A stretch of 64,000 bases of DNA from contig NZ_CP117520.1 of assembly GCF_028621895.1 (NCBI RefSeq), positions 2,418,001 through 2,482,000 on the forward strand. The letters run 5' to 3'. The notes beneath the pieces were generated by a model that was not told the DNA's origin, did no database searches, and worked only from the letters and a program-made list of their open reading frames with translations. Source of the DNA: Acinetobacter sp. GSS19. GTDB lineage: Bacteria > Pseudomonadota > Gammaproteobacteria > Pseudomonadales > Moraxellaceae. Position 1 is the first letter of the stretch; each line of letters begins with the position of its first letter. Shown here piece by piece: positions 1 to 64,000 of the stretch. Made by a program: the position numbers and the translations under genes.

Positions 1-202
1 CATCACTCGCATGCTGCTGGATGTAGTTTTTCGGAATATGGGTGCGAAAAGAACGCCCGGTCGCTAGCAGGTGAATCGACTCAAGAATAGAGGTTTTACC
101 CGAACCATTGGCGCCATAAAAGACATTAAACGGCTGCAATCCGTGGAGAGCAACCGCCGTCAGATTTCGAACACGCTCTATATTTAAACGCGTGATATGC
201 AT
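1..202 (-). CDS. recF: RecF, DNA replication/repair ATPase, N-terminal part only (cut by window edge)
   Basis: RecF is an SMC-like ABC ATPase that helps load RecA at single-strand gaps and restarts stalled forks. The window holds only the first 67 codons, beginning [14 protein letters not shown], with a Walker A motif GANGSGKT at residues 30-37, both typical of RecF. It starts 15 bases after the dnaN stop codon, so it is probably cotranscribed with dnaN in the usual dnaA-dnaN-recF order. The rest of the gene lies before base 1. Identity is clear from the motif and the neighbours. Confidence 0.93.
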
Positions 203-217
203 GAGAGTTATTAAGAC

Positions 218-1366
218 TTAAACACGCATCGGCATAACCACATAGGTCTGATCCTGATGTGCCGGATCCTGAACCAGAACAGACTGGTTGGCTTCAGTCA
301 TACTCATCATAACGTCATCACCATCTAGCACACCCAGAACATCAAGCAAGTATTGCGCATTAAATGACATCTCTAACGGCGCATTACTGTACTGGATCGC
401 CAAATCTTCAATCGCTTCATCCTGTTCAGGGTTATTGGCACGCAATTGCAATGAATCCTGATTAAAATTCAGGAAAACCCCGCGTAATTTTTCATTACTC
501 AAGATCGCCACACGTTGCAAGGATTGCTTGAATACATCATGTGCAATCATCACATGCTTATCCCCACCCCGCGGAATGACACGGCGATAGTCTGGGAATT
601 TCCCGTCAATGAGTTTAGTTGTGAAACGCACAGCAATGTCAGCTTGCTCTTTATCACGGCTTGCAATCCGGATATTGACGTTCAATAACTCGCGACCAAT
701 CAGCAACGCCAATTGCTCATCTTCAATACTCAGCAAGCGCTGCAACTCACCCACTGCTTTACGTGGAACAATCGCCTGTACGAGCTGTTCAGTGTTCGAA
801 GTTGCGGCTGTTTCACACAACGCCAAACGGTGACCATCGGTGGTGACGGCACGTAATTGGTTTTGATCAATTTCGAGCAGCGTTCCGGTCAGGTAGAAAC
901 GCACATCCTGCACAGCCATGGCAAAAGAAGTTTTTTCAAATAAACGTTTCAGTTCACGCTGTGTGACCTGAACCTGAGTGCCTTGACTGTTTTCAGTCGA
1001 TAACAACGGATAGTCTTCAGCAGGTAAAGTCCCCAACACAAAACGACTATTCCCTGATTTCAAGATACAACGTTGATCTTCGGTAATTTGCAGGTCAATC
1101 AAAGCTGCACTTGGCAAAGATTTACAGATATCCACCAGTTTACGGGCAGGCACCGTGGTTTCACCAGGTTGCAAACACGCCCCTTCGGCCAGCATAGTAC
1201 TCGCCACCAACTCAACTTCCAGGTCAGAACCGGTAATGGTGAGGGCTTGTGCAGTCACTTGAATCTTGACGTTTGAAAGGATGTTTAAGGTATGACGACG
1301 CTCGACTGCCCCTACAACATGAGACAGTACATTCAGTAAGCTTTCTTTCGCGATTTTCAAACGCAC
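218..1366 (-). CDS. dnaN: DNA polymerase III subunit beta (sliding clamp)
   Basis: Beta clamp: a ring-shaped dimer that tethers DNA polymerase III and other enzymes to DNA. The 382-residue product begins MRLKIAKESLLNVLSHV and ends in YVVMPMRV, the clamp C-terminus that carries the protein-binding surface; length is normal for the family (about 370-380). The start codon is GTG, with an AGAGGA ribosome-binding site about 8 bases upstream. It lies between dnaA and recF on the minus strand. A hairpin with a T-run separates it from dnaA, so it may have its own promoter in the 107-bp gap as well as read-through from dnaA. Confidence 0.97.
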   Translation of the reverse strand: MRLKIAKESLLNVLSHVVGAVERRHTLNILSNVKIQVTAQALTITGSDLEVELVASTMLAEGACLQPGETTVPARKLVDICKSLPSAALIDLQITEDQRCILKSGNSRFVLGTLPAEDYPLLSTENSQGTQVQVTQRELKRLFEKTSFAMAVQDVRFYLTGTLLEIDQNQLRAVTTDGHRLALCETAATSNTEQLVQAIVPRKAVGELQRLLSIEDEQLALLIGRELLNVNIRIASRDKEQADIAVRFTTKLIDGKFPDYRRVIPRGGDKHVMIAHDVFKQSLQRVAILSNEKLRGVFLNFNQDSLQLRANNPEQDEAIEDLAIQYSNAPLEMSFNAQYLLDVLGVLDGDDVMMSMTEANQSVLVQDPAHQDQTYVVMPMRV

Positions 1367-1431
1367 GATTCATTCCTCTAAAACTGAAGACGGGTATTGA
1401 TGGTGTTTTTAGCTGTGTACTATGCGATAAC

Positions 1432-1460
1432 AAAAGCCGCTTTGCAAGGCGGCTTTTTTG
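1432..1460 (-). terminator. Hairpin terminator between dnaA and dnaN
   Basis: Inverted repeat AAAGCCGC / GCGGCTTT with T-runs on both sides, in the 107-bp gap after the dnaA stop. On the minus strand the hairpin is followed by TTTTGTT, so it can reduce dnaA transcription into dnaN. Confidence 0.7.
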
Positions 1461-1473
1461 AATCATCAGCGCA

Positions 1474-2868
1474 TTAACTTTGCAATAATCTGAGCAGATT
1501 TTTGTAGTCTTCGTTAAAGATCGGATCTTCTTCACGCAGACTTTGAACTTTCTCACAGGCATGCATCACGGTACTGTGATCGCGACCACCAAATGCCATA
1601 CCAATTTCAGGAAAACTATCGCCCGTTAATTCGCGCGCAAGACCCATTGCTAATTGGCGGGGACGTGCATAAATTCGGGTTCGTTTGGGACCGACCAGTT
1701 CTTTATGTGGAATTCGGAAATACTCACTAACGACTCGCTGGATATTTTCCACACTAATGGTTCGTGCACGAATCGCCAAAACATCTTTAAGAGATTCACG
1801 GACGACATCCAGGTCAATCGGTGTACCCTTAAAACGGGAAATCGCGACCACCTTATTGAGTGCCCCTTCCAGTTCGCGCACATTCGCAACAACTTGCTGA
1901 GCAATAAATAATGCACAGTTACGCGGCAAATCGATACCGTTGCTTTCAGCCTTTTTCAACAAGATTTCAATACGCGTTTCAATATCTGGGGGTTCAACAC
2001 CCACGGATAAGCCCCAAGAGAAACGTGAAACCAAACGAGGATCGAGTTCCGTCAATTCTTTTGGATAACGATCTGAAGTTAAAATAATCTGCTTAGATTC
2101 ATCCAGCAAGGCATTAAAGGTATAAAAGAATTCAACCAGACTCGCCTCTTTACCAGCCAAGAGATGAATATCATCAACGAGTAACAAATCTAGAGAACGG
2201 CAATTTTTCTTAAATTCTTCAACCTTGCCCTTTTGCAAAGAACTGACAAAATCCTGTACAAAGCTTTCAGCGGTCATATACATGACGCGTGCATTCGGTT
2301 TTGCCTGTAATAAAGCATTACCAACAGCCTGCATCAAGTGGGTTTTACCCAAACCGGTCGGACCATATAAAAACAAAGGATTATGTTGTGAAGCCCCCAG
2401 CTGGGTTAAAACTTTACGGCAGGTTTCCGCAGCCATCTGGTTAGAACGGCCTTCAACAAAGAGAGAAAAAGTAAAAAGTGGATTCAATAAACGTTTTTTA
2501 TTGATTTTATTTCCTGCGATGTCCACTTCTTTGTCTTTTTTGACTTTAGGTACCACAACTGGAGCAGGTGCAGCGGTTTCCAAAGCTGCTGTAGTCGTGG
2601 CAGGTTGTTCTGAAGCCGACAAAATAGCACCCGGACGTGAATCAACCAAGATTTCTACATGGCGGATACGGCCTTCAGAAAGCTGTTCAGCCAAAATCGT
2701 AATCAGTTCCAGATGATGTTCTTGAATATAGCGCGTCCAATAAGGATTTGGCGCATAGAGTCTTAAAGTATCTTCAAGTTCTTCAGCAACCAGAGGACGA
2801 ATCCACATCGCAAAGACATTATCAGAGAGCTCTTGTCGCAAGCGAGTTAAGCAGTCCGTCCAAAGCAT
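1474..2868 (-). CDS. dnaA: Chromosomal replication initiator protein DnaA
   Basis: DnaA binds DnaA boxes at oriC, oligomerises with ATP and melts the origin. The 464 residues show all four domains: an N-terminal DnaB-interaction domain (about 1-75), a variable Ala/Pro-rich linker (about 80-115), an AAA+ domain with Walker A GPTGLGKT (169-176) and Walker B VDDIH (231-235), and a C-terminal DNA-binding domain with the signature GGRDHSTV. The start MLWTDCLTRLRQELSDN is as in Acinetobacter. It is transcribed away from the adjacent oriC. The leader carries a terminator-like hairpin (2902-2932), which could attenuate expression. Confidence 0.98.
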   Translation of the reverse strand: MLWTDCLTRLRQELSDNVFAMWIRPLVAEELEDTLRLYAPNPYWTRYIQEHHLELITILAEQLSEGRIRHVEILVDSRPGAILSASEQPATTTAALETAAPAPVVVPKVKKDKEVDIAGNKINKKRLLNPLFTFSLFVEGRSNQMAAETCRKVLTQLGASQHNPLFLYGPTGLGKTHLMQAVGNALLQAKPNARVMYMTAESFVQDFVSSLQKGKVEEFKKNCRSLDLLLVDDIHLLAGKEASLVEFFYTFNALLDESKQIILTSDRYPKELTELDPRLVSRFSWGLSVGVEPPDIETRIEILLKKAESNGIDLPRNCALFIAQQVVANVRELEGALNKVVAISRFKGTPIDLDVVRESLKDVLAIRARTISVENIQRVVSEYFRIPHKELVGPKRTRIYARPRQLAMGLARELTGDSFPEIGMAFGGRDHSTVMHACEKVQSLREEDPIFNEDYKNLLRLLQS

Positions 2869-2901
2869 GTGAAACCCCTGTTTATGTGATTATTTAAATT
2901 T

Positions 2902-2932
2902 AAAAAAGCGACCACCCCATAGAAGGGGTCGC
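2902..2932 (-). terminator. Terminator-like hairpin in the dnaA leader
   Basis: Read on the minus strand, GCGACC and GGTCGC arms with an inner CC/GG pairing are followed directly by six T residues, 33 bases before the dnaA start codon. On the plus strand no T-run follows, so the signal points towards dnaA. It could be an attenuator or a stop for transcription leaving oriC. Confidence 0.6.
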
Positions 2933-3330
2933 CATTCTAACCAAGTTATCCACATCTGTCATGATGAATTAAAGTGATTTCGACTAAAAAACAAACCAAT
3001 CACAAATAAATTTAAATTTAAACGCTGTGTGGATAAGTTTATCCGCAACCTGTGGATAAAATATAACATAAACTTATCCACAATCTATCAAAAAAATAAA
3101 AACACGGTTATCCACAATGTAGGTAGATGTTTTTTAAATTTAAAAATAGCTTTTCCACACAAAAAACGCATCCTAATAGTAATAAATTTAAATTTATAAA
3201 TTTGAATTTATTTATAAGAGGCTATCTGTTTGTGGATAACTTAAATATGAAATGAATTTAAATTTAAACTCTCGGAACAAAGTAAAAATAAATTTAACTA
3301 ACACTATCTATTGTGGATAAAACTGTTCAC
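2933..3330. other. Chromosomal replication origin oriC
   Basis: AT-rich 663-bp gap between dnaA and rpmH. Seven perfect 9-mer DnaA boxes (TTATCCACA or its complement) are visible at 2946-2954 (+), 3028-3036 (-), 3051-3059 (-), 3074-3082 (+), 3108-3116 (+), 3231-3239 (-) and 3312-3320 (-), with weaker ones at 3039-3047 (TTATCCGCA) and 3151-3159 (TTTTCCACA). Between them are repeated AAATTTAAATTT-type blocks (near 3006, 3130, 3185 and 3252) that are good candidates for the unwinding element. Position beside dnaA is the usual gammaproteobacterial arrangement. The exact unwinding site cannot be fixed by eye. Confidence 0.93.
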
Positions 3331-3463
3331 AAATCAAGTGATTTTTTAGAAATGAATAAGTTAGTGTGTGGGTAAATAATCTGACATCATTTAACTCAAT
3401 TCTAGACAAGGATCTCTATACATAAAAAATTTAACAGAAATACGTAACAAAACCGTGTTTTCA

Positions 3464-3492
3464 TTGACAGCGTAAACAATGCACAATACAAT
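3464..3492 (+). promoter_or_regulatory. Sigma-70 promoter of rpmH-rnpA
   Basis: Perfect -35 TTGACA (3464-3469), 17-base spacer, and -10 TACAAT (3487-3492), 39 bases upstream of the rpmH start codon. A GGAG ribosome-binding site follows at about 3521. Confidence 0.85.
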
Positions 3493-3531
3493 CGCGAACC
3501 TTTATAGAAAGATCATTTTTGGAGTTTCGAT

Positions 3532-3666
3532 ATGAAACGTACATTCCAACCATCTGAATTAAAGCGTAAGCGTGTTCATGGTTTCCGTGCTCGTATGGCT
3601 ACTAAAGCTGGTCGTCAAGTATTAGCTCGTCGTCGTGCAAAAGGTCGTCACAGCTTAACTGTTTAA
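3532..3666 (+). CDS. rpmH: 50S ribosomal protein L34
   Basis: Very basic 44-residue protein beginning [19 protein letters not shown] and ending in [12 protein letters not shown], the almost invariant L34 sequence. L34 is a small protein of the large ribosomal subunit. The start follows a GGAG ribosome-binding site at normal distance. It is the first gene of the rpmH-rnpA-yidD-yidC group beside oriC and has a strong promoter at 3464-3492. Twenty-one bases separate it from rnpA. Confidence 0.98.
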
Positions 3667-3687
3667 TTTCAGTTAGCTGCCCGGCTT

Positions 3688-4089
3688 ATGGGTGTCATGA
3701 CACTTTATAGCTTCAGCACAGAGGTTCGCATACGCTGTGCTGCAGATTATAAAAGTGTGTTTGATGGTGCGCTTTTTAAAGTGCATCAACCCCATTTCTT
3801 ATTTTTGGCAAAACCAACCGAACAGCCTAAAAGCCGTTTGGGTATTGTTGTTGCCAAGAAAAAAGTACGCCGTGCACATGAAAGAAATCGAGTAAAACGT
3901 CTTGCTCGCGAAAGTTTTCGCTTGCATCAGCAGCAATTGGGTTTGTTAGATATTGTGGTGATGCCTAAGGTGGGTATTGAAGCAGTACCTAATGCAGAAT
4001 TGCACCAGCAATTAGAATTTGCTTGGCAAAAGTTACAACGCTTGGCCAAAAAGCATCAAAAAACAGCTGTTCTCTCCCCACAACAGTAG
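3688..4089 (+). CDS. rnpA: Ribonuclease P protein component
   Basis: Protein subunit of RNase P, which with the catalytic RNA trims the 5' leader of pre-tRNAs. The up to 133-residue basic protein has the family signature around [17 protein letters not shown] (about residues 58-74), the RNR motif that contacts the RNA. It sits in the conserved rpmH-rnpA-yidD-yidC order. Two in-frame ATG codons occur, at 3688 and 3697; the second gives [11 protein letters not shown] and is nearer to the usual family start, so the true protein may be three residues shorter. Confidence 0.95.
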
Positions 4090-4098
4090 AGATCACCA

Positions 4099-4419
4099 AT
4101 GACGCGTTTACTGCGTTGGTTGATACGTTTCTATCAAATCGCGATTAGTCCATTACTCGGACCACGTTGTCGTTATATCCCGACTTGTTCACAATATGCA
4201 TTAGAAGCCATTCATATACATGGTGCGCTGCAAGGTTCGTGGCTGGCCGGTAAACGTCTCTGTCGCTGTCATCCGTGGGGTGGTTCTGGTTATGACCCTG
4301 TTCCCCCTAAGGCAATTCGTTTTATTTCTTTTCAGCAAATAGATTCTCAAACGCGTCACGTTGCTGTACCCTTTCGTGATCGTTTATTGAACCAAAATCA
4401 CTCTAACCATTTGGGGTAA
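4099..4419 (+). CDS. yidD: Membrane protein insertion efficiency factor YidD
   Basis: YidD is a small membrane-associated protein that aids YidC-dependent insertion of inner-membrane proteins. The N-terminal 75 residues have the family pattern: an amphipathic start ([19 protein letters not shown]), the cysteine motif [15 protein letters not shown], and the segment [19 protein letters not shown]. Total length of 106 is slightly long because of a C-terminal tail of about 30 residues, which is variable in the family. It starts 9 bases after rnpA and ends 5 bases before yidC, so the three are surely one operon. Confidence 0.95.
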
Positions 4420-4424
4420 TTGAT

Positions 4425-6155
4425 ATGCAACAATGGGCCAGGATTGCCATTCTCGGGGCCATGTTTGTCGTCGCATATTTGCTCATTTTGGCGTGGCAAA
4501 AAGATTATGGTCATGTTGAAACTCCAGCACAGCAACCGGCTGTCGCGGCAGTTTCACATGAAGTATCTGCAGATTTGCCAAATGGCCAGACGGCATCAGC
4601 AACATCTGATGTTCCGCAAGCAAATGTTGCTGTACAGCAAGCAACGGGTAGCACAGCACCTGTAAGTCAACAGCTTATTTCAGTACAGACTGACCTTTAT
4701 CATCTTTGGATCAATCCAAAAGGTGGTGATATTGTTCGTATTGAATTACTCAATCATGACAAGGATAAAAACAGCAACCAGCCTTTCGTAATGCTGGAGA
4801 GCGATGCTAAACGGACGTATGTGGCGCAATCTGGTCTGATTGGTCTGAATGGTCCAGACAGTAACCGTGCTGGTCGACCACTTTATGTAGTTGAAAAAAC
4901 ACAATATAGCTTGGCCGATGCGAAAAATAAGACTTTAACGGTTCCAATGGTCTACAAGACAGCGGATGGCGTTGAAATCATCAAGACGTTCAGTTTCAAG
5001 CAGGGTGAATATCCGATTGTGGTAAGCCACAAGGTAATTAACCGTTCTGCACAAAACTGGCAAGGTCAGATGTTTGGTCAGATCAAGCGTGACAATTCGG
5101 AAGACCCGGGTAAGTCCTCACAAGGGATCTTTACCTTGGGTACATTCCTCGGTGGCGCTTGGGGTACACCGGATGAGCAATATAACAAGCTGAAATTCGC
5201 TAATTTCACTGATGAAAAACTCAACGTTGAAGCAAAAAATGCTTGGATTGCGGTTGTACAACACTATTTTGTGAGTGCATGGATTCCGGGTAATCTAAAA
5301 CTGACCCAAGCTGAAGGACAGCCATATACTGCGAAGCTTGAATCACGTCAGTCCGCTGATCATATGAATATCATCAGTTTTAGCTCGCCGACCGTGAACG
5401 TGCCAGCAGGTACAGTGGCTGAACTGGATGCAACCTTCTATTCAGGTCCAAAAATTCAGTCTGAGTTGAAAGATCTAGCTGCTGGTTTGAACCAGACCGT
5501 GGATTACGGCTGGTTATGGCCGATTGCCAAGCTATTGTTTATCGGTTTGCAGTTCTTCCACAACATTATTGGGAACTGGGGCTGGTCAATCATTCTGTTG
5601 ACTGTCGTGGTGAAACTGATTCTCTGGCCATTATCGTCTAAGAGCTATCGTTCTATGGCGAAAATGCGTGTGATTGCGCCTGAAATGCAGCGCATGAAAG
5701 AAGAATTCGGTGAAGACCGTATGCGCTTCTCGCAAGAAATGATGGCGCTTTATAAGCGTGAACAGGTGAATCCACTTTCCGGCTGTCTACCACTGCTAAT
5801 GCAGATGCCGATTTTCTTGGCTTTGTACTGGGTGTTGATGGAAAGTGTTGAGTTGCGTCATGCACCTTGGTTAGGCTGGATTCAGGATTTGTCTGCGATG
5901 GATCCATGGTTTATCTTGCCGTTGATCATGGGTGTGACCATGTATGTTCAGCAAATGTTGAACCCGCAGCCTGCTGATCCGATGCAAGCTAAAGTATTCA
6001 AGCTCATGCCGATCGTGTTTACCGTATTCTTGCTGTTCTTCCCAGCAGGTTTGGTACTGTACTGGATCGTCAACAACTTGCTGACTATTACCCAGCAGTG
6101 GTTTATCAAACAGAGCGTTGAAAAAGAGCGTTTGAAAAAAGAAGAAGTTGCTTAA
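4425..6155 (+). CDS. yidC: Membrane protein insertase YidC
   Basis: YidC inserts and folds inner-membrane proteins, alone or with SecYEG. The 576-residue protein has the gram-negative layout: an N-terminal membrane anchor (about 5-23), a large periplasmic beta domain (about 50-340), and a conserved C-terminal five-helix core starting near YGWLWPIAKLLFIGLQFFHN and containing the cytoplasmic loop with KMRVIAPEMQRMKEEFGED and the segment NPLSGCLPLLMQMPIFLALY. It starts five bases after the yidD stop. A strong terminator follows at 6183-6219. Confidence 0.98.
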   Translation: MQQWARIAILGAMFVVAYLLILAWQKDYGHVETPAQQPAVAAVSHEVSADLPNGQTASATSDVPQANVAVQQATGSTAPVSQQLISVQTDLYHLWINPKGGDIVRIELLNHDKDKNSNQPFVMLESDAKRTYVAQSGLIGLNGPDSNRAGRPLYVVEKTQYSLADAKNKTLTVPMVYKTADGVEIIKTFSFKQGEYPIVVSHKVINRSAQNWQGQMFGQIKRDNSEDPGKSSQGIFTLGTFLGGAWGTPDEQYNKLKFANFTDEKLNVEAKNAWIAVVQHYFVSAWIPGNLKLTQAEGQPYTAKLESRQSADHMNIISFSSPTVNVPAGTVAELDATFYSGPKIQSELKDLAAGLNQTVDYGWLWPIAKLLFIGLQFFHNIIGNWGWSIILLTVVVKLILWPLSSKSYRSMAKMRVIAPEMQRMKEEFGEDRMRFSQEMMALYKREQVNPLSGCLPLLMQMPIFLALYWVLMESVELRHAPWLGWIQDLSAMDPWFILPLIMGVTMYVQQMLNPQPADPMQAKVFKLMPIVFTVFLLFFPAGLVLYWIVNNLLTITQQWFIKQSVEKERLKKEEVA

Positions 6156-6182
6156 TTCACAACCTGTTGTGAACAGCTGAAT

Positions 6183-6219
6183 AAATCCGCTTAAGATGGT
6201 ACTCTTAGGCGGATTTTTC
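6183..6219 (+). terminator. Rho-independent terminator after yidC
   Basis: Arms AAATCCGCTTAAGA and TCTTAGGCGGATTT (one G-T pair), 6-base loop, then TTTCTTT. It ends the rpmH-rnpA-yidD-yidC operon 27 bases after the yidC stop. Confidence 0.9.
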
Positions 6220-6253
6220 TTTGCCGATTTTTTGCGACATTTAGGTGAATTTT

Positions 6254-7609
6254 ATGCAAAACCGAACCACTATTGCTGCCATTGCAACCCCACCCGGCCG
6301 CGGTGGTGTCGGTGTTATCCGCTTGTCGGGTGCAAAAGCCTATGCGATTGCTCAAGCCCTGACCCAGCAGGACTTGCCGAAAGCCCGTATGGCTGGTTTT
6401 CGCCAGTTTTATGATGCAGACGGTCAGGTAATGGATGAAGGTTTGGTACTGTGTTTTCCTAATCCGCATTCTTTTACCGGTGAAGATGTGGTGGAATTGC
6501 AAGGCCACGGTGGTCCAGTGATTCAAAATGCCTTGTTGGCACGTCTGTTTGAACTGGGTGCTATGGCCGCCAAAGCGGGTGAATTTTCCATGCGGGCCTT
6601 TGAAAATGGCAAGCTGGATCTGGTTCAGGCGGAAGCGATTGCCGATCTGATTGATGCTACGTCACAAGCTGCGGCGCGTTCAGCGGTGCGTTCTTTACAA
6701 GGCGCTTTTTCCAGCAAAATTAATACCGTATTGGAAAAATTGATCCATTTGCGTTTGCATGTGGAAGCTGCGATTGATTTTCCTGAAGAAGAAATCGATT
6801 TTCTGGCGGATGGCAAAATTCTGAATCTGCTCGACGATGTCACGGACTCGGTACAGGCAGTACAGCAATCGGCTCGTCAAGGCCAGTTATTGCGTGAAGG
6901 TTTACAGGTGGTCATTGCAGGTAAGCCGAATGCGGGTAAATCCAGCTTGCTGAATGCCTTGGCGGGCATTGATCGTGCAATTGTGACTGATATTGCGGGC
7001 ACTACGCGTGATGTACTACATGAAAAAATCACCCTGAATGGTTTGCCGATTACCCTGACCGATACCGCTGGCTTGCGTGAAACTGGTGATGTGGTGGAAA
7101 AAGAAGGGATTCGCCGTGCCATCAAGGAAATTGAACAGGCCGATTTATTACTTTTGGTGTATGACCTCAGCCAAAATGATGATCCACTCCAGCTGGCCCA
7201 GAGTTATTTTGCTGAGCATTTAGAACCTCGTCGTTTAATACTGATCGGTAATAAGTGTGATTTGACCGCAAAAATGCCACAGATCAGCGATTATCAAGGT
7301 TTTCGTCATATTACTGTGTCGGCCAAGCAAGAGATGGGTGTACAAGGCCTGATTGATGCGATTACAGCGCATGCAGGCTTCCACCCTGAAGAAGATACCT
7401 TTATCGCTCGAACCCGCCATTTGGACGCGATGAAGCGCACCCAAGCCTATCTGGCTGAAGCACGTGAACAACTGGTGATTTATCATGCCGGTGAGCTGGT
7501 CGCGGAATCTTTGCGTTTGGCCCAAAATGCACTTGCTGAAATTACCGGTGAATTCAGTGCAGATGATTTATTGGGTAAGATTTTTGGATCGTTCTGTATC
7601 GGAAAATAG
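6254..7609 (+). CDS. mnmE: tRNA modification GTPase MnmE
   Basis: MnmE with MnmG adds the carboxymethylaminomethyl group to U34 of certain tRNAs. The 451-residue protein starts MQNRTTIAAIATPPGRGGVGV (tetrahydrofolate-binding domain), has the G domain with GKPNAGKSS, the DTAGLRE switch region and NKCD, and ends in the catalytic FCIGK motif. An upstream in-frame GTG at 6245 overlaps the ribosome-binding site AGGTGA (6243-6248), so the ATG at 6254 is the better start. It converges on the methyltransferase gene with a gap of only 15 bases. Confidence 0.97.
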   Translation: MQNRTTIAAIATPPGRGGVGVIRLSGAKAYAIAQALTQQDLPKARMAGFRQFYDADGQVMDEGLVLCFPNPHSFTGEDVVELQGHGGPVIQNALLARLFELGAMAAKAGEFSMRAFENGKLDLVQAEAIADLIDATSQAAARSAVRSLQGAFSSKINTVLEKLIHLRLHVEAAIDFPEEEIDFLADGKILNLLDDVTDSVQAVQQSARQGQLLREGLQVVIAGKPNAGKSSLLNALAGIDRAIVTDIAGTTRDVLHEKITLNGLPITLTDTAGLRETGDVVEKEGIRRAIKEIEQADLLLLVYDLSQNDDPLQLAQSYFAEHLEPRRLILIGNKCDLTAKMPQISDYQGFRHITVSAKQEMGVQGLIDAITAHAGFHPEEDTFIARTRHLDAMKRTQAYLAEAREQLVIYHAGELVAESLRLAQNALAEITGEFSADDLLGKIFGSFCIGK

Positions 7610-7624
7610 TCAAAATCTGGACCT

Positions 7625-8455
7625 CTATTTTCTCGCAACAATTTGTGCAAGAACGATCCGCCCTTCTTGCAGGTTTCGTCCCTGATTCTGTGCCATCACT
7701 TTAAAATCTGCACCCATGAGGATATGGAATCCAAGGGATGGTAAACCTTCCTTTTGGATTTTTTCGGCCAGAGATACAAACCATGTACGTGCACGTTCAG
7801 TTGTATCCGACCAGTCAGTAATCGTGAATCCGGTTTCCTCAAGCAGTTTGCGCAGCTCATCGGGTTGCACAAGGAAGCTAGTATCCGGTGTGCGTGCCCA
7901 CGGTACGGGAAAGAGCACTGGACCAGATGGACCGGCAAGGACATCGTAAATTGCCAGTGTGCCGCCCGGTTTTAGAACCCGGTACATCTCCTGATATAGC
8001 TGAGTCTTGTCTGGGATATTCATCGCCACATGCTCTGTCCAGACCACATCGAATGTCTGATCGGGAAACGGCAGCTGGGTTGCATCGCCTTGGTAGTAGT
8101 CAGTCAGATGTGTAAGGCCGATTCTGGATGAGAGTATTGCAGCAGCGCGGCAGTATTCCTCTGTGAGGTCGATGCCGGTGACGTGACAGCCAAATTGCTG
8201 CGCAAGACAACGTGATGTCCCGCCAACCCCACTACCGACATCAAGTACGCACTTTGTTGAATCAAGTCCTGCGGCCTGAGCAAGCTCAAGGGTTGCTGCC
8301 CGTCCTCGGATATGAAACTCGTCAATGGGGGCTAGATCTTCGGGTGTGAGGTGATTCACGTCCTTGCCTGCTTTTTCTAGCGCCGCTAGGATGATGTCTC
8401 CCAAATCAGTACGTGTATAGTGCGTCTGAATTGCTTCATTGACAGGAGATTGCAT
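7625..8455 (-). CDS. Class I SAM-dependent methyltransferase of unknown substrate
   Basis: The 276-residue protein has a Rossmann-type SAM-binding domain: motif I VLDVGSGVGGTSRCLA (about 91-106), the acidic end of strand 2 in VTGIDLT, DATQLPFPDQTFDVVW for motifs II-III, and MYRVLKPGGTLAIYD. This is the Methyltransf_11 / UbiE-like type that methylates small molecules; the target cannot be told from sequence. Start ATG has a GAGGAGAAAA ribosome-binding site. It has no obvious operon partner, lying between convergent mnmE and a non-coding gap, and may be an accessory insertion beside mnmE. Confidence 0.85.
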   Translation of the reverse strand: MQSPVNEAIQTHYTRTDLGDIILAALEKAGKDVNHLTPEDLAPIDEFHIRGRAATLELAQAAGLDSTKCVLDVGSGVGGTSRCLAQQFGCHVTGIDLTEEYCRAAAILSSRIGLTHLTDYYQGDATQLPFPDQTFDVVWTEHVAMNIPDKTQLYQEMYRVLKPGGTLAIYDVLAGPSGPVLFPVPWARTPDTSFLVQPDELRKLLEETGFTITDWSDTTERARTWFVSLAEKIQKEGLPSLGFHILMGADFKVMAQNQGRNLQEGRIVLAQIVARK

Positions 8456-8740
8456 AATTTTCTCCTCGTGTTGACCTTCACTGAGATGACAGATGAGCCA
8501 GATAACTTAAAAATGGGATGAGAGTAACTATTTTTGAATTTTTATACGTTATTTGATGAGTTTAATGGGAGCAGGCTCAATACGCTATCCTCAAGTCAGC
8601 TCACTGTACCACAATGCACAAATTTCATAACAAATAGCATTATATGGATACAGTAACTTACAAATTTTGCTGATTAAACCCATATTCTGGCAGTGGCGTG
8701 CATGCTTTTAATGCGATGCCTGGGTAACCTCGGACGTATA
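8456..8740. other. Non-coding gap upstream of the methyltransferase
   Basis: About 285 bases without a credible ORF. It should hold the minus-strand promoter of the methyltransferase, but no convincing hexamer pair stands out. The ribosome-binding site for that gene is at about 8459-8466. Confidence 0.4.
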
Positions 8741-8908
8741 TTTTGAAGCAATCCACCATAGACTATAATCAGCGTTATTGCTTTTCTCATTCCTTTTTCA
8801 CGCAGGAGGAGATCGATGAGAAAGGAGGTTAAAATTGCTTTACTTTACGGTTAATCGTAATGGTTTAGATCTTCAAAAAGAGTCTTAGATTTTAAGGCTC
8901 TTCTTTTG
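8741..8908 (+). other. Possible small transcript with two leader-like mini-ORFs
   Basis: A -10 TATAAT lies at 8764-8769, with a weak -35 TTTTGA 17 bases before it. Downstream is AGGAGGA (8804-8810), then ATG at 8816 opening a 12-codon ORF (MRKEVKIALLYG). Inside that ORF is a second perfect site AAAGGAGGT (8821-8829) before a TTG that opens 17 codons. A hairpin with arms AAGAGTCTTA and TAAGGCTCTT then CTTTT (8878-8907) follows. Together these look like a short transcription unit or a gene remnant. Expression is inferred only. Confidence 0.35.
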
Positions 8909-10060
8909 CCATATCAGCAATACTAGGCATAACAGCCCAATAGCCAGGCAGAAACCTAATACGCCAGTCATCAGGCCAAAATGGTCTGCCAAATAGCCTA
9001 CCGCAATAATCGGCACAATCGTGCCGAGATATCCTACAAATAGATACGTTGACATCACAGCGGCCCGATTCTGCGTGTGTGTCATCTGATGGATCAAACC
9101 AAACGCGCCCAACAGCCCTAAACCATGCCCAATACCGACTAAAATGTCACTCACAAAGAACAGCCAACTCCAGTGCAGCGTCATGCACAAGCCCAGCAAA
9201 ACAAAACTGACCAGCAACGCGCCCAAACCAATTTGAATGCTTCGGTTGGGAGACATGGATTTAGCGTAGAACTGCACCGCAGCAGAGATAAACAAAATAC
9301 TGGAAATGGCGCTGCCACTCACTAGGGGGCCATGCCAAGGGATAATTTCCTGTACAAAAGAGGCCGCTAAAGAGGCAAAGAGGCTGAAGGTTCCAAAAGC
9401 GGTAAAAGCGGTTAGCCCGGCAATAAAGAAAGCTGCGTGATAGGACTTTTCTGGTAGTTCCAGATGGGGTGCGGCTGAAAACGGTTGTGTTTCAAAACGT
9501 GGGGTTTTTAAGGAAAACAGACTAAACAGGGATAACACGGCAATCACAATGATCGGCAAATACGGCGTGATCAGTGGTTGTGCTGAAAACTCGGCAATCA
9601 GGCCCCCGACGAGTGGCCCCAAACCAAAACCCAAAACGGTAATGATCGAACTGAATTGGGCAGCATTGGATTTATGCTGTTCGGGAATGGTGTAGATTAA
9701 TCCCAGCATGGCTGAGGTACTGATCAAACCAGAGGCGATCCCGATAATAAAACGTCCAATCGCGAGAGTGTAGGCAGTTGAGGCCCAAGCTGACAAAATC
9801 AACCCGAGAATGACAAAGACCAAGCCGATCTGCAGGCTACGCAAATAGCCAATACTATTGCTGGTTCTGCCTAAAAATAACAGTGTGGCTAGACAGCCAA
9901 ACATATAGGCGACAAAGATATAGGTAATATGGCTTGGTAGTAAGTGCCAAAGCTCTTGATAAATGGGATAGAGTGGGCTAGCCAGTGCTGTCCCGAGTGT
10001 TCCAATACACAGTGCGAGGCTGACCAGCAAAAACGGTCGCCAGGAATTATTTTTCATCAT
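8885..10060 (-). CDS. MFS transporter
   Basis: A 391-residue hydrophobic protein with about 12 membrane segments, i.e. a major facilitator superfamily secondary transporter of the drug/metabolite-efflux size class. Features seen are the first segment FLLVSLALCIGTLGTALASPLYPIY, a loop-2/3 region FLGRTSNSIGYLRSLQIG resembling the MFS motif A, and GPLVGGLIAEF typical of antiporter motif C. The substrate is unknown. It is alone on its strand, 124 bases downstream of dmeR. Its stop codon lies inside the hairpin at 8878-8902, which may serve as terminator for both strands. Confidence 0.85.
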   Translation of the reverse strand: MMKNNSWRPFLLVSLALCIGTLGTALASPLYPIYQELWHLLPSHITYIFVAYMFGCLATLLFLGRTSNSIGYLRSLQIGLVFVILGLILSAWASTAYTLAIGRFIIGIASGLISTSAMLGLIYTIPEQHKSNAAQFSSIITVLGFGLGPLVGGLIAEFSAQPLITPYLPIIVIAVLSLFSLFSLKTPRFETQPFSAAPHLELPEKSYHAAFFIAGLTAFTAFGTFSLFASLAASFVQEIIPWHGPLVSGSAISSILFISAAVQFYAKSMSPNRSIQIGLGALLVSFVLLGLCMTLHWSWLFFVSDILVGIGHGLGLLGAFGLIHQMTHTQNRAAVMSTYLFVGYLGTIVPIIAVGYLADHFGLMTGVLGFCLAIGLLCLVLLIWQKKSLKI

Positions 10061-10184
10061 GGATCATCAACATTCAACCCGCCACCATAAAGCAGGCGAG
10101 TGTTGGCTAGGAAAGAAGAGCGATAAGACTAGCCTATGCCGATGCAATAGATACGTCAATTCCATTCATGAGAACAGATCAAGT

Positions 10185-10451
10185 TTAGTTATAACGCTTC
10201 AGAATGGCCAAAAATCTCACCAATTCCTCTTCGTTGATCGCTGTTTCATCGGTAATCACGTGCTGGCGCAGATGGGATTCGATCAGTTCATTCATTAAAC
10301 CACCCATCGCTCCCTTGGCTGCGGCGACTTGCTGTAATACTTCAATACAGCTGGTTTCCGGCTGTTGTACAGCTTGTTCCAGCGCTTTGAGCTGACCTTG
10401 CAGACGCTTGATACGGTTTAAAATTTTCTTGTCCTGATAAATGTGGCTCAA
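10185..10451 (-). CDS. dmeR: DmeR/RcnR-type metal-sensing repressor (CsoR/FrmR family)
   Basis: An 88-residue all-helical repressor of the CsoR/RcnR/FrmR family. Its residues His3, Cys35, His60 and His64 are exactly the four positions that bind Ni/Co in E. coli RcnR. It is divergent from dmeF, 55 bases away, and a TACT-N7-AGTA site with a G-tract lies between the two starts. I infer that it represses dmeF (and perhaps itself) until cobalt or nickel binds. The formaldehyde sensor FrmR is the nearest alternative, but the cation-pump neighbour favours metal sensing. Confidence 0.85.
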   Translation of the reverse strand: MSHIYQDKKILNRIKRLQGQLKALEQAVQQPETSCIEVLQQVAAAKGAMGGLMNELIESHLRQHVITDETAINEEELVRFLAILKRYN

Positions 10452-10472
10452 CTTTTTACTCCAAAAACAAAT

Positions 10473-10489
10473 ATACTAGAGGGGAGTAT
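10473..10489. promoter_or_regulatory. RcnR/DmeR-type operator
   Basis: ATACT - AGAGGGG - AGTAT: an inverted repeat around a G-tract, matching the TACT-G-tract-AGTA form known for RcnR operators. It lies 18 bases before the dmeF start and 22 bases from the dmeR start. Confidence 0.75.
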
Positions 10490-10506
10490 TTTAACATGAC
10501 CTGTTT

Positions 10507-11448
10507 ATGCAACATTCCAGTTTATCCCGCCGTCACCATCACCGTTTTGATGAAGGTAACCCCCTTGCACAGAAACGTATTCTCATCGCCACTATTCTAA
10601 CCGCCACGATGATGGTGGTAGAAGTCTTAGGGGGATGGATCTTTAACTCAATGGCACTTTTGGCGGATGGCTGGCATATGAGTTCGCATATGCTGGCATT
10701 GGGCCTGGCTTATTTTGCCTATCGTGCTGCACGTCATTATGCCAATGATGCACGTTTTAGTTTCGGTACATGGAAAATCGAGATTCTTGCCGGGTATAGC
10801 AGTGCAATCTTGCTGCTGGTGGTGGCCTTTTTTATGGCTTTTCAGTCCATTGACCGTTTATTGCATCCTGTGAGTATTCAATACAATGAAGCCATTTCCA
10901 TTGCAATCATTGGTCTGCTGATTAACTTGATTTGTGCCTGGTTGTTGCATGATGATGGCCACCATCACCATCACCATCACCATCACCATCACCATCATCA
11001 TCATGAGCACGGTGAACATGATCTCAACCAGAAAGCTGCTTTCCTGCACGTGGTGGCTGATGCGGTGACTTCAATTTTCGCGATTATTGCCCTGTTTGCC
11101 GGGAAATACTTTGGTTGGGACTTTTTAGATGCCTTGCTCGGGATTGTTGGATCCTTGCTGGTGGGTAAATGGGCCATCGGTTTAATGCAAGAAACCGGCA
11201 AGACCTTGCTGGATGCTGAAATGGATCATCCGGTGATTGCTGAAATCCGTGAAGTCATTGATCAGCTACCCTGCACTGTTGAGATCACCGATCTGCATGT
11301 CTGGAAAGTTGGTAAGGGCAAATTTTCCTGTATTTTGGCCTTAGATACGCAGGCAGCTTTAGATGCCGATCAGGTCCGTCAAGTACTCTCCATTCATGAA
11401 GAACTGGTGCATATTTCGGTCGAAATCAATCGCCCAGCGCTTGTTTGA
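10507..11448 (+). CDS. dmeF: CDF family Co(II)/Ni(II) efflux transporter DmeF
   Basis: Cation diffusion facilitator that exports divalent metal in exchange for protons across the inner membrane. The 313 residues have six membrane segments, the metal-site sequences LLADGWHMSSHMLAL (helix 2) and HVVADAVTSI (helix 5), and a cytoplasmic loop with a run of 15 consecutive histidines (about residues 156-170) built from CACCAT repeats. The N-terminus (HHHRFDEGNPLAQKR) and the adjacent DmeR repressor point to the DmeF subgroup rather than the zinc pumps. Substrate is inferred from context. It ends immediately before a parS-like palindrome. Confidence 0.88.
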   Translation: MQHSSLSRRHHHRFDEGNPLAQKRILIATILTATMMVVEVLGGWIFNSMALLADGWHMSSHMLALGLAYFAYRAARHYANDARFSFGTWKIEILAGYSSAILLLVVAFFMAFQSIDRLLHPVSIQYNEAISIAIIGLLINLICAWLLHDDGHHHHHHHHHHHHHHHEHGEHDLNQKAAFLHVVADAVTSIFAIIALFAGKYFGWDFLDALLGIVGSLLVGKWAIGLMQETGKTLLDAEMDHPVIAEIREVIDQLPCTVEITDLHVWKVGKGKFSCILALDTQAALDADQVRQVLSIHEELVHISVEINRPALV

Positions 11449-11464
11449 TGTTCCACGTGAAACC
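11449..11464. promoter_or_regulatory. parS-like ParB-binding site (near match)
   Basis: TGTTCCACGTGAAACC begins right after the dmeF stop codon. It differs by two bases from the 16-base palindrome TGTTTCACGTGAAACA and by one from the Pseudomonas type TGTTCCACGTGGAACC. It is about 8 kb from oriC, where functional parS sites usually are. Confidence 0.6.
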
Positions 11465-11573
11465 GATGAGCTGAGTTACGGAAAATTTTGGTTGTAAATT
11501 GGCAAATTTCACTGACTCAGCTGTGGGTTTCTGCGTAGAATCGAGCGTTAGGATTGACCAGACTTGAACTGAA

Positions 11574-12278
11574 ATGATGAAAAAACTCGGCCTGCTTGCA
11601 GTGACATTGATGCTCACGACTCACAGTACTTTTGCGGATGTCACCAGCTTAAAAGTCAAATTGCAGCAGCAATATCCCGCTTTAAAAATTGAAAACCTAC
11701 AAAAAACCGAGATGCCTGGATTGTATAGCGCCACGTTTGAAGATCAGGTGGTGTATCTCGATGAATCGGGGCAATATCTGCTAGCCGGATCCATGATTCG
11801 TTTGAAAGATCAAAAGAACCTGACCCGTGATTTGATCTTGCAACAAAACCAGGTGGACTGGAAAAGCTTACCGCTGAAAAATGCCATCAAAACCGTACGA
11901 GGCACTGGGAAACGCCAGTTAGCAGTCTTTTCTGACCCAAATTGCCCATATTGTAAACGTCTTGAGGCGGAGCTGGCCAAACTGACGGACGTTACGATTT
12001 ATACTTTTATTTACCCATTAAAACCACAGTCCATGACGGTGTCTAAACAGGTGTGGTGTGATAAAAATCCAAGCCAGGCCTGGAGCAACTTGCTACAAAA
12101 AAATATCACACCGAGTACCACAGCCAGTTGTAGCACACCTTTAGAGCAGAACCTCAAGCTGGGTGAACGTTTAGGGGTAGAAGGTACGCCAACCCTGATC
12201 CTGTCTAATGGTTTTAAACTGACGGGTGCCTACCCTGCTGAACAGATTGAACAGATATGGAAAGAATTTAATCTGTGA
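11574..12278 (+). CDS. dsbC: DsbC-like periplasmic thiol:disulfide protein
   Basis: A 234-residue secreted protein: signal peptide (about 1-21, cut after TFA), an N-terminal DsbC/DsbG-type dimerisation region, and a thioredoxin fold with active site CPYC (Cys124-Cys127) and cis-proline loop EGTPT (about 202-206). DsbC shuffles wrong disulfides in the periplasm. Two further cysteines occur in the helical insert, as in DsbC. Two ATG codons in tandem (11574, 11577) make the start uncertain by one residue. A terminator follows 10 bases after the stop. DsbG-like function cannot be excluded. Confidence 0.88.
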   Translation: MMKKLGLLAVTLMLTTHSTFADVTSLKVKLQQQYPALKIENLQKTEMPGLYSATFEDQVVYLDESGQYLLAGSMIRLKDQKNLTRDLILQQNQVDWKSLPLKNAIKTVRGTGKRQLAVFSDPNCPYCKRLEAELAKLTDVTIYTFIYPLKPQSMTVSKQVWCDKNPSQAWSNLLQKNITPSTTASCSTPLEQNLKLGERLGVEGTPTLILSNGFKLTGAYPAEQIEQIWKEFNL

Positions 12279-12288
12279 TTCATCGCGT

Positions 12289-12316
12289 AAAAAAAGCACC
12301 TGCGGGTGCTTTTTTT
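12289..12316. terminator. Bidirectional terminator between dsbC and the GlsB-family gene
   Basis: AAAAAAAGCACC - TGCG - GGTGCTTTTTTT, a perfect hairpin with T-runs on both strands between convergent genes. Confidence 0.92.
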
Positions 12317-12325
12317 ATAGGAGTT

Positions 12326-12583
12326 TTAAACCCGGCGACGATTGCTGATCAAATTATAAATCAGCAGGATAATCACAGCACCGATCACGGACGCAATAAA
12401 GCCTGCGGCAGAATTGGCATCATACCAACCGAGTGCACGTCCAGTATAAGTTGCTAGCAGTGAACCGCCAATCCCGAGCAGGGTCGTCATTAAAAATCCG
12501 GCTTTATCATCTCCAGGGTGCAAGGCACGCGCCACTAAACCGGCAACAAAACCCACCACAATCGCAACAATCAATGACCACAT
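12326..12583 (-). CDS. GlsB/YeaQ/YmgE family stress-response membrane protein
   Basis: An 85-residue protein with three predicted membrane segments and the glycine-rich pattern of the transglycosylase-associated (YeaQ/YmgE/GlsB) family: VAIVVGFVAGLVARAL, LLGIGGSLLATYTGRALGWY and GFIASVIGAVIILLIY. Members are induced by envelope or general stress in several bacteria, but no biochemical activity is firmly known. The start ATG is preceded by AAGGAGATTTC. It is a single gene, convergent with dsbC across a shared terminator. Confidence 0.9.
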   Translation of the reverse strand: MWSLIVAIVVGFVAGLVARALHPGDDKAGFLMTTLLGIGGSLLATYTGRALGWYDANSAAGFIASVIGAVIILLIYNLISNRRRV

Positions 12584-12721
12584 TAGAAATCTCCTTCTTG
12601 TTCTCTTCTTATTGGGGGTGTGCTTTTATCATGCGGTAGGCCAGCTCAATAGCCAAGTGAGCATCAGGGCGAAGCTGTTGGGTTTTTGTGGCAATCTCGC
12701 TCAGCTGTGCGAGATCTGTAT

Positions 12722-12748
12722 AAAAAAAGTGGCCATTTGGCCACTTCT
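12722..12748 (-). terminator. Terminator after hpt
   Basis: AAGTGGCC - ATTT - GGCCACTT with a seven-base T-run on the minus strand, 12 bases after the hpt stop. Confidence 0.9.
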
Positions 12749-12759
12749 TCTGAAATATT

Positions 12760-13287
12760 TTACAAACCAATTTCACCGATAAAAGGTAAATGACGATATT
12801 TTTGGTCGTAATCCAGGCCATAACCCACGATAAACTTGTCTTCTACTTCAAAGCCGAGAAAGCGTACCGGTAAATGGATTTCACGGCGTGACGGTTTACT
12901 GATTAGGGTACACAGTTCAATCGAGTTGGGTTGGCGTGTCTGCAAAATTTCCAATACTTTGCTTAAGGTATTACCAGAGTCGATAATATCTTCTACGACC
13001 AAAACATCTTTACCGCGAATTTCCCCATCAAGATCTTTCAGGATTTTTACATCACGGCTAGAAACGGTACCGCTGCCATAGCTTGAAACCGTCATAAAGT
13101 CGAGTTCATGCGGTTTTTGGATGCTACGGCACAAGTCCGCCATAAAAATGACAGAGCCACGTAACAGTCCGATCAGCACCAAATCTTTATCACTATGCGC
13201 ATAGTGAGCATCAATTTGCTGACCGAGTTCTTGGACTTTCGCTTGAATCTGCTCAGCAGAAATCATCACATGCATAGGAACGGTCAT
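12760..13287 (-). CDS. hpt: Hypoxanthine phosphoribosyltransferase
   Basis: Purine salvage enzyme that joins hypoxanthine (or guanine) to PRPP to give IMP (GMP). The 175 residues contain the PRPP-binding motif [14 protein letters not shown] (about 95-108) and the SYGSGT flexible loop segment, with the C-terminal [17 protein letters not shown] typical of the family. The start gives [13 protein letters not shown]; internal ATG codons at residues 5 and 8 are possible alternatives. It is a single gene with a strong terminator downstream. Confidence 0.95.
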
Positions 13288-13831
13288 GGAGAAATACCTA
13301 AAAAAGCAAAATAAAAAAGGTGTTGACCAGCAACACCTCAGAATTTGAGTGAATGGTCAAATTTTAATGTAAAAAAGTCCATATTGCATCCCCTGCCCTA
13401 GTAAAAATAGAGCACTGAAATTTTACATGGATAGGTTGGTCTACTGATGATAATCGAGTAAAGCAGTTTGCTCTGAGTCTTACCTGTGTCCGGCATTCAA
13501 CTGTTTTTTTAGCTTGCAAAGCGTTTATTTAGAGAGTGCATACCTTCAATGCCAAACCGCAGCAATAAATTCAGGTGAACCCTTTTGGGATTCACCTGAA
13601 TTTAAGGTTTTTTTCTTTACTGTTGCAAAAAATTTGCCAGATCTGCTGTTGCAGGATGGTGTAAAGAAAAAAAGTTGAAAAACTGTGATGCAGTTTTAGT
13701 TTTTGTGTATAGGGAACAAGGTTACTTTCGTTGCGATTGTCGAGATTGGTGCAACCGAGGCAGAAAAAATCACAGTTGCACCATGTTTGAAATACCTCAT
13801 AACCGCCAGTGCAATAAGGTATGAATAGAGT
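13288..13831. other. Non-coding gap with two strong hairpins, one terminator-like
   Basis: No credible ORF in 544 bases. A hairpin AGGTGTTG - ACCAG - CAACACCT lies at 13318-13338, in the hpt leader. A much longer one, with arms AAATTCAGGTGAA and TTCACCTGAATTT, lies at 13567-13603; after a short AAGG it runs into seven T residues on the plus strand. It has no plus-strand gene upstream, so it may end an unannotated small RNA. The region just after (13604-13831) shows nothing clear. Confidence 0.45.
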
Positions 13832-14791
13832 TTACTGCACGGGTGTATTACGTTGGTGATGGCGCAGTGACAGATATGCGGTAATGCTCAGTACAATCGC
13901 GATAAAGCTGAGTGATAGCCAGATTGGTACATGGAACAAATCCAGCATCAGCATCTTAAACCCGATGAACAACAAGATAATTCCGAGTCCATAAGGTAAA
14001 TAATGCATTTTTACCGCTGCACCTGCCAACAGGAAGAACATGGCACGCAGACCCAGAATTGCCATCAGGTTTGCGCTCAGGACGATAAACGGATCGCTGG
14101 TGACGGCAAAAATTGCGGGAATCGAATCGACCGCGAAAATCACATCAGAGAATTCCACCAGGATCAGCACGATAAACAAAGGGGTTACCCAAAGTTTGCC
14201 CTGCTCGCGAATAAAAAAGCGGTTGCCGTGCAGTTTCTGCGTAATCGGTAAATGCTTACGTAGCCACTTTAACAGCTTCATATCTTCAATATTGCTGTCT
14301 TCCTCCTGCCCTTTCAGGAACTTAAACCCGGTATAGACCAGGAAAGCTCCGAAGATATACAGAATCCAGGAAAATTCTTGCACCATCCAGGCGCCGATAA
14401 AAATGAAGATGGTTCGCAGCACGATTGCGCCCAAGACGCCGTAAAGCAGTACCTGTCGTTGTAAGGCAGGTGGAATGGCAAAGGCGGAGAAAATCATCAA
14501 CCAGACAAAAACGTTATCGATCGCCAGCGATTTTTCTAGCAAATAACCGGTCATAAATTCCAGCGTTTTTTGATTGGCGATGTGAAGGCCTGCGCTCTGT
14601 TGTAGATAAAACCACAACCCACCTGCAAACAACAAGGAAACACTGACCCAGGCAGCACTCCACCAGGCTGCTTTTTTAATGGAAACAGGCTGATCCTTCT
14701 GCTGTTTAAAGCCCATAAAATCAATAACGAGCATGACAGCCACGATCGAGAAAAAAATCACATACAGCCAAATATTGCCTATGGATTCCAT
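13832..14791 (-). CDS. TerC family membrane protein, Alx-like, manganese-linked
   Basis: A 319-residue integral membrane protein of the TerC/Alx family (about nine membrane segments) with the acidic helices LAIDNVFVWLMIF and LVEFSDVIFAVDSIPAI that are its hallmark metal-binding motifs. Family members Alx and MntP-like proteins act in manganese export. An upstream in-frame start (14824) would run through the terminator of the riboswitch, while the ATG at 14791 follows AGGAGAG at good spacing and gives MESIGNIWLYV, so I use it. Control by the yybP-ykoY riboswitch at 14823-14998 supports a manganese role. Confidence 0.9.
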   Translation of the reverse strand: MESIGNIWLYVIFFSIVAVMLVIDFMGFKQQKDQPVSIKKAAWWSAAWVSVSLLFAGGLWFYLQQSAGLHIANQKTLEFMTGYLLEKSLAIDNVFVWLMIFSAFAIPPALQRQVLLYGVLGAIVLRTIFIFIGAWMVQEFSWILYIFGAFLVYTGFKFLKGQEEDSNIEDMKLLKWLRKHLPITQKLHGNRFFIREQGKLWVTPLFIVLILVEFSDVIFAVDSIPAIFAVTSDPFIVLSANLMAILGLRAMFFLLAGAAVKMHYLPYGLGIILLFIGFKMLMLDLFHVPIWLSLSFIAIVLSITAYLSLRHHQRNTPVQ

Positions 14792-14822
14792 AATCAACTC
14801 TCCTGTTCTGGCAAACAGGTAC

Positions 14823-14998
14823 AAAAAAACCTTGACCTGTTGCCAGATGAATTAAACATCTGTATCAACATGATCAAGGTCTTGCCTACATCCTGAATAT
14901 TGCGGATGCCCAGATTCCGACTTTTTGCAAAGTGTATTGACGAAATCTGGCACATTACAGCGTTGCAGTAATGTTTGGAGGAGGCTACTCCCCTTGTT
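14823..14998 (-). promoter_or_regulatory. yybP-ykoY manganese riboswitch with terminator
   Basis: On the minus strand the leader shows the two conserved blocks of this class: CAAGGGGAGTAGC (about 14986-14998) and GGCAAGACCTTG (about 14875-14886), whose CAAGG and CCTTG ends can form helix P1. Downstream, TCAAGGT followed by seven T residues (14823-14836) can pair with the same ACCTTGA, giving a terminator that excludes P1. An inner CAGATG/CATCTG hairpin lies between. It sits directly before a TerC/Alx gene, the classic target. Confidence 0.9.
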
Positions 14999-15180
14999 CA
15001 ACTTTAATTGGGTGGGAAATTGTCTAGATTCCCGACTATTTGAATAGGATTACACAGTTTACTTAAGGATGCAATTTTTCGTTTTTATTCACGACGAAAA
15101 AATCATGAAAATCCACATTATTCTTTTGCAAAATGTGGCATGTTTAAGGAAGGCTTTAATGAAAAAAACAGGTGAATCAC
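14999..15180. other. Divergent promoter region between the riboswitch and the GNAT gene
   Basis: AT-rich spacer that should hold the minus-strand promoter of the riboswitch leader and the plus-strand promoter of the acetyltransferase. A 13-codon ATG-led frame at 15159 overlaps the next start and is probably meaningless. Confidence 0.35.
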
Positions 15181-15465
15181 ATGGATATTCAGCACAGTGA
15201 AAATCAGCAGCAAGGTGAGTTTTTTATGGAGCGTGATGGGCGCCGTGTAGGCGAACTCACCTATGCGTGGCGCAGTCCGGATCAGTTTGTGATTGATCAC
15301 ACCTGGGTATGCCCTTCCATGCGCGGTCATGGCGTTGCCCGGCAGTTATTGGATGCTGCTGTTGCATTTGCCCGTGACAAGCAAGTCAAGATTATTCCGG
15401 TTTGTTCTTATGTGGTGGTGATGTTTCAGCGCGAGGCCAGTTTTGCGGATGTCTGGGCGAAATGA
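15181..15465 (+). CDS. Small GNAT-family N-acetyltransferase (YjdJ-type)
   Basis: A 94-residue protein of the short GNAT class. It has the acetyl-CoA-binding pattern in VCPSMRGHGVARQLLDAAVAFARDKQVKIIPVCS, split over residues 42-75: the R/Q-x-x-G-x-G/A loop is RGHGVA. Short GNATs of this type consist of the fold core only and their substrates are unknown. The GTG at 15172 would add three residues, but AGGTG at 15170-15174 fits as the ribosome-binding site for ATG 15181, which I prefer. It stands alone between the riboswitch-controlled TerC gene and a hypothetical gene on the other strand. Confidence 0.82.
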   Translation: MDIQHSENQQQGEFFMERDGRRVGELTYAWRSPDQFVIDHTWVCPSMRGHGVARQLLDAAVAFARDKQVKIIPVCSYVVVMFQREASFADVWAK

Positions 15466-15526
15466 GCAGATCGAGGACAGGATTATCAACGTCTGCTCAG
15501 CCTAATGGCTGAGCAGCAAGTCTGTT

Positions 15527-16108
15527 TTAATTTATGATTTTGGCTTGTTGCAGGCGTAAATTGACTTCATTGACGATTTGATCCAGTCCGGTGTCAAAGC
15601 TTTCTTCATGTACCAAGGACACCATGTTCTGGGTGACTTGGGGCAGATTGTATTCCGCATACCAAGATAGCGAATTAACCTCGATTTCACGTTCTCCCTG
15701 CTGAATAACAAAGCGTTTTTGCATCCAAGCCTGCAGGTTTTCACCGGTATAGGCATCATAGAAAATGATATCGGTCAGATAAAAATCCTTCATCATATAA
15801 GAATAGGAAACCTGGTTCTGCTCGGGATCATAGGTGAAAAAAGGTGTGGTGGTCATATGCAACTCTACCAGAAATTCCCGTTTTAAGCGGTGGTTCGGAT
15901 ATTGGGCACGTACCTTGATCGGACAAGCGACCTGGGCAAAATCAATCTCGCGCTCACAATCCTGCTGGAAATATTGCGCCAGTGAAAATACCTGATGTTT
16001 CACGAAATCCTGCATTAAAAATTCAGGTTCGAGCTGGGCATTGATCAATCCCAACAGCAAAGATTCGACTTCTTCTTTGGATAAATAGATATCTTCGACT
16101 ATATGCAT
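15527..16108 (-). CDS. Uncharacterised 193-residue acidic protein
   Basis: Not recognised. It is a soluble, acidic protein without signal peptide or membrane segments. It begins MHIVEDIYLSKEEVESLLL, is rich in aromatic residues in the middle (FFTYDPEQNQVSYSYMMKD), and ends in a predicted helix LDQIVNEVNLRLQQAK. No catalytic motif, cysteine pair or zinc motif is seen. Coding quality (codon use, length, no overlap with a better frame) supports a real gene. It is single, between the GNAT gene and mpl, with the mpl terminator in between. Function unknown. Confidence 0.75.
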   Translation of the reverse strand: MHIVEDIYLSKEEVESLLLGLINAQLEPEFLMQDFVKHQVFSLAQYFQQDCEREIDFAQVACPIKVRAQYPNHRLKREFLVELHMTTTPFFTYDPEQNQVSYSYMMKDFYLTDIIFYDAYTGENLQAWMQKRFVIQQGEREIEVNSLSWYAEYNLPQVTQNMVSLVHEESFDTGLDQIVNEVNLRLQQAKIIN

Positions 16109-16275
16109 GGCAATCCCTGAATCTTGTTGTTACTTATAAAAAAAGCCTAACGTAAAGTGTTCATGTTGTCTATGAAACCTGCTACAGGATGTTCTATCGA
16201 TTCTCTTCCCACTCAAAAATTAAGCGGATTGAGTGATGGATTGAGAGGTGAAACTTTTAACGATAGGTATCGAGA

Positions 16276-16305
16276 CATAAAAAAGCCCAACAGCAGTTGG
16301 GCTTA
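16276..16305 (-). terminator. Terminator after mpl
   Basis: AAGCCCAAC - TGCT - GTTGGGCTT followed by TTTTT on the minus strand, 15 bases after the mpl stop. Confidence 0.9.
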
Positions 16306-16319
16306 ATGCTCAGCTGATT

Positions 16320-17681
16320 TTAGCCTTTTAAAGCCGTGATCAGTTTCTGATGGAGTCCACCAAAACCACCATTCGACATAATCACTATGGCGTCCCCTTC
16401 TTGTGCTTCATTGACGATACGCTGAATAATCTCGTCCAAAGAACGGCTGACCTGTGCAGAATTCGGAGCTGAGTCAATAACGGGCTGTAAATCCCAGTCC
16501 AGTCCTTCTGGCTGATACCAGATCACTTCATCGGCTAGACGTGCCGAATGTGCCAGACCGTCCTTATGGCTGCCCATACGCATGGTATTTGAACGTGGTT
16601 CAATAATCGCCCATAGACGGCGTTCACCAAGGCGTTTACGTGCACCATCCAGTGTGGTTTCAATCGCGGTTGGATGATGGGCAAAGTCATCATATACCTC
16701 GACACCCCGAATCGTACCTAACAGCTCCATACGACGCTTGACGCCTGCGAAATTCGACAGCGCTTCGCATGCCTGTGCAATCGAAACACCAACGTGCTGT
16801 GCAGCTGCAATCGTGGCAAGTGCATTGGCAACGCTATGCTGACCCGTCATGCTCCAGCAGACTTCACCTTGTACATTGCCCTGCTCCAACACTTTGAAAT
16901 GGCTGCCATCCAGCGCAATCAATTCAGCAGAAAGCGCGGCTTGCGGATGAGGCTGTAAACTGGTGCGGACGACCGGAGTCCAGCAACCCATTGCCAACAC
17001 TTCATCGATATTCGTTTCAGTAATAGGCGCAATAATACGGCCTTGGCTTGGAATGGTACGTACCAAGTGATGGAATTGTTTCTGAATGGCTGCCAGATCA
17101 TCAAAAATGTCGGCGTGGTCAAATTCCAGGTTGTTGAGAATTGCGGTACGGGGATGGTAATGCACAAATTTGGAACGTTTATCAAAGAATGCCGAATCGT
17201 ATTCATCGGCTTCGACCACAAAGTATTTTCCGCCCAAACGTGCACTCTGGCTAAAACATAGTGGTACGCCGCCAATCAGAAAGCCCGGGTTGAGACCGGC
17301 CTGATCGAGTACCCAGGCCAGCATGGTCGTCGTGGTGGTTTTACCATGTGTACCCGCGACGCCTAGGACGTGTTTGCCTTGCAACACGTGATCAGCCAGG
17401 AATTGAGGGCCGGACACATAAGGTAAGCCGGCATCCAGCATATATTCCACAGCATCAATACCGCGTTTCATGGCATTACCAACGATCACCAGATCCGGAT
17501 GAGGTTGCAAATGGCTGCGGTCATAACCTTGCATTAAGGCAATCCCTGCATTTTCCAGCTGAGTCGACATTGGAGGGTAAACATTTTGGTCCGAGCCGGT
17601 CACGGTGTGGCCCAGTTCACGTGCAAGCAAGGCCAAAGAGCCCATAAAAGTGCCACAAATTCCCAAAATATGCAGATGCAT
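16320..17681 (-). CDS. mpl: UDP-N-acetylmuramate:L-alanyl-gamma-D-glutamyl-meso-diaminopimelate ligase
   Basis: Mpl recycles murein tripeptide by joining it to UDP-MurNAc. The 453-residue protein is of the Mur ligase family: N-terminal nucleotide-sugar domain beginning MHLHILGICGTFMGSLALLAREL, ATP loop GVAGTHGKTTTTT (about 108-120), central motif EADEYDSAFFDKRSKF, and C-terminal segment DDFAHHPTAIETTL. The GICGTFMG start is characteristic of Mpl rather than MurC. It is a single gene with its own terminator. Confidence 0.96.
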   Translation of the reverse strand: MHLHILGICGTFMGSLALLARELGHTVTGSDQNVYPPMSTQLENAGIALMQGYDRSHLQPHPDLVIVGNAMKRGIDAVEYMLDAGLPYVSGPQFLADHVLQGKHVLGVAGTHGKTTTTTMLAWVLDQAGLNPGFLIGGVPLCFSQSARLGGKYFVVEADEYDSAFFDKRSKFVHYHPRTAILNNLEFDHADIFDDLAAIQKQFHHLVRTIPSQGRIIAPITETNIDEVLAMGCWTPVVRTSLQPHPQAALSAELIALDGSHFKVLEQGNVQGEVCWSMTGQHSVANALATIAAAQHVGVSIAQACEALSNFAGVKRRMELLGTIRGVEVYDDFAHHPTAIETTLDGARKRLGERRLWAIIEPRSNTMRMGSHKDGLAHSARLADEVIWYQPEGLDWDLQPVIDSAPNSAQVSRSLDEIIQRIVNEAQEGDAIVIMSNGGFGGLHQKLITALKG

Positions 17682-17953
17682 TATTTACCTACTCCACTAC
17701 TCATTTTGTTGCGTCCCTTTGATCAGTAGACGCACGCTATTTATAAAAAATTGTGGCAGAAACGATAGCAAGGCTATGGCTGAAAAGATAGAGTGAGTTG
17801 TGTCGCAGCGAACGAAATTTACAGAAAATCCCCTGCCCGTTTGCACTGCTCTTTTTTAAGTGCGTACTGATAGCAAATGGGAAGAGTCTCCGGCCTCGGT
17901 CTATAATCATCGGCTTGCTGCATTTAACCCGTATGATCCAGGAAGCTGTTGCT

Positions 17954-18301
17954 GTGAACCAGACCCTCATTGCCTTGAGTTTTTTAATTCTATCCAACTG
18001 TTTTATGACTCTGGCCTGGTATGGACACCTTAAATTTTTACATCAGGCTCCCTTATGGCAAGCCATCCTGATGGGTTGGGGTATCGCGTTTTTTGAGTAT
18101 TGTTTTATGATTCCAGCCACGCGTTTGCTGGCGCAACAAGGCTGGATGACCGGTGAAATGAAAATCACCCAGGAAGTGGTCACCTTACTGGTATTTGTGC
18201 CATTTATGCTGTTTCTGTTTAAACAACCGTTTAAGCTGGATTATCTCTGGGCGGCTTTATGTTTATGTGGTTGTGTGTATTTTATTTTCCGTAATGCCTA
18301 A
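17954..18301 (+). CDS. DMT-type small membrane protein (DUF486)
   Basis: A 115-residue protein with four membrane segments, matching the DUF486 family of single-domain drug/metabolite-transporter-like proteins: (M)NQTLIALSFLILSNCFMT, WYGHLKFL, GWGIAFFEYCFMIPATR and the end CLCGCVYFIFRNA. The GTG at 17954 follows AGGAAG with eight bases of spacing and gives the usual family length; an ATG at 17933 would add seven residues. The much longer upstream frame has no support. A -10-like TATAAT is at 17902-17907. Function of the family is unknown. Confidence 0.82.
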   Translation: MNQTLIALSFLILSNCFMTLAWYGHLKFLHQAPLWQAILMGWGIAFFEYCFMIPATRLLAQQGWMTGEMKITQEVVTLLVFVPFMLFLFKQPFKLDYLWAALCLCGCVYFIFRNA

Positions 18302-18385
18302 ACATCAGGTTTGGGCTGTGTTAGCCGGATGATCCGATTTTATCGGATTTTCTCGTATTTATCTCTGCCCTTAAGCCCCTTAGTC

Positions 18386-18415
18386 TTGGGACGTGGCTTA
18401 AAAACACGCTATAAT
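18386..18415 (+). promoter_or_regulatory. Promoter of purEK
   Basis: -10 TATAAT at 18410-18415 with a partial -35 TTGGGA at 18386-18391 (18-base spacer), 77 bases upstream of purE. No PurR-type operator was recognised. Confidence 0.6.
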
Positions 18416-18492
18416 AGTCGACTTTCTCCAATTTAAGCTTGGCTTTAGTCGAGATTTTTCTTCCATTTACCTAATAGCCTTTGGAATTGCCA

Positions 18493-19002
18493 ATGAATGC
18501 GGTCAGCGACGCTCAACCTCTAGTCGGAATTATTATGGGTTCTCAATCAGATTGGGCAACTCTTGAACATACTGCCAATATGCTCAAACAGTTGGGTGTC
18601 CCGTTTGAAGCCGAAGTGGTTTCAGCACACCGTACACCGGATCGTCTGTTTGAATATGCTGAAACAGCCCGTGAGCGTGGCATTCAGGTCATTATTGCTG
18701 GTGCAGGTGGTGCTGCGCACTTACCTGGCATGTGTGCGGCTAAAACGGATTTGCCTGTACTAGGCGTACCGGTGAAATCTTCGATTTTAAATGGTGTAGA
18801 TTCTCTGCTTTCAATTGTACAAATGCCTGCTGGTATTGCAGTAGGAACCTTGGCGATTGGTCCAGCAGGTGCGAGCAATGCGGCCATTATGGCAGCGCAG
18901 ATTTTGGGTTTAACACGTCCTGAAATTGCAAAAAATGTGGCCGATTTCCGCGCAGCACAAACCGCGAAAGTGGCCAACAACAATATTCCGGGTCAAATGT
19001 AA
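18493..19002 (+). CDS. purE: N5-carboxyaminoimidazole ribonucleotide mutase
   Basis: PurE converts N5-CAIR to CAIR in de novo purine synthesis. The 169-residue protein has the class I motif [10 protein letters not shown] and the [11 protein letters not shown] segment with the catalytic histidine, followed by [12 protein letters not shown]. The ATG at 18493 gives [12 protein letters not shown]; an in-frame TTG 12 bases earlier is less likely. The next gene, purK, starts 17 bases after its stop, and both use one promoter and one terminator. Confidence 0.97.
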
Positions 19003-19019
19003 GTAAGGGTTTTGGCATC

Positions 19020-20141
19020 ATGAATAAAACCATCGGTATTTTTGGTGGCGGCCAGTTGGGTCGTATGATGGCGCAAGCTGCATTACCACTGAATATTCAA
19101 TGTACCTTCTATGAAGCGAGTAATGACTGCCCTTCTGCAGCTTTAGGTCCAGTTTTCTCCAGTCAGACAGAAAATGGTTTGGCGGAATTTATGGCCAGTG
19201 CGGATGTCTTCAGTCTGGAATTTGAAAATACGCCGTTAGCTGATGTGGATGTTTTGACACAAAGCAAAACGTTGCATCCACCGCGTCAGGCATTGGCAAC
19301 TGCTCAAAACCGACTGCTGGAAAAAAGCCTGTTTGATCAGCTCGGAATTCCGGTTGCACCGTATCGTGCTGTAAATTCACTGGAAACTTTGCATGCCGCC
19401 GTGACTGAACTGGGTTTACCTTTAGTGCTAAAAACTGCGACAGGCGGTTATGATGGCAAAGGCCAGTTCGTATTGCGCACTCAGGATCAGATTGAGCAGG
19501 CTTGGGCAGAGCTTGGTCCTGCCGGTAGTCTGATTGCTGAAAGTTTTGTGAACTTTTCCCGTGAAGTTTCTATTATTGCGGTACGTGGACAAAATGGTGA
19601 AGTAAAAACCTGGCCATTGGCAGAAAACCATCACCATAATGGCATTCTGTCGCATTCGATTGTACCGGCACCAAATAGTGCGGATTTACAACCGTTTGCT
19701 CAAGAGTACATCACTCGCCTGCTCAATCACTTGAATTATGTGGGTGTATTGACTTTAGAGCTGTTTGTGACTGAAAAAGGCTTATATGCCAATGAAATGG
19801 CGCCACGTGTGCATAATTCCGGTCACTGGTCGATTGAAGGTGCTGTTTGTTCGCAGTTTGAAAACCACATTCGTGCCGTTGCTGGCCTGCCACTTGGCTC
19901 AACAGATGTGGTTCGTCCAACCGTGATGGTGAATATCATTGGTCAGCATCCGAAGTCTGAAGATGTATTGGCTTTAAATGGTGCCCATTTGCACTTGTAT
20001 AACAAAACTGAACGTCAAGGCCGTAAACTAGGTCATATTACTTTGATGCCTGTGGATAGCTCGGAATTAACCACTTTATGCCGTGCACTGGCGAAGATCC
20101 TGCCAGAACCATTGGCTTTGACTCAAGATATGAGCATCTAA
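19020..20141 (+). CDS. purK: 5-(carboxyamino)imidazole ribonucleotide synthase
   Basis: PurK uses ATP and bicarbonate to make N5-CAIR from AIR, feeding PurE. The 373-residue ATP-grasp enzyme begins MNKTIGIFGGGQLGRMMAQAA (Rossmann-like N-terminal domain), has the ATP-grasp loop VLKTATGGYDGKGQ (about 136-149), and the metal site region ELFVTEKGLYANEMAPRVHNSGHWS. Length is normal. It is the second gene of the purEK operon and ends 17 bases before a strong terminator. Confidence 0.97.
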   Translation: MNKTIGIFGGGQLGRMMAQAALPLNIQCTFYEASNDCPSAALGPVFSSQTENGLAEFMASADVFSLEFENTPLADVDVLTQSKTLHPPRQALATAQNRLLEKSLFDQLGIPVAPYRAVNSLETLHAAVTELGLPLVLKTATGGYDGKGQFVLRTQDQIEQAWAELGPAGSLIAESFVNFSREVSIIAVRGQNGEVKTWPLAENHHHNGILSHSIVPAPNSADLQPFAQEYITRLLNHLNYVGVLTLELFVTEKGLYANEMAPRVHNSGHWSIEGAVCSQFENHIRAVAGLPLGSTDVVRPTVMVNIIGQHPKSEDVLALNGAHLHLYNKTERQGRKLGHITLMPVDSSELTTLCRALAKILPEPLALTQDMSI

Positions 20142-20158
20142 ACTCCCAACTGTTGTTT

Positions 20159-20190
20159 AAAAAAGCGTTCTCTAGCGGGAGCGCTTTTTT
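20159..20190 (+). terminator. Terminator of purEK
   Basis: AAAAAAGCGTTCTC - TAGC - GGGAGCGCTTTTTT (G-T pairs allowed), followed by ATT. Confidence 0.88.
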
Positions 20191-20334
20191 ATTGTCTGCA
20201 GATTCGGCATGATTGCCGCCTCTTATGTTTTCAGCCATCTGTCGGCTGATCTTTCAGCTTTATTGTTTATAAAATAAACATTTGTTATAACAAGTGAACC
20301 TTGGTATTTGGATGATTGATGTGCCGAGGAAGAG

Positions 20335-20730
20335 TTTTTTTGAATTCAAAAAATATGTGGCTCGTTTGAATTTAAAATTCTCTTTTAAATTTAAAAGTCA
20401 GATTTGAATTTAAATGGTTCAATTTTTAAATTTAAACCTGAAATATGAATTTAAATAGCAGGATTTAAATTCATCTTTTTCTTGTTGGGTTGAGTTATCC
20501 ACATTTGGCAGGTGCTTTTCTGCCTAATTTGAATTTATAAACCTTAATTTGAATTCAAAATACATCCTTAATTGGGTTTTGAATTTAAAAACGTGGTTGT
20601 GGATATCTTTATTTGAATTTAAAAACGGAAAATGAATTTAAATTGACGCAAAATAAATTCAAATTTACCAATTCATCTCTGAACTCTCGTTAAATCCTGT
20701 TATGGTAAAGGTAAATTTGAATTTAAAGAT
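20335..20730. repeat. Cluster of GAATTTAAA repeats with a DnaA box, oriC-like in composition
   Basis: In about 390 bases there are eight exact GAATTTAAA nonamers (plus strand from 20368, 20406, 20447, 20581, 20615, 20634, 20719; minus strand 20464-20472), two AAATTTAAA (20387, 20428) and at least four one- or two-base variants (20342, 20531, 20551, about 20654). A perfect DnaA box TTATCCACA is at 20495-20503 and a one-mismatch box TGTGGATAT at 20598-20606. The same AT motif recurs in oriC (e.g. 3254-3262). It ends against the start of the transglycosylase gene. Role unknown. Confidence 0.8.
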
Positions 20731-20733
20731 GTA

Positions 20734-22032
20734 GTGAAATCGATGAGACGTTTTATAGTCTTGTGTGCTTCAGGATTATTGTGTTGGACACACGCTCAGG
20801 CCGAATTAATCCTGAATGGCAAAACACTCAGCCAAAGTGATCTATTAGAAAATCCACGCACGACATCCGTGACAAATAATAATTTTCAGGCATGTTTGGC
20901 AGGGTTGAGTGATCAGGCAGTGGCCTCAGGGGTCGTGCCAAGCCGTTATGCCCAATACACACGTGATCTGACACCCGATTATTCAGTCATTGAAAAACTC
21001 AACTATCAACCGGAGTTTTCTACACCAATTTGGGATTACCTGTCCGGTCTGGTGGATGACGAACGGGTAGCTTTAGGGCAGCAAAAACTGGCACAGCACC
21101 GTGCGGTACTGAACCAGGTGGCACAGGTTTATGGTGTAGCGCCTGAAACGGTAGTCGCTGTTTGGGGTGTAGAAAGTAATTTTGGTGATATTGCTGGTAA
21201 GTATCCATTGTTACAGGCATTAGGCACGTTGAGTTGTGAAGGACGCCGTCAAAGTTATTTTCGTAGCGAGTTTTTTACCGCTATGCGAATTTTACAGCGA
21301 GGTGATGTCACGCAAGAGCAGTTACGTGGCTCTTGGGCTGGCGCATTTGGCCATACCCAATTTATGCCTTCGACCTATGAGCGCTTAGCAGTCGATTTTG
21401 ATGGAGATGGCCGACGCGATCTCGTCTCTAGCACTGCGGACGCTTTGGCCTCAACAGCCCATTTCTTGCAACAGGCAGGTTGGCAAAGCGGTATGCCGTG
21501 GGGTTTTGAAGTTAAATTGCCTGCGAATTTGGAGATACAAGGTGAGGGACGCCGTAATAAGAAAGCTTTGCGTTACTGGATAGATCAAGGTGTACTACGC
21601 GCCGATGGAAATACCTTATTGCAAGGTAACCTGTCTGAACAGACACCTGCCGGTCTAATGACGCCTGCCGGTACAAATGGACCAGCCTTTTTAGTTTTCA
21701 AAAATTTTGATGCCTTGTACAGCTATAATGCTGCTGAAAGTTATGCCTTGGCGATTGCCCATTTATCAGACCGTTTACGAGGACAAAGTGGTTTTGTTAC
21801 GCCGTGGCCGACAGATGATGCGGGAACTTCACGTGCAGAACGCCGTGAGATACAGCAGTATTTATTAAATAAAGGCTATGACATTGGTGAGGCAGATGGA
21901 TTGATCGGTGATAAAACCCGTCAAGCCATCCGTCAGGAGCAGTTGCGTTTAGGTTTAAACCCGACTGGACGGGCAGGCCAGCAGATTTTGCGTACTTTCA
22001 GAAATGAAAATGCCCAACGTTTGATGCAGTAA
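20734..22032 (+). CDS. Lytic murein transglycosylase, MltB family, with peptidoglycan-binding domain
   Basis: Cuts the glycan strand of peptidoglycan, forming 1,6-anhydro ends. The 432-residue protein has a signal peptide (cut after HAQA), the SLT_2/MltB catalytic domain with the glutamate in VWGVESNFG (Glu147) and AGAFGHTQFMPSTYERLAVD, and a C-terminal PG_binding_1 domain (about 370-425, YDIGEADGLIGDKTRQAI). No lipobox is seen, so it is periplasmic rather than anchored. The GTG at 20734 and the ATG at 20743 are both possible starts. Its upstream DNA is the GAATTTAAA cluster, which must contain or overlap its promoter. Confidence 0.9.
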   Translation: MKSMRRFIVLCASGLLCWTHAQAELILNGKTLSQSDLLENPRTTSVTNNNFQACLAGLSDQAVASGVVPSRYAQYTRDLTPDYSVIEKLNYQPEFSTPIWDYLSGLVDDERVALGQQKLAQHRAVLNQVAQVYGVAPETVVAVWGVESNFGDIAGKYPLLQALGTLSCEGRRQSYFRSEFFTAMRILQRGDVTQEQLRGSWAGAFGHTQFMPSTYERLAVDFDGDGRRDLVSSTADALASTAHFLQQAGWQSGMPWGFEVKLPANLEIQGEGRRNKKALRYWIDQGVLRADGNTLLQGNLSEQTPAGLMTPAGTNGPAFLVFKNFDALYSYNAAESYALAIAHLSDRLRGQSGFVTPWPTDDAGTSRAERREIQQYLLNKGYDIGEADGLIGDKTRQAIRQEQLRLGLNPTGRAGQQILRTFRNENAQRLMQ

Positions 22033-22081
22033 ATTCCAAAGCATCCCTTTAGAGTCTATATTGCTCTAAAAGGAGATCAAG

Positions 22082-22495
22082 TTAAGCTTCTGGATCGAGT
22101 TTGACTGCGTCTAAGATGTCAAAAATGACTGTGGTGACATCTTGGCTGAGATCACGATTATTAAAGATCTCATACGCCGTAATCGTGACATCGGTGTCAC
22201 TTGGTAGAAGACGCTGTTCTTCTTCAATCAGCTGCTGAATGGGGAGCAGAGTCTGTTTTACCTCAAGATGTAAAATATCCTTAAATTCGACATTTTCATC
22301 TTCGAGTTCAATCAATTGCTCGTTAAAAAAAGGCAAGAGAATGGAGTGGAGATAAGGTTGAATCTCGACAATATCAAAGATTTCGATATCGCGGCTCTGT
22401 TCAATTGTGCTGATGTGGTCATTTACTTCTATCAGGATATGGTAGTAACTCACATGGATCTCCACTAATTTCTTGGCGTCTCTTTTCATCTCCAC
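22082..22495 (-). CDS. Uncharacterised acidic 137-residue protein
   Basis: Not recognised. It is a soluble acidic protein rich in Ile, Leu, Glu and Asp, with no signal peptide, cysteines or known motif. It starts MEMKRDAKKLVEIHVSYYHI (GTG, with an ATG two codons later) and has a helix-rich middle (LLPFFNEQLIELEDENVEF, TLLPIQQLIEEEQRLLP). It resembles small Acinetobacter-specific orphan proteins in composition. It lies between the MltB-type gene (convergent) and dnaK; the dnaK terminator separates it from dnaK. Function unknown. Confidence 0.65.
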   Translation of the reverse strand: MEMKRDAKKLVEIHVSYYHILIEVNDHISTIEQSRDIEIFDIVEIQPYLHSILLPFFNEQLIELEDENVEFKDILHLEVKQTLLPIQQLIEEEQRLLPSDTDVTITAYEIFNNRDLSQDVTTVIFDILDAVKLDPEA

Positions 22496-22690
22496 AATAA
22501 CACGAATTGTATGGAATTGCCTTGTGATCTAAGACATAAGCGAATGAACACGTAAGGATTTTTTACACTGTGAGTTAAATGGATGATGAGTTTTAGCTTT
22601 GATCGACCTGAATCGGAATCATGGTTTCTCAAGCCAAATAAAAGAAAAGAATTTATATCTCTTATATGCACGCAGCATACTGCTAAAAAT

Positions 22691-22718
22691 AAAAAACCGC
22701 GCATAAGCGCGGTTTTTT
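22691..22718 (-). terminator. Terminator after dnaK
   Basis: AAAAAACCGCGC - ATAA - GCGCGGTTTTTT, perfect hairpin 15 bases after the dnaK stop, T-run on both strands. Confidence 0.93.
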
Positions 22719-22732
22719 ATTAAGCTGACAAA

Positions 22733-24673
22733 TTATTTTTTGTCATCTTTTACTTCAGTGAATTCAGCATCTACAACGCCATCATCGGCTTTTTGCTGAC
22801 CTGCATCACCGCCTTGGAATGCATTCGGATCAAAACCTTGTGCACCACCGGCTTGTTGAGCTTGCTCATAAGCACGTTGGGTAATTGGCATCAAGATGTT
22901 TTGTAATGCTTCAGTTTTGGCTTTAATGACTTCTACATCATTTTCTTTGGTTGCTGCTTCAAGTTCAGAAACTGCAGTGTTCACTGCTGTTTTTTCATCT
23001 TCAGTCACCTTGTCGCCAAGATCTTTTACCGCTTTTTGTGCACTTGAAGTCAGGGCATCAGCTTCGTTACGTGCTTTTGCCAATTCTTCAAACTTGCGGT
23101 CTTCTTCAGCATTCGCTTCAGCATCTTTGATCATCGCTTCAATTTCAGCATCGCTCAAACCAGAGTTTGCTTTAATTTGAATAGATTGTTCTTTACCTGT
23201 GCTCTTGTCTTTCGCAGATACTTTCAAGATACCATCCGCATTGATGTCGAATGACACTTCAATTTGCGGTACACCGCGTGGTGCAGGTGGGATGTCGCCC
23301 AACTGGAAGTTACCCAACAATTTGTTTTGTTGAGCCATCTTACGTTCACCTTGGTAAACCGAAATATCTACGGCAGGTTGGTTATCTGCTGCAGTTGAGA
23401 ACACTTGAGATTTCTTCGCAGGAATCGTGGTGTTTTTCTCGATGATTGGTGTTAATACACCGCCCATGGTTTCGATACCCAACGTTAACGGAGTCACGTC
23501 AAGAAGCAATACGTCAGTTTTGTCACCAGACAATACTGCACCTTGAATTGCTGCACCAATCGCAACTGCTTCGTCTGGGTTCACGTCTTTACGTGGCTCT
23601 TTGCCGAAGAATTCTTGTACTTTTTGTTGTACAAGTGGCATACGAGACTGACCACCCACCAAGATTACGTCTGAAATGTCTGAAGTTGACAGACCAGCGT
23701 CTTTCAAGGCAATACGGCAAGGCTCAATTGTACGTTCAACCAGATCAGCAACCAAACCTTCCAATTTTGCACGTGTTACGTTGATCACTAAGTGTTTAGG
23801 ACCAGTGGCATCAGCGGTGATGTATGGAAGGTTGATTTCAGTTGCATTTGAAGAAGAAAGCTCGATTTTGGCTTTTTCAGCAGCTTCTTTTAAACGTTGT
23901 AAGGCAAGTGGATCATTTTTCAGATTCACATTTTGCTCTTTCTTGAACTCTTCTACCAAGAAGTCGATCAATGCTGTATCGAAGTCTTCACCGCCCAGGA
24001 AGGTATCACCGTTAGTTGACAATACTTCGATCTGTTGGTCGCCATCTAGGTCTGCAATTTCGATAATTGAAACGTCAAAAGTACCACCGCCCAAGTCATA
24101 CACTGCGATTTTGCGGTCGCCTTCTTTTTTGTCCATACCGAACGCAAGTGCAGCAGCAGTTGGTTCGTTGATGATACGTTTAACATCTAAACCCGCGATA
24201 CGGCCAGCATCTTTAGTTGCTTGACGTTGTGCATCGTTAAAGTAAGCCGGTACAGTAACAACGGCTTCAGTCACTGTTTCACCCAAATAGTCTTCTGCAG
24301 TTTTTTTCATTTTTTTCAAAACTTCTGCAGAGATTTGTTGTGGTGCAAGTTTCTTGTCGTTTACTTCTACCCAAGCATCACCATTGTCAGCTTTGATGAT
24401 TTTATAAGGTACAAGGCCGATATCTTTTTGCACCGCTTGGTCTTCATAACGACGACCAATCAAACGTTTGATCGCGAACAATGTATTTTTAGGGTTCGTC
24501 ACTGCCTGACGTTTAGCAGACTGACCAACCAAGATTTCGCCATCTTTGTACGCAATGATCGATGGTGTGGTGCGCGCACCTTCAGCATTCTCGATCACTT
24601 TAACTTTGTCGCCTTCAAGTACAGCAACACATGAGTTTGTAGTACCTAAGTCAATACCAATGATTTTAGCCAT
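22733..24673 (-). CDS. dnaK: Molecular chaperone DnaK (Hsp70)
   Basis: Hsp70: binds unfolded peptides in an ATP cycle driven by DnaJ and GrpE. The 646-residue protein starts [18 protein letters not shown], has the phosphate loops [13 protein letters not shown] and VGGQSRMP, the substrate domain (about 390-505) and an acidic C-terminal lid and tail ending in [12 protein letters not shown] (EEVD-like bacterial tail). It is downstream of grpE with 118 bases between them and has its own sigma-32-type promoter at 24723-24750. dnaJ is not adjacent but about 30 kb away. Confidence 0.98.
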
Positions 24674-24722
24674 TAGATCTGTTCCTCAAAAATTTTTTGC
24701 AATTGTTTTCGCTTGTTATCCG

Positions 24723-24750
24723 ATATGAGAGCCATTGAATTTTTTTCAAG
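24723..24750 (-). promoter_or_regulatory. Sigma-32 (heat-shock) promoter of dnaK
   Basis: Minus strand: CTTGAA (24745-24750), 14-base spacer, TCTCATAT (24723-24730). The spacing equals that of E. coli dnaK P1 and the -10 is close to CCCCATNT. It lies 50 bases before the dnaK start. Confidence 0.75.
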
Positions 24751-24791
24751 TTATGATGTTTAAAAAAACTCTAAAACTCCCGATTTTTTGC

Positions 24792-25331
24792 TTATTGACC
24801 GACCATCACCATGGCTGGACGCAATAAACGGCCTGCAAGGGTGTAACCTTTTTGCAGAACAACACCAATTTCACCGGCTTTTGCATTTGGATCGATGCCA
24901 ACCGCTTGGTGGACTTCAGCGTTGAAGCCGCTATTGGTATCTACCGCCACTACTTCAAATTTTTCTAGTGTGGTGAGCAAGGCTTTTAGGGTTAGTTCTA
25001 CACCCTCAGAAAGTGGGGTTTTTTCGTCACCGGCAGCTTGCAATGCGCGTTCTAGGTTGTCTACAGAATCCAACAGGCCTTTGGCAAACTTTTCTAATGC
25101 AAATTTTTTCGCATTTTCTGCTTCACGCTCTAAACGCTCTTTAGTTTTTTCAGCTTCATAAATTGCATTTGCAGCACGAGCTTTTTCGAGTTTTAGGCTA
25201 TCTTCAAGTTGGGCGATTTTTGCGTGTAAATCTTCAATGCTTACTTCAGCTGCTTCTTGTTCAGCCGCTTCCGTCAGGATTTCTTCTTGCTGAACATTCT
25301 CTTGAGACTGTTCGTTTTGCTCGTTTGCCAT
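24792..25331 (-). CDS. grpE: Nucleotide exchange factor GrpE
   Basis: GrpE releases ADP from DnaK. The 179-residue protein has an acidic, Gln/Glu-rich N-terminus ([17 protein letters not shown]), a long coiled-coil helix (about 35-85, [19 protein letters not shown]), and the C-terminal beta domain with [16 protein letters not shown] and the end [16 protein letters not shown]. An upstream in-frame ATG (25364) would add 11 basic residues, but GGAGAT before ATG 25331 and family starts favour the shorter form. It precedes dnaK on the same strand and has a heat-shock-type promoter at 25447-25472. Confidence 0.95.
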
Positions 25332-25446
25332 TGATGATCTCCGTTTAAATGGGTTTTTAAACATGTACAGTCCTTGCTGGCTTCAGTCTTCACTGTATTG
25401 ATTCTGAACTGCCATGCTTTTGCTCTATTTAGTCAATACACATGAG

Positions 25447-25472
25447 GTATGGGCAATGTTTAGAAATTCAAG
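25447..25472 (-). promoter_or_regulatory. Probable sigma-32 promoter of grpE
   Basis: Minus strand: CTTGAA (25467-25472), 12-base spacer, GCCCATAC (25447-25454); spacing is slightly short compared with consensus. It lies 116 bases upstream of the grpE start. Confidence 0.6.
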
Positions 25473-25765
25473 TTGCTATGATGAGGAAAATCACTTGATT
25501 GTTGTATAAATGGGCATGGTAATCCTTTCATGTTATTGTGATTTTTTTAAAGTAGTTGGATTTACTTTGCAGTTGGAGTAAGCAAAGGTCGAAACTTCTT
25601 ATCGCAAAAGGCTAATTCATTCTTATAGCGAATTTTGCTTAATATTTATACATAAAAACGATGAGAATCAGCCAAAATAAGTATTTCACAAAATTTCGCC
25701 TGGTCCTTAATATCTGCTCCAGATTCTATCGCTGTAGTTTCTCTTGATATTTTTCTTGTGTTTTC

Positions 25766-25799
25766 AAGCTTATCTGTTGACTCGATAAGCTTTTTTTTT
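25766..25799 (+). terminator. Orphan terminator, candidate end of a small RNA
   Basis: Arms AAGCTTATC and GATAAGCTT around a 9-base loop, then nine T residues on the plus strand only. No plus-strand ORF lies upstream back to grpE, so it may end an unannotated RNA within about 25480-25800. The rest of this 649-base gap (25332-25980) shows the grpE promoter and otherwise nothing clear. Confidence 0.75.
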
Positions 25800-25980
25800 G
25801 CTCAAATCTTTCCTCTTCTTTTTTTGAGGTTTTTTCTTCACTTTATAGCCTCGGTTTATTTAAATTTAATGGCAAAGTGACTGAGAGTAACTGCTTTTTT
25901 GTGTTTGTAAAAAATAATCACTAAGCTTCGTTGTATTTCGCAGTATGCTTTTTGCAATTTAAAGCTATAGGATTGAAAAG

Positions 25981-27051
25981 ATGGCGGTGTTTGATCTAGA
26001 TCTGCAACGGCTCCTAGAAAGGAAGCAGGGAAGTGCGCTGCGTCTGTTGGATCAACTGCCCAAAATAGCCCAAACTTCTTTAATTAAAGCACTTGGTTAT
26101 CCTGATTCTTATCCTAAACTTGACCCATTCACCAAATGCTTGCTGGCCATCAAACACAAACAAGGTTATTCAGGTTTGATTGGTGCAGATATTCAGCGTT
26201 CGCGGCAGGAATTTGAAAGTACCATGCAGGCGATTAAATCTGAGGCTACATCTGTGGCCTGGGTAGAAGATTTAAAATTGGATCTACCTAGTGGAACCCT
26301 GTTTGCTCGACATTATCATCCTGCACCACGTAAAAAATTACCTTTAATTGTGTTCTATCATGGGGGTGGGTTTGTGATGGGCGGGATTGAAAGCCATGAT
26401 GAAGTCTGTCGTTTATTAGCAGTGCACGGTAAGGCACAGGTTTTAAGTATTGACTATCCCTTGGCACCTGAGGCCAGCCCTCAGCGAATTGTGCAAAGTT
26501 GCCTCGAAGCCTTGATCTGGATTTATCAGCAGCGCGAACATTTTAAAATTTATAAAAATCGTCTTGCCGTGGCAGGGGACAGTGCGGGAGGTAATTTAGC
26601 CACTGTGGTGGCACAGCAAAGTATTGCACAGGTTTACGCTCCACAAGCTCAGCTTTTACTCTATCCGACAGTTGATTTTAAGAGTCGTCATCGTTCTTTT
26701 TATGCCTATCAGCATGGCCTAATCTTGACTGCAGAGGATGTAGACCAAGTGACTGAATTTTATGTCACGCAGCATCAGCTAAAATTAGATGATCCACTGG
26801 TTTCACCGACCTATGGGCAACTCAAGCAAGTTGCTGCTGCGTTTATCGTAACAGCGGGTCATGACCTTTTACGTGATGAAGCGGAAATCTATCTGCATAA
26901 GCTACGTCAGCAGAGCGTGAATGTAGCGTATCAACATTATCCTGAGCAGAGCCATGGTTTTGCCAATTTAACGCCGGTTTCCCAACGCGCCAAAAAAGAA
27001 CTCATTGAGGTTGCAAAAAAATTCCGACGGTTTTGGGATCAACAACATTAA
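25981..27051 (+). CDS. Alpha/beta hydrolase (HSL-family esterase)
   Basis: A 356-residue esterase/lipase of the hormone-sensitive-lipase family. It has the oxyanion motif HGGG (127-130), the nucleophile elbow GDSAGG (Ser201), and a likely Asp295 and His325 (QSHGF) completing the triad. No signal peptide, so it is cytoplasmic. Such enzymes hydrolyse short-chain esters; the natural substrate is unknown. It is a single gene; an orphan terminator lies about 180 bases upstream and the cyclophilin gene 128 bases downstream on the same strand. Confidence 0.9.
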   Translation: MAVFDLDLQRLLERKQGSALRLLDQLPKIAQTSLIKALGYPDSYPKLDPFTKCLLAIKHKQGYSGLIGADIQRSRQEFESTMQAIKSEATSVAWVEDLKLDLPSGTLFARHYHPAPRKKLPLIVFYHGGGFVMGGIESHDEVCRLLAVHGKAQVLSIDYPLAPEASPQRIVQSCLEALIWIYQQREHFKIYKNRLAVAGDSAGGNLATVVAQQSIAQVYAPQAQLLLYPTVDFKSRHRSFYAYQHGLILTAEDVDQVTEFYVTQHQLKLDDPLVSPTYGQLKQVAAAFIVTAGHDLLRDEAEIYLHKLRQQSVNVAYQHYPEQSHGFANLTPVSQRAKKELIEVAKKFRRFWDQQH

Positions 27052-27179
27052 TCCAAATTTCTTCAGGCTTACCGGAAAACTGGGCTATTTCTCATTTATT
27101 AAGTTAAATGTAGGCAAGTGTTGCCTTGTGATTGATCAGTCATTAATGTGCTGGGTAATTAAAAAAATCGAGATTTAAA

Positions 27180-27746
27180 ATGTTTAAACAGTTTTTGATA
27201 GGTAGTGGATTGGCTGTAGCAAGTATGACGAGTTTTGCAAATACCTTGGTTGAAATGAAAACTACGTTGGGAACCATTGAAATAGAATTGTTTGATGAAA
27301 AAGCACCGATCTCAAGCCAGAATTTTAAAAACTATATTAAGCGTCAATTTTATAATGGCACCATCTTCCACCGCGTTATTCCGGGCTTTATGATCCAAGG
27401 GGGCGGATTTGATACCAAGATGACACAAAAGCAGACACAAGCTCCTATCCGTAATGAGTCAGATAATGGTTTGCTCAACAGCAGAGGAGCTTTAGCAATG
27501 GCGCGAACCAATCAACCTGATTCTGCCACCAGCCAGTTTTTTATTAACGTTGCAAATAATGACAGTCTTAACCCTTCATTTATGCAGGCAGGTTATGCCG
27601 TATTTGGGAAAGTCACAAAAGGAATGGATGTTGTAGACAAAATTGTGAAAGTTCCTACGCAAAACTATGGCATGCACCAGAATGTACCTCGTCAACCCGT
27701 CAAAATTTTAACGATGCGTATTAAAGCTCCAGCTGTCCAAAAATAA
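27180..27746 (+). CDS. Periplasmic peptidyl-prolyl cis-trans isomerase (cyclophilin)
   Basis: Cyclophilin that speeds proline isomerisation during folding of exported proteins. The 188 residues begin with a signal peptide (MFKQFLIGSGLAVASMTSFA) followed by the cyclophilin domain: FHRVIPGFMIQGGGF (about 61-75), ARTNQPDSATSQFFINV (about 103-119) and YAVFGKVTKGMDVVD. The pattern is of the bacterial PpiA/PpiB type; the signal peptide favours a PpiA-like location. It is a single gene immediately before the rRNA operon. Confidence 0.92.
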   Translation: MFKQFLIGSGLAVASMTSFANTLVEMKTTLGTIEIELFDEKAPISSQNFKNYIKRQFYNGTIFHRVIPGFMIQGGGFDTKMTQKQTQAPIRNESDNGLLNSRGALAMARTNQPDSATSQFFINVANNDSLNPSFMQAGYAVFGKVTKGMDVVDKIVKVPTQNYGMHQNVPRQPVKILTMRIKAPAVQK

Positions 27747-27879
27747 ACAAGATAAAAGCAGAAATAATTTATTCATATTTCTGCTTTAAAATTAAAAACT
27801 TATACCTTGAGTAAATGAAAAATTCACCAAATTGGTGCGCAAAATTAGAACACTCAACAAAACAAGGTGTTAAAAGCAC

Positions 27880-27907
27880 TTGCTTGCCTTTGAAATTGCC
27901 CTATAAT
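27880..27907 (+). promoter_or_regulatory. rRNA operon promoter
   Basis: -35 TTGCTT (27880-27885), 16-base spacer, -10 TATAAT (27902-27907), about 270 bases before the 16S start with an AT-rich upstream stretch. The leader to 28174 contains a small hairpin GCCACTT/AAGTGGC (28144-28162) just before 16S, likely part of processing. Confidence 0.8.
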
Positions 27908-28174
27908 GAACTCATCCCGACGCGATTGATACGAAGCTTCACCAAGGGTGAGGTTGTTAAGTATCTTTTTCGTTATTTTCTACTGACGAGGTAGGGAAGA
28001 GATCATTAAGAGATTATGAAGAACAACTTGTGTGGATTTTTACTGGTTGATTGATCGATATATTATCATTGATTGAATTGGTAGAAATTACTCGAAGTTT
28101 ATTTGAGCGAATTTTTAGTCAGTAAGATTAATGAGCCAGATTTGGCCACTTCGAAAAAGTGGCAAATGATTTTA

Positions 28175-29707
<1,533 letters not shown>

Positions 29708-29768
29708 ACGAAAGATTGACGATTAGTAAGAATCCACAACAAGTTGTTCTTCATGACGATGTATCTGA

Positions 29769-29845
<77 letters not shown>

Positions 29846-29883
29846 TGACATACTCATACGATACATTGACTAATGATATAGCT

Positions 29884-29959
29884 GGGGACTTAGCTTAGTT
29901 GGTAGAGCGCCTGCTTTGCACGCAGGAGGTCAGGAGTTCGACTCTCCTAGTCTCCACCA
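29884..29959 (+). tRNA. alaT: tRNA-Ala (anticodon TGC)
   Basis: 76-base cloverleaf: acceptor GGGGACT pairs with AGTCTCC, anticodon loop CTTTGCA with TGC at 29917-29919, T-arm GTTCGACTC, encoded CCA end. Second tRNA of the 16S-23S spacer, 38 bases after tRNA-Ile. Confidence 0.97.
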
Positions 29960-30330
29960 CGTATTTCGGTACGAGGCTAAAGCTAAAGATTGCAGAACTT
30001 AATGAATACGATGATGTTTATTAATTTCTGTGATTTAAGTATCACGGTATTAAGCATGACCTGACGAAGGCGTGTTTATTCATTAACAGATTGGCAAAAT
30101 TGAGTCTAAAATAAATTGTTCACTCAATTCAGAAGACAGTAGCAAGCAATTGTGAATGTTGAATGAAATTGAGAACTAGCAAATTAACTGAATCAAGCGT
30201 TTTGGTATATGAATTTAGATTGAAGCTGTACAGTGCTTAAATGCACGGGCAACAAACTGTGGATTGACTAAGTAATTAGTTAATCTGTCTTGATCCTACT
30301 TGTAGGGATTAACGACTGTTTGGGGTTGTA
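29960..30330 (+). other. Spacer between tRNA-Ala and 23S rRNA
   Basis: 371 bases of AT-rich transcribed spacer without ORF. It should contain the RNase III processing stem sequences flanking 23S; no other gene is seen. Confidence 0.8.
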
Positions 30331-33222
<2,892 letters not shown>

Positions 33223-33392
33223 TACAACACCCAAACAGTTGTTGTATCAAGCTAGATTCATCATAAATACTTGATTTAGTTAAAACTAAAGCTAAAATGA
33301 ACACCTTAAAGTAAGATTCAATACAGCCCAATCTGTTCAAGATTTGGTAACTAAGTGGCATCAAGTAAGACCACTGAAAACCATAACAGTTG

Positions 33393-33508
33393 TGCTGGCG
33401 ACAATAGCAAGAGTGAACCACCTGATCCCTTCCCGAACTCAGAAGTGAAACCTCTTCGCGCTGATGGTAGTGTGGGGTTACCCATGTGAGAGTAAGTCAT
33501 CGCCAGCT
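33393..33508 (+). rRNA. rrf: 5S ribosomal RNA
   Basis: About 116 bases. The ends GCTGGCGA and TCGCCAGC pair as helix I, and the internal CCCGAACTCAGAAGTGAAAC is the conserved 5S loop region. It follows 23S by 170 bases and is followed by the operon terminator. Confidence 0.96.
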
Positions 33509-33518
33509 CATTATTCCT

Positions 33519-33555
33519 AAAAACCCCCCTCAGGTTTTCCTGAGGGGGGTTTTTA
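33519..33555 (+). terminator. rRNA operon terminator
   Basis: AAAAACCCCCCTCAGG - TTTT - CCTGAGGGGGGTTTTT: a long GC-rich perfect hairpin with T-run, 10 bases after 5S. Confidence 0.95.
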
Positions 33556-33646
33556 CTTTGCAGCGGAAAGTTAATAGATCATTACAATGAAAATAAAAGG
33601 AGAAAGGTAAAATAGGAGCTCATAAAAATTATAAGGAGATAAGAAG

Positions 33647-34234
33647 ATGGCTTTTGCTATAAGTCGGAAGGATATAGACAGATTAAAGTCGGTATCTTAT
33701 GAGGAAATACGTGCGACTCTGAAATCAGGTGATCTGATTTTTGCCTCAGGTGATTACTTGGTATCCAAAGCAATTCAAAAGGTGACCCATAGTCCCTGGA
33801 GTCATGTAGCGATTATTATTAGAGTTGAGGAAATTGACCGAATTTTACTCCTTGAAAGCGTTGAAGATATGGGGGTAAGAATCGTTCCCTTATCTAAATA
33901 TTTACATACATATGAAAATAATAGGCCTTATAAAGGCAAAATCATTGTGGCACGTTTAAACGTTAATCAAGCTATTAATATCGCGAAATTATCAAGTTTT
34001 GGTATTGATGAGCTGACGAAGCCATACGATCGTGATGAAATTTCAAGAATTCTAGCGAGGGTGGCATTAGATAAAGGTAAGAAAAAAGTAGATGGTGAAT
34101 ATATATGCTCCGAACTGGTATATGAGTGTTTTTTACAGACCGGTATTGAATTTAAGTATAATCATCTAGGATTTATTAGTCCTCAGGATATTTGGCTCGA
34201 TTCGAGAATAGAGCTTTTTGAGCGAATTTTATAA
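33647..34234 (+). CDS. YiiX-type permuted NlpC/P60-like hydrolase
   Basis: A 195-residue protein with the pattern of the YiiX/YebB-like permuted papain-fold (NlpC/P60 relative) enzymes: LKSGDLIFASGDYLVSKAIQ, then SPWSHVAIII with the catalytic histidine (His53), and near the C-terminus EYICSELVYE with the likely nucleophile Cys154. Family members are thought to be amidases or lipid-linked hydrolases; the substrate is not known. No signal peptide is seen. The gene is more AT-rich than its neighbours and has AAGGAGAT before the start. It lies just downstream of the rRNA operon, a frequent site for accessory genes. Confidence 0.8.
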   Translation: MAFAISRKDIDRLKSVSYEEIRATLKSGDLIFASGDYLVSKAIQKVTHSPWSHVAIIIRVEEIDRILLLESVEDMGVRIVPLSKYLHTYENNRPYKGKIIVARLNVNQAINIAKLSSFGIDELTKPYDRDEISRILARVALDKGKKKVDGEYICSELVYECFLQTGIEFKYNHLGFISPQDIWLDSRIELFERIL

Positions 34235-34383
34235 ACTCAACAAAAACTTATGTCCTTTGTGATTAACGCATTGTGCATTACGGAGAGCAGTATTATTTTA
34301 CTATGGATTTTCTAAGACTTTATTTTGCGATTGTTTCGGTAAACTCCAGTGGTTCTTTAGCTAAAAAATGAGGTCATTTCATT

Positions 34384-34695
34384 ATGCAAATTCATTCTTT
34401 TTCTCTCCTGTCTGAAGAGGATGAAGAACTCCATCTTCCTGAGCTCGTCTATTGGGCATCATTAGGGGATCTTGAACGTGTGGCACAGCTCTTATCTCAA
34501 GGGGTGGATCCGAACCAGATAGATGATGAAGGCTATAGTGCATTACAGGCAGCTGCTGAAAATGATTCTCTGGATGTGGTAAAGCTGTTGATTGGTAAAG
34601 GCGCAGATATAAATTATAAAAGACAATATACAGCACTCGAGCTGGCAAAAATGGCGGGTAATACAGAAGTTATTGAATATCTACAAAGTTTATAA
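34384..34695 (+). CDS. Small ankyrin-repeat protein
   Basis: A 103-residue protein with about two to three ankyrin repeats: LVYWASLGDLERVAQLLSQG, the repeat GYSALQAAAENDSLDVVKLL, and a degenerate last one (ALELAKMAGNTEVIEYLQ). Ankyrin repeats bind other proteins; no enzyme domain is present. Start ATG has no strong ribosome-binding site. It sits between the YiiX-like gene and cysK on the same strand with gaps of about 150 and 170 bases, so cotranscription is uncertain. Partner and role are unknown. Confidence 0.82.
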   Translation: MQIHSFSLLSEEDEELHLPELVYWASLGDLERVAQLLSQGVDPNQIDDEGYSALQAAAENDSLDVVKLLIGKGADINYKRQYTALELAKMAGNTEVIEYLQSL

Positions 34696-34862
34696 AACTG
34701 AAATTGGTCATGATCAATATTCATTGGGTCTTTTAGCTTAAGCATTATTTCTGGATTACTTGTGAAATTTTCAGATGAAGTCTTATCGTGTTGAGTGAAG
34801 CAGATCCCTGCAATCTGCTTATAATGAGAATAATTCTATATGAAGTCGAATAAGGATATAAC

Positions 34863-35861
34863 ATGTCAACTGATGCACAATTTCCAACACCACCTAATTT
34901 AGGCATTGCCGTTTATTCAAATAATGCAGAAGCGATTGGCAATACCCCACTGGTTCGTCTGAACCGTATTATTCAGAGTGGGGCAACTGTCTTGGCAAAA
35001 GTAGAGAGCCGTAATCCAGCCTTTTCAGTGAAATGCCGTGTCGGTGCAGCGTTAGTTGCTGATGCGGAAAAGCGGGGTGTACTTAAGCCGGGTATGCATA
35101 TTGTTGAACCTACCAGTGGGAATACAGGGATCGCTTTGGCTTTTGTTGCGGCTGCGAAAGGATATCCGATTACCTTGACGATGCCGGCCAGTATGAGCCT
35201 GGAACGTCGTAAAGTGCTCAAGGCATTAGGGGCTAATCTGGTGCTGACCGAACCTGCAAAGGGGATGAAAGGGGCTGTGGATGAAGCAGTGCGGTTAGCG
35301 ACAGAACAACCGGATGTGTATTTCTTGCCGCAGCAGTTTGAAAATCCAGCGAATCCGCAAATTCATCAGGAGACTACAGGACCAGAGATCTGGCAGGCGA
35401 CTGCTGGAAAAGTCGATATTTTGGTTTCGGGTGTGGGTACAGGCGGAACGATTACAGGGATTTCACGCTATTTTGAGCAGAACCAGAATCAACCTATTTA
35501 TTCTGTCGCAGTTGAACCAGCAGAATCTCCAATCATCACTCAGACTCGAACAGGTGAATCGATCACGCCTGCAGCACATAAAATTCAGGGCATTGGGGCA
35601 AACTTTATTCCTAAAAACCTGGATTTAAGCATTGTGGATGAAGTTCTGCCGGTGAGCAGTGATGAAGCCATTCAATGGGCAAGAAAATGTGCGACACAAG
35701 AAGGCATTCTAGTGGGAATTTCTTGTGGGGCCGCGTTGGCCGCAGCGGCAAAAGTTGCTGAACGTCCAGAGAATGCGGGTAAAACGATTGTTGTGATCTT
35801 GCCGGATAGTGGTGAACGTTATCTGTCATCCGTGTTGTTTGAAGGCTTATTTGAAGAATAA
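34863..35861 (+). CDS. cysK: Cysteine synthase A (O-acetylserine sulfhydrylase)
   Basis: PLP enzyme that makes cysteine from O-acetylserine and sulfide. The 332 residues contain [11 protein letters not shown], the PLP lysine in FSVKCRVG (Lys57), the substrate loop PTSGNTG (83-89) and the phosphate-binding GTGGT (192-196). Length and motifs fit CysK rather than cystathionine beta-synthase. Start ATG follows AAGGATAT at normal spacing. It has no sulfur-gene neighbours and looks like a single gene. Confidence 0.94.
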
Positions 35862-35924
35862 GTCTGCTATTTTTTCGTGGAATCCCTTTTAAGGTCGGGG
35901 TTCCACGATTTATCTTTCAATCAT

Positions 35925-36452
35925 TTATAAAGCTTGTTTGAGTATTTTCTGTTTCTCTTGCACGGAACGTGCATATTTTTTTCCCTTATGTCGCGTCCAG
36001 AAACTATTTTCATATGCAGTCGGGCCAACATTATAATAGGCCAAGGCTTTTTTCCAGCTCCCTGCAGCTTGATTATAACTGGCTAAAATATAGGTGCCAC
36101 AGCGCACATTAGTATATTCATCAAATAAATCCCCCGGACATTTTTCTTGCCAGTAGCGTGGAACGACTTGAGTCAAGCCTACTGCCCCTGCAGATGACAC
36201 GACATAATTTCGATAGCTCGATTCCTGTTGGATCAGTGCAGCCATGAGCAATGGATCAACCTCATATTGATCAGCATGCTGCACAATCAGTGGAGCGACG
36301 CGACGGGCTGTATTAGATTCAACAGCATAGGCCCTTTCAATCCCAGAGGCGAGTTTTGCTGAACGTTGTGCAACTGATCCCCCACCTAAACTCGAGCAGC
36401 CAGCAATCAGCAGAGTAGAAAGAGAGAGTATTAAAATAGGTAAATTTTTCAT
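35925..36452 (-). CDS. Lytic transglycosylase lipoprotein (SLT domain)
   Basis: A 175-residue lipoprotein with a soluble-lytic-transglycosylase domain of the goose-lysozyme-like fold. The N-terminal signal ends in the lipobox LIAGC (Cys19). The catalytic glutamate is in ALIQQESSYR (Glu77), followed by SSAGAVGLTQVVPRYW and a C-terminal AYYNVGPTAY motif, all typical of family 1 transglycosylases. A longer frame starts at a TTG 24 bases earlier, but the ATG at 36452 gives a proper lipoprotein signal. It is convergent with cysK; outer-membrane attachment is inferred. Confidence 0.9.
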   Translation of the reverse strand: MKNLPILILSLSTLLIAGCSSLGGGSVAQRSAKLASGIERAYAVESNTARRVAPLIVQHADQYEVDPLLMAALIQQESSYRNYVVSSAGAVGLTQVVPRYWQEKCPGDLFDEYTNVRCGTYILASYNQAAGSWKKALAYYNVGPTAYENSFWTRHKGKKYARSVQEKQKILKQAL

Positions 36453-36593
36453 TTTAGTTGGATCACAGATAATCAAAGAAGCAAAAAATATTAAAAAGCA
36501 TGAAGCATAAGGATGGTAAGAACTGTAACTCAGTGCGTCAAGTAAGCATGTTGGAGCAATATGTAGGTGAAAAAGATTATGAATGATAAAAGA

Positions 36594-36622
36594 AAAGCCC
36601 AGTCATCCTAACCGGGCTTTTC
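36594..36622 (-). terminator. Orphan terminator, candidate 3' end of a small RNA
   Basis: Minus strand: AAAAGCCC and GGGCTTTT arms, then CTTTT. No minus-strand gene ends here; it is 190 bases downstream of the previous terminator, so the interval may encode a small RNA (see 36623-36811). Confidence 0.7.
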
Positions 36623-36811
36623 TGTATGGGGTTCAAGTCGTTCACTATCGTCAACGATTCGCTTCCTGCATTTTTTATTATTTGACGAGACATCCTGTCT
36701 CTGTATGTCTCTATCATAAGTAGAATTGTGGGCGTAGGATATTCGACAATTGCGGCGATTGTTGTAGGCTGTAACGTACAAGCAAACGGTCTTTCACCAT
36801 CAACAAGCATT
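36623..36811 (-). ncRNA. Candidate small RNA gene between two terminators
   Basis: A 190-base stretch bounded upstream by the terminator of the outer-membrane gene and downstream by an orphan terminator. On the minus strand there is a -10-like TATGAT near 36715, followed by GAGACAT/ATGTCTC arms that form a hairpin, then a less structured segment before the terminator. A 77-codon frame covers it but looks non-coding. No family match is recognised; expression is inferred only. Confidence 0.35.
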
Positions 36812-36843
36812 AAAAAAGCTGAATATCCTGATTCAGCTTTTTT
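36812..36843. terminator. Terminator after the outer-membrane protein gene
   Basis: AAAAAAGCTGAAT - ATCCTG - ATTCAGCTTTTTT, perfect, T-run on both strands, 15 bases after the stop codon of the minus-strand gene. Confidence 0.92.
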
Positions 36844-36858
36844 GTCTGTAGCAGTAAT

Positions 36859-37554
36859 TTAGAAATGGGCATCTAAACCGATATATGGTCCTTTGAATTC
36901 AAACTTACGTTCATTGTTGCTGTTTTTATCCATTTCAATATTTAGGGCTCGATAGCCCACTTTAGCACCTAGATCGACCAAAAGATTGTCGACAAAGTTG
37001 TATTTAATTTCCGCCTGGGTATCTGAGATGCGGGTATCGTCATAATCCGTGAGCAGAGTTTCACTGCTGATACTCCAGCCGGTAAATGGAAGTTTAGCGG
37101 TCACTGAGCCGTATAACATTGGATAGGTTTCATCAATTTTACTTTGAGTAAGGCCATTGACTGTAATATCCGCATTGATTTGTTTCGCAGCGATACCAAG
37201 ATCTGCGCTCACGACATTATCGAGTAATTCGTAGTAAAGAATGTAGTCAGCATTTTCCATTTGAATGTCATAGACAGGTGTATTGGCAATCTGCTGTTCA
37301 GTCTGGTTATCGATTTTGCTATAACGCAATTTGACATTGGGTAATAATGGAACAGGGTGTTCAATGGCCAGCGTCACTTGTGCTGAACCTTTTTGATCTA
37401 AGGAGAGATCACTTTGGCTTTGTGGGGCCATATTGGCATCGCCTTCTGTATACCAGTAGTCAACGCTGCCTTTGACGGCCACAAGATCGGCTTGAGCTAA
37501 AGAACTGCAACTAAGGAGGGCTGCGATGCTGAGGAAAGTCCATGTTTTATGCAT
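36859..37554 (-). CDS. TIGR04219-family outer membrane beta-barrel protein
   Basis: A 231-residue exported protein with signal peptide (MHKTWTFLSIAALLSCSSLAQA, split here as about 1-22) and alternating-pattern beta strands ending in GPYIGLDAHF with a terminal phenylalanine, the usual outer-membrane barrel signal. The opening DLVAVKGSVDYWYTEGDANM and the closing strand resemble the TIGR04219 family of small barrels found in Acinetobacter and relatives; their function is unknown. It is a single gene with a good terminator. Confidence 0.85.
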   Translation of the reverse strand: MHKTWTFLSIAALLSCSSLAQADLVAVKGSVDYWYTEGDANMAPQSQSDLSLDQKGSAQVTLAIEHPVPLLPNVKLRYSKIDNQTEQQIANTPVYDIQMENADYILYYELLDNVVSADLGIAAKQINADITVNGLTQSKIDETYPMLYGSVTAKLPFTGWSISSETLLTDYDDTRISDTQAEIKYNFVDNLLVDLGAKVGYRALNIEMDKNSNNERKFEFKGPYIGLDAHF

Positions 37555-37681
37555 TGATATGACTCCAAAAAGAATCTTATAGTGAAAAATAAATTGACGT
37601 TATCGATATAAATGAGCGCATCATATAGTAATTATGTCGATTTTTCAGGCATCGAAAGAAATAATCTGTTGAGGAATGGCA

Positions 37682-39127
37682 ATGAGCAGTCGCAGCGAAA
37701 TGGTTCTGGATTATCCCTTGTATGTGGCCGGGAAAGCTTGTGAAACCGGAAAATGGCTAGAAGTAGAAGATAAGTTTAGTGGTCAGACATTTGCACGTGT
37801 TGCATTGGCCAACTCGGTGGTGTTAGAGCAAGCGATGAGTGCTGCCGTTCAGGCAGAAGCGGCTATGGCAGCCTTAAAGCCATTCCAGAAACAGCAAATC
37901 TTGTTGCATTGTGTGCAGCGTTTTCAGCAATTGCGAGGTGAACTGACCGATATTCTGGTGCAGGAAGGCGGTAAGCCGCGACTGGCAGCTGCAGCCGAGG
38001 TTGAACGTCTGATCAATACATTTCAGCTGGCTGCGGATGCTGTGACTCAACTTGATGATGGCCGGATGATTCCGTTGGCTGTGACACCCGCCGCAGCTGC
38101 TTATCGGGGCATGGTCAAGCATGTGCCGATCGGTGCGGTTTCCTTGATTAGTCCGTTTAATTTCCCGCTGAATTTAACTGCGCATAAAATTGCACCGGCA
38201 ATTGCAGCAGGTTGTCCTTTTGTACTGAAGCCGGCAAGTCTTACTCCACTGTCAGCGCTTAAAATTGCCCAGATTCTGGCGGAAACCGATCTTCCAAAAG
38301 GCGCTTTTTCGATTTTGCCTTGTGAGCGCCAGGATGCTGATGTCTTGGTGACAGATGAACGTTTCAAGCTGTTGAGTTTTACTGGTTCTGATATCGTGGG
38401 CTGGGATATGAAAGCCCGTGCAGGCCGTAAAAAGGTCACTCTGGAACTTGGAGGCAATGCGGCAGTGATGATTGAACCCGATACGGAAATTAGTGATGCG
38501 CTGATTGATCGATTGATTGCGGCAGCTTATGGCCATGCGGGTCAGGTCTGTATCAGTGTACAGCGCATCTTGGTGCATGCCGATATTTACAGCGAAGTGA
38601 AAAAGAAACTGGTCGCAAAACTGAAGAAAATTCAGGCCACAGATCCAAACTTAACCACAACCTTGGTGGGGCCGATGATTAAGGCCTCGGAAGCATTACG
38701 TTTGAAACAATGGGTCGATCAGGCCGAACAGCAAGGTGCAAAAATCTTGGCAGGTGGCAAGCTGCAGGGTGTGCTGTTTGATCCGACCTTGTTGGAAAAA
38801 GTCGATCCAAGTTTGGATGTGTACCAGAATGAAGTGTTTGGTCCTGTTGCGATTCTGGAGAAGTACAAAAAGTTTGAGCAGGGCATTGCACGGATCAATG
38901 CCAGCCGTTTTGGTTTACAGGCCGGTGTCTATACGCAGAGTCTGGAAAAAATGCTGTATGCCTGGGATCATTTACAGGTCGGTGGTGTAATTATCAATGA
39001 TGTGCCAACGTTCCGTGTTGATAATATGCCGTATGGCGGTGTAAAAGATTCAGGCTTGGGACGTGAAGGGATCCAGTCAGTGATTCGTGATATGCAAGAG
39101 GAGCGGGTTTTGGCAATTAAATACTAA
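37682..39127 (+). CDS. Aldehyde dehydrogenase family protein
   Basis: NAD(P)-dependent aldehyde dehydrogenase of about 481 residues. It shows the N-terminal cofactor fold, the NAD-binding segment SPFNFPLNLTAHKIAPAI, the general base in VTLELGGNA, and the nucleophile cysteine in GHAGQVCISVQR, followed by EVFGPV. Such sequences include glyceraldehyde-3-phosphate (non-phosphorylating), lactaldehyde and succinate-semialdehyde types; the substrate cannot be assigned. Two ATG codons occur; GAGGA at 37671-37675 is well spaced for the one at 37682. It is a single gene. Confidence 0.9.
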   Translation: MSSRSEMVLDYPLYVAGKACETGKWLEVEDKFSGQTFARVALANSVVLEQAMSAAVQAEAAMAALKPFQKQQILLHCVQRFQQLRGELTDILVQEGGKPRLAAAAEVERLINTFQLAADAVTQLDDGRMIPLAVTPAAAAYRGMVKHVPIGAVSLISPFNFPLNLTAHKIAPAIAAGCPFVLKPASLTPLSALKIAQILAETDLPKGAFSILPCERQDADVLVTDERFKLLSFTGSDIVGWDMKARAGRKKVTLELGGNAAVMIEPDTEISDALIDRLIAAAYGHAGQVCISVQRILVHADIYSEVKKKLVAKLKKIQATDPNLTTTLVGPMIKASEALRLKQWVDQAEQQGAKILAGGKLQGVLFDPTLLEKVDPSLDVYQNEVFGPVAILEKYKKFEQGIARINASRFGLQAGVYTQSLEKMLYAWDHLQVGGVIINDVPTFRVDNMPYGGVKDSGLGREGIQSVIRDMQEERVLAIKY

Positions 39128-39619
39128 GCTGTAGGAATACAAGTAAAACCTGCCCGTTTAGATTGTTCAGTTTAAATTAAAAACCTGGAAAACCCTTGAG
39201 AGATCTCGCTGATGGATTGTTGATCTGATCTATCGGCTTATCTCTTTTTGCGCGATAAATTGGTGAAGGAGGATTATTCAATTTAATTAAACAGTCGAAT
39301 GAGTTTTAGTCAGCTATCGAAACTAATCACAAATTGACCATTTGATAAAAATAAAGTGCTATAACGTCGAAAAAGACAGGAGAAATTACAGAAAAATTTA
39401 TAAAAAACGGGTATTGTGCACGCATTAAAGAAGCAAAATTGATCGATTGGCTTTAAGCAAGCATTCATCAAGGCTGCTGGTTTGTTATTTAGAGTGCTGC
39501 GCCCAAAAGGTGTGATCTAACTGCGAACATTCAAGATTGATTTAAAGTGCACTTTGCTGGCTTGCAGCATAACAATAACAATCCTGCGCAGGTAAAGTGA
39601 CCTAAGGTTTAGGTGTTCT
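39128..39619. other. Non-coding gap upstream of the NSS transporter
   Basis: 492 bases without a credible ORF. A 12-base perfect palindrome AAAGTGCACTTT is at 39544-39555, about 65 bases before the transporter start, and could be an operator. No clear promoter pair was fixed by eye. Confidence 0.45.
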
Positions 39620-41095
39620 ATGACAGAAAATCGTGAAAATTGGTCCGCACGATCAGGCTTTATTATCGCGGCAATTGGCTCAGCAGTCGGTTTGGGAAAC
39701 ATCTGGCGTTTTCCTTATGTGGCCTATGAAAATGGCGGCGGTGCCTTCCTGATTCCCTATTTGATTGCCTTGTTGACCGCAGGTTTGCCGCTGTTGTTTT
39801 TAGATTATGCAACAGGGCACCGCAGTAATGGTGCGCCGCCCAAAGCTTACCGCTTACTGTATAAACCTGCAGAAACACTGGGGTGGTGGCAGGTTTGTGT
39901 CTGCATGGTAATTGCCCTGTACTACGCGGGTGTATTGACCTGGGCAGGCAGTTATGTCTATTTTTCGGTCGGGCAGACTTGGGGCAGTGATCCGGAAAAG
40001 TTCTTTTTTAATACCTTCTTGCAAACTTCATCCGCATCAGGTTTTGATTTTACCTTTATTCGTCACCTGTTCTGGCCCTTGGTCGCTGTCTGGGCAGTGG
40101 TGCTGATGATCCTGTATGGGGGAGTGAAAAAAGGGGTTGAGCTGTCCAACAAAATCTTTATGCCTTTACTGATCATTTTATTCAGTATTCTGGTGATTCA
40201 GGCTTTGCGTTTGCCGGGTGCGGCACAAGGTTTAAATGCCTTTTTTACCCCGAACTGGTCAGCGATGATGGACTATAAAGTCTGGCTGGCGGCGTATGGC
40301 CATATCTTTTTCAGCCTCTCCGTCGGTTTCGGCATCATGGTGACCTATGCGTCCTATCTCAAGCCGAAAACCAACCTGACCGGTTCAGGACTGATCGTCG
40401 GTTTGGCCAATTCTTCCTTTGAAATTCTGGCAGGGATTGGCGTATTTGCAGCATTAGGTTTCATGGCACACGCTGCCGGAACCTCGGTAAAGGATGTGGT
40501 CAGTGGTGGAATTGGATTAGCCTTTATTGCTTTCCCGAAACTGATTTCCAGCTTGGGGCCGGGTGCAGACCTGTTCGGTTTATTGTTCTTTACTTCATTG
40601 CTGGTGGCCGGGATCACCTCGATGGTGAGTATCTTGCAGGTACCAATTGCAGCCCTGCAGGACAAGCTTCACTGGAGCCGTAAGCGAGCAGTGACTGTTG
40701 TTGGCGGCAGTACCGGTGCAGTTTCGATTTTCCTGTTCTCTACCGCGAATGCCATCAAGCTGGTGGATATTATTGATCACTTTATCAATAACATCGGGAT
40801 TGTGTCAGGTGCCTTGGTCTCGATTGTCATGGTGTCCTGGTTTAAACGAACCTTGATGCAACAGTTTGAAATTCACATCAATAGCATTTCCACCATTCAG
40901 TTGGGTCGTACCTGGGAATTTACCTTGACGGTGATTACTCCTGTGGTGCTGTTATCGACCTTATTACTCACCTTAAGTGCATTGTTACGTCAAGGTTATG
41001 GAGATTACAGCTTGAGCCTGCAACTCTGTTTTGGCTGGGGCAGTATCATTTTCTGTATTCTCGGGGCGATTGCCATGAGCAAAGTGAAAGACTAA
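39620..41095 (+). CDS. Sodium-dependent transporter, NSS/SNF family (large subunit)
   Basis: Neurotransmitter:sodium symporter family, which couples Na+ to uptake of amino acids. The 491 residues carry the first-helix signature GSAVGLGNIWRFPYVAYENG (about 17-36), a GGAFLIPY segment, and about eleven membrane helices. A 39-residue MetS-like gene follows 12 bases later, so the pair resembles the MetPS type in which the small subunit is needed for transport; methionine and alanine are possible substrates, but this is inference. A terminator follows the small gene. Confidence 0.92.
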   Translation: MTENRENWSARSGFIIAAIGSAVGLGNIWRFPYVAYENGGGAFLIPYLIALLTAGLPLLFLDYATGHRSNGAPPKAYRLLYKPAETLGWWQVCVCMVIALYYAGVLTWAGSYVYFSVGQTWGSDPEKFFFNTFLQTSSASGFDFTFIRHLFWPLVAVWAVVLMILYGGVKKGVELSNKIFMPLLIILFSILVIQALRLPGAAQGLNAFFTPNWSAMMDYKVWLAAYGHIFFSLSVGFGIMVTYASYLKPKTNLTGSGLIVGLANSSFEILAGIGVFAALGFMAHAAGTSVKDVVSGGIGLAFIAFPKLISSLGPGADLFGLLFFTSLLVAGITSMVSILQVPIAALQDKLHWSRKRAVTVVGGSTGAVSIFLFSTANAIKLVDIIDHFINNIGIVSGALVSIVMVSWFKRTLMQQFEIHINSISTIQLGRTWEFTLTVITPVVLLSTLLLTLSALLRQGYGDYSLSLQLCFGWGSIIFCILGAIAMSKVKD

Positions 41096-41107
41096 AGGAA
41101 GTACAAG

Positions 41108-41227
41108 ATGAATACATCCGCAATCATTATGATGGTAATTTCCATTGTATTTCTCTGGGGTGGACTGATTCTGGCGATTCTACATTTGATGCGCCATCCG
41201 GAATCTCTCGATGTCGAGGATGAATAA
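41108..41227 (+). CDS. MetS-family NSS transporter small subunit
   Basis: A 39-residue protein, MNTSAIIMMVISIVFLWGG then a short membrane end and an acidic tail (SLDVEDE). It has one membrane helix, and its size, composition and position directly after an NSS transporter match the MetS-type small subunit. The ribosome-binding site GGAAGTACAAG lies just before ATG. Genes this short are usually missed by length-limited gene finders. It shares the transporter's operon and terminator. Confidence 0.9.
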   Translation: MNTSAIIMMVISIVFLWGGLILAILHLMRHPESLDVEDE

Positions 41228-41260
41228 GTCCACTTTCATACCGTTATTCTGAGCAAAATA

Positions 41261-41293
41261 AAAAAGTCATGATGTATCAACATCATGACTTTT
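41261..41293. terminator. Terminator between the NSS operon and rsmB
   Basis: AAAAGTCATGATG - TATCAA - CATCATGACTTTT, perfect 13-base arms with T-runs on both strands between convergent genes. Confidence 0.92.
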
Positions 41294-41323
41294 GTTTTTG
41301 GATAAGAGCCTATAGTTGGGTGA

Positions 41324-42628
41324 TTAGCTCACTTTCTGGATCAGGCAATAAAAGAAGCCGTCACCACCTTGGGCTGTAGGCAGTAACTGTCGGCCATGCG
41401 TCTGTTCAATGCCCCAAGCGGCGTCGATTTTAATTTCTTTGGCGTCTAGATGTTCAGCAAAGAAATTTTGCATTTGCTGTTCATTTTCCGCTTTCAAAAT
41501 CGAACAGGTGATATAGAGCAAATACCCCCCCACTTTCAGCTGTTGCCACATGTGTCGCAAAATCTGCTGTTGCAGTTCGATGGTTTGTGCGATGTCGCTG
41601 GACTGGCGTAACAGGCGGATATCTGGATGGCGACGCAGGACGCCAATGGCAGAGCAGGGTGCATCCAGCACAATACAGTCTAGCGCTGCTGGCGCAGTCC
41701 ATTCGGTTGCATCTGCAGCCACAATTTCGACCTCTGTACCTGTCGTTAACTGTAAGCGTTCCAGATTTTCGGAAACTCGCAGTAAACGTTTGGCATCCTG
41801 ATCAAGCGCCGTGAGTTGCGCTAGATTGTATTTTTCCAGTAGATGGGCAGTTTTCCCACCTGGTGCCGCACAGGCATCGACCACGGTTTTACCGGTTAAA
41901 TCCGGCAGGATTTGCGCACAGAGCTGTGCATGTTCATCCTGTACCGAAAACCAGCCTTGTTCATAGCCGGGAAGTTCACTGATTTGTACCGATTGCTCCA
42001 GTACAATTCCGACCGGTGAATAGGTGCAAGCGCGTGCCTGAATGTCTAGGCCTTGTAGTTTATTCAGGTAGGCATCCCGACCAATCTGGCGCTGGTTAAT
42101 ACGTAGCGTGAGTGGTGCAACCTGTTTTAACTCCTGACACAGGTGAGCAATCTGTTCAGGCCAGTCCTTTTTTAGACGTTTATACAGCCAGCTTGGCAGA
42201 CCATGGGCTTGCTGTAAGGCATTCTGGAAATCAGATGTTTCACGTGAAACACGACGCAGAATGGCATTCACAACACCACCGAGGGCCTGAAAACCTAACT
42301 GTTTAGTGGCATCGACAGTTTCGGAAATCGCAGCGTGCGGGGCAATGCGGGTGCAAAGCAACTGATACAAACCCACATAGAGGCAGGTTTCGACGGTTTC
42401 ATTATTTAGCGGCTTGACTAGTAATGGTAGGGTAATGCTTTTCAGCGCGAACCACTGACGCAGGCTGCCCAGCACTAACTCATGGAACAGGGCACGATCA
42501 CGTTCGTTCACTTTAGCTAAGTGCAGTGGAAGAATGCTGGATAGTGACTGGCCTTGCTGGACGGCGAGCAAGGTACGAATCACTTGTCCACGTAAATTGA
42601 GATGTGATGAGGATTCAGGCTGATTCAT
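41324..42628 (-). CDS. rsmB: 16S rRNA (cytosine(967)-C(5))-methyltransferase
   Basis: RsmB (Sun/Fmu) methylates C967 of 16S rRNA. The 434-residue protein has an N-terminal NusB-like domain (about 15-140) and a C-terminal SAM methyltransferase with DACAAPGGKTAHLLE, the catalytic DAPCSAIGVLR and the second cysteine in ITCSILKAENE. A longer frame upstream is rejected because the ATG at 42628 overlaps the fmt stop (ATGA) and gives MNQPESSSHL. fmt and rsmB are therefore translationally coupled. A perfect parS palindrome lies within the coding sequence. Confidence 0.95.
   Translation of the reverse strand: MNQPESSSHLNLRGQVIRTLLAVQQGQSLSSILPLHLAKVNERDRALFHELVLGSLRQWFALKSITLPLLVKPLNNETVETCLYVGLYQLLCTRIAPHAAISETVDATKQLGFQALGGVVNAILRRVSRETSDFQNALQQAHGLPSWLYKRLKKDWPEQIAHLCQELKQVAPLTLRINQRQIGRDAYLNKLQGLDIQARACTYSPVGIVLEQSVQISELPGYEQGWFSVQDEHAQLCAQILPDLTGKTVVDACAAPGGKTAHLLEKYNLAQLTALDQDAKRLLRVSENLERLQLTTGTEVEIVAADATEWTAPAALDCIVLDAPCSAIGVLRRHPDIRLLRQSSDIAQTIELQQQILRHMWQQLKVGGYLLYITCSILKAENEQQMQNFFAEHLDAKEIKIDAAWGIEQTHGRQLLPTAQGGDGFFYCLIQKVS
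42236..42251. promoter_or_regulatory. parS: parS site, perfect ParB-binding palindrome
   Basis: TGTTTCACGTGAAACA, a perfect 16-base palindrome identical to the conserved bacterial parS sequence, inside rsmB. It lies about 39 kb from oriC. ParB binds such sites to organise and segregate the origin region. A chance match of 16 bases is unlikely. Confidence 0.88.
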
Positions 42629-43596
42629 GCGAGTATTTGTCCTACCTGAAGTTTCTGGGTTTGTGCGATTTGTACCGCATTGAGGGCTTTGCCGCCCGGC
42701 CATTGTAGACTGGTCAAGCACACGGCTTGCTGATTGCCACAGGTGACATGGACGCCGTGTTTATCGATGGCCAAAATGGTTCCGGGAACAGCCTCATTGA
42801 CCGGCTGTTCAGATAATAGCGAACCCCAAATGCGCAAATTGTTATTTTCATCAAGGGGAATAAACGCCACCGGCCACGGGTTAAAGGCACGGATATTGCG
42901 GTCGATACTGATAGCATCTTGGGTCCAGTCAATACGGGCTTCCGCTTTAGACAACTTATGGGCATAAACGGTGAGAGCTTCGTCCTGTACTTCACGTTTA
43001 TCCAGATAGTGTTGTAGTTTTTCTTCGGATTCGAGCACCGCCACAATGGCTTCAGCACCTTGTACAGCCAGTTTGTCATGCAGGGTGGCCGAAGTATCAT
43101 CGGCGGTAATTGGACAATAGGTTTTATACATCATGTCGCCGGTATCCAAACCCGCGGCCATTTTCATGATGGTGACACCGGTTTCCTGATCTCCGGTGGC
43201 AATGGCACGTTGAATAGGTGCGGCACCACGCCAGCGTGGCAGTAATGAACCATGAATATTCAGGCAGCCATATTTTGGTGTATCCAACACGACTTGTGGC
43301 AGGATTAAACCATAGGCAGCTACCACCATGACATCGGCATTCAGTTCTTTGAGTTGTTGTTGTGCTGCCAAACCTTCTTCTGTAGAACTTTTAAAATGTA
43401 GCGGCTGATAAACCGGTAAATCATGCTCAAGCGCCAGCTGTTTCACCGCAGAGGCTGTGAGCTTTTGTCCGCGACCGGCTTTACGGTCCGGTTGGGTATA
43501 GACCGCGACAATCTCATGCTCGGTTTTCAGGAGGGCAGCCAAGGCAACGGCTGCAAATTCAGGAGTTCCTGCAAAAATGATTTTCACGCATGCCAT
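42625..43596 (-). CDS. fmt: Methionyl-tRNA formyltransferase
   Basis: Adds a formyl group to Met-tRNA(fMet) for translation initiation. The 323 residues contain KIIFAGTPEFAAVALAAL and the catalytic motif LNIHGSLLPRWRGAAPI (Asn/His of the active site), with a C-terminal OB-like tRNA-binding domain. The start is ambiguous: the ATG at 43596 gives MACVKIIF, while a GTG three codons later gives the usual MKIIFAGTPEF. The stop overlaps the rsmB start by four bases. The usual partner def is not adjacent. Confidence 0.95.
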   Translation of the reverse strand: MACVKIIFAGTPEFAAVALAALLKTEHEIVAVYTQPDRKAGRGQKLTASAVKQLALEHDLPVYQPLHFKSSTEEGLAAQQQLKELNADVMVVAAYGLILPQVVLDTPKYGCLNIHGSLLPRWRGAAPIQRAIATGDQETGVTIMKMAAGLDTGDMMYKTYCPITADDTSATLHDKLAVQGAEAIVAVLESEEKLQHYLDKREVQDEALTVYAHKLSKAEARIDWTQDAISIDRNIRAFNPWPVAFIPLDENNNLRIWGSLLSEQPVNEAVPGTILAIDKHGVHVTCGNQQAVCLTSLQWPGGKALNAVQIAQTQKLQVGQILA

Positions 43597-43853
43597 CCAA
43601 AATAAACTTGCCTAAAAGTATAAGGCAAAACCCGATGAAGACCTAAAATTGTCCTGTTGGATTGCATGCGATCTGATTATTTCTATGGAAAATCAGGATG
43701 GATTGAAAAAGATCGTATCTAGATTTATCCGTTCAGGGGCAACTCATAGTATGATGAAAGGATATCTTTGCTGATCACCGACCAGAGAGCTGGTCCTTCA
43801 GCGCAAGGGATTATAGGATTCCTTTCGAGCACAAACTTTGTTGGAAACACACA

Positions 43854-45683
43854 ATGCCTGATTATCGTTCAAAAACATCGACCCATGGAAGAAATATGGC
43901 TGGCGCACGTGGCTTATGGCGTGCAACGGGAATGAAGGATGAAGATTTTGGCAAACCGATTATTGCGGTGGTCAACTCATTTACCCAGTTCGTACCGGGT
44001 CATGTGCACCTGAAAGATTTAGGCCAGCTGGTAGCAGAACAGATTCAAGCATCCGGTGGTGTCGCGAAAGAATTCAACACGATTGCCGTGGATGACGGGA
44101 TTGCCATGGGACATGATGGCATGCTGTATTCTTTGCCATCGCGTGATTTGATTGCCGATTCAGTCGAATACATGGTCAATGCGCACTGTGCGGATGCGAT
44201 GGTGTGTATTTCCAACTGTGACAAAATCACCCCGGGAATGTTGATGGCGTCTATGCGTCTGAACATTCCGGTAGTGTTTGTGTCTGGCGGCCCAATGGAA
44301 GCCGGTAAAGTCAAAATCCGTGGCAACGAAAAAGCCATCGATTTGATCGATGCGATGATTGTCGCGGCTGATGACAACTATACCGATGAAGAAGTGGCTG
44401 AATACGAACGTTCAGCTTGTCCGACTTGCGGTTCATGTTCAGGCATGTTCACCGCGAACTCGATGAACTGTTTGACAGAAGCACTGGGTCTATCTTTGCC
44501 GGGTAACGGTTCAATCGTGGCAACTCATGCTAACCGTAAAAAACTGTTCGAAAGAGCGGGCCAATTGATTGTAGAGTTGGCGAAACGTCACTATGAACAA
44601 GACGATTACAGCATCCTGCCACGTTCAATCGCGACCAAAGCGGCGTTTGAAAATGCCATGACTTTGGACATCGCCATGGGCGGTTCAACCAACACGGTAT
44701 TGCACCTGTTGGCGGCAGCGAATGAAGCGGGTGTGGATTTCACCATGTCGGATATTGACCATTTATCTCGTAAGGTTCCAGTGTTGTGTAAAGTGGCTCC
44801 GGCTAAACAAGATGTGCATATGGAAGATGTGCACCGTGCAGGCGGTATCATGTCGATTCTAGGCGAACTGGATCGTGCCGGTTTGTTGCAAACTTCGGTT
44901 AGCACCGTGCATGAAAAAACCTTGAAAGATGCCTTGGACAAATGGGACATCATCCGCACTGAAGATGAGCAAGTCTATCAGTTCTACCGTTCAGCACCGG
45001 GCGGTGTACCAACACAAACTGCATTCTCACAAGACCGTTACTATTCACGTTTAGATGGTGACCGTGAAAATGGTGTAATCCGTAACGCGGAACATGCTTT
45101 CTCTAAAGATGGTGGTTTGGCAGTGCTGTACGGCAACATCGCACTTGATGGCTGTATCGTGAAAACCGCTGGGGTGGATGACTCAATTCTGAAATTCACC
45201 GGTACGGCTCGCGTATTTGAAAGTCAGGATTCTGCTGTTGACGCGATTCTCGGTCATGAAGTGAAAGCTGGTGACGTTGTTGTGATTCGCTATGAAGGTC
45301 CACGTGGTGGTCCAGGCATGCAGGAAATGCTGTATCCAACCAGCTATCTGAAATCGAAAGGTTTGGGTAAAGAGTGTGCCTTGTTGACGGATGGCCGTTT
45401 CTCTGGTGGTTCTTCAGGTCTTTCGATTGGCCACGTTTCTCCAGAAGCTGCTGAAGGTGGTGCAATTGGTCTGGTAGAAGATGGTGATATCATTGAAATC
45501 GACATTCCAAACCGTACCATTCACCTGAACGTGGATGATGCCACTATGGCTGCGCGTCGTGAAGCGCAAGACCATAAAGGCTGGCATCCAGTGGAAGAGC
45601 GTAAGCGTAAAATTTCCAAAGCCCTGAAAGCGTATGCGATGCATACCACCAGTGCAGCAAAAGGTGCGGTACGCGAGATCTAA
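43854..45683 (+). CDS. ilvD: Dihydroxyacid dehydratase, long (E. coli-type) form
   Basis: Dehydrates dihydroxyacids in valine, leucine and isoleucine synthesis. The 609-residue protein begins [20 protein letters not shown] as in E. coli IlvD, has cysteines C118 and C122 in VCISNCDK and the [17 protein letters not shown] loop (Cys192, Cys195), and lacks the early cysteine found in short-type enzymes. This is the oxygen-sensitive [4Fe-4S] type by family knowledge. Its strong terminator separates it from the second dehydratase that follows. Confidence 0.96.
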
Positions 45684-45703
45684 TCTCTCGTCCGTCAGCT
45701 TTC

Positions 45704-45740
45704 AAAAAAGCACCCACAAGTGATTGTTGGGTGCTTTTTT
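45704..45740 (+). terminator. Terminator after ilvD
   Basis: AAAAAAGCACCCA - CAAGTGATTG - TTGGGTGCTTTTTT, perfect arms and T-run, 20 bases after the stop. Confidence 0.93.
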
Positions 45741-45850
45741 ATGGGCTCTAGAATTTGAAATTACCCGCTTTATGCTGTAACTCAACTGCTAGGGGAGGTT
45801 TCGTGTAGTGCTATTGAGATGAAAGACGAATCCTCAATCCACGAGGTTTA

Positions 45851-45860
45851 CGGTCGACCG
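45851..45860. promoter_or_regulatory. Palindrome upstream of the second dehydratase promoter
   Basis: CGGTCGACCG, a perfect 10-base palindrome lying 22 bases before the -35 at 45883. It could be an operator, but no cognate regulator gene is nearby. Confidence 0.4.
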
Positions 45861-45882
45861 GTACAGCGATACCTATTTTGTC

Positions 45883-45911
45883 TTGGTCAAAAATATTCAG
45901 TTCGATACAAT
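45883..45911 (+). promoter_or_regulatory. Promoter of the second dehydratase
   Basis: -35 TTGGTC (45883-45888), 17-base spacer, -10 TACAAT (45906-45911), 65 bases upstream of the chosen start ATG 45977. Its position inside a longer upstream frame supports the shorter gene. Confidence 0.7.
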
Positions 45912-45976
45912 CGGTTCAGGATAAGCGAATAACAACCATCGTAATTAAGGCCAGCATTGAGCCACGGAGTCCCCCT

Positions 45977-47662
45977 ATGAGTAAACAAAACATCCGCGAA
46001 CATTCTTCCCCGGTTTTTGATGGCGTAGAAAATGCACCTGCACGTTCCATGTTGCGTGCTGTGGGCTTCCGTGATGAAGACTTTAACAAACCGCAGATCG
46101 GCATTGCCTCAACCTGGGCCAATGTCACGCCGTGTAATATGCACATTGATGGTCTGGCGCGTGAAGTGGAAAATGGCGTGAATAGCGCGGGTGGTAAGGG
46201 TGTTATTTTCAACACCATTACCATCTCCGACGGGATCTCGAATGGTACTGAGGGTATGAAATATTCCTTGCTGTCACGGGAGATTATTGCTGATTCGATT
46301 GAAGCAGTGGTGGGCTGTCAGGGCTATGATGGTGTGATTGCGATTGGGGGCTGTGACAAAAATATGCCGGGCTGCCTGATGGGACTGGCACGTTTAAACC
46401 GTCCAGGGCTGTTTATTTATGGGGGGTCGATCCAGCCGGGTAAAGGAAATACCGATATTATTTCCGTATTTGAAGCGGTGGGCAAACACGCCAAAGGTGA
46501 ATACAGCGAAATTCAGGTCAAGCAGATTGAGGAAGTGGCGATTCCGGGTCCCGGTTCCTGTGGCGGTATGTATACCGCAAACTCGATGGCTTCTGCGATT
46601 GAAGCCCTAGGCATGAGTTTGCCAGGTTCTTCAGCACAGGAAGCTGTATCCAAAGATAAATTACTGGACTGTGAACGTGCCGGTGCAGCCGTGATGAATC
46701 TGCTGCGTCTTGACATTAAACCACGTGACATCATGACCAAGGCGGCTTTTGAAAATGCCATCAAGGTATTGATTGCACTCGGTGGATCCACCAATGGCGT
46801 GCTGCATCTGATCGCGATGGCACATACGGCAGGCGTAAAAATTACCCTGGATGATTTCTCGCGTATTGGCGCTGAAATTCCGGTGGTTGCGGATGTGCGT
46901 CCATCGGGCAAATACTCCATGTCGGAGCTGATCGCGATTGGCGGGATTCAGCCTTTAATGAAACGTATGCTGGATGCCGGCATGCTGGATGGTTCTTGTT
47001 TAACTGTCACAGGTAAAACCCTGGCAGAAAACCTGGCGGATGTGGAAGATTACCCAGCAGGCCAGCAAATTATCATGCCATTTACTGCCCCGATCAAAAA
47101 AGATTCTCATCTGGTGATCTTGAAAGGCAATCTGTCGCCAACCGGAGCTGTGGCTAAAATTACCGGTAAAGAAGGCCTATACTTTGAAGGCCCGGCGCGG
47201 GTGTTTGAAGGTGAAGTTGGTGCCATGCGCGGTATTCTGGATGGTGAAGTGCAGGAAGGTGAAGTGGTGGTGATCCGCGGTGAAGGTCCAAAAGGCGGGC
47301 CAGGCATGCCGGAAATGCTGAAACCGACTTCGGCGATTATTGGTAAAGGGTTAGGCCAGTCTGTGGCATTGATTACCGATGGGCGTTTTTCGGGGGGCAG
47401 CCATGGCTTCGTCATCGGTCACGTTACCCCTGAAGCCTATGAAGGTGGCCCGATTGGTTTGGTGCAAAATGGTGATAAGATCTCCATCAATGCGGAAACG
47501 CATGAAATTACTCTGCATGTTTCAGATGAAGAGCTGACGGCCCGTAAAGCTGCTTGGGTCAAACCGCAACCGAACTACACTTCAGGCGCTCTGGCCAAAT
47601 TTGCCAAGCTGGCGGCTGGGGCCGATAAAGGTGCGGTGACCGATCTTCAGCTGGATGTGTAA
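45977..47662 (+). CDS. Dihydroxyacid dehydratase, short form (second IlvD/Edd-family copy)
   Basis: A 561-residue member of the IlvD/Edd family, clearly different from its 609-residue neighbour. It begins [20 protein letters not shown] and has three widely spaced cysteines, Cys53 (TPCNMH), Cys126 (GGCDKNMPG) and Cys195 (GPGSCGGMY), the arrangement of [2Fe-2S] short-type dihydroxyacid dehydratases, which are more oxygen tolerant. Sugar-acid dehydratases share the fold, so another substrate is possible. GGAG before ATG 45977 and the promoter at 45883-45911 set the start; the longer frame is rejected. Confidence 0.9.
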
Positions 47663-47733
47663 TTGATCATTTGATTTTGAATTGATATAACCCTTGTAGG
47701 AATACAAGGGTTTATATTGTCGAGGCCATTCTC

Positions 47734-49020
47734 ATGTCACTGCTGCGCCGTTGGTTTGATCCAATTCGATCGAGCTGGTTTTACCAGAAACCGTCTCGAC
47801 AGGAGGTGCTTTCGACCGAGAAGGGGTTGAGTATCTATTTACGTCTGGATGATGTTTATAGTTATCTAGCCGTACAGACCCTGGCGCAGCTGGACGAAAT
47901 TCTGAGCGATGAGTTAAAACCGCTGAAGATTGTTATTTCTAGCTATGCACCTGAGCCACCCAATGGCATGAGTACGGCCGAGTGGCAAAGCTATTGCTAT
48001 AACGATGCCAAAATTCTGGCCAAGCAGCATCGATTTGGTTTTGATGAATTTCCGGAAACACCCAAACAAGAAGCGCTGGAGCAGGCGACGGTCATTCTGA
48101 AAAACACACCCTTACGCGGGCAAAATTTTCTGTATCTGTTAGAAGATGTCTTTCATATGCTGTGGCAACAGCAATATGGCAAGCTGAAAACCCTGTATCA
48201 AATGGCCAGCCAGCATCACACGCCACAAGATATTCCGGAACGGGTGTTTAATCAGATGCCTGTTCTGGTGAGTTATTACGAGTTTGGTGAACGCCAATAC
48301 CATGCGGTTGATGATTTGCTACGTTTGACCCGGCGTTTAAAACAGCAGCATTTGCTGACGGGTAACCCGATTTTTCTGATCAATCATATTGAATGGCGCG
48401 AGCATCTGATTAACGATGCCGAAGCACTCACTGAGATTCAGTCACTGCACCCTGAACTCGACCTGTTTATTGCACTGGAAGATCCGATCAGCTGGCTGTT
48501 ATTGGCCTATATCAAGGAAGAATTGGCGGATTACTATAATATCCAATTGAATCTTTATCCGATTGGTTATCATCGCCGTGACTTTTTTGACTGGAGTCTG
48601 GCCACCCGTTTATCGAAACGGACCGAAGTAGCCTTTACCCCATTCTGCCGCCCCACCCAGGAGGCTGCGCTGAATATGGCTCATTTGTTCTATAGCGTAC
48701 CGCAAGAGCAACAGTTGGAAGGCATGTATGAAATCCTGAAAGCAGTCTGGACCAAGGGCAAAGATTTCTCCTTTAAGGCCCACCTGCAGCAAATGCAGCA
48801 GGCTTTGGGAATTGAACAGCTGGCCGAGGTGGATGTAGTCAGCATGTTGCAGCAGAATGACGCGTTGTGCACAGCCAAACATCAGCCGGGTTTTCCGGTG
48901 CTGGAATTACGCATTGATGGACAAAGCTATGTGTTTAACAGCTTATACCGGATCTGGATGGTTGAAAGCATTTTTAGTAACGTACTGGAAGACCGCTACA
49001 AACAGCAGGAAACTGAATAA
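47734..49020 (+). CDS. Protein with two DsbA/HCCA-isomerase-like thioredoxin folds
   Basis: A 428-residue soluble protein. The first half has IYLRLDDVYSYLAVQTLAQL and a PNGMSTAEWQSYC segment; the second half repeats the theme with FIALEDPISWLLLAYIKEEL. Both resemble the DsbA-like fold of 2-hydroxychromene-2-carboxylate isomerases, which use a D-x-x-S-x-x-A/W start. No CxxC is present and no signal peptide is seen, so a redox role is unlikely. It is a single gene 71 bases after the second dehydratase, possibly cotranscribed. The activity is unknown. Confidence 0.72.
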   Translation: MSLLRRWFDPIRSSWFYQKPSRQEVLSTEKGLSIYLRLDDVYSYLAVQTLAQLDEILSDELKPLKIVISSYAPEPPNGMSTAEWQSYCYNDAKILAKQHRFGFDEFPETPKQEALEQATVILKNTPLRGQNFLYLLEDVFHMLWQQQYGKLKTLYQMASQHHTPQDIPERVFNQMPVLVSYYEFGERQYHAVDDLLRLTRRLKQQHLLTGNPIFLINHIEWREHLINDAEALTEIQSLHPELDLFIALEDPISWLLLAYIKEELADYYNIQLNLYPIGYHRRDFFDWSLATRLSKRTEVAFTPFCRPTQEAALNMAHLFYSVPQEQQLEGMYEILKAVWTKGKDFSFKAHLQQMQQALGIEQLAEVDVVSMLQQNDALCTAKHQPGFPVLELRIDGQSYVFNSLYRIWMVESIFSNVLEDRYKQQETE

Positions 49021-49026
49021 TTCCAT

Positions 49027-49052
49027 AAAAAAAGCAGCCCTCAAGGCTGCTG
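49027..49052 (-). terminator. Terminator after the uracil permease gene
   Basis: AGCAGCC - TTGAG - GGCTGCT followed by seven T residues on the minus strand, about 20 bases after the uraA stop. Confidence 0.85.
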
Positions 49053-49070
49053 AATACATGACATAAATAT

Positions 49071-50369
49071 TCAATAGCTAGGATCTTTCAGGCTAAATAG
49101 CCAGTTCAGCAGAATTGCGGCAAAAGTCGCGGTTCCGATGCCGCCTAGATTGAAACTGCCCAAGGTCAATTCAAAATTTCCCGCGCCCAAAATCACGGTC
49201 ACTGCAGCAACAATCAGGTTTTTGTTGTTGGAAAAATCCACTTTGTGTTCAATCCAGATTTTGGCACCAGCGATGGTAATCAACCCAAACACCACAATTG
49301 AAGCCCCAGTGAGAACCGCGCTCGGAATGGTACTGATGATTGCACCAAATTTCGGTGACAAACCGAGAAAGATGGCAAAAATACCGGCAATCACAAAAAT
49401 AATTGTGGAATACACGCGGGTGACTGCCATTACTCCAATATTTTCACCATAGGTGGTCATACCCGGTGCACCCACACTACCTGAGAGAGTGGTGGCTAGG
49501 CCATCTGCAACAAAGGCCTTACCGAGTTGTGGGGTGAGATTTTCTCCGGTCATGGCACCAACCGCTTTGATATGTCCCAAATTTTCTGCCACCAGAATCA
49601 GGGCGACTGGGGCAATAATCAGCATGGCATTCAGTTCAAAACGAGGACTGGAGAAAGTAGGCAAGCCGAACCACGCTGCCTGAGCCACTGTTGAAAAATC
49701 GATGGCTTGACCGAAGCCTAAGCCATTGGTCAGTAGCGCATAAAGTGCATAAGCCAATAACAAGCCGACCAGTAACAGTAGCCGCTGTAGCAAACCTCGG
49801 CTAAACACGGCAATCAGTCCCATACAGAGTACAGTCAGGAGGGCCATCCACATTTCGAACGGTTGCCCTGCAACGCCTTTGACCGTAACCGGTGCTAGAT
49901 TCAGACCAATAATCATCACCACCGCGCCTGTTACGACAGGAGGCATCAGTTTTTCAATCCAGCGTGTCCCGGTGAGCATCACCATAAAGCCAATCAGGGC
50001 ATACAGCACCCCACAGGCCACAATGCCGCCTAAGGCGACCGATAAATTCGGATTGGCACCTGAACCGGTAATGTGCCCGGTCGCTGCCGCGACAACCCCA
50101 ATAAAGGCAAAACTAGAACCGAGATAGCTGGGAACACGTCCGCCTGTCAGGATGAAAAACAGCAGGGTACAGATCCCTGACATCAGAATTGCCAGATTCG
50201 GGTTAAATCCCATTAATAGAGGGGCTAAAACTGTGGCACCGAACATGGCAAATGCATGCTGAATGCCCAGTACCAAACTTTGCAAGGGGGGGAGGTATTC
50301 ATTGGTTGAAACCGGCCGCTGTTCCATGTGGCCATCATAAGGACGCCATTTGGGAAACCAATTGGACAT
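49071..50369 (-). CDS. uraA: Uracil-xanthine permease (NCS2 family)
   Basis: Proton-coupled nucleobase importer of the NCS2 family. The 432 residues have about 14 membrane segments, an N-terminal LQSLVLGIQHAFAMFGATVLAPLL (seen as LGIQHAFAMFGATVLAP) and the family motif region FVADGLATTLSGSVGAPGMTTYGENIG (about 282-308), of UraA type. Uracil is the most likely substrate; xanthine cannot be excluded. Its upstream DNA has two identical-core palindromes (50483-50494 and 50671-50682) that may be operators. Confidence 0.92.
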   Translation of the reverse strand: MSNWFPKWRPYDGHMEQRPVSTNEYLPPLQSLVLGIQHAFAMFGATVLAPLLMGFNPNLAILMSGICTLLFFILTGGRVPSYLGSSFAFIGVVAAATGHITGSGANPNLSVALGGIVACGVLYALIGFMVMLTGTRWIEKLMPPVVTGAVVMIIGLNLAPVTVKGVAGQPFEMWMALLTVLCMGLIAVFSRGLLQRLLLLVGLLLAYALYALLTNGLGFGQAIDFSTVAQAAWFGLPTFSSPRFELNAMLIIAPVALILVAENLGHIKAVGAMTGENLTPQLGKAFVADGLATTLSGSVGAPGMTTYGENIGVMAVTRVYSTIIFVIAGIFAIFLGLSPKFGAIISTIPSAVLTGASIVVFGLITIAGAKIWIEHKVDFSNNKNLIVAAVTVILGAGNFELTLGSFNLGGIGTATFAAILLNWLFSLKDPSY

Positions 50370-50482
50370 AAAATGAACTCTTTAAGTATCAATTCGGCAC
50401 ATCATACCTGTTCTTGCATCAAGATTTAATTGACCGAAGTGCCAGGCTGTTAAGTCAAAAGCTTGATTTAATTTTATATTTA

Positions 50483-50494
50483 TACCAAATGGTA
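50483..50494. promoter_or_regulatory. Operator-like palindrome, site 1
   Basis: TACCAAATGGTA, perfect 12-base palindrome, 114 bases upstream of the uraA start. Its core ACCAAATGGT is the exact complement of the core at 50672-50681. Confidence 0.55.
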
Positions 50495-50670
50495 AAATTG
50501 TGGTGCGATTTTAGCTAAACATAACTGTATCAATTTATTGTGCATTTTTTCTTGAAGATCAGCAGATAAATCTATCCATTCCTGTTAAATATAGATAGAT
50601 TGATAAGAATAAAAAAACGATATAATTTTTTGATGGATTAAAAATTAATCATAATTACTTTTTAAATATA

Positions 50671-50682
50671 GACCATTTGGTC
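50671..50682. promoter_or_regulatory. Operator-like palindrome, site 2
   Basis: GACCATTTGGTC, perfect 12-base palindrome, in the context TAGACC-ATTT-GGTCAA, which resembles TetR-family (NemR-like) operators. It is about 300 bases upstream of uraA and next to the ppc terminator. Confidence 0.55.
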
Positions 50683-50685
50683 AAT

Positions 50686-50716
50686 AAAAAGCGGTGCCAG
50701 CTCAGGCAGCACCGCC
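50686..50716 (-). terminator. Terminator after ppc
   Basis: Minus strand: GCGGTGC and GCACCGC arms, then five T residues, about 14 bases after the ppc stop. Confidence 0.88.
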
Positions 50717-50729
50717 TCGGTATCAGATT

Positions 50730-53414
50730 TTAACCCGTATTACGTAAACCTGCGGCAATACCGGCAATCGTGACCATCAACGCATGGTCCACTGGCGTAT
50801 GTTCGGCATTGCGCTCGGCCAGATAAATTCGGCGACGTTTCATCAACTCGGCCTGTAACAGATGTAAAGGCAGCAGGTAGGTTTTACGCACCCGCATGGA
50901 TTGATCCAGAACCTCATTTTGACTGAGCAATTTGGATTCCCCTTTGATGGTCAAGAGCGTCTGTACCGCATCATGTAGACGTCGGCGCAGTTCGGCACCT
51001 AAAGTTTTTAGGTCTTCATCATCCGTCAGTTGTGATTCGTAATACAGTGCGATATTGCTATCCGCTTTGGACAAGACCATTTCCAGCATATCAATCAAGG
51101 TCTGGAAATACGGCCAAGCCTGCAGCATTTCATCCAGTACCGCATGCTGACCTTCAGCAAGTACCTGATTGATCGCTGCACCTGTCCCGAGCCATGCCGG
51201 TAACATCAGACGAATCTGTGTCCAGGCGAATACCCATGGAATCGCACGTAAGGACTCGATGCCACCGCTGACTTTGCGTTTTGCCGGACGTGAGCCCAAA
51301 GGTAGCATTTGCAGTTCAAGCTCCGGTGTTACGGTACGCAGGTACTGCACAAAATGTGGATTTTCCCGCACTGTTTGACGGTAAACTCCTACTGAGCATT
51401 CGGTCATCTGGTGCATCAGTTCACGCCATTCCGGTTTAGGTTCAGGCGGAGGTAACAGCGTCGCTTCCAGGGTAGCGGCAGTGTAAACTTCCAGATTTTG
51501 CAAAGCGATGCCTTCCAGACCAAACTTAAAGCGGATCATTTCGCCCTGTTCCGTCACCCGGATTGCACCAGAAATGGAACCTGGCGGTTGTGAGAACAAG
51601 GCTTGCTGGGTTGGTGCACCGCCACGGCTAATCGAACCGCCACGGCCGTGGAAAAGGGTGAGCTGGATGCCATGCTGTTGAGCGACTGCGGTCAGTTCTT
51701 CCTGTGCGCGATACTGTGCCCAGTTGGCGGACATAAATCCGGCGTCCTTGGCGGAGTCGGAATAACCGATCATCACCTCATGTTTGCCCTGAATATGCTG
51801 TTTGTACCAGTGCATACTGAATAGGGTTTGCATGGTTTGTGCTGCGCCGTCTAGGTCTTTCAAGGTTTCAAACAGTGGAACCACACGTAAGGGTTGTTTG
51901 ATGCCCGCTTCTTTTTGCAATAACAGCACGGCCAAAACATCACTTGGATATTCCGCCATGGAAATAATATAAGCCCCCAAGCATTCTGCCGGCTGTTCGG
52001 CCAGGGTGCGCATGGTTGCGAAAACCTCTTTGACATCAGGATGCTCAATCAGGCTGTCTTGTGGTTCATTCAGATATTTTGGCAATAATGGACGTTTGCT
52101 TTGCAGTTCCTGCAGCAGGAAATTCTGGCGTGCCTGCTCGGTCCAGGTCTCAAAATTACCCAAGCCCAGATATTCGGTAATCGCTGAAATGGCCTGACGA
52201 TGGCGTCCGGATTCCTGACGAATATCCAGTTTTAACAGTTCAATCCCGAAGCAGTTGACCCGGTGAATAAAGTCCAGCAGTTTGCCATTGGCAATTTCAG
52301 GTAAATTACAGGCCAGCAGTGAGCGATAGCAGAGCAGCAGCGGTTCGAGCAGTTCCTGTTTGCTGTGAATCACCCCTTCATCATCACTGTCTATGCCTTG
52401 CAGTTTTTGCGCTAGCCATTGGCGTGTCGCTTTCAAGCGTTCACGCGTGGCACGCAGATAGGCACGGTAAGGTTCTGGATGTTCACCTCCCAAAGCCTGG
52501 ATCAGTTCATTCGAGCAGCTTTGAATCGACAGTTCCCAGCGTAAATCTTCAATGTCACGCAGATACAACTCAGCGGCCTGCCAGCGGGATAACCAGAGCA
52601 CTTCTTGCGTCACCTTATGGGTGACATTCGGGTTGCCATCCCGGTCACCGCCCATCCAGGAGGCGAAACGGATCGGTGCGACGGCTAACGGCAGTGAACG
52701 ACCACAATGCTGTTCCACCAGTTCATTCAGTTCACGCACAAATTTGGGAACGGTATTCCACAGGGTTTGTTCGATGGTGGTAAATCCCCATTTCGCCTCA
52801 TCGATCGGTGTCGGGCGGTTTTGGCGGATTTCATCGGTTTGCCAGGCGGAGCAGACTAGCTGTTTCAGTTCATTCAACACGTCCTGACGCTGTTTTGGGG
52901 TCAGTTTCTGCTGGTCAAATTTACTCAGGCATTCATTAATATCATCATATTTTTGAATCAGGGTGCGGCGGCTGACTTCAGTCGGGTGGGCGGTCAGCAC
53001 CAATTCAATCTTCAGCTCACAAATTTGCTGAAAAAGGGTATCTGCTGAAATCTCGTTGGCTTTAAATTTGGCAAACAGATGATCCAGTGGATTCGGTGAA
53101 GGTGCATCCGGGTCAAATTCACTTTGTCGGCGGCTACGCACCACATGGTACTGTTCGGCAATGTTGGCAAAATTCAGGAAGTGGGTAAATGCCCGTGCCA
53201 AAGGTAGAATTTCATCATCTTCTAAAGTCAGGAACAGTTGTTCGAGTTGCTTTTCTGCTTCAACCTGACCATCACGTGCACCTTTCGCCAAGGCACGTAT
53301 CTGCTCAACCTGATTAAACAAATCGTGCCCGGCGTGCTGTTTTAAGGTTTCACCGAGTAAATTTCCAAGTAAGCGTACGTCCTCACGCAGTGGAGCATCA
53401 ATTTGTTGAATCAT
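50730..53414 (-). CDS. ppc: Phosphoenolpyruvate carboxylase
   Basis: Makes oxaloacetate from PEP and bicarbonate to refill the TCA cycle. The 894-residue protein has the first signature VLTAHPTEVSRRT with His143, the second signature FHGRGGSISRGG, GYSDSAKDAG, and the conserved C-terminal end RNTG. A frame starting 19 residues earlier is rejected because AGGAGAC lies correctly before ATG 53414 and the family starts near MIQQ. A single gene with its own terminator. Confidence 0.97.
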   Translation of the reverse strand: MIQQIDAPLREDVRLLGNLLGETLKQHAGHDLFNQVEQIRALAKGARDGQVEAEKQLEQLFLTLEDDEILPLARAFTHFLNFANIAEQYHVVRSRRQSEFDPDAPSPNPLDHLFAKFKANEISADTLFQQICELKIELVLTAHPTEVSRRTLIQKYDDINECLSKFDQQKLTPKQRQDVLNELKQLVCSAWQTDEIRQNRPTPIDEAKWGFTTIEQTLWNTVPKFVRELNELVEQHCGRSLPLAVAPIRFASWMGGDRDGNPNVTHKVTQEVLWLSRWQAAELYLRDIEDLRWELSIQSCSNELIQALGGEHPEPYRAYLRATRERLKATRQWLAQKLQGIDSDDEGVIHSKQELLEPLLLCYRSLLACNLPEIANGKLLDFIHRVNCFGIELLKLDIRQESGRHRQAISAITEYLGLGNFETWTEQARQNFLLQELQSKRPLLPKYLNEPQDSLIEHPDVKEVFATMRTLAEQPAECLGAYIISMAEYPSDVLAVLLLQKEAGIKQPLRVVPLFETLKDLDGAAQTMQTLFSMHWYKQHIQGKHEVMIGYSDSAKDAGFMSANWAQYRAQEELTAVAQQHGIQLTLFHGRGGSISRGGAPTQQALFSQPPGSISGAIRVTEQGEMIRFKFGLEGIALQNLEVYTAATLEATLLPPPEPKPEWRELMHQMTECSVGVYRQTVRENPHFVQYLRTVTPELELQMLPLGSRPAKRKVSGGIESLRAIPWVFAWTQIRLMLPAWLGTGAAINQVLAEGQHAVLDEMLQAWPYFQTLIDMLEMVLSKADSNIALYYESQLTDDEDLKTLGAELRRRLHDAVQTLLTIKGESKLLSQNEVLDQSMRVRKTYLLPLHLLQAELMKRRRIYLAERNAEHTPVDHALMVTIAGIAAGLRNTG

Positions 53415-53867
53415 GTTTTTTGTCTCCTGTTGTTCTTGTTTCGAATATAACGCGATTCCGTGACATTCCAAGTCCTCACATGTTTATTCTCTAAGCATTT
53501 ATCATGTTTTTTTCGCAGATCACAGCAAAAAGAGCAGCTGATGGTTGATACGGCAACCAGAAGTTTAGGCTGATCGATAAAAAGAGCTGTTCAGGCTGTG
53601 AAAAGCATCTAGCAATACTGATATTTTCTGTACAATAAAAGTGCAAATTATTTGAAGTGTTAAGCAGTTCTCGTTTTTATTGAAGACAGCTTTGCTGCGC
53701 CAAGTGACTAGTGTCAGAATGTATTCATAAGGCGTAATTTTTTTACGAATATGACGTGCGAAAGATAGAAAATTTCAATATAGTAGCGCCCTATCTTTTA
53801 AACAAAATAAACACAGTATTTTCGTTGCACAACCTCAAAAAAGAATGCAATGGATGAGGTCACACAC
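53415..53867. other. Divergent intergenic region between ppc and the small membrane gene
   Basis: About 450 bases, AT-rich, no credible ORF. It must contain the divergent promoters of ppc and the membrane protein. A -10-like TACAAT is at 53632-53637. Nothing else is clear. Confidence 0.4.
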
Positions 53868-54245
53868 ATGGGGCAAGACAATCTAGAGCTGCACCGTCGT
53901 TATATTACGATTTCCTATGTCTTCATGTTTCTCACGCTACTGACGCTGGTCTTTGGCATCGTAGCGTACTGGTTCGCGCGTAAGGTTGTACAGGTCGAAC
54001 AGACGGAAGTCTGGCTGCAAGCCCATGCTTTATGGATTATGCGTAATATCGTCCTGTTTCTGATTTTAGCTGCGTTCTCCGCATTATGGTTTATTCCGCT
54101 CATTTTCTTTTATTGGGACAGCCAGCTTTGGGTGACCGCTTGTACGGTAGCTGGAGTGGTATTTTCGGGGATTGCCTGGCTCTATCTGTTCAATGCCTGG
54201 ATTAAAGGGTTATCCCGATATATTAAACACAAGGCAGTTTTCTAA
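53868..54245 (+). CDS. Uncharacterised small inner-membrane protein (DUF4870-like)
   Basis: A 125-residue protein with three to four membrane segments: ITISYVFMFLTLLTLVFGIVAYW, IMRNIVLFLILAAFSALWF and WVTACTVAGVVFSGIAWLYLF (each shown only in part by these words; order N to C). Composition resembles DUF4870-type membrane proteins, but I am not certain of the family. GAGGT at 53856-53860 is well spaced for ATG 53868; an in-frame ATG 18 bases earlier is possible. It is upstream of dnaJ on the same strand, but a heat-shock promoter separates them. Confidence 0.75.
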   Translation: MGQDNLELHRRYITISYVFMFLTLLTLVFGIVAYWFARKVVQVEQTEVWLQAHALWIMRNIVLFLILAAFSALWFIPLIFFYWDSQLWVTACTVAGVVFSGIAWLYLFNAWIKGLSRYIKHKAVF

Positions 54246-54271
54246 GGCGCTGAAAAAAATCCAGCTTCGCC

Positions 54272-54299
54272 CTTGTAAAACTGGGTATTACCCCCAATC
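54272..54299 (+). promoter_or_regulatory. Sigma-32 (heat-shock) promoter of dnaJ
   Basis: CTTGTA (54272-54277), 14-base spacer, CCCCAATC (54292-54299). Spacing equals that before dnaK, and the CCCC block is the diagnostic part of the -10. It is 50 bases upstream of dnaJ. Confidence 0.78.
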
Positions 54300-54348
54300 T
54301 ACAGCACAGTTAAGTTATTCCCGAATTCCGTGAGGAGCATCGCCAGTC

Positions 54349-55467
54349 ATGGCTAAACGTGATTATTATGAGGTTTTAGGCGTTTCGAAAACCGCAAGTG
54401 ATGATGAAATCAAAAAAGCCTACCGTAAGTTGGCGATGAAATATCATCCAGACCGTAATCCTGACAATCCTGAAGCTGAAGAAAAATTCAAAGAAGCCTC
54501 TGAAGCCTACGAAGTTCTATCCGACAGTGAAAAACGCAGCATGTATGACCGTATGGGTCACAATGCGTTTGAAGGTGGCTTTGGTGGCGGTGGTGGTGGC
54601 GGTTTCGGTGGTTTTAGCGCCGAAGACATCTTTAGCCAGTTTGGTGACATTTTCGGTGGTGCGTTTGGCGGTGGTGGTGGACGCCAGCAACGCCAGCGTC
54701 GCGGTTCTGACCTGCGTTATGTAATGGAACTCACCCTGGAAGAAGCCGTAAAAGGCGTGAAAAAAACCATTACGTTCACTGCACCTGCACCATGTGAAGC
54801 GTGTGATGGTAAGGGTTCAAAAAATCCGAATGATGTCGAGACCTGTCCAACCTGTCATGGTGCCGGTCAGGTTCGTATGCAGCAAGGCTTCTTTTCGGTA
54901 CAGCAAACCTGTGGAACTTGCCGTGGTCAAGGCCAAATCATCAAGAACCCATGTGGCAGCTGTCATGGTTCAGGTGTTGCTGATCGTCAGCAAACACTTG
55001 AAGTCACGATTCCAGCCGGTGTAGATAATGGTGACCGCGTACGTTTGAGCGGTAAAGGCGAAGCGATCCGTGATGGTCAATCCGGTGATTTGTACGTTGA
55101 AGTCGTGGTACGCGAGCACGAAGTGTTCCAGCGTGATGGTGCTGATCTGTATATGGACGTGCCGATTACGATTGCGGATGCGGCTTTGGGTAAAGAAATT
55201 GAGATTCCAACGCTGGATGGTCGTGTCAGCCTGAAAATTCCGGAAGGTACGCAAACCGGTAAACTGTTCCGTTTACGGGGTAAAGGGGTACGTCCGGTAC
55301 GTAGCAGTATGGTGGGCGATCTGCTTTGCCGTATTGTGGTGGAAACGCCAGTGAATCTGACCAGTCGCCAGCGTGAATTGCTCAAAGAGTTACAAGCGAC
55401 CCTGGATGGTGATGACAACAAATCATCCCCAAAGAAAAAGTCATTCTTTGACCGTCTTTTTGACTAA
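54349..55467 (+). CDS. dnaJ: Molecular chaperone DnaJ (Hsp40)
   Basis: Delivers substrates to DnaK and triggers its ATPase. The 372 residues have the J domain with HPD (33-35), a Gly/Phe-rich linker (about 75-105), a zinc region with four CxxCxGxG repeats ([32 protein letters not shown]) and two C-terminal beta domains. It is separated from dnaK by about 30 kb, as in other Acinetobacter, and has its own heat-shock-type promoter. GAGGAG precedes the start. Confidence 0.98.
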
Positions 55468-55483
55468 GTCTCGCGAAGATGCA

Positions 55484-55523
55484 ATAAAAAAGAGAGTCTG
55501 TAAATTACAGATTCCCTTTTTTA
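55484..55523 (+). terminator. Terminator after dnaJ
   Basis: Stem with TCTGTAA/TTACAGA core, flanked by A-rich and T-rich (TTTTTT) sides, 17 bases after the stop. Confidence 0.8.
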
Positions 55524-55595
55524 TATACTGCATTTTTTGAAGATCGAGACGAACGTTCTGTTGGGGCGTTCTAAACGTTCTAAGACAGCATTGGC

Positions 55596-55991
55596 TTAAG
55601 CGGGTTGCGCAGGATCGATATCTTCAACATTAACCATTTCTTCAGTCGGAGCTGCAGGTGTGGTTTCAGCAGCAGCTTGAGCAGGCTGTTGTACTGCTTT
55701 CTTTTCAGTTGCAGATGTTTCTACTTTACTGTTTGCTTTAGGTGCTGCTGTTTCTTCGACGATGATGCTGTCAATATCATCCACGCTGACCGGAAGATCT
55801 TCTGCTGCTACTTTGATTTGACCCGCTGCAACAAGTTGCTTAATTGAACCTGGTTGACCATTGACCGTGGTGTTTACACGTACTTTTGCAAGGCTCTCTA
55901 AGGTTTCACCCGGTTGAACAGCTGGCTCAGCAAAGGTGGCAAAGCTTGTGAATCCTAAAATAACGGCTAAAGCGATTTTTTTCGAATGCAT
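55596..55991 (-). CDS. Uncharacterised exported Ala/Pro/Glu-rich protein
   Basis: A 131-residue protein with a signal peptide (MHSKKIALAVILGFTSFATFA), a short folded-looking part (PAVQPGETLESLAKVRVNTT and KQLVAAGQIKVAAEDLP) and a low-complexity C-terminal half rich in Ala, Pro, Glu and Thr (QQPAQAAAETTPAAPTEE). No enzyme motif is seen. AAGGAGTT before ATG 55991 fixes the start; 11 extra residues upstream are rejected. It may be periplasmic. It is between dnaJ and dapB on the opposite strand. Function unknown. Confidence 0.72.
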   Translation of the reverse strand: MHSKKIALAVILGFTSFATFAEPAVQPGETLESLAKVRVNTTVNGQPGSIKQLVAAGQIKVAAEDLPVSVDDIDSIIVEETAAPKANSKVETSATEKKAVQQPAQAAAETTPAAPTEEMVNVEDIDPAQPA

Positions 55992-56271
55992 TCCTGAACT
56001 CCTTATAATTCGTGTTGTTTTCATTCGTGGCTTAGTGTGCGCAGGAATGTTTTAACTTTTGTGAAAAAGTTGTGTCATTGACAGGTTTTTTTACGGTTTT
56101 TTTAGATGGAAAACAGTGCTGTGTCCGCGATGGATGAACTTCAGCCTGCATTCATCCGAAGCAGAAGCGCTCCAAGCTAAAAACTGCCGAATGACGGCTT
56201 TTTTTCTGTTGAAGTTTTAGCGACAGGAGAGAGTTTTGATATAGTAGGCAGAATTTGAAAATTGAGTTTAG

Positions 56272-57102
<831 letters not shown>

Positions 57103-57125
57103 TGAGCCCAGTCTCGTAGTAAGCA

Positions 57126-57153
57126 AATGGCCAGGTTGAACCTGGCCATTTTC
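57126..57153. terminator. Terminator between dapB and the alcohol dehydrogenase
   Basis: AATGGCCAGGTT - G - AACCTGGCCATT (loop widened by opened end pairs), followed by TTC; serves the convergent genes. Confidence 0.8.
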
Positions 57154-57169
57154 ATATCAATCAGTGCTT

Positions 57170-58192
57170 TTAAAAGTCTGCTTTTAGCACAATGCGATAA
57201 CGTGCTTTGCCGGAATGCAAACGTTCAATGGCTGCATTGATCTGGGACATTGGGAACACTTCAACCTGTGGCGCAATGTTTTTCCTTGCGGCAAATTTAA
57301 GTAACTGGCGTAAGGTTGCCGGGGAGCCTGTTGCAGAACCGGTAATGGATTTAGAACCACTAATTAAACTGCCCGCAGAAACAGGAATTGGCTCCAAGGT
57401 CAGACCCAACAAATGCGCCGTGCCATTCGGCGCTAGCGTACTCAGATAGGCCGGCCAGTCCAGCGTGACATTAACGGTGCTGAGTAACAGGTCAAATTTA
57501 CCGCGTTGGTTTTTCAGTGCCTCTGAATCACGGCTATTCACCACATGATCTGCACCCATGGCTTTGAGCTCTTCGGTTTTATCCAGACTCGAGGTAAAAG
57601 CAGTAATTTCACAGCCCCAAGCTTTGAGTAATTTAATCGCGATATGCCCGAGGCCACCAATCCCGATGACACCGACATGGTGTACTGCTTGGATACCATG
57701 TTTGATCATCGGATTAAAAACCGTGATACCGCCGCATAATAACGGCCCCGCACTTTCTGGATCCAGATCCTCAGGAAGTGGAATGACCCATTGCCAACCG
57801 GCACGAACTTTATCGGCGAAACCACCAGCATGGTCAACGATAGTAGCCACCCGTTCCCCAGTACACTGTACAGCCTGACCTGCGATACAGAAATCACAGT
57901 ACTGACAGCTTTCAGCTGTCCAGCCAATCCCGACCCGTTGTCCAATTTTCAGGCCTTTGGCTTCTGTACCTAGACGGCGGATGCGACCAATAATTTCATG
58001 ACCCGGGATGACTGGATACACGGAAGAGCGCCAGTCATTGTTGATGATGGAAATATCGGAATGGCACAGGCCGCAGTATTCGACATCCACTTCGACCTGA
58101 TGTGGCTGTAATTCTCCTGCATCGAATTGGTAAGGCACCAGTGCTTCACCGGCCTGCATGGCTGCATAGGCCTGAATGAGATTTTCGCTCAT
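57170..58192 (-). CDS. Zinc-dependent alcohol dehydrogenase (NAD(P)-dependent, YahK/CAD-like)
   Basis: A 340-residue medium-chain dehydrogenase. Catalytic zinc ligands are in YCGLCHSDI and the GHEIIGRI motif, four more cysteines (CQYCDFCIAGQAVQC, 15 residues) bind structural zinc, and the coenzyme motif GIGGLGHIAIK is Rossmann-type. The pattern is of the YahK/cinnamyl-alcohol-dehydrogenase group, which reduces aldehydes with NADPH. Substrate unknown. The ATG at 58192 follows AAGGGAG; a longer frame is rejected. It lies 10 bases downstream of tag and may be cotranscribed with it. Confidence 0.9.
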   Translation of the reverse strand: MSENLIQAYAAMQAGEALVPYQFDAGELQPHQVEVDVEYCGLCHSDISIINNDWRSSVYPVIPGHEIIGRIRRLGTEAKGLKIGQRVGIGWTAESCQYCDFCIAGQAVQCTGERVATIVDHAGGFADKVRAGWQWVIPLPEDLDPESAGPLLCGGITVFNPMIKHGIQAVHHVGVIGIGGLGHIAIKLLKAWGCEITAFTSSLDKTEELKAMGADHVVNSRDSEALKNQRGKFDLLLSTVNVTLDWPAYLSTLAPNGTAHLLGLTLEPIPVSAGSLISGSKSITGSATGSPATLRQLLKFAARKNIAPQVEVFPMSQINAAIERLHSGKARYRIVLKADF

Positions 58193-58202
58193 GCGTACTC
58201 CC

Positions 58203-58781
58203 TTATAGATTGCATTGTTCCGGTTGAGATTTAAATGAACAGTGATTTTCGTGATCATCCACCATCCCTACAGCCTGCATAAAGGCATAACAGATGGTGG
58301 GCCCCACGAACTTGAAACCGTATTGTTTCAGCGCTTTAGACATACGCTGACTTGCCTCTGTCTGTGCAGGGGCTTGCCGATAATCTGTAATGCAATGGAT
58401 AGGGCGAGGGGAAGGCGTAAAACGCCATAACCAGGCCACGATATCCTGTTCTTGTTGTTGTAAAGTTTGCCAGGCGCAGGCATTGTCACGGATGGCCTGC
58501 AGTTTGCCCAGATGTCGAATTAATCCGGCGTCTTGACATTTCAGCTGTAATTCAGCATCGGTGAATGCAGCGATTTGTGCAATAGGATATTGAAAAAAAT
58601 GTTCGCGATACGCCGGGCGTTTTTTCAGTACAGTCAACCAGGATAAACCGGCTTGTTGCCCCTCCAGGCAGAGCATCTCAAACAGCTGTGCTGCATCATA
58701 TACAGGCCGACCCCATTCCTGGTCATGGTAGGCCACATACAATGCATTTGTACCGCACCAACCACAACGCTGCAGGCTCAT
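58203..58781 (-). CDS. tag: DNA-3-methyladenine glycosylase I
   Basis: Removes 3-methyladenine from alkylated DNA. The 192-residue protein begins MSLQRCGWCGTNALYVAYHD and has the zinc ligands of E. coli Tag in the right spacing: Cys6, His19 and, near the C-terminus, His177 and Cys181. The catalytic region (EMLCLEGQQAGLSW) is present. It is the third gene of a run of minus-strand genes and lies 15 bases from the hypothetical gene upstream, so it likely belongs to one transcription unit. Confidence 0.95.
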   Translation of the reverse strand: MSLQRCGWCGTNALYVAYHDQEWGRPVYDAAQLFEMLCLEGQQAGLSWLTVLKKRPAYREHFFQYPIAQIAAFTDAELQLKCQDAGLIRHLGKLQAIRDNACAWQTLQQQEQDIVAWLWRFTPSPRPIHCITDYRQAPAQTEASQRMSKALKQYGFKFVGPTICYAFMQAVGMVDDHENHCSFKSQPEQCNL

Positions 58782-58796
58782 AGCGTGATCCTGAAT

Positions 58797-59042
58797 TTAG
58801 AGCTGAAAGGGAACCCACTGATCTTGCTGGTTGTCCCAATAGGACAATTCAGCCTGTTGCAGGTCGCTAAAATTTAACCAGAAGTCCTTGCCAGATTTGT
58901 CCGCAAAGCCGGTGCTGATCAGCAGGGCATCTTCATTAATTTCCATGATCCAGCCCTGATAACTTTGACCGTTATAGATGATCTTTTGTTGATTGCCAGA
59001 TTCTGCGAATTCAACCAGACGATGGAGAAGGGCTTCAGACAT
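58797..59042 (-). CDS. Uncharacterised 81-residue protein
   Basis: Not recognised. A small acidic soluble protein, MSEALLHRLVEFAESGNQQK at the start, with beta-rich middle (IIYNGQSYQGWIMEINEDA) and several tryptophans and no cysteines. The pattern (YNGQSYQGWI, DALLISTGFADKSGKDFW) suggests a small barrel-like regulatory or binding domain, but that is a guess. It lies 9 bases after the M23 peptidase gene and 15 bases before tag, so it is very likely part of the same operon. Function unknown. Confidence 0.72.
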   Translation of the reverse strand: MSEALLHRLVEFAESGNQQKIIYNGQSYQGWIMEINEDALLISTGFADKSGKDFWLNFSDLQQAELSYWDNQQDQWVPFQL

Positions 59043-59051
59043 GAAAATTTC

Positions 59052-59609
59052 CTAACGTAAATAAGGGAAAGGGTTGACTGCACCGCGACCTTTGCCCTGA
59101 AGATAAATTGCGTAATGCAAATGGCTCGCAGTATGGCGTGCGTTACCGCTGTTACCCACATAGCCGAGCAGGTCACCCGCTTCGACATAATCACCGACTT
59201 TCAGGCCACGTTTATGCTCATCCAGGTGGGCATAATAATGCCATGAACCGGCGGGGCCGAGAATCCAGACCACCAGACCACCCAAGCTGTTATCGCGCAG
59301 GTCAGCGACCAGTCCCGCCGTAGTGCTATGCACTTTTGTTCCACGTGGAGCCATGATGTCGATGCCTTCATGCAAACGACCGTTGCTGCGCGAGGCTCCC
59401 CAGGTGTCCTGCAGTTGGCGGGTTTTCACTTTAGACACGGGAACTGGCAGCTGTTCCGGCAAAGGCGTCATATAGAGCTGTGCGACCATGGCGGACGGTA
59501 AAACGACAGGCTTTTGGGGTGTTGATGTACAGGCCGCAATCAGGGTTAAAGCTAAACCCAACACGCTATATTGAATGAAACGCAACACGAACCATCCTTG
59601 CTGTGACAT
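59052..59609 (-). CDS. M23-family (LytM) metallopeptidase lipoprotein
   Basis: A 185-residue lipoprotein. The signal ends in LIAAC (Cys27). The LytM domain carries GRLHEGIDI with the zinc His and Asp, and the HxH motif in TASHLHYAIY near the C-terminus. Such proteins cut peptide bridges in peptidoglycan or, if degenerate, activate amidases; the key zinc residues are present here. An in-frame GTG seven residues later is another possible start. It contains a parS-like near-match at 59337-59352. Confidence 0.88.
   Translation of the reverse strand: MSQQGWFVLRFIQYSVLGLALTLIAACTSTPQKPVVLPSAMVAQLYMTPLPEQLPVPVSKVKTRQLQDTWGASRSNGRLHEGIDIMAPRGTKVHSTTAGLVADLRDNSLGGLVVWILGPAGSWHYYAHLDEHKRGLKVGDYVEAGDLLGYVGNSGNARHTASHLHYAIYLQGKGRGAVNPFPYLR
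59337..59352. promoter_or_regulatory. parS-like ParB-binding site (near match)
   Basis: TGTTCCACGTGGAGCC, one base different from the Pseudomonas-type parS TGTTCCACGTGGAACC. It lies within the M23 peptidase gene, about 56 kb from oriC, so coding constraint could explain part of it. Confidence 0.4.
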
Positions 59610-59644
59610 CGACCCAGCGAAGCTATCAAGATGTTTCGACTATG

Positions 59645-60682
59645 TCATAAATCGACTGCCGAGATCAATTTTTTCATTGCTGTCGGGATGCCCAGATTCA
59701 TAGCTTGTGCCGGACTTAACCATTCTCCACCGAGTTCGGCGATGAGATGTTCTTTTTGATCGCCAGCCACCGTAAAACAGTGAGCGTCCAACAACCATGT
59801 GAAATGAGTGAAACTGTGGGAAATCTGGATGGAAGGGGGCTGACTGCTTAGCCGAAAACTCTGCTGTTGCTGGATAAACGTCGTGGCATCCTCAAAAATT
59901 GGCAGACACCAGAGGCCTCCCCACAAACCGCTGAGTGGACGTTGCTGCCATAGCCACTCACCCTCACAATGCAGCAGCATGACCTGCGCTGATTTTATCG
60001 GGACCGGCTTTTTGGTTTTTTTAAAAGGCAGTTCGCTCTCTAAGCCCTGTTGATGTGCCTGACAATGATTCTGCATCGGACAATACAAGCATAATGGCTT
60101 TTTCGGCGTACAGATGGTGGCACCGAGATCCATAATCGCCTGGGTATAGTCATGATTGCGCTCAACCGGACATAAGTTTTCAGCACGTTGCCATAACGCA
60201 CGCTCATGTACAGGTTTCGACAAGTCATCTTCAATCGCGAAGAATCGTGCCAGTACCCGTTTCACATTGCCATCCAGAATCACGCCATATTGACGTAACC
60301 CCAGTGACATCAATGCCCCTGCGGTTGAGCGGCCAATACCGGGCAAAGCCATCCATTCTTCGAGCGTATCGGGAAATGTACCAGCACGGCTGACGATGCC
60401 GGCAGCTTTGTGCAGATTACGTGCGCGTGCGTAATACCCTAAACCGGCCCAGTAGGGTGCAACATCATCCCAGCTGGCTTGTCCCAGTGCTTCTACATCA
60501 GGGAAACGCTGCACGAAACGGTCGAAGTATTGCAGTACAGTTTTGACCTGGGTTTGCTGTAACATGATTTCTGAAACCCAGACTTTATAAGGATCATCAG
60601 CGAGCTGCCAAGGCAAGTCATGGCGGCCATACTGATCAAACCAGGCCAGCAATGCATCGGAAAAAGAAAAGGGAGTGCTCAT
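59645..60682 (-). CDS. mutY: Adenine DNA glycosylase MutY
   Basis: Removes adenine mispaired with 8-oxoguanine. The 345-residue protein has SEIMLQQTQVKTV, the helix-hairpin-helix MALPGIGRSTAGALMS, the catalytic aspartate in VILDGNVKRVLAR and the iron-sulfur cluster motif C-x6-C-x2-C-x5-C in CTPKKPLCLYCPMQNHC. A C-terminal NUDIX-like domain (about 230-345) recognises 8-oxoG. A frame 10 residues longer is possible, but MSTPFSFSDALL at 60682 is the more likely start. No ribosome-binding site is strong. Confidence 0.95.
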   Translation of the reverse strand: MSTPFSFSDALLAWFDQYGRHDLPWQLADDPYKVWVSEIMLQQTQVKTVLQYFDRFVQRFPDVEALGQASWDDVAPYWAGLGYYARARNLHKAAGIVSRAGTFPDTLEEWMALPGIGRSTAGALMSLGLRQYGVILDGNVKRVLARFFAIEDDLSKPVHERALWQRAENLCPVERNHDYTQAIMDLGATICTPKKPLCLYCPMQNHCQAHQQGLESELPFKKTKKPVPIKSAQVMLLHCEGEWLWQQRPLSGLWGGLWCLPIFEDATTFIQQQQSFRLSSQPPSIQISHSFTHFTWLLDAHCFTVAGDQKEHLIAELGGEWLSPAQAMNLGIPTAMKKLISAVDL

Positions 60683-60798
60683 GTCAAACGCGTACCAAAA
60701 TGAGCGTGACATGATACACCAAAGCAGGTTGGACAGGATGCCAAAATCAGCAGCTGGCAGAAGGTAGTGCTGAAATCTGCTCCCGTAGGGCAGCCACT

Positions 60799-61164
60799 TT
60801 AGTGACCGCTGATAATACCCCAGCGTTCATCCAGTTTTAGAGTTTGATCTTTATAACGCGGGATGATGTGGATATGCAGATGTTCTGAGCTGTCCCCAAA
60901 AACCGAGCCATCATTAAAGCCGATATGGAAGCCTTCCGGATGATGGCGTATTTGAAGTTCGTTGCGTGCCAGTTCTAGTAAGGTCACCAGACTTTTACGT
61001 TCTTTGTCGGTGATATCAAAAAATGAACTGACGTGACGCAGGGGAACAATCACGCAATGGCCTTTAGACAGTGGTTTAAATTCCGGAATGATCGCGCCGT
61101 ATTCGTTTTGTGCGATAACTTCGTAATCATCAATATTGCAATATGGGCAGTTGGTTTCAGTCAT
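60799..61164 (-). CDS. HIT family protein
   Basis: A 121-residue histidine-triad nucleotide hydrolase/transferase. The triad HLHIHIIP has His95, His97 and His99. A CPYC pair near the start (residues 6-9) might bind zinc, as in some HIT members. The size and the GHCVIVPLRHV segment fit the Hint/Fhit-like general group; the natural substrate is unknown. The start ATG is preceded by AGGACAAAAC. It is a single gene between mutY and the dienelactone hydrolase. Confidence 0.9.
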   Translation of the reverse strand: MTETNCPYCNIDDYEVIAQNEYGAIIPEFKPLSKGHCVIVPLRHVSSFFDITDKERKSLVTLLELARNELQIRHHPEGFHIGFNDGSVFGDSSEHLHIHIIPRYKDQTLKLDERWGIISGH

Positions 61165-61252
61165 TGTTTTGTCCTCATTCTCATTTTGTTGTTGTCATTT
61201 TCTGTTGTAGATGGCAAAGCACCACGGTCATGATGCTTTGCAAAAGATAGGC

Positions 61253-61990
61253 TTAACCCAGTTGACGTGCTAATAATTCATACATGGCGTCGAGAGACTG
61301 GCGTTCGGCTTCGGCATTGTAACCCAAGTCAACGCCGTTAGCTTTGGCGCGTTCATCGGCCAGTGGATTACTAAAGCCATGTTTAGCTCCTTCAAGCACA
61401 ATCACTTCGTGTTCAACTCCTGCCGCATGCATTTCGGCTTTAAAGGCAGCCACATCATCGAGTGTGACCATGCTGTCCAGTTCACCATGCAAGACTAAAA
61501 TCTCGGCCTGAACCTGGCCTTTTTCTGCTGGAGCTTTGGGAGTCAAATTGCCATGGAAAGTGGCGACGGCTTTTAGCGCAGCACCTGAACGTGCGAGATC
61601 TAAAACTACTTTACCGCCATAACAGAAACCGATAGCTGCCAGTTTATCGGCATTCACTTCTGGCTGGCCAGCTAATGTATTTAAACTGGCTGATGCACGC
61701 GTCACGATGGTGTCTGCATCCTGAAACGTCTGCATCATCCATTCATTGGCCTGGCTTGCAGTGGTCGTTACTTTTTTATCGCCATACATGTCGATGGCCA
61801 GGGCGGCATAACCGTGTTCTGCCAGTTCACGCGCACGCTGTTCCGTATATTCATTGCGTCCCCACCATTCTGGTGCAACCAGTACCCCCGCAACTGCTGT
61901 CTCACTCTCAGGTGCAGCGAAATAACCAATCAGTGTGCTACCGTCTGCTGCTGTGTAGTGAATTTCACGGGTTTTGATGGCTACAGTCAT
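61253..61990 (-). CDS. Dienelactone hydrolase family protein
   Basis: A 245-residue alpha/beta hydrolase. It has the cysteine-nucleophile elbow GFCYGGK (Cys123), the Asp region LHGELDSMVTLDD and the histidine in EGAKHGFSNP, the triad of dienelactone hydrolases (Cys-Asp-His). True DLHs act in catechol breakdown, but this gene has no such neighbours, so a general esterase role is as likely. Start ATG has AGGATTT upstream. Single gene. Confidence 0.9.
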   Translation of the reverse strand: MTVAIKTREIHYTAADGSTLIGYFAAPESETAVAGVLVAPEWWGRNEYTEQRARELAEHGYAALAIDMYGDKKVTTTASQANEWMMQTFQDADTIVTRASASLNTLAGQPEVNADKLAAIGFCYGGKVVLDLARSGAALKAVATFHGNLTPKAPAEKGQVQAEILVLHGELDSMVTLDDVAAFKAEMHAAGVEHEVIVLEGAKHGFSNPLADERAKANGVDLGYNAEAERQSLDAMYELLARQLG

Positions 61991-62112
61991 CTGTTAAATC
62001 CTTGTATACATAAGTGAATCTGTTGATTAAAGCATAAAAAGATTTCAGCGAAATCACCTTGAATGTAACTGAAGCAAATAAATGTGAGAAATTATTTTTG
62101 AGTGATGGGCAT

Positions 62113-62144
62113 AAAAAAAAGAAGGATAGTTATCCTTCTTTTTT
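62113..62144. terminator. Terminator after the DUF1328 gene
   Basis: AAAAGAAGGATA - GT - TATCCTTCTTTT, perfect arms, T-run on both strands. Confidence 0.85.
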
Positions 62145-62168
62145 AAATAACACGCTGCGAGGTAGGGT

Positions 62169-62327
62169 TTAGACCCTACCACGAGAAACAAAGCCGACAA
62201 TCGCAAGGATGACCGCGATGACCAACAATACCACGGCAAAATCTTTGGATAAGCCTGCCACACCACCAAAACCTAGCAGACTTGCAATCAGTGCAATCAC
62301 AGCAAAAATAATAGCCCAACGAAACAT
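62169..62327 (-). CDS. DUF1328 (YtjA-type) small membrane protein
   Basis: A 52-residue protein, [20 protein letters not shown] at the start, then [21 protein letters not shown] and a short basic tail (SRGRV). It has two membrane segments and matches the DUF1328/UPF0391 family of very small inner-membrane proteins of unknown function, often in stress regulons. Start ATG has a GGAGATACGCC region upstream. It is too short for many gene finders. Its stop codon lies in an inverted repeat (62161-62180). Single gene. Confidence 0.9.
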
Positions 62328-62520
62328 GGCGTATCTCCATATTTTTATTAATGTAAATTCAGTATAGGCACGAGGTTATGCACCCGATATGAGCTTTTTG
62401 TTTATAAAGTATCCGTTTTATAAAGATAAGTGAGCAATTTGTAAGAGGGGTTAAGTGCACTGGAACACGCTCAGAAGAGGGTGGAACTGCTATAATCGCT
62501 GCTTTGATGTCTTGATCTAC
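62328..62520. other. Intergenic region with divergent promoters
   Basis: 193 bases between the DUF1328 gene and the YcgN-like gene; holds both promoters. No clear elements were fixed. Confidence 0.35.
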
Positions 62521-62979
62521 ATGCCCATGTCCAGCCCACTTCGTCCACAATTCTGGAAAAAATATACCCTCGAACAGCTGAATGATGCTGAGTGGGAAGC
62601 CCTGTGTGATGGCTGTGGTTTATGCTGTCTGGTCAAGCTAGAAGATGAAGACACCGCAGAGGTGGCTTATACCAAGGTGGCGTGTAAACTCTTGGATTGC
62701 CAGACCGCCCGTTGTCAGGACTATGTACAGCGGCAGCAACAGGTACCTGACTGTATACAGCTAACCCCGGAAAAATTAGCCACCATTCACTGGTTACCCC
62801 CAAGCTGCGCTTATCGGCGCCTGAACGAAGGTAAAAATCTGCCTTCCTGGCATTACCTCAATACCGGTTCTCGACAGAGTGTCATTAAGGCCAAGAAATC
62901 GGCAGCTGGACGTTGTATTCCGGAAAATACAATCAACGAAGAAGACATCGAAGACTACGTAGTGCGTTGGGTACGTTAA
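62521..62979 (+). CDS. YcgN-like cysteine-cluster protein (UPF0260)
   Basis: A 152-residue protein of the YcgN/YkgJ group with cysteines arranged as DGCGLCCLVKL (a C-x2-CC cluster) and further C residues in KLLDCQTARCQDY and PPSCAYRRL, presumably a metal or iron-sulfur site. Family function is unknown. The ATG at 62521 gives MPMSSPLRPQFW; ATG 62527 is an alternative and the longer upstream frame is not supported. It precedes rarA by 112 bases on the same strand. Confidence 0.88.
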   Translation: MPMSSPLRPQFWKKYTLEQLNDAEWEALCDGCGLCCLVKLEDEDTAEVAYTKVACKLLDCQTARCQDYVQRQQQVPDCIQLTPEKLATIHWLPPSCAYRRLNEGKNLPSWHYLNTGSRQSVIKAKKSAAGRCIPENTINEEDIEDYVVRWVR

Positions 62980-63091
62980 CCCTTTACAGTCAAGGCGTCT
63001 ATTGGGATGCTAACAGCTTCGGGCTTTGCACCATTTGCGATTGTAGATTCGCCCATAACAAAATAGACTAATCCTATCGCCAGCACGAATC

Positions 63092-64000
63092 ATGACCATG
63101 TCAGATACTCATATTCCATTGCCTGAACGTTTACGCCCTCGTGATTTATCGGAAATTATCGGGCAGGAGCATTTGCTGGGTGCACAGGCACCATTACGAC
63201 AAATGATCGATCAGGGGCATTTGCCTTCGATTATTTTCTGGGGGCCGCCTGGGGTGGGGAAAACCACAATTGCTTTGCTGCTGGCCCAAGCGGTTGATCG
63301 TCCTTTTGTCAGCCTGTCCGCGTTAAATACCGGCGTAAAGGAACTGCGCGAAGTGATTGCTGAGAGTGGTGATTTACTGACGCCTGTGGTGTTTATCGAT
63401 GAGATTCACCGTTTTAATAAATCCCAGCAGGACGCCTTACTGAATGCTGTCGAGAAAGGCAAAATTACCCTGATTGGCGCCACGACCGAAAACCCTTCTT
63501 TCGAAGTAAACAGTGCGTTGTTGTCACGTTGCCAAGTTTATACTTTAAACAGTTTGGATGCGGAAGCAATCCAGACCTTGTTGAATAAGGCCCTGCAAAA
63601 TGATGCTTTTCTGAAAGAACGTTATATCCAGATTGAGGAATACGACGCGCTTATTCAGTTTGCGGCGGGAGACGCACGTAAGGCACTGAATCTGTTAGAT
63701 CTGATTGCTAGCACCTTTGAACCCGATATGGAAAACCACATTACGAATGCGATTGTGGTGAAAGTTGCGCAGCAGAATATTGCCCGTTATGACAAGTCGG
63801 GTGAGCAGCATTACGATCTGGCATCGGCATTTATCAAATCGATTCGTGGCAGTGATCCAGATGCTACCTTGTACTGGATGGCTCGCATGCTGAAAGGCGG
63901 CGAAGATCCGGTTTTTATTGCGCGCCGTATGCTGATTGCCGCCTCTGAAGATATTGGTAATTCCAATCCAAACGCTTTATTGCTGGCAGGCGAGTGCTTC
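63092..64000 (+). CDS. rarA: Replication-associated recombination protein A, N-terminal part (cut by window edge)
   Basis: RarA (MgsA) is an AAA+ ATPase related to clamp loaders and acts at stalled forks. The first 303 codons are seen. The protein begins [18 protein letters not shown], has Walker [11 protein letters not shown] (about 50-59), Walker [16 protein letters not shown] and sensor [11 protein letters not shown], then [10 protein letters not shown] second ATG two codons later is possible. The C-terminus is outside the window. Confidence 0.95.

Follow-up and report, generated by a model that had tools for sequence, protein, structure and literature searches.

An Array of a 12-bp Palindrome with DnaA Boxes Near oriC Is Conserved in Acinetobacter and May Help Control Chromosome Replication

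Results

The Array and Its Neighbors

The window analyzed here (64,000 bp of the Acinetobacter sp. GSS19 chromosome) contains a gap between purK (19020..20141, plus strand, with ATP-grasp and PurK_C domains) and a gene for a lytic murein transglycosylase of the MltB_2 subfamily (20743..22032, plus strand, with TIGR02283 and SLT_2; the ORF start may be 20734), and in this gap lies a dense palindrome array of 389 bp (20339..20727). By eye, a terminator-like hairpin separates purK from the array. An earlier note on this DNA had counted eight copies of one AT-rich nonamer and two of another between the two genes, and our recount agrees: within 20335-20735, GAATTTAAA occurs seven times on the plus strand and once on the minus strand (TTTAAATTC at 20464), and AAATTTAAA occurs twice. 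What that note overlooked is a strict palindrome of 12 bp built around RAATTY: when all copies are compared, the nonamers prove to be pieces of a single repeat unit, TTTRAATTYAAA.

The array holds nine exact 12-mers, in three spellings: TTTGAATTCAAA (copy 1, 20339..20350, and copy 6, 20548..20559), TTTGAATTTAAA (copy 2, 20365..20376; copy 4, 20403..20414; copy 7, 20578..20589; copy 8, 20612..20623; copy 9, 20716..20727) and TTTAAATTTAAA (copy 3, 20384..20395, and copy 5, 20425..20436). Among them stand degenerate copies at 20444..20455 (TATGAATTTAAA, whose second base is changed from T to A, the commonest single change among the relatives), 20464..20475 (TTTAAATTCATC), 20528..20539 (TTTGAATTTATA) and 20631..20642 (AATGAATTTAAA). 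The last exact copy lies shortly 5' of the transglycosylase start and 3' of a promoter-like TATGGT (20701-20706). Both DnaA boxes reported before are where they were said to be: a perfect one, TTATCCACA, at 20495..20503 on the plus strand, and one with a single mismatch at 20598..20606 on the minus strand (reading TGTGGATAT on the plus strand), inverted relative to the first and 103 bp away. No other gap in the window had seemed so dense, and counts of the core bear this out, with 17 RAATTY per 400 bp in the array, 10 at oriC and at most 6 elsewhere, the window mean being 0.87.

The Same Palindrome at oriC

The oriC region occupies the gap between dnaA (1474..2868, minus strand) and rpmH (plus strand) at 2869..3530, and carries 7 perfect DnaA boxes and four 12-mers (2893, 3011, 3133 and 3257), the first of which (2893-2904) is about 30 bp before the dnaA start codon. 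A tetrad of RAATTY sites at 3184-3209 sits inside an AT-rich segment that is probably the unwinding segment. AAATTTAAA or GAATTTAAA is found at seven oriC positions (2896, 3008, 3014, 3136, 3184, 3254 and 3260), in keeping with the earlier observation that the AT motif recurs among the DnaA boxes there. This placement is common in the genus: of 31 Acinetobacter oriC gaps, 22 have a 12-mer no more than 70 bp from the dnaA start, and the RAATTY sites of oriC form a tight group in the AT-rich segment, with 12-mers also among the DnaA boxes in Acinetobacter and in a sister genus (g10).

The window contains 14 12-mers: nine in the array, four at oriC and one at 36892. In the whole genome (a single contig of 2,586,360 bp) there are 17, against 5 for a reversed-pattern control, with nine in the array, four at oriC and four elsewhere; thus 13 of the 17 copies are found in two short places 17 kb apart. 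These counts contradict the notion that such density might be common genome-wide. Across 60 Acinetobacter genomes, the window's included, the 12-mer outnumbers its reversed-pattern control in 59 (the other has 15 against 19), and the larger genomes have many 12-mers outside oriC and the array.

Conservation of the Array

Public bacterial genomes were scanned with the transglycosylase, and the best 80 loci were kept. At least four exact 12-mers (range 4-15) lie within 1200 bp upstream of the transglycosylase gene in 73 of these best 80 loci, or in 74 with locus L088. The earlier note had left it to close relatives to show whether the cluster is kept upstream of this gene, and it is, in Acinetobacter as well as in the sister genus. 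The remaining DNA of the best 80 loci holds only 18 12-mers, of which 15 are array copies displaced in L088 and L099: ten 12-mers in L088 lie beyond an inserted element with an rve-type transposase, and 5 of the 11 in L099 are displaced by an insertion with a DDE transposase. The two transposase genes (L088:8868-9902 and L099:8715-9671, which we take to be IS30-like and IS5-like, respectively) are within the arrays, with 12-mers flanking both sides.

Over the 74 arrays made up of the 73 loci and the window, the mean is 9.9 12-mers per array, against 0.019 expected from a Markov model of such gaps, and there are 72 distinct spacing patterns; the units are therefore kept while the spacers turn over. 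The 71 loci used for this comparison (L088 and L099 left out) contain 695 exact 12-mers, and in these loci single-mismatch 12-mers are rare, save for those in which the second base is changed from T to A, or the mirror change. RAATTY is the least varied part of the unit, with 17 single mismatches in the core compared to 145 in the flanks. One A. baumannii chromosome carries 12 copies of the 12-mer. In the one g10 genome read, the same two genes flank an array of six 12-mers, with a RAATTY count of 16 in 400 bp and a pair of DnaA boxes inverted relative to each other; in the one genome read of g12, an enzyme-negative genus (see below), purK is present and no 12-mer was found in the 40 kb read.

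DnaA boxes, too, are almost always present. At least one perfect box is present in 73 of the 74 arrays (two in 45, three in 13 and four in 2), with a mean of 2.0 per array against 0.007 expected, and boxes with at most one mismatch average 3.0 against 0.25 expected. Successive perfect boxes have a median distance of 96 bp and a minimum of 11.

Three further observations concern the spread and geometry of the arrays. Nearest-neighbor spacing of the 12-mers in arrays L046-L118 (L088 and L099 left out) is periodic at about 5.5-5.75 bp (R 0.39-0.40), compared to R 0.06 at 10.5 bp; it comes from related genomes, with a bootstrap over loci as the only chance control, and is only suggestive of phasing by half helical turns. 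Spread of the array on plasmids found no support: a distant-mode search returned four records from A. baumannii, with 20% of the query matched in each, of which three are chromosome-sized and the fourth is a 539 kb record carrying dnaA. Three PLSDB entries labeled as A. baumannii plasmids, NZ_CP104448.1, NZ_CP077849.1 and NZ_CP064203.1 (3.7-4.1 Mb), match dnaA and the array end and are, from their size, evidently chromosomes; among the three, the array itself was read only in NZ_CP104448.1. Three pattern matches in viral contigs look, by eye, like unrelated AT-rich sequence.

Distance from oriC and Loci Without the Array

Distance was taken from the array to the dnaA start in eleven genomes (in G006 and G055, to the nearest oriC 12-mer), and nine of them have the array at 14-26 kb from oriC: 13.8 kb in g10, and 16.9, 17.5, 18.9, 19.8, 19.9, 23.0, 23.8 and 25.6 kb in eight Acinetobacter. 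The other two are the genomes of L109 and L116, at 53.9 and 67.1 kb, where purK has moved about 7 kb away and is inverted and the array is still beside the transglycosylase gene; closeness of the array to oriC is thus not strict.

purK is within 3 kb of the transglycosylase gene in 71 of the best 80 loci. Six of the 80 have no 12-mer upstream of the transglycosylase gene, and purK adjoins that gene in none of the six: L119 (a divergent MAG), L120 (A. apis), L122 (A. qingfengensis), L123 (a Moraxellaceae MAG), and L124 and L125 (both A. sedimenti-like). In A. qingfengensis there are four extra 12-mers between the oriC boxes and rpmH, and the genomes of L124 (A. sedimenti) and L123 each have four between oriC and rpmH. 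Upstream of its transglycosylase gene A. apis has no palindromes, but keeps seven DnaA boxes with one mismatch (0.26 expected). Promoter-like TAAGGT or TATGGT was seen by eye 5' of the transglycosylase gene in many arrays and also in the array-less L123 and L124. In A. sedimenti (L185:1597-1685) and a Moraxellaceae MAG (L186:1443-1509), a single 12-mer stands 58-80 bp from a perfect DnaA box; the pair is upstream of purK, some 7 kb from oriC, and could be what is left of the array or an early form of it.

An Adenine Methyltransferase in the Riboflavin Operon

Palindromes of the RAATTY kind, with adenines on both strands, are of the sort marked by adenine methyltransferases. The window's genome has one D12-class adenine methyltransferase gene (PF02086, 430 aa) and no methyltransferase of the PF01555 type. 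It sits in what reads as the riboflavin operon, nrdR-ribD-methyltransferase-ribE (the neighbor names agree with the A. baumannii annotation), and no restriction gene was seen in the 3.8 kb read around it. An ortholog, 76-95% identical, is present in all 24 genomes chosen from the best 80 loci, and FxGxG and DPPY motifs are found in all six methyltransferases checked. In A. baumannii, the protein whose gene lies between ribD and the riboflavin synthase gene shares 94% identity with it and is annotated as a DNA modification methylase. Like AamA (A1S_0222) of A. baumannii, the enzyme is an adenine methyltransferase of Acinetobacter, and we take the two to be probably the same protein. AamA reportedly methylates GAATTC and has been connected with motility; we know of no work linking it to oriC or to the array.

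A family-level search (E 0.001) matched 58 of 149 genomes, including 41 Acinetobacter; the non-matching genomes, of which 20 of 91 were listed, may include further Acinetobacter. Identity is 83-84% in g10, where the enzyme is in the same riboflavin operon, and 48-57% in g5 and g13, where neither ribD nor ribE was found beside the enzyme in the genomes read; the weaker matches, mostly at 28-34%, are probably other enzymes. At the order level (E 1e-30), six of 390 genomes matched: three Acinetobacter and three others at 34-36% identity. Among solved structures, no relative was found by sequence at E up to 1.

RAATTY at oriC and Presence of the Enzyme

RAATTY was counted in the rpmH-dnaA gaps of 55 genomes and compared to dinucleotide shuffles. 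Left out were L248, L260, L267 and L272 (no readable rpmH-dnaA gap), L221, L235 and L239 (contig ending at or near dnaA) and three g3 genomes (no DnaA match); L186 (titled Moraxellaceae) and L273 (a divergent MAG titled Acinetobacter) were counted as Acinetobacter, and L240, with a 31% enzyme match and 9 RAATTY against 6.5, was placed in neither enzyme group. Acinetobacter gaps contain 326 RAATTY against 140 in the shuffles (z at least 2 in 26 of 31), g5 gaps 24 against 8.5 (2 of 4) and the g13 gap 13 against about 2 (1 of 1), although only 53% of this last gap is AT. The gaps of the enzyme-negative genera, 14 in all, sum to 27 against about 32, and only one of them reaches z of at least 2 (g8, z 2.2). 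In g10, the excess (29 against 20; z at least 2 in 0 of 4) is not significant despite the presence of both enzyme and 12-mers. The full 12-mer has a mean per gap of 3.2 in Acinetobacter, 2.2 in g10, 0 in g5, 1 in g13 and 0 in the enzyme-negative genera. Thus, g10 weakens the RAATTY part of the pattern and supports the 12-mer part.

When all 32 palindrome classes are ranked, RAATTY is clearly first only in g13 (ratio 7.4, the next class 2.0). In Acinetobacter gaps YTTAAR, which overlaps the 12-mer, is enriched equally (262 against 112), and some rare GC-rich classes have higher ratios (YCGCGR, 28 against 1.7, in Acinetobacter; YGGCCR, 7 against 0.8, in g5). In g5 most oriC RAATTY sites, and in g13 many of them, are within one AT-rich stretch. 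In a maximum likelihood tree of DnaA (with several long rows, and a root for drawing only), Acinetobacter groups with g10 (98/98) and g5 with g13 (100/99), the two groups standing apart from each other; g5 and g13 are sister to the enzyme-negative g2, g6 and g14 (100/100), and g12 joins that side (88/88). Taken together, the tree and the gap counts indicate that enzyme and RAATTY-rich oriC co-occur twice, on few independent events.

The other enzyme-bearing clade has a DnaA-box cluster of its own near oriC, in a coding region: six perfect boxes in about 105 bp within the mnmE CDS of G087, a g5 genome (L276:4375-4479; gene identified by Pfam MnmE_helical and TrmE_N), some 3.6 kb from the oriC boxes. 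Two DnaA boxes inside mnmE are also found at L279:15063-15083 (g13) and L285:7051-7071 (g5).

Discussion

The purK/transglycosylase gap of Acinetobacter holds a locus that, to our knowledge, has not been described: a dense, conserved array of one palindrome, with DnaA boxes, whose other dense location in the window's genome is oriC. Since the same palindrome lies inside oriC, the array may help to control chromosome replication. The reading we favor, at even odds, is that the array would be a conserved replication-control site working together with oriC. A putative dimeric DNA-binding “reader” would recognize TTTRAATTYAAA in the array as well as at oriC and ahead of dnaA, and DnaA would bind the array's boxes. 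The array would be copied soon after oriC, and its doubled sites would draw off DnaA and the reader, which would help prevent a second start or reset DnaA levels. Against this reading, two DnaA boxes are few for titration.

A further and less certain step brings in the D12 methyltransferase, which may methylate the RAATTY core, with access of the reader or of DnaA depending on that methylation; the site reported for AamA is GAATTC. Hemimethylated, newly copied RAATTY sites would then mark a fresh origin, as GATC sites and Dam do for SeqA in E. coli. In this fuller form, which we consider doubtful, Acinetobacter and its closest relatives would have an independent counterpart of Dam/SeqA: the methyltransferase would mark RAATTY, and a reader unrelated to SeqA would sense hemimethylation at oriC, dnaA and the array, competing or cooperating with DnaA at the array to time replication.

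It is a serious possibility, somewhat short of an even chance, that the 12-mer is unrelated to methylation, the RAATTY sites of oriC being simply part of an AT-rich unwinding segment and their match to a methyltransferase site coincidental. The crowding of g5 and g13 sites into one AT-rich stretch fits this, as do the enzyme-bearing g10 without a significant excess, the other palindrome classes enriched in Acinetobacter and g5, and an enzyme specificity that is only presumed. Yet the excess persists against shuffles that keep the dinucleotides, and g13 has its 13 sites, with RAATTY far ahead of the next palindrome class, in a gap that is little more than half AT. Further, the excess appears in two separate enzyme-bearing clades and is lacking from 13 of the 14 enzyme-free gaps, and the array itself consists of RAATTY without an AT-rich segment of the unwinding type.

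The main rivals to replication control are regulation of the transglycosylase gene and organization of the chromosome, and the three are not mutually exclusive. In the first, which we think unlikely, the array would be the regulatory region of the transglycosylase gene, its palindromes binding a repressor or activator and DnaA adding cell-cycle timing, with oriC as a second target. The nearest 12-mer does end within 40 bp of the gene start in 52 of the 74 loci with copies (median 18), in L109 and L116 the array kept its place beside the gene even at 54 and 67 kb from dnaA, and the DnaA-like boxes of A. apis are also upstream of this gene. However, 4-15 copies spread over as much as about 700 bp go far beyond the needs of a promoter, and a similar promoter-like core is seen by eye in the array-less L123 and L124. 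The other dense place for the 12-mer in the window's genome is oriC, and it is at oriC, not at the gene, that A. qingfengensis, one A. sedimenti and one MAG carry their extra copies.

Chromosome organization or segregation, to which we give a similarly small chance, would have an architectural protein bridge or anchor the array and oriC independently of ParB. A single palindrome densely clustered on the chromosome's oriC side would suit such a site, and so would the short spacing period, which is what would be expected of sites phased by half helical turns; parS, too, is located elsewhere. On the other hand, an organizer would not need the DnaA boxes that are near-constant in the arrays, and the spacing statistic comes from related genomes, with next to no signal at the full-turn period. 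That the array is chance, a simple repeat or mobile-element debris in an AT-rich gap is practically negligible: the AT-richness of the motif and the insertion elements within arrays (L088 and L099) speak for it, but genus-wide conservation, with copy numbers some hundreds of times the expectation in 74 loci and 72 distinct spacing patterns, refutes this reading.

The array can also be set against known systems, mainly those of E. coli. As with Dam, GATC and SeqA, adenine palindromes are clustered at oriC, in the AT-rich segment and near the dnaA start, and an adenine methyltransferase, here of the D12 class, is conserved in the lineage. In contrast to Dam/SeqA, the site is RAATTY within a 12-mer rather than GATC, SeqA (PF03925) was found in none of 60 Acinetobacter genomes (and was found in the E. 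coli control), a second dense array lies away from oriC, and the enzyme is in a riboflavin operon. The array may work in a similar way without being a member of the Dam/SeqA system.

Like datA, the array is a DnaA-box locus outside oriC that is replicated early when near oriC; unlike datA, it has about two perfect boxes rather than five, and its palindromes are absent from datA. The IHF consensus (WATCAANNNNTTR) is in 15 of 72 arrays (mean 0.22 against 0.19 expected) and is not in the window array, so that membership in datA fails on this lack of IHF enrichment. With DARS1 and DARS2 the array shares being a non-coding locus with DnaA boxes; a DARS core has three tight boxes, whereas the perfect boxes of the arrays are widely spaced and form no compact three-box core, and DARS membership fails on this spacing. 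Set beside oriC as a possible second origin, the window array counts one perfect box plus one near box; oriC has seven perfect boxes. Like the parS sites of ParB, the array's palindromes lie on the origin side of the chromosome, although the sequence is unrelated: no parS within three mismatches was found in 72 arrays, and a perfect parS (TGTTTCACGTGAAACA) is elsewhere in the window, at 42236-42251, about 39 kb from oriC, with a two-mismatch copy at 11449; the array as a ParB site was rejected. Thus, the earlier interpretation survives in part. Its link to oriC and DnaA is strengthened by the concentration of the genome's 12-mers in oriC and the array, by the perfect DnaA boxes in all but one of the arrays and by conservation of the array in Acinetobacter and g10, and its description of the locus as “datA/DARS-like” does not hold as membership of either system.

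The array is a small, widely conserved and deletable element, and its unit offers a 12-bp bait for the reader protein. Together with the candidate methyltransferase, it makes control of initiation in Acinetobacter, a genus without SeqA, testable in A. baylyi ADP1. Should the proposed tie to methylation hold, marking of the origin by adenine methylation would have evolved around another site and another reader.
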